NCBI GenBank assembly: GCA_947177545.1
Contig: CAMWVF010000009.1
Location: 1-13,182, forward strand
Length of the DNA stretch: 13,182 nt
Reading direction: 5' to 3'
Origin: an uncultured Clostridia bacterium
GTDB taxonomy: Bacteria; Bacillota; Clostridia; Oscillospirales; Ruminococcaceae
In this document: one piece after another, positions 1 through 13,182 of the stretch
Numbering within the stretch: position 1 is the first letter of the stretch
How the letters are laid out: each line of letters opens with the position of its first letter
Program-made: the position numbers and the translations under genes
Notes under the pieces: generated by a model
Databases searched by the model: none
What the model was told of the DNA's origin: nothing
The model's input: only the letters and a program-made list of their open reading frames with translations

Positions 1-657
1 ATCTACTATCGTATCATTTCTGCCGTGAACTATTAGTACGTCCCCCGAAAAGCCCGATATTTCGGCAAATGGATCCATGCCGATAACGTCCGCCGCATAT
101 CGTCTGCCAAGCTTCATGGGACCGCACCTTATTATGTCGGGAATATTGTTCGGGTCCACCATTGCAAACATCATTTTGCCCGCCCTCGCATCATCAGGAA
201 TACACAGCGCAGGATAAAACAAAATCAGCCTGTGTACGCGGTTTTCGGACTTTGCCGCGGAGAGCGCCGAAACAAACCCGCCCTGACTGCACCCCATAAG
301 CGTGATTTTTTCGCGATCCGCCACATCTCGGGATTTTGCGTACTCCATAACGGCTTCCAAGTCGAGTACCTCGGTCAAAACGGACATATCTGTTGTCTTG
401 CCGTCGCTTTTGCCTTTTATCACGCAGCCGCCCGAAAAATCGAAGCAGTAAGAAAGATACCCCATTTCAGCAAACGCCTTTGCGTAATGCCTTACGGTAT
501 CCTGAAAAGCCATAAAGCCGTGGCTGACTATCGCAACGGGCAGCTTTCCGCCCTCTGTGATTTTGGGGCGGTATTCCGTTCCGCGAATGGTCAGACCGTC
601 TCTTTTGCAGGAAAATTCCGACTCCAAATAATTGCAATTCTTATTTTTACGAAGCAT
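1..657 (-). CDS. Alpha/beta hydrolase (esterase/peptidase-like), 3' end outside the window
   Basis: A 219-residue N-terminal part of a serine hydrolase; the C-terminus, including the expected catalytic His, lies beyond base 1. Counting from the chosen start, the sequence shows an oxyanion-type HGF at 46-48, the nucleophile elbow GCSQGG with Ser124, and HGRNDTIVD with the likely catalytic Asp215. This order is that of the alpha/beta hydrolase fold and resembles S33/cinnamoyl-esterase-like cytoplasmic enzymes; the substrate cannot be inferred. No signal peptide is visible. An in-frame ATG two codons upstream (661-663) sits only 3 nt from GAGG, whereas the ATG at 655-657 has AGGTG at 7 nt, so I prefer the latter. 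It follows the adenylyltransferase gene by 13 nt and is probably the last visible gene of that transcript. Confidence 0.85.
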   Translation of the reverse strand, partial: MLRKNKNCNYLESEFSCKRDGLTIRGTEYRPKITEGGKLPVAIVSHGFMAFQDTVRHYAKAFAEMGYLSYCFDFSGGCVIKGKSDGKTTDMSVLTEVLDLEAVMEYAKSRDVADREKITLMGCSQGGFVSALSAAKSENRVHRLILFYPALCIPDDARAGKMMFAMVDPNNIPDIIRCGPMKLGRRYAADVIGMDPFAEISGFSGDVLIVHGRNDTIVD

Positions 658-670
658 TGACATACACCTC

Positions 671-1546
671 TCAAAAAATTTCTTTTGCATTTTTCGGTAA
701 TTTTTTGACTTTTTCAAGCCACATTCGGCTGTTTTTCGCCATTTCAAGGTCGTACTCCGTTTGCAGCTTTTCCGCAATTTCGGGGGCAAATTCGTCCGCC
801 ATACCGCACATTACATAGACGGATTTCCATATCTCGGAAATGTCGGCATTGCTGTAGGTACTCAAAAAACGCTGCCACACAGTAGGTTCAAGCCATTTGT
901 ACATATACTTTGCGGACTTGCCCACGCTGACAGAAAAGTCCGTCTCAAAGCCGATTTTCCATGATAAAATTTTCACAAGCTGGGGACGTATACACTCGTT
1001 CAGCATATCGAGGACATAGAGAAATTCCTCCCGCCACAAGCCCTTTGCCACGTTGTTCATGCACCACCAAAACTCGTTGCAGGCGGCGTAAAATTCCGCC
1101 GCCGTGGGCTTTTTTACGCGGTAGTCCTCATCGGTGGCGGAGGGAATTTTCGGCAGAATACCGTCCTTGTCAAGGAGAATTTTGTAAAGCTTGTCGTCCG
1201 TGACATGGCAGTCCCAAGTCGGCTCAACATGGAGGTCCATTCGGTTGCCGTCCGCAAATTGAATAAGCCAGCCGTAGCATTTGTCAAAAGAAACGTCCCT
1301 GCCAACGGACTTCTCAAGCTCGTCGGGACACTGCATATAAAGCCGTTCGCCGAAAATATCTATCCAGCTTTTGTCCTCGTAAAAGGGCTTTGTCTCGGTG
1401 ACAACGTACACAACGTCGTAATCCTGAAAAATATCGCGCGGGACGTTGGGATTAGTCCGCGAGCCGTTCATATACACCGCCCTGATGCGGTCGTCGGCTT
1501 TCGCCGTGCCGATTATAAGGTCGTACATTTCCTTTTCGGTTCGCAT
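671..1546 (-). CDS. ANT(6)-family aminoglycoside 6-adenylyltransferase-like protein
   Basis: A 291-residue protein, matching the usual 280-300 residues of streptomycin 6-adenylyltransferases (AadE/AadK, Adenyl_transf family). Residues 26-44 carry the family signature: NGSRTN, then FQDYD with the metal-binding pair Asp42 and Asp44. The third carboxylate is Asp104 in NRMDLHVEP. The family transfers AMP from ATP to the 6-hydroxyl of streptomycin, but chromosomal members often have unproven substrates, so resistance is an inference. The gene starts 1 nt after the STM3941-like gene stops; its AAAGGA ribosome site lies inside that gene's 3' end, so the two are probably translationally coupled. All key residues are present and no frameshift is seen. 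Confidence 0.88.
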   Translation of the reverse strand: MRTEKEMYDLIIGTAKADDRIRAVYMNGSRTNPNVPRDIFQDYDVVYVVTETKPFYEDKSWIDIFGERLYMQCPDELEKSVGRDVSFDKCYGWLIQFADGNRMDLHVEPTWDCHVTDDKLYKILLDKDGILPKIPSATDEDYRVKKPTAAEFYAACNEFWWCMNNVAKGLWREEFLYVLDMLNECIRPQLVKILSWKIGFETDFSVSVGKSAKYMYKWLEPTVWQRFLSTYSNADISEIWKSVYVMCGMADEFAPEIAEKLQTEYDLEMAKNSRMWLEKVKKLPKNAKEIF

Positions 1547-1547
1547 T

Positions 1548-2096
1548 TTATTTATTCCTTTCCCAAAGCAAGATCATGTCCGCAAGAAATTTATCGGGGT
1601 CTTTGCCGGTACCGTTCAGCGAAAGGCTTATAGGCTGATACCCAAGTTTCATGTTAAGCTCGGCGGCTTTGCGGGTAAGTCCGCCGAGACGGTCAAGATA
1701 CTCATCGGGATACGCAAGCTCAATCTGAATAAGCTTGTTGTGCTTCATCGTTATCATATATATCCTTTTTACGTCGCTCGACGGCACAAATCCCATAGCG
1801 CTGCTGTTGTCTGTAAAACCGCTTTCGTCCGCAATTATCAGCGGTTTGGCGTTTATAAGACGCTTTAACAAAACTACCGCAGCGTACACGCAAGCCACGG
1901 CACAGACCGTAAAAAGCACCTTTCCGAAAGCAACTCCGAGCGGGGTCGAAAAGAGCCGTTCCGTACGCGCGCCTCCGCCGCCGGATTCAAGGTTAAAAAC
2001 AAGCCAAATCATACAAAAACACGCAAAAATCAAAGAAATTATATACAGCAAAAGGGTGGACTTTTTCTGCATAACAACAATTTTTTCGCTTTTCAT
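1548..2096 (-). CDS. Two-helix membrane protein, STM3941-like
   Basis: A 182-residue protein with a short Lys-rich N-terminus, two hydrophobic helices at about 14-34 and 57-77, and a cytoplasmic-looking C-terminal domain of about 100 residues. In that domain the pattern of a short strand (PLIIADESGF), a GFVPSSDVKRIYMI segment and a final helix ending LADMILLWER resembles the STM3941 family, whose soluble part looks like a bacterial PH domain. That assignment is from memory of the family pattern and is moderate. The function of the family is unknown. A Gly/Arg-rich loop (about 39-45) joins the helices. The GAGGG ribosome site 9 nt upstream supports the first ATG. It lies 15 nt after the esterase gene and 1 nt before the adenylyltransferase gene. 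Confidence 0.7.
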   Translation of the reverse strand: MKSEKIVVMQKKSTLLLYIISLIFACFCMIWLVFNLESGGGGARTERLFSTPLGVAFGKVLFTVCAVACVYAAVVLLKRLINAKPLIIADESGFTDNSSAMGFVPSSDVKRIYMITMKHNKLIQIELAYPDEYLDRLGGLTRKAAELNMKLGYQPISLSLNGTGKDPDKFLADMILLWERNK

Positions 2097-2111
2097 TTTG
2101 GTATCCCTCTT

Positions 2112-3023
2112 TTATTTTTCGGAAATTTCTTTTACCCAGCCGGCAACGCCGTGGGGAAGTCTCCCGTCCGCAGGCTTGCCGTTATCGAACATCAAATTGT
2201 GCTGCACCCAGTTTATCATGCAATGCTGCCCCATTTCAATGCCGTAGTTTACCGAAGCAACGCCCCCGTCGCCGTTATATACCCATTTCGGAAAGAAGCA
2301 AAGAGTATTTTTCATGCTCCGTAATTTTTCCTCGCGGGGAGTAATGCACTTGTCAAAAATCGCCATTTCATCACGTCTGCCGTGGGCAATGAGCAAGTTT
2401 ACGCCGCTTTCCGAAATTTTATCGAGAGCATTATCATCGGGGACATACCATGAAGCTATGGGTATTGCGCCGTTAAAATAGCTGCCATAATCTTCTAACA
2501 TTTTCCATGTCATAAAGCCGCCCGCAGATGCTCCCATAACGAATTTTTTGCCCATATTCTGCTTGTGATTTTTGCGGACAGTATCGAAAATATCCTTTAA
2601 AATCGGGGAATAATCATAGTTTTCGTCTCCCCATGAGCCGCTGATGTTTCCGTCTGCCTGACGCTTTTCAAAAGCAAGAGGAACTATAAGATATGCCCCG
2701 CCCATTTCCAGTTGGTACTTGGGAGAAGCATACTGCTCCGCGCCGCAGCACATTATGCATTTAACGCCGTCCAGAGCGTTGCTCATGCCGTGAAGCCACA
2801 TCAATGCAGGGTATGTTTTGTTTGGGTCTGCACCGTGTTTTACGGGATTATAAACGTAGTAAGTCATGCCGTCGGCGGAGACATACTCATCGAAAAGGTC
2901 GAAATAAATTTTGGTTTTGTATGTAACTGAATAGCTGATAAATTCGCCCTCCGACAGGAATTTCGCCCAGTCTGGGACGGCGTTTTTGTTCTGCTGAATT
3001 TTATTGAATTCGGGCAATGGCAT
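2112..3023 (-). CDS. Esterase / predicted peptidase, alpha/beta hydrolase fold
   Basis: A 303-residue serine hydrolase with a complete catalytic triad: Ser166 in GASAGG, Asp218 in HGRRDE and His267 in MGQHCM. LHGM at 77-80 is the likely oxyanion region. The overall layout, with YYVYNP near 55-60 followed by a PALMWLHG strand, resembles poly(3-hydroxybutyrate)-depolymerase or phospholipase/carboxylesterase-type predicted peptidases. No signal peptide is seen, so it probably acts in the cytoplasm. The reading frame opens 19 codons further upstream, but the start at 3021-3023 is preceded by AAAGGAG at proper spacing and the upstream codons read through the end of the regulator gene, so the short form is chosen. 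It begins 13 nt after the ribbon-helix-helix gene stops. The true substrate is unknown. Confidence 0.85.
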   Translation of the reverse strand: MPLPEFNKIQQNKNAVPDWAKFLSEGEFISYSVTYKTKIYFDLFDEYVSADGMTYYVYNPVKHGADPNKTYPALMWLHGMSNALDGVKCIMCCGAEQYASPKYQLEMGGAYLIVPLAFEKRQADGNISGSWGDENYDYSPILKDIFDTVRKNHKQNMGKKFVMGASAGGFMTWKMLEDYGSYFNGAIPIASWYVPDDNALDKISESGVNLLIAHGRRDEMAIFDKCITPREEKLRSMKNTLCFFPKWVYNGDGGVASVNYGIEMGQHCMINWVQHNLMFDNGKPADGRLPHGVAGWVKEISEK

Positions 3024-3036
3024 AAAAATTCTCCTT

Positions 3037-3243
3037 TCACAATTCAATGTCGTTTCCCATGTCTTTTTTGTATTGTTCACGGACTGCCTTTTTTATGTAG
3101 CCGTTAAGGCTGTCCCCCTGCTTTTCGGCGGCGGCTTGGAGTTCCGATTTTGTACCTTTATAAACGCGGATTTTAATTTCATCGTAATTATTTTTCATGT
3201 ATTTGGCGGTTGCCTTTTGCTGTGATTTGCTGACAGGCGACAT
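3037..3243 (-). CDS. Ribbon-helix-helix (Arc/MetJ-type) DNA-binding protein
   Basis: A 68-residue basic protein. After an N-terminal SPVSKSQQKATAKYMKNN segment comes the strand EIKIRVYKG (about 22-30), a helix KSELQAAAEKQG, and the second helix SLNGYIKKAVREQYKKD, the typical ribbon-helix-helix order. Such proteins are common in Clostridia as small autoregulators or antitoxins. The start at 3241-3243 is chosen because the family usually begins MSPVSK; a longer GTG start at 3291 would add 16 residues and run into the first operator-like repeat. The ribosome site is weak (AAAGAG). It is the first gene of the left-hand minus-strand run and lies back to back with the 81-residue gene. The tandem 18-bp repeats in the shared intergenic region are its likely binding sites. 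Confidence 0.8.
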   Translation of the reverse strand: MSPVSKSQQKATAKYMKNNYDEIKIRVYKGTKSELQAAAEKQGDSLNGYIKKAVREQYKKDMGNDIEL

Positions 3244-3292
3244 TTTATCACGCTCTTTCTGAAAATTTATAACATTGGAAATAAATTGCACA

Positions 3293-3346
3293 ATATATCG
3301 GGTACAATATTATTAAAAATGCCCATTGATATATAGGGTACGATAT
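3293..3346. promoter_or_regulatory. Tandem operator-like direct repeats between divergent genes
   Basis: Two 18-bp direct repeats, 3293-3310 (ATATATCGGGTACAATAT) and 3329-3346 (ATATATAGGGTACGATAT), agree at 16 of 18 positions and start 36 bp apart. They lie between the ribbon-helix-helix gene and the plus-strand 81-residue gene. The second copy fills the spacer of the plus-strand promoter, so a bound protein would block it. The first copy lies 50 bp upstream of the regulator start. Binding by the neighbouring regulator is an inference from position and from the habit of these proteins to bind tandem sites and repress their own transcription. Confidence 0.6.
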
Positions 3347-3354
3347 AGTATAAT
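3326..3354 (+). promoter_or_regulatory. Sigma-A promoter for the 81-residue gene
   Basis: TTGATA at 3326-3331 and a perfect TATAAT at 3349-3354 are separated by 17 bp, a near-consensus vegetative promoter. Transcription would start near 3361, about 27 nt before the ATG at 3388. The spacer contains the second operator-like repeat, which suggests repression by the divergently encoded regulator. Confidence 0.75.
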
Positions 3355-3387
3355 ATAAACATCAAAAACTAAAAAGGAGAAATTAAA

Positions 3388-3633
3388 ATGAACTACCCCA
3401 CATTAGAGGACATTTTTTGGGAATTTAATCTTAATCCGGTAAAAACTCCCGATATTGTCGAAATGGATAAATGTATAAACGGTTATTTGGACAAGCTTGT
3501 CGATAAAAATAAGCTGTCAGACGGTGAAGCCGACTGCATTGCAGAGCTTATCGGCGAAATGAACAGCGTTTGCAAAGCCGCGGCGTTCAGAAAAGGTTTT
3601 CACCTTGCGGTAAAGCTTTTTATTGAAAATTAG
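3388..3633 (+). CDS. Small protein of unknown function (81 residues)
   Basis: An acidic-to-neutral, mostly helical 81-residue protein beginning MNYPTLEDIFWEFNLNP and ending AFRKGFHLAVKLFIEN. The N-terminal LEDIFWEFNLNP and the C-terminal GFHLAVKLFIE recall short Clostridia proteins of the DUF6809 type, but this is a loose resemblance. No catalytic motif, signal peptide or membrane helix is visible. AAAAAGGAGA 8 nt upstream of the ATG is a good ribosome site and a near-consensus promoter precedes it. It is the only plus-strand gene in the window and is convergent with pyrD. Its divergent arrangement with a ribbon-helix-helix gene would fit a toxin-antitoxin or regulator-target pair; neither is shown. 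Confidence 0.75.
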   Translation: MNYPTLEDIFWEFNLNPVKTPDIVEMDKCINGYLDKLVDKNKLSDGEADCIAELIGEMNSVCKAAAFRKGFHLAVKLFIEN

Positions 3634-3651
3634 GCGGGAAAATCTCCCGCC
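3633..3651. terminator. Hairpin between convergent genes, likely bidirectional terminator
   Basis: GGCGGGA (3633-3639) and TCCCGCC (3645-3651) form a perfect 7-bp GC-rich stem with a 5-nt loop. The left arm includes the last base of the plus-strand stop codon; the hairpin lies 5 nt beyond the pyrD stop on the minus strand. Tails are only moderately T-rich (TTTAATC on plus, TAATTTTCAA on minus), so termination strength is uncertain. Position between convergent genes supports the call. Confidence 0.6.
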
Positions 3652-3656
3652 TTTAA

Positions 3657-4568
3657 TCACCAAGGTTTTACCGTACCGACAATTTCCTGCAAATTGTTAA
3701 GACCGTTGTCCTGTACATATTTTTCCAGACCCTCGATTATTTTCACGGGGGTCATTGGGTCAGAGAACAGAGCCGCTCCTATCTGGAACGTGCTTGCCCC
3801 TGCCATCATAATTTCAACAGCGTCCTGCCATGTGGAAATTCCTCCCATGCCGCAGACGGGTATTTTTACGGCGTTTGCCACCTGCCAAACCATTCTCACC
3901 GCCACGGGGAAAACCGCCGGACCGGACAGTCCACCGACGTTATTGCGCAGAATGGGACGGTGCGTCCTGATGTCGATACGCATTCCCAAAAGCGTGTTTA
4001 TGAGGGAAACAGCGTCCGCGCCCTCGGCTTCAACAGCCTTTGCTATATCTGCAATGTTGGTCACGTTTGGGGAAAGCTTCATCATCACAGGCTTTGAGGT
4101 TGCCGCTCTGACAATTTTTGTAATTTGTGCCGCACCCTCGCAGGTCACACCAAAAGCCGCTCCCCCAGCCTTTACGTTGGGACAGGAAATATTTACCTCT
4201 ATCATATCAACGTTGGTTTTATCCAATTTTTCTGCAATTTCGCGGTATTCCTCCGCTGTCGAACCTGCAATATTAGCAATAATTACCGTGTCCTTGGTTT
4301 TAAGATTAGGCAGCTCGATCTTGATAAAATGGTCAACACCCGGATTCTGCAAGCCAACGCTGTTCAGCATACCGCTTGGAGTTTCCGCAATTCTCGGCGG
4401 CAGATTTCCGTTACGCTTTGCACCCGTCGTACCCTTTACCGAAATTCCTCCCAGCGTCGATAGAGGAAAGAAATGCTCAAATTCACGTCCGTAACCGAAC
4501 GCTCCCGAAGCGGGTATAAGAGGGTTTTTGAAATCCACACCCGCAAAATTTACCGAAAGCTTACTCAT
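3657..4568 (-). CDS. pyrD: Dihydroorotate dehydrogenase, class 1B catalytic subunit
   Basis: A 303-residue FMN enzyme that oxidises dihydroorotate to orotate, the fourth step of UMP synthesis. Visible family features are the N-terminal NPLIPASGAFGYG, ISVKGTT with Lys45, NSVGLQNPG at 70-77, the catalytic loop NISCPNVK with Cys129 (Cys is the class 1 base), MKLSPN with Lys164, and the FMN-phosphate region CGMGGI (239-244) and FQIGAALF. Class 1B is assigned because pyrK lies directly upstream. The start at 4566-4568 has AGGAGGTG at 7 nt and overlaps the pyrK end by 8 nt, giving translational coupling; an upstream extension of the frame would only shadow pyrK. It is the last gene of the operon, followed by the hairpin at 3633-3651. 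The protein is cytoplasmic and should form a heterotetramer with PyrK. Confidence 0.97.
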   Translation of the reverse strand: MSKLSVNFAGVDFKNPLIPASGAFGYGREFEHFFPLSTLGGISVKGTTGAKRNGNLPPRIAETPSGMLNSVGLQNPGVDHFIKIELPNLKTKDTVIIANIAGSTAEEYREIAEKLDKTNVDMIEVNISCPNVKAGGAAFGVTCEGAAQITKIVRAATSKPVMMKLSPNVTNIADIAKAVEAEGADAVSLINTLLGMRIDIRTHRPILRNNVGGLSGPAVFPVAVRMVWQVANAVKIPVCGMGGISTWQDAVEIMMAGASTFQIGAALFSDPMTPVKIIEGLEKYVQDNGLNNLQEIVGTVKPW

Positions 4569-5337
4569 CAAAAAGCACCTCCTCTGCGCTGAAAACGGGA
4601 CCGTCCTTGCAGACGTGGGCGTAATATTCCTCGCCGTTGCGGATAGTTCTGCACGCGCACACAAGGCAAGCCCCAACGCCGCAGCCCATTCTCTCTTCAA
4701 GGGAGACTTGGCAGGGAATGTCGTTTTCCTTAGCAATTTCCACAATTCTGCGGAGCATAACGTTAGGTCCGCAGGCATAGATAACGTCGGGCTTTTTCTT
4801 TTGCAGGACTTCTTTCAAAGCGTCCGTCACAAAGCCTTTTTTGCCCGCCGAGCCGTCGTCGGTGCAGAGTATTGTCTCAGCTCCCGTAGCGGCAAAATCC
4901 TCCTGCAAAATAACGGCGGCGGCGTTCCTGAAGCCGCTTATTACAGTACCCTTTTCACCGAATTTTTTTGCAACCTCAAGCATGGGGGGATTGCCTATAC
5001 CACCACCGACGATAACAGCGGTGTCGTACTGTTCAAGCTTGAATGCCCTGCCGCCGAGAGGTGCGACAATGTCTATCATTTCACCCTCCGCAAGCTGTGA
5101 CATGACCTTTGTGCCCTCGCCGCGGACCTCGAAAATAATACGCAAAGTCCCCTTTTCCTTGTCGATAGAGCATATTGAAATGGGGCGGCGGAGCATGAAG
5201 CCCTCCGCCTTGACGTTGACGAACTGTCCCGCCTTAGCCACTTCCGCAACCTCGGGACAGAGTATTGTCAGGTCGTATATTTCCTTTGCCAAAGTCTTTT
5301 TTGACAATATAAGATAATTGCCCTGTTTGTATTTCAT
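4561..5337 (-). CDS. pyrK: Dihydroorotate dehydrogenase electron transfer subunit (FAD, 2Fe-2S)
   Basis: A 258-residue flavoprotein that passes electrons from the PyrD FMN to NAD+. It shows the FAD-binding RPIS at 51-54, a nucleotide-binding glycine-rich GGGIGNPP at 111-118, and the C-terminal [2Fe-2S] ligands Cys219, Cys224, Cys227 and Cys243 (C-x4-C-x2-C-x15-C) in MGCGVGACLVC. In many relatives the glycine motif reads GGGIGVPP, so Asn116 is a small deviation. Length is typical of PyrK. The ribosome site AAAGGAGAGG precedes the ATG. It is separated from carB by a 231-bp stretch that holds a broken acetyltransferase gene and a palindromic element, which is unusual inside a pyrimidine operon. 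Confidence 0.96.
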   Translation of the reverse strand: MKYKQGNYLILSKKTLAKEIYDLTILCPEVAEVAKAGQFVNVKAEGFMLRRPISICSIDKEKGTLRIIFEVRGEGTKVMSQLAEGEMIDIVAPLGGRAFKLEQYDTAVIVGGGIGNPPMLEVAKKFGEKGTVISGFRNAAAVILQEDFAATGAETILCTDDGSAGKKGFVTDALKEVLQKKKPDVIYACGPNVMLRRIVEIAKENDIPCQVSLEERMGCGVGACLVCACRTIRNGEEYYAHVCKDGPVFSAEEVLFDE

Positions 5338-5356
5338 TCAAGCCTCTCCTTTCGTA

Positions 5357-5485
5357 TTAAAACTTAATGTCGCTTATAGTCAGCTTCATACCGATATCAT
5401 TTCCAACCACTTCGCCTGTTTCATAAAATCCGAACGATCTGTAAAGATTTCTTGCAACGTCATTTGCCGAATAGTACGCGACAGT
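5357..5485 (-). pseudogene. C-terminal remnant of a GNAT acetyltransferase
   Basis: The frame ending at the TAA at 5357-5359 encodes YSANDVARNLYRSFGFYETG followed by EVVGNDIGMKL. This matches the last two conserved blocks of GNAT acetyltransferases (the N-x-x-A-x-x-LY-x-x-x-GF helix/strand and the closing MKL strand), similar to diamine or amino-group acetyltransferases. The upstream two thirds, including the acetyl-CoA loop, are absent: the frame instead runs through the palindromic element and into the carB 3' end in the wrong frame. No start codon with a ribosome site was found for the fragment. It is probably a gene relic left by deletion or by insertion of the adjacent element. The 5' boundary near 5485 is estimated from loss of similarity. 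Confidence 0.7.
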
Positions 5486-5487
5486 CG

Positions 5488-5553
5488 GCATAATATTTAA
5501 TTTACGCCGAAATTTTAATATTATGCGGGCGGATATGGAATCCGCCCTTACAA
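5488..5553. repeat. Composite palindromic intergenic element
   Basis: Two neighbouring inverted repeats. The first is GGGCGGAT (5527-5534) paired with ATCCGCCC (5540-5547) around a 5-nt loop. The second is GCATAATATT (5488-5497) paired with AATATTATGC (5517-5526), continued by a partly matching AATTT/AAATT stretch around an ACGCCG centre. Read on the minus strand it begins TTGTAAGGGCGGAT just after the carB stop. Short GTA-GGGGCGG...CCGCCC palindromes are, as I recall, dispersed in Ruminococcaceae-type genomes, so this may be a REP- or MITE-like repeat; that needs a genome search. There is no T-tract, so it is a poor classical terminator, though it could modulate carB/pyrK transcript stability. 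Confidence 0.6.
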
Positions 5554-5568
5554 GACTGAAAACTTTCC

Positions 5569-8500
5569 TCATATCTTTGTAATATCTATCATTTCCATTT
5601 CGTCGATATTCTTGCCCATCATAAGTATGTCCGCAACAGCGTTTGCGGTGTCTATCGCCGTCAGACAGCATATTGAACGCTCAACCGTCTTGCGGCGTAT
5701 CTTTACGCTGTCAAACGCAGGAATACGTCCCTTTGCCGAGGTTGAGATAACATAGTCCACCTTGCCGCTGTCAAGGAGAGTCATAACGTTTGGCTTTTCC
5801 TCCGAAGCACGCTTTACAACGTTTGCCGCGACCATGTTTCTGTTCAGCATGGAAGCCGTGCCGCTTGTTGCGTAAATGTCAAAGCCCATATGCTCGAACT
5901 TTTCGGCAACGTACAGAATTTCCTGCTTGTCGGTGTCGCGGACGGTTATAAGTACTCCGCCGCCCTGTTTCTTTTCAAAATTATAGCCTGCTCCGACAAG
6001 TCCCTTGTAGAGTGCGTCCTCGAAGCTTCTTGCGATACCCAAGCACTCGCCTGTGGACTTCATCTCCGGTCCCAAAGCGGTGTCAACGTCGTGGAGCTTT
6101 TCAAAGCTGAACACAGGTACTTTTACCGCAATAAAGTCCGCCTCTTTGTACAGACCGCTTGTGTAGCCCTGCTCTTTAAGGCTTTCGCCCAACATAATTC
6201 TTGTGGCAATATCTACCATAGGCACGCCCGTTACCTTAGAAATATATGGAACAGTTCTTGACGAACGTGGGTTAACCTCAATAACGTAAACCTCGTCGTT
6301 GTAAACAACGTACTGAATATTTACAAGACCAATAACGTGCAGCTCCATAGCGAGACGGCGTGTGTACTCGATGATAGTTTCGCGGATTTTCTTTGTGAGA
6401 GTGAGAGCAGGGTACACCGAAATAGAGTCACCGGAATGGATACCCGCACGTTCGATATGCTCCATAATCCCGGGGATAACAAAGTCCGTGCCGTCGCAGA
6501 TAGCGTCAACTTCGACCTCCTTGCCCATCATATATTTGTCGATAAGAACCGGGTTTTCAAGTCCGCCCCGCATGATAATTTCCATGTACTCGATAATGTC
6601 CTGATTTGAATGTGCAATAATCATATTCTGTCCGCCTAAAACATATGAAGGACGCATAAGAACGGGGTAACCAAGCTCCTCGGCGGCTTTCAGAGCCTCC
6701 TCGGTATTCATGACCGTATGACCTGCAGGACGTGGTATTCCGCACTTGTTCAGCAGCTCATCGAAACGCTCTCTGTCCTCGGCAGCGTCAATGCTGTCAG
6801 CGGACGTACCGAGAATATTCACGCCCATGTCGGAAAGGTGCTTTGTCAGCTTGATAGCTGTCTGACCGCCAAACTGTACCACAACGCCGTATGGCTGTTC
6901 TGTTTCAACAATTGCTTCCACGTCCTCCTTGGTAAGCGGGTCGAAATAAAGTCTGTCGCCTGTGTCAAAGTCGGTGGAAACCGTCTCGGGATTGTTGTTG
7001 CAGATAACAGCCTCATACCCCATTTCTTTCAAAGCCCAAACGCAATGTACGGAACAGTAGTCGAACTCGATACCCTGACCGATACGAATAGGTCCCGAAC
7101 CGAAAACAATGACCTTTTTCTTGCCTGAATTTTTCCGTTCGATAAACTGTTTAGCCTCATTTTCCTCGTCAAAGGTAGAGTAGAAATATGGGGTCTCCGC
7201 TTTAAACTCTCCAGCGCAGGTGTCAACCATTTTGAACACCGCTCTTGTGCGCTTAGGACACTTCTGTCCGCTCAAACGCTCGATAGTGCTGTCAAGATAG
7301 CCGTAACGCTTTGCCAAGTCGTATTTTTCTTCGGTCAGCTCACCGTCCTTAAGCAGTCTTTCAAGCTCCACAAGATTGTTGAGCTTAGACAAAAACCAGC
7401 AGTCAATTTTTGTGATCTCGTGTATAGTCTCAATTGGGATATTTCTTTTCAGAGCCTCAAATACCACAAAGGAACGCTCATCGTCCACAGAGTACAAAAG
7501 GTTCTTGATCTCACTGTCCTCAAACTTTTCAAGCTTTTTCAAGTTCATAGTATCAAGTCCCAGCTCGATTGAACGCACCGCTTTCATCATGGCTTGCTCA
7601 AAGGACGTTCCTATTGCCATTACCTCGCCCGTAGCCATCATCTGCGTGCCGAGAGTACGTTTTGCATATACAAATTTATCAAACGCCCACTTGGGGAATT
7701 TTACTACAACATAGTCAAGCGCAGGCTCAAAGCAGGCATAGGTCTTGCCCGTAACCTGATTTATAATTTCGTCAAGACTATATCCGATAGCGATTTTTGT
7801 TGCGACCTTTGCAATGGGGTAGCCTGTGGCTTTTGAGGCAAGAGCAGAGGAACGTGAAACTCTCGGGTTTACTTCGATTACAGCGTACTCAAAGCTTGTA
7901 GGGTGCAGCGCAAACTGACAGTTGCAGCCGCCCTCAACCTTAAGCTCGGAAATGATGTTCAGCGCCGCAGTACGCAGCATCTGGTACTCCTTATCCGTCA
8001 GTGTCACCGCAGGGGCGATAACAATAGAATCGCCTGTGTGAACGCCTACAGGGTCAAAGTTCTCCATAGAGCAAACGGTTATAACATTGCCCTTACTGTC
8101 GCGGATAACCTCAAATTCTATTTCTTTCCAGCCGCTTATGCACTTCTCGATAAGCACCTGCGTAATGGGGGACAAACGCAAGCCGTTTGTGGAAATGTCC
8201 CGAAGCTCGTCCTCGTTGTAGGCGATACCGCCGCCTGTGCCGCCGAGAGTAAAGGCAGGGCGAACAATAACTGGATAATCTATCACCTCGGCAAAGTCAA
8301 CGGCGTCCTCAACAGTTTCAACAACCTTTGAGGGTATGCATGGCTCGCCGATTTTTTCCATAGTGTCCTTGAAAGCCTGTCTGTCCTCCGCTTTATGTAT
8401 GGTTTCGGGATTTGCGCCAAGAAGCTTTACGCCCTGCTCGTCCAAGAAGCCGCACTCCGCAAGCTGCATTGAAAGGGTCAGACCGGTCTGTCCTCCAAGG

Positions 8501-8766
8501 GTTGACAAAACGCTGTCAGGCTTTTCAATTTCGATTATTTTTTTCACAACGTCAAGGGTAAGCGGTTCGATGTACACCTTGTCCGCCATAGCCTTGTCGG
8601 TCATTATCGTCGCAGGATTCGAGTTGATGAGTACTACCTCCAGACCCTCCTGCTTCAGCGCGCGGCAAGCCTGTGTTCCCGCATAGTCAAATTCGGCTGC
8701 CTGTCCGATAATGATTGGTCCCGAGCCGATGACGAGGACTTTTTTTATATCTTTTCTCAACGGCAT
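5569..8766 (-). CDS. carB: Carbamoyl-phosphate synthase large subunit
   Basis: A 1065-residue enzyme, close to the usual 1060-1075, that makes carbamoyl phosphate from bicarbonate, two ATP and ammonia channelled from CarA. The tandem architecture is intact. The first ATP-grasp half has VIGSGPIIIGQ at 12-22, RPAFTLGGTGGG at 169-180 and EVNPRVSRSSALASK at 298-312. A central oligomerisation region follows. The second half has VFGSGPIRIGQ at 554-564, RPSYVLGGQNM at 705-715 and EVNPRSSRTVPY at 830-841. The C-terminal MGS-like regulatory domain spans about 937-1065, where UMP or other effectors bind in relatives. The strong AAAGGAGG ribosome site lies in the end of the nucleotidyltransferase gene, whose stop is 1 nt upstream of the ATG, so translation of the two is probably coupled. 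Confidence 0.98.
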   Translation of the reverse strand: MPLRKDIKKVLVIGSGPIIIGQAAEFDYAGTQACRALKQEGLEVVLINSNPATIMTDKAMADKVYIEPLTLDVVKKIIEIEKPDSVLSTLGGQTGLTLSMQLAECGFLDEQGVKLLGANPETIHKAEDRQAFKDTMEKIGEPCIPSKVVETVEDAVDFAEVIDYPVIVRPAFTLGGTGGGIAYNEDELRDISTNGLRLSPITQVLIEKCISGWKEIEFEVIRDSKGNVITVCSMENFDPVGVHTGDSIVIAPAVTLTDKEYQMLRTAALNIISELKVEGGCNCQFALHPTSFEYAVIEVNPRVSRSSALASKATGYPIAKVATKIAIGYSLDEIINQVTGKTYACFEPALDYVVVKFPKWAFDKFVYAKRTLGTQMMATGEVMAIGTSFEQAMMKAVRSIELGLDTMNLKKLEKFEDSEIKNLLYSVDDERSFVVFEALKRNIPIETIHEITKIDCWFLSKLNNLVELERLLKDGELTEEKYDLAKRYGYLDSTIERLSGQKCPKRTRAVFKMVDTCAGEFKAETPYFYSTFDEENEAKQFIERKNSGKKKVIVFGSGPIRIGQGIEFDYCSVHCVWALKEMGYEAVICNNNPETVSTDFDTGDRLYFDPLTKEDVEAIVETEQPYGVVVQFGGQTAIKLTKHLSDMGVNILGTSADSIDAAEDRERFDELLNKCGIPRPAGHTVMNTEEALKAAEELGYPVLMRPSYVLGGQNMIIAHSNQDIIEYMEIIMRGGLENPVLIDKYMMGKEVEVDAICDGTDFVIPGIMEHIERAGIHSGDSISVYPALTLTKKIRETIIEYTRRLAMELHVIGLVNIQYVVYNDEVYVIEVNPRSSRTVPYISKVTGVPMVDIATRIMLGESLKEQGYTSGLYKEADFIAVKVPVFSFEKLHDVDTALGPEMKSTGECLGIARSFEDALYKGLVGAGYNFEKKQGGGVLITVRDTDKQEILYVAEKFEHMGFDIYATSGTASMLNRNMVAANVVKRASEEKPNVMTLLDSGKVDYVISTSAKGRIPAFDSVKIRRKTVERSICCLTAIDTANAVADILMMGKNIDEMEMIDITKI

Positions 8767-8767
8767 T

Positions 8768-9595
8768 TCAGTTGTCCTCCTTTAATAAACTTTCCATAAA
8801 AAATTTTTTAATAAGTTTTACCAAATTGCCGCAGCAATTCGGCATAATTTCCTCAAGGTCGTTTTCAAAACAGTCCATAGACCATTTCAGATTTTTCCTC
8901 ATAAGCTTAAAATCCTCCGTACAGCCGTATTTCATAAGGTGCGCCTGCTTTTCGGCGGGAATAAATTTCAGCTTGTTTTCCGCACCGCCCCAATTTGTTT
9001 CGTCGTACATTGTCAGCAGCAGCGATGTATGAGTATCCATTAATGTTCTCAAAACCTTGTTAAGCTTAAAAAAATCCCTGCGCAGAAAATATTTCACCGA
9101 CATCTGAACGTGAAGCCAGTATGTTTCAGCAAGCCGCTCAACGTCCGCCCGCCACGGTTCGCCTTTGGGAGCGTTAACAATGAGCCTTTCTGCGGCGTTG
9201 TCCTTAGAAAAAATCACATTTTCCTCGGTCAGACCTGTGTAGTGGAACCTGCACATATAGTCATCAATATAGCCGCTGTTCAGCAAAAACACGTCGTACT
9301 GAAAAATTTTACCGTTGAAGCTTAAAATGTAGTCATAATTTTTCATAGCCTCGCCGTTAAAATCCTCTCCCCAGCACAAGACAACCTCGTCACAAACGTC
9401 TGCAAGTATTTCTTTTAGCCGCTTGTCTGTTTCGCTGTAAGCCGACTTATCCGCCAAAATAACTATATCCACATCAGAATATTCGTCAGACAAGCCGTGC
9501 ATATTTGAGCCGAAATACCATGCTGCCCGAACGCCGTCCATCTCCTTAATAAGAGAAATAAAGCTGTCGTTTACGGTTTTAAGCTCGTTCAGCAT
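8768..9595 (-). CDS. Nucleotidyltransferase-domain protein inserted between carA and carB
   Basis: A 275-residue protein with an N-terminal Pol-beta-type nucleotidyltransferase domain: helix-turn motif FGSNMHGLSDEYSDVDIVI with Gly29-Ser30, Asp41 and Asp43, and a third carboxylate Asp101 in FQYDVFLL. The rest is helical and resembles the C-terminal region of aminoglycoside or lincosamide nucleotidyltransferase-like proteins, which transfer an NMP to a small molecule. The substrate is unknown; an antitoxin or regulatory role is also possible. It is not a pyrimidine enzyme. Its ATG lies 1 nt after the carA stop, and carB starts 1 nt after its own stop; both ribosome sites are embedded in the preceding gene. 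The insertion thus preserves tight coupling of the carbamoyl-phosphate synthase genes. All three acidic residues are present, so it is likely active. Confidence 0.85.
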   Translation of the reverse strand: MLNELKTVNDSFISLIKEMDGVRAAWYFGSNMHGLSDEYSDVDIVILADKSAYSETDKRLKEILADVCDEVVLCWGEDFNGEAMKNYDYILSFNGKIFQYDVFLLNSGYIDDYMCRFHYTGLTEENVIFSKDNAAERLIVNAPKGEPWRADVERLAETYWLHVQMSVKYFLRRDFFKLNKVLRTLMDTHTSLLLTMYDETNWGGAENKLKFIPAEKQAHLMKYGCTEDFKLMRKNLKWSMDCFENDLEEIMPNCCGNLVKLIKKFFMESLLKEDN

Positions 9596-9596
9596 A

Positions 9597-10706
9597 TTAC
9601 TCCCCCTTATGTTTCTTTATCATATCAATAAACTCGTCAAAAAGGTACGCCGTGTCGTGAGGACCTCCGCAAGCCTCGGGGTGGAACTGCACCGTAAAGC
9701 ATGGGAAATTCTTATATCTCACGCCCTCGCAGGTTTGGTCGTTGGAATTTTTGTGGGAGACTTCTCCCACATCGGGGGAAATGCTGTCGCTCACAACTGC
9801 GTAGCCGTGGTTCTGGGAAGTAACAAAGGTCTTGTCTAGCCTGATATCGTCAACAGGCTGATTTGCTCCTCTGTGACCATATTTCAGCTTTTCGGTGCGT
9901 GCGCCGTTTGCAAGAGCGGTAAGCTGGTGTCCCAAGCAAATACCGAATGTGGGTATGCCAAGCTTGTTTATCTCTTTCAGATTTTCAATAATATCTGTAT
10001 TTTCCGCAGGGTCGCCAGGACCGTTTGAAAGCATTATGCCATCGGGATTCAGAGCCTTTACCTGCTCCGCCGTTGTGTCCGCCGGGACTACCGTTACATT
10101 GCAGCCGCGCTTTAAAAGCTCACGTCTGATGTTGAATTTATACCCGAAATCAAACAAAGCAACATGGTACTTCGGCTCGTCCGCCTTAAAGAATTCCTGC
10201 TCCTTAACAGTGACAGACTTTACTGCGTTCACAATTTTGAACTCGTTTATCTTTTTCAGAAACTCCTCTTTTTTCTCGTGGACATTCTCCGTGGTGATAA
10301 CGCCGTTCATAACGCCGTGCTCACGGATAATTCTTGTGAGACAGCGTGTATCTATTGAATGTATGCCGATAATATTGTGCTTTTTCAGGAACTCGTCCAC
10401 GTTCCCCTCGCAGCGGAAATTTGAAGGAGCATTGCACCACTCCCGAACCACATAGCCGCTTACCACGGAGGTATTGGACTCATAGTCCGTGTCGTTCACG
10501 CCGTAGTTTCCGATAAGGGGGAACGTCTGGGTGACTATCTGACCGTAGTAGCTTGGGTCGGAGAGAGTTTCCTCGTAGCCCGTCATGCTTGTGGCGAAAA
10601 CTATCTCGCCGAAAGACGTGCCTTTTGCGCCGAAGCTTTGACCCTCGAACACCCTGCCGTCCGCAAGCATAAGATAAGCCTTTTCACCTAAATTAAATAA
10701 AGACAT
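9597..10706 (-). CDS. carA: Carbamoyl-phosphate synthase small subunit (glutaminase)
   Basis: A 369-residue glutamine amidotransferase that releases ammonia from glutamine for CarB. The N-terminal CPSase small-chain domain (about 8-140) contains FGEIVFATSMTGYEETLSDPSY. The class I amidotransferase domain carries LSNGPGDP at 226-233, the nucleophile Cys257 in GICLGHQ, GHRGANQPV, and the His342/Glu344 pair in QFHPEA. Length is normal. The ATG is preceded by GAAAGGA at 9 nt. The 57-bp gap to the Nudix gene upstream is AT-rich, too short for a full PyrR-type attenuator, and holds only a weak TATAAT-like sequence on the minus strand (10763-10768) without a good -35, so transcription probably comes mainly from further upstream. 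Confidence 0.97.
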   Translation of the reverse strand: MSLFNLGEKAYLMLADGRVFEGQSFGAKGTSFGEIVFATSMTGYEETLSDPSYYGQIVTQTFPLIGNYGVNDTDYESNTSVVSGYVVREWCNAPSNFRCEGNVDEFLKKHNIIGIHSIDTRCLTRIIREHGVMNGVITTENVHEKKEEFLKKINEFKIVNAVKSVTVKEQEFFKADEPKYHVALFDFGYKFNIRRELLKRGCNVTVVPADTTAEQVKALNPDGIMLSNGPGDPAENTDIIENLKEINKLGIPTFGICLGHQLTALANGARTEKLKYGHRGANQPVDDIRLDKTFVTSQNHGYAVVSDSISPDVGEVSHKNSNDQTCEGVRYKNFPCFTVQFHPEACGGPHDTAYLFDEFIDMIKKHKGE

Positions 10707-10763
10707 TTTACCAGTCCTTTCAGAGGATAAATCTATTTTTTAAATTATTTTAACTTTATAAAA

Positions 10764-11189
10764 TTATATTTGATTTTTAATGTCCCAAATATATTCAAAG
10801 ATTTTGTGCTTTTCAAAATCGTCAATAATTGCTTTGGGCAGCATATTCCTGCACTCGTCTTTATCCGCCCATATAAACGCTTGATGTTCATTACTCAAAG
10901 TCACAATTTCCGTTTGAGCTTCACAAAGATAAGCAATAATTAAATAGGGTTCTTCCGCATTCACAAGGGTCACATAAGCAACTCGTTCTATTGTGATTTC
11001 TGCAATACCTGTTTCTTCTATTATTTCTCTCTTCATTGCTTCTTCGGGTATTTCTCCATACTCAATATTCCCTCCTGCGTTCTCCCAAGTATTCGCACCG
11101 GTAGGGTCATTCCCGCTTCTCTGAATGAGAAGAACCTTGCCGAGATTTCGGTTGAATATTATGCTTTTGACAATTATATCAGCTTTCAC
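10764..11189 (-). CDS. Nudix hydrolase
   Basis: A 141-residue protein with a perfect Nudix box: Gly40-x5-Glu46-x7-Arg54-Glu55-x2-Glu58-Glu59-x-Gly61-Ile62. The Arg/Glu cluster binds the divalent metal used to cleave nucleoside diphosphates linked to another group. Upstream VLLIQRSGNDPTGANTWENAGG is typical of the MutT-like fold; the substrate (oxidised dNTP, NDP-sugar or other) is not determined. The frame opens with a TTG at 11207, but the GTG at 11187-11189 has AGGAAGG 8 nt upstream and is chosen. It is the last of four small accessory genes between pyrF and carA and is followed by carA after 57 bp. Its codon use looks more AT-rich than that of the car genes, in line with acquisition. Confidence 0.9.
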   Translation of the reverse strand: MKADIIVKSIIFNRNLGKVLLIQRSGNDPTGANTWENAGGNIEYGEIPEEAMKREIIEETGIAEITIERVAYVTLVNAEEPYLIIAYLCEAQTEIVTLSNEHQAFIWADKDECRNMLPKAIIDDFEKHKIFEYIWDIKNQI

Positions 11190-11210
11190 TGTCTTTACCT
11201 TCCTCAATCA

Positions 11211-11300
11211 CGATTTATCAAGCTGCAAATACATTGGTTATGTATGACTGTTATTGATTATATTTATGTAATTTTAACCGCTTGACAAACATGAAATTAC
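11211..11300. repeat. Cassette-spacer repeat, copy A (between Nudix and cupin genes)
   Basis: The left arm at 11211-11245 matches copy D at 33 of 35 positions. The right arm at 11262-11300 matches copies B and C and ends in the cupin stop codon (11297-11299). TTTATCAAGC (11214-11223) can pair with GCTTGACAAA (11280-11289) at 9 of 10 positions, and ATACAT/ATGTAT (11229-11234, 11240-11245) forms an inner hairpin. The whole is a bulged imperfect palindrome of about 90 bp. Confidence 0.75.
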
Positions 11301-11626
11301 CTTTCAATTACAACGGTCAGCAACACCAAGTCATCATCGCCCACATTTATAATGCTGTGTTCGGAGCCTTTTTTACAAATATGACAGCAGCCGGAACGCA
11401 GCGGCTCTTCCTTACCGTCACATATTGCTTTTCCTGTACCCGACAGAATATACTTTATATCGTCGCTTGTCATATGCCTGTGAAGTCCTATCGAACCGCC
11501 CGAATGAATGGTACACGGTATTATTTTTCTTTGCTCGTCCATATACATTTTAGTCGTCATGCTACCTGTGCCGTTATTCATTCCGTGAGCCGTGACCTCT
11601 TTGACAGTATTAAAATCTATCAACAC
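11297..11626 (-). CDS. Small single-domain cupin protein
   Basis: A 109-residue one-domain cupin. Motif 1 is visible as GLHRHMTSDDIKYILSGTG with His49 and His51 as metal ligands; the position normally held by Glu is Asp56. Motif 2 has GCCHICKKGSEHSIIN with His90. Such stand-alone beta-barrels can be isomerases, dioxygenases or ligand sensors; no function can be chosen here. The frame starts with GTG at 11624-11626, with AGGAG 9 nt upstream; a TTG one codon later is an alternative. The gene sits between the membrane-peptide and Nudix genes, with a spacer repeat on each side. Its stop codon lies inside the right arm of copy A, so gene and repeat abut without a gap. Confidence 0.82.
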   Translation of the reverse strand: MLIDFNTVKEVTAHGMNNGTGSMTTKMYMDEQRKIIPCTIHSGGSIGLHRHMTSDDIKYILSGTGKAICDGKEEPLRSGCCHICKKGSEHSIINVGDDDLVLLTVVIER

Positions 11627-11647
11627 TTATCCTCACTCCTAATCACG

Positions 11648-11686
11648 TTTTTTCAAATCAGTACCCACCGTAATATCCTCACTCAT
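11648..11686 (-). repeat. Diverged copy of the pyrF 3' end
   Basis: The block CCGTAATATCCTCACTCAT (11668-11686) matches the pyrF end (12536-12554) at 18 of 19 bases, and TTTTTTCAA (11648-11656) matches 12513-12521, with a 3-nt length difference between. On the minus strand the copy would read MSEDITVGTDLKKRD then stop, against the PyrF terminus MREDITGFVTVLKK. The copy has no ribosome site and is not called a gene. Its presence upstream of the cupin gene implies duplication or insertion at the pyrF terminus. Confidence 0.75.
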
Positions 11687-11690
11687 TTTT

Positions 11691-11731
11691 ATTTTAATGC
11701 TGATTTTACCGCTTGATAAACGTGAAGTTTA
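11691..11731. repeat. Cassette-spacer repeat, copy B (right arm)
   Basis: ATTTTACCGCTTGATAAACG and the following TGAAGTTTA correspond to the right arms of copies A and C, ending in the stop codon of the membrane-peptide gene (11729-11731). GCTTGATAAA (11711-11720) is the exact complement of the left-arm core TTTATCAAGC. The expected left arm is missing or replaced by the pyrF-end copy at 11648-11686. On the minus strand TTATCA, 17 bp, TAAAAT could act as a promoter for the cupin gene. Confidence 0.65.
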
Positions 11732-11917
11732 ATTTTGGTATTTTTTAACAGCAGTATAAGCCAAAACAGGAAGAGCAATCAGATCCACAATGCCTATTAT
11801 TCTTACAGCGATATCGGGCAATTCTATTCCTATAATATTTGAACCTGCCAAAATTGTTGTTGCAGCTCCAATTATTATTAAACTAAAGCACCACATCAAA
11901 TAATTTTTCTTCTTCAT
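11729..11917 (-). CDS. Small two-helix membrane protein (62 residues)
   Basis: A 62-residue protein with a basic N-terminus (MKKKNY), a first hydrophobic helix at about 7-30 (LMWCFSLIIIGAATTILAGS), an IGIELPD turn and a second hydrophobic helix at about 35-57, ending KKYQN. By the positive-inside rule both ends would face the cytoplasm. I do not recognise the family and no function is proposed. GGAGGT lies 6 nt before the ATG at 11915-11917, a strong ribosome site that supports real expression. It lies between the GNAT and cupin genes, bounded by spacer copy C upstream and by copy B beginning at its own stop codon. Confidence 0.7.
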   Translation of the reverse strand: MKKKNYLMWCFSLIIIGAATTILAGSNIIGIELPDIAVRIIGIVDLIALPVLAYTAVKKYQN

Positions 11918-11934
11918 AACAGACCTCCAAGTTA

Positions 11935-12000
11935 CGGTTTACCAAGCTGAAATACATTTTATTTATGTAAATCAAGCCGCTTGACAAAATGAATTTACGG
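11935..12000. repeat. Cassette-spacer repeat, copy C (between membrane-peptide and GNAT genes)
   Basis: The shortest complete copy, 66 bp. The left arm CGGTTTACCAAGCTGAAATA (from 11935) matches copies A and D, and the right arm CCGCTTGACAAAATGAATTT (from 11978) matches copies A and B, ending at the GNAT stop codon (11995-11997). TTTACCAAGC (11938-11947) pairs with GCTTGACAAA (11979-11988) at 8 of 10 positions, and TACAT/ATGTA forms an inner stem. Unpaired bases lie mainly on one side. Confidence 0.75.
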
Positions 12001-12441
12001 ATATAAAACCAGCCTTTGATTTGGATAGCCAAATTCTTCAATAAGTTCTGCTTCTTTGAATCCAAACTTTTTATACAGTGCCCTCGGAGCAATTCCCTTT
12101 TCATCATCTTCACGGAATGTTGAGACTGAAATCTCCTTGCTTCTGTCCAATTCACCGAGTGCTTTTTCCAAAAGAGCAGAACCGATACCCTGCCGCCTAT
12201 ATTCGGGCGCAACAGCCATACAACAAATCATACTGCGGTTTCGTGAAAACAAAATCACACCCGCGATATCATTGACGTGCTTTATGCACAAAGCCTGTTT
12301 CTTATCCATGAATTTCAGCACTGTCTGCGAATGTTCTTCTATGCTCTCATCTGTTTCCAGTCCGGGAAAATTCCAACTTACACGTTTGATCAAATTCATC
12401 CACTGTTCAATGTCGGATGTTTTTCCGAATAACACTTCCAT
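11995..12441 (-). CDS. GNAT-family N-acetyltransferase
   Basis: A 148-residue acetyltransferase. The acetyl-CoA binding motif A is CCMAVAPEYRRQGIGSALLE (73-92) with the pyrophosphate loop RRQGIG at 82-87, and motif B includes ALYKKFGFKEAELIEEFGYP (121-140). It should move an acetyl group from acetyl-CoA to an amine; the acceptor is unknown. The frame extends to 12480, but the ATG at 12439-12441 has GAGGAG about 9 nt upstream and the extension would consist of spacer repeat D, so the shorter form is chosen. It is the first gene after pyrF in the accessory block. It is not the parent of the GNAT fragment near 5357: the two C-terminal segments differ clearly. Confidence 0.9.
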   Translation of the reverse strand: MEVLFGKTSDIEQWMNLIKRVSWNFPGLETDESIEEHSQTVLKFMDKKQALCIKHVNDIAGVILFSRNRSMICCMAVAPEYRRQGIGSALLEKALGELDRSKEISVSTFREDDEKGIAPRALYKKFGFKEAELIEEFGYPNQRLVLYP

Positions 12442-12462
12442 AGAAAACTTCTCCTCAAATTC

Positions 12463-12497
12463 CGATTTATCAAGCTGCAATTACATTGGTTATTTAT
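12463..12497. repeat. Cassette-spacer repeat, copy D (left arm only, next to pyrF)
   Basis: Thirty-five bases matching the left arm of copy A at 33 positions, including TTTATCAAGC at 12466-12475. No right arm follows; instead the pyrF stop codon (12510-12512) lies 12 bp away. Copy D thus marks the pyrF-side edge of the accessory block. Confidence 0.75.
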
Positions 12498-12509
12498 AAA
12501 CCGTCAGTC

Positions 12510-13182
12510 TTATTTTTTCAATACCGTAACAAACCCCGTAATATCCTCTCTCATGCGTATGCACTCGCGCCTTGCCGCGCCCGCGAAATCGTGAGGGTCG
12601 CAGCCCTCCTCCTTCTGGTACGCGCACATAACCGCTCTGGACGAGTTCACGATAGCCCCAAGACCCTTTTGGTCGAAAGCCTTTGCAACGCCCTCCGCGC
12701 CGCCGCCCTGCGCTCCGTAGCCGGGAACAAGGAAAAATGTGTGAGGGAGCTTTTCTCTCATTTCAGCAAGCTGTTCGGGATAAGTGGCTCCCACAACCGC
12801 GCCGACTGCGGAGTAGCCGTACTCTCCGATAGTTTCAGCGCCCCAATTCTCGCACATATCGCCCATAGTCTCGTATATGGTCTTGCCGTCGTCAAGCTTT
12901 CTGTCCTGCAATTCACCGCTGGACTTGTTGGAGGTCTTGACAAGAACAAAGATACCCTTGTCATTTTTCTTGCAAGCCGCTGTAAGAGGAGCAATACCGT
13001 CTGTTCCAAGGTAGCCGTTTACGGTGAGAGCGTCCGCGCCGAAGCCCTCAAAAGCCGTGCCGTCCACGTCCGCAGAACCCAAGTAAGCGTTTGTGTAGGC
13101 TTCCATGGTTGCGCCTATGTCGTTGCGCTTGCCGTCAACAATGACAAACATACCCTTTTTCTGCGCGTACTCAATTGTATCG
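12510..13182 (-). CDS. pyrF: Orotidine 5'-phosphate decarboxylase, subfamily 2, 5' end outside the window
   Basis: The C-terminal 223 residues of the enzyme that decarboxylates OMP to UMP. The frame is open to the window edge: the codons before the first internal ATG (13149-13151) read DTIEYAQKKG, so that Met is not the start. The active-site motif FVIVDGKRNDIGATMEAY carries the Asp-x-Lys-Arg-x-Asp signature, and VPGYGAQGGGAEG supplies the phosphate-binding loop. Sequence style and spacing fit the long subfamily 2 (TIGR02127 type) rather than the short E. coli type. It is the most upstream visible operon gene, so the operon promoter lies outside the window. Its 3' end is partly duplicated at 11648-11686. 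Confidence 0.95.
   Translation of the reverse strand, partial: DTIEYAQKKGMFVIVDGKRNDIGATMEAYTNAYLGSADVDGTAFEGFGADALTVNGYLGTDGIAPLTAACKKNDKGIFVLVKTSNKSSGELQDRKLDDGKTIYETMGDMCENWGAETIGEYGYSAVGAVVGATYPEQLAEMREKLPHTFFLVPGYGAQGGGAEGVAKAFDQKGLGAIVNSSRAVMCAYQKEEGCDPHDFAGAARRECIRMREDITGFVTVLKK

Follow-up and report, generated by a model that had tools for sequence, protein, structure and literature searches.

Related spacers and varying small genes between pyrF and carA in Ruminococcus-like Clostridia: a probable gene-exchange hotspot inside the pyrimidine operon

The window, i.e., the whole stretch of 13,182 nucleotides that was analyzed, holds genes of the pyrimidine (pyr) operon on its minus strand. 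The pyrF gene (12510..13182, minus strand, cut by the contig end; Pfam OMPdecase, 4.9e-20) is the upstream anchor of the probable hotspot described here, and carA (9597..10706, minus strand; Pfam CPSase_sm_chain, 1.4e-53) is its downstream anchor. Four small genes lie between them, all on the minus strand: a GNAT acetyltransferase (11995..12480; Acetyltransf_7, 2.5e-13), a 62-aa membrane peptide (11729..11917, an open reading frame with no Pfam match), a cupin (11297..11626; Cupin_2, 2.1e-13) and a Nudix protein (10764..11207; NUDIX, 4e-16). An earlier note on this DNA had proposed exactly these four co-oriented genes, which the open reading frames and Pfam bear out. The TTG starts of the GNAT and Nudix genes in the open reading frame list are probably wrong, and an ATG at 12441 and a GTG at 11189, respectively, seem to fit better because each sits behind a ribosome site. 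The GC content of the cargo is 0.32-0.43, versus 0.48-0.54 for the pyr genes, and nothing matching the region was found among plasmid and phage records.

The cargo genes differ in how far they are shared. A 99% identical GNAT protein is found at the same position in the sister genome G010, whereas G007 and G013 have relatives of 63-70% identity away from this junction. The membrane peptide gene agrees with that of G010 in 174 of 198 alignment columns, counting a 9-nt gap. The cupin is not in the array of G010 and has matches of only 28-33% in the other 20 genomes of the genus; it matches 991 public proteins at E<=1e-10, and the 120 of them that were listed are 71-87% identical, apart from the cupin's own protein. 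At four loci elsewhere with cargo homologues (Nudix in G018, G004 and G012, GNAT in G013; the G007 GNAT locus was left out), no spacer repeat was found within about 1.5 kb on each side, a single 14-nt match (E=0.003) being recorded at the Nudix locus of G004. On these comparisons, the repeat appears to belong to the locus and not to the cargo gene. Two lipoprotein-like inserts were also compared with one another.

A full spacer is about 90 nt long, and its cores in gene direction are TTTRTCAAGCGG and CAGCTTGRTAAA. Spacer D (11208..11296; this and the following spacers on the minus strand) is the fullest copy, with both arms, and matches at 97% the repeat consensus, which was built from D and its G010 counterpart. 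Spacer B (11918..11994) also has both arms, with a shortened middle. Only these two have both arms: A (12458..12509) is a right half only (right-arm core at 12466-12477; 94% over 35 nt to the consensus), and in C (11627..11728) the left arm is followed by a stretch similar to the end of pyrF (3' end; 11648-11686) and then by the last few bases, CGTGATT. That the repeats between the genes are related is real: against D, the E-values are 4e-9 for A, 1.6e-6 for B and 8e-5 for C, a similarity above chance that includes one 40-nt pair with 90% identity. The right arm had been said to begin exactly at the stop codon; its core in fact begins 6, 7 and 8 nt past the stop in B, D and C, respectively, although the looser similarity of the spacers does take in the stop codon.

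Among the twelve aligned copies from the window and its relatives, eight lack an arm (judged by eye) and four have both; A, C and the copies in G007, G008 and G016 are without an arm or without the middle, and the copies vary by terminal and internal truncation. Pieces of neighboring genes occur within the spacers. The middle of spacer C aligns over 39 nt with the pyrF 3' end at a Smith-Waterman score of 47, reached by none of 1000 shuffles, and the array of G016 holds 45 nt of the Nudix 3' end (88.9% identity, E=4e-9; 0/1000 shuffles as good).

Beyond pyrF-carA, searches of the 21 genus genomes at E<=1e-3 returned only two matches, in G008 and G009 (both E=4e-4), which were rejected as repeat copies, being AT-rich leader stretches; there were also weaker matches (E>0.005), four of which were inspected among the matches listed. 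In 396 family genomes, seven weak matches of 23-41 nt in six other genomes were judged AT-rich or unrelated, with 130 nt viewed on each side. Exact searches of the window's own genome gave two extra matches per core (C11 and C250; C110 and C127), coding-like by eye, and a strict two-arm pattern run on 199 genomes recovered only B and D of the window. The left arm behind a TAA matched 25 times in the 21 genomes, seven of them at pyrF-carA (three in G000, two in G010 and two in G016); the remaining 18, rejected as repeats, look promoter-like or coding by eye, and this promoter-like context is the sole account of their excess over the five control matches. Among the paper titles surveyed, none describes an array of this kind, either for Ruminococcus or for the pyrF-carA junction.

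The junction itself varies greatly among relatives. Nearly empty pyrF-carA junctions, which it had been suggested to look for, were found in 22 of 31 measured loci (18-94 bp), and different gene sets were found at pyrF-carA in six further species belonging to the clade of the window. On a tree of 25 loci, cargo is limited to the seven species of this single clade (support 100/100). These are comparisons between species and not within them, with one genome per species, mostly fragmented metagenome assemblies. The earlier note had held that an unvarying gene set, combined with a repeat occurring nowhere else, would point to a one-off duplication; gene content does vary, which favors recombination, and no convincing copy of the repeat was found elsewhere in the genomes searched.

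In G010, a single spacer separates the membrane gene from the Nudix gene, and the unit of difference from the window is the cupin plus one repeat. On its left, this spacer is closer to the left part of C (27 of 29 columns match) than to that of D (23 of 30); on its right, it is closer to the right part of D (66 of 70 columns) than to the next part of C (23 of 40). Such a combination, C on the left and D on the right, fits the loss or gain of a cupin unit between repeats.

The window and G010 also share a tract of 664 nt with only two differences (11948..12611, minus strand), which starts within pyrF, taking in roughly its last 100 nt, and stops in the right arm of spacer B. GNAT differs between them at 2 of 486 positions, pyrF at 46 of 673 and carA at 42 of 1110, such that GNAT divergence is lower than that of pyrF (Fisher 1.9e-9) and of carA (Fisher 3.6e-5). 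At sequence level, the near-identical tract looks like a mark of recombination and supports exchange; it appears consistent with homologous recombination, the route by which minimal mobile elements (MMEs) are incorporated. A low divergence of GNAT would also be expected if this gene were under strong selection, and the tract edge at spacer B, placed to some tens of bases only, could be chance.

We consider that, in a single clade of Ruminococcus-like Clostridia, the pyrF-carA junction is probably a hotspot of gene exchange within the operon, and that what is seen there resembles the outcome of ordinary recombination more than the work of a new integron-like machine. Small genes would enter in the operon direction, so that the operon promoter could read them, and the cargo would presumably be co-transcribed with the operon. 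Genes would be gained and lost by recombination between the junctions of different strains, presumably through RecA-type enzymes, with one side relying on homology in pyrF, in carA, or in a gene or spacer common to both junctions, and the other side on homology or short homology at the spacer between stop codon and ribosome site. Recombination between spacers inside one array would be a further route of gain and loss. Each event would copy the spacer, at times together with a piece of the adjoining gene, and hence the repeats would be mainly a product of exchange; once there, they would supply homology for later gains and losses. The direction of each event and the DNA entry route are, likewise, what we infer. 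ComEC (PF03772) is present in 20 of the 21 genus genomes, being absent only from the 55%-complete window genome, and also in 10 of 14 control genomes; it is common, and proves nothing about the entry route.

The pairing of the arms counts against the hotspot reading, as it is more than duplication alone requires, and so does the excess of left arms behind a TAA elsewhere in the genus genomes. As for the bulged hairpin proposed earlier, the arms pair in three of the four full copies, namely both of the window and the D copy of G010; folded as DNA, B and D are not outstanding, with z-scores against shuffles of -0.90 and -1.32 (C, -2.31; A, -0.20). The spacer could instead have been kept as an RNA element, i.e., a hairpin between genes that acts in the processing, stability or translation of the mRNA. 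Its location between stop codon and ribosome site would fit this, and so would the z-scores of RNA folding, which are -2.08 for D, -2.23 for B and -3.09 for the copy of D in G010. However, the G010 copy of B reaches only -1.18, with 19 of 200 shuffles equally good, the copies already noted as missing an arm or the middle would be incomplete elements, and Rfam gave no match at gathering score (one sub-threshold, chance-like match lies elsewhere in the region). We regard this explanation as unlikely.

Less likely still are site-specific cassettes, in which gene and repeat would be mobile together and some recombinase would read the folded arms as IntI reads attC. The co-directional array, with its repeats between stop codon and ribosome site, the paired arms, a unit of difference between window and G010 made of the cupin and one repeat, and a Cass2 'integron-associated' domain in the G016 cargo all fit such a system. 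The attC boxes, however, have the form RYYYAAC ... GTTRRRY, and neither motif occurs in spacers A-D, as the earlier note had observed; an ordered R-box pair is absent on both strands of 10701-12520. The search for a co-occurring recombinase, made with the IntI model TIGR02249, gave no match above cut-off in 41 genomes (21 of the genus, including the 55%-complete window genome), and CALIN arrays are by definition without intI. Most aligned copies are missing an arm, and the four cargo relatives examined elsewhere are without the repeat that a gene moving with its own attC would carry. To our knowledge, integrons are almost unknown in this bacterial group. Hence, of the recombination-built cassette array proposed earlier, recombination is favored, on the varied or near-empty junctions and the exchange tract, whereas a dedicated cassette system is not supported, because no convincing copy of the repeat was found at another locus, no IntI match passed cut-off, R boxes were not found, neighbor-gene pieces lie in the spacers and the four cargo relatives examined elsewhere are without the repeat.

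Other junctions of the pyr operon have also gained genes, and by eye none was seen to carry the pyrF-carA repeat. At carA-carB, a gene with a nucleotidyltransferase domain (8768..9595, minus strand) is spaced by 1 nt from each of its neighbors, carA and carB, and at carB-pyrK there is a remnant (5338..5568, minus strand) that resembles a GNAT 3' end by eye and has no Pfam match. The carA-carB inserts have a G-rich ribosome site followed by a stop or start on both sides, a seam repeat that is plain in G016 (AGGAGGGCAAA on both sides) and in G013, and only loose in the window. There is a slight chance that the operon seams are the target of an undescribed insertion activity in the clade, by which an incoming gene would end up with a copy of the seam on either side; the seam would then be 90 nt at pyrF-carA and short at carA-carB. 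A control comparing the window genome (25 contigs or parts) with about a third of G001 gave 23 reciprocal best hits and nine tight neighbor pairs, three of them expanded in the window genome, two of which are the pyr junctions; nine pairs are too few to tell whether the pyr operon is special. It is very unlikely that the spacer is a dead miniature transposon inserted several times between genes: its ends, which are imperfectly inverted, and its length of about 90 nt would suit one, but no convincing copies occur elsewhere in the genus or the 396 family genomes, and the copies differ through internal and terminal truncation.

An exchange hotspot at pyrF-carA has its closest parallel in the MMEs of Neisseria, in which a conserved gene pair (PMC3082526) encloses differing whole-gene cassettes acquired by homologous recombination. 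Here too, pyrF and carA are conserved and the whole-gene contents between them differ among genomes. Unlike the Neisseria elements, the locus lies inside a biosynthetic operon, all named cargo is co-directional, several genes follow one another, the related spacers between them contain neighbor-gene pieces, and the variation is between species representatives rather than strains. With integrons and CALIN arrays (PMC8618304, PMC9024848), the locus shares tandem, small, unrelated, co-oriented genes separated by a related element that is partly palindromic. It differs from them in that no integrase passed the cut-off and R boxes were not found, in its incomplete arms and the neighbor-gene pieces at its seams, and in cargo relatives that, where examined elsewhere, are without the repeat. 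As where existing operons have taken up genes by horizontal transfer (PMC2259305), foreign genes have joined a resident operon, though here there is repeated turnover at the same seams, with recognizable scars.

The locus thus shows how an integron-like picture may arise from ordinary recombination, in which spacers would be copied and then reused as homology. In the pyrimidine operon, accessory genes may thereby be put to trial under the control of a housekeeping promoter, and rates of gene gain and loss in uncultured gut bacteria could be measured at this defined locus.

On the minus strand of the window, the gene order is pyrF (cut by the contig end), GNAT, a 62-aa membrane peptide, cupin, Nudix, carA, a nucleotidyltransferase gene, carB, pyrK and pyrD, where carB and pyrK are what we take these genes to be from their sequences. 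The window is one whole contig of a draft genome (1.89 Mb, 386 contigs, 55.3% complete), and the named records closest to it are Ruminococcus and Oscillospiraceae genomes assembled from metagenomes. Beyond the end of the pyrimidine (pyr) operon, positions 671-1546 (-) encode a full-length Streptomycin adenylyltransferase domain (Pfam PF04439, 1.2e-113). As described in the earlier note, four small genes (i.e., the cargo) lie between pyrF and carA, separated by related spacers: A adjoins pyrF, B follows GNAT, C the membrane peptide and D the cupin.

Within the genus, pyrF was detected in 20 of 21 genomes. The scan of named genomes retained the 80 best among 454 pyrF loci; in 31 of these pyrF is followed by carA, and the stored DNA of the other 49 contains no carA. 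Of the 31 loci, 22 have a pyrF|carA gap of 18-94 bp, three (L128, L130, L133) one of 139-211 bp and six (L112, L113, L116, L117, L135, L182) one of 512-1675 bp; the gap is 1803 bp in the window, and in genome G009 (locus L114) 1384 bp of other genes follow pyrF before the contig ends. The sister genome G010 carries GNAT, membrane peptide and Nudix, with the cupin missing. The cargo is DUF6608 and FMN reductase in G013, the same pair and then the beginning of DUF1349 in G009, DUF6608 and DUF1349 in G008, a GNAT different from the window's in G007, and a CrtO-like protein, a 148-aa protein with no match over the cut-off and a Cass2-type protein in G016, all in operon direction; the G013 genes and the DUF6608 of G008 were named through their G009 counterparts. 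Hence, near-empty junctions and alternative gene sets exist in relatives, in which the earlier note had proposed to look for empty junctions and for arrays with different genes between the same repeats. The Cass2 domain of G016 (L135, 7786-8244) is named after integron cassettes, at a locus without an integron. At L182, outside the clade studied, two tandem related genes with no Pfam match occupy 6643-7573 between pyrF and carA.

In a tree of pyrF and carA with 25 rows (the window and L112-L135, with L114 placed by pyrF only and L182 left out), the seven cargo genomes form one clade with support 100/100, the 18 others lying on the opposite side; here gaps of 139-211 bp were scored as empty, and L114 as cargo despite its missing carA. 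Given that 45 nt of the 3' end of the window/G010 Nudix gene are left in G016 (E=4e-9; 0/1000 shuffles as good), this gene was probably already present in the clade's ancestor. The cupin was probably gained from outside: elsewhere in the genus its matches reach 28-33% only, whereas 991 relatives among public proteins match at E<=1e-10, of which 120 were listed, at 71-87% apart from its own protein, with Ruminococcus, Prevotella and Eubacteriales among their names. The G+C content of the cargo (0.32-0.43) is below that of the pyr genes (0.48-0.54).

The spacers match each other within the window (A-D E=4e-9, B-D 1.6e-6, C-D 8e-5). In gene direction, the full copy D runs from the stop codon through TTTGTCAAGCGG, an AT-rich middle and GCAGCTTGATAAATCGTGATTG to the ribosome site; B combines both arms with a shortened middle, A has the right half only, and C the left arm and last bases only. 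One arm of the repeat had been described as beginning exactly at the stop codon, which holds only loosely: the core begins 6-8 nt past it. DNA folding of the full copies B and D is unremarkable and their RNA folding moderate; spacer C, which lacks the right arm, gives z -2.31 as DNA.

Several marks of recombination were found. Between the window and G010, differences amount to 46/673 in pyrF, 42/1110 in carA, 14/444 in Nudix, 15/189 in the membrane gene and 2/486 in GNAT, whose divergence is lower than that of pyrF (Fisher 1.9e-9) and carA (3.6e-5). The near-identical tract is 664 nt long: it starts about 100 nt before pyrF ends and stops in the right arm of spacer B, where the edge can be placed to within some tens of bases. 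The most likely reading of the tract is a recent exchange with its right edge inside a spacer; the low divergence of GNAT might alternatively reflect selection on this gene. In G010, the single spacer that separates the membrane gene from Nudix agrees with spacer C over its left part (27/29 columns; D 23/30) and with spacer D over its right part (66/70; C 23/40), a pattern that loss or gain of the cupin unit through spacer-spacer recombination would produce. Moreover, 39 nt of spacer C match the last bases of pyrF with a score of 47 (best of 1000 shuffles 33; spacers A, B and D 14-18), as well as pyrF of G001 and of the other six genomes with cargo (0/1000 shuffles each) and, weakly, of G014 (23/1000). 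To us this suggests that the cupin derives from a junction at which it directly followed pyrF.

Other seams of the operon also hold inserts. Of 31 measured carA|carB junctions, that of the window among them, 28 are 1-3 bp long and three are expanded: those of the window (830 bp), G013 (L113, 823 bp) and G016 (L135, 850 bp). The window's insert is the nucleotidyltransferase gene (8768-9595, -), which has 1-nt seams; tblastn gave no match to it in the 32 further pyr loci compared, two of which stop short of carB. Those of G013 and G016 resemble lipoprotein genes by eye and share 45% over their first 31 residues; the one in L113 starts ATGCCGTTGAAAAAA, nearly like carB, and both loci have the same 1-bp seam. 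A G-rich ribosome site stands at both ends of the inserted genes (in the window left AAGGGGGAGTAA-T-ATG, right AAGGAGGACAACTGA-A-ATG), the repeat being closer in G016 and G013; since every gene needs such a site, this is weak evidence of a copied seam. The carB|pyrK junction measures 556-1411 bp in seven of 14 loci (L120, L121, L123, L124, L128, L129, L160), apparently with other small genes inside. In the window it spans 231 bp (5338-5568, -) and holds a remnant that by eye resembles a GNAT 3' end but that Pfam did not recognise. Given that several seams gain genes and the TTTRTCAAGC repeat is seen at only one, the results suggest the repeat is a local by-product of gene entry rather than its cause.

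Searching the genus with a 93-nt spacer consensus (E<=1e-3) gave matches at pyrF|carA in the window's genome, G010, G007 and G008, with copies in G013 and G009 just above the limit. Two matches at other loci, in G008 and G009, are AT-rich leader DNA; weaker matches (E>0.005) are many, and four of those listed were inspected. Across 396 family genomes from 126 genera, a draw containing part of the array-bearing species, seven weak matches of 23-41 nt turned up, spread over six genomes other than that of the window. The left-arm core behind TAA occurs 18 times outside pyrF|carA in the 21 genus genomes (L224-L248), versus five control matches; these occurrences look promoter-like by eye.

An assembly artefact is unlikely, because the window and G010 assemblies have most of the array in common. 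An integron was rejected: R boxes were not found in spacers A-D, as the earlier note had observed, IntI (TIGR02249) exceeded the cut-off in none of 41 genomes (weak matches occurred in all 41 and in all 14 controls), and the spacer is absent at Nudix relatives (68-70%; G018, G004, G012) and a GNAT relative (70%; G013) at other loci, apart from one 14-nt match in G004 (E=0.003). Complete integrons are described as very rare in Firmicutes in PMC9024848. In its outcome the locus behaves as a cassette array does, but it does not pass as an integron.

From the spacers, we infer that a RecA-driven mechanism would move the genes. As a recombination hotspot, the pyrF|carA junction is both real and informative; it is of the same kind as the minimal mobile elements of Neisseria presented in PMC3082526, here in an unusual place and with self-copying spacers.
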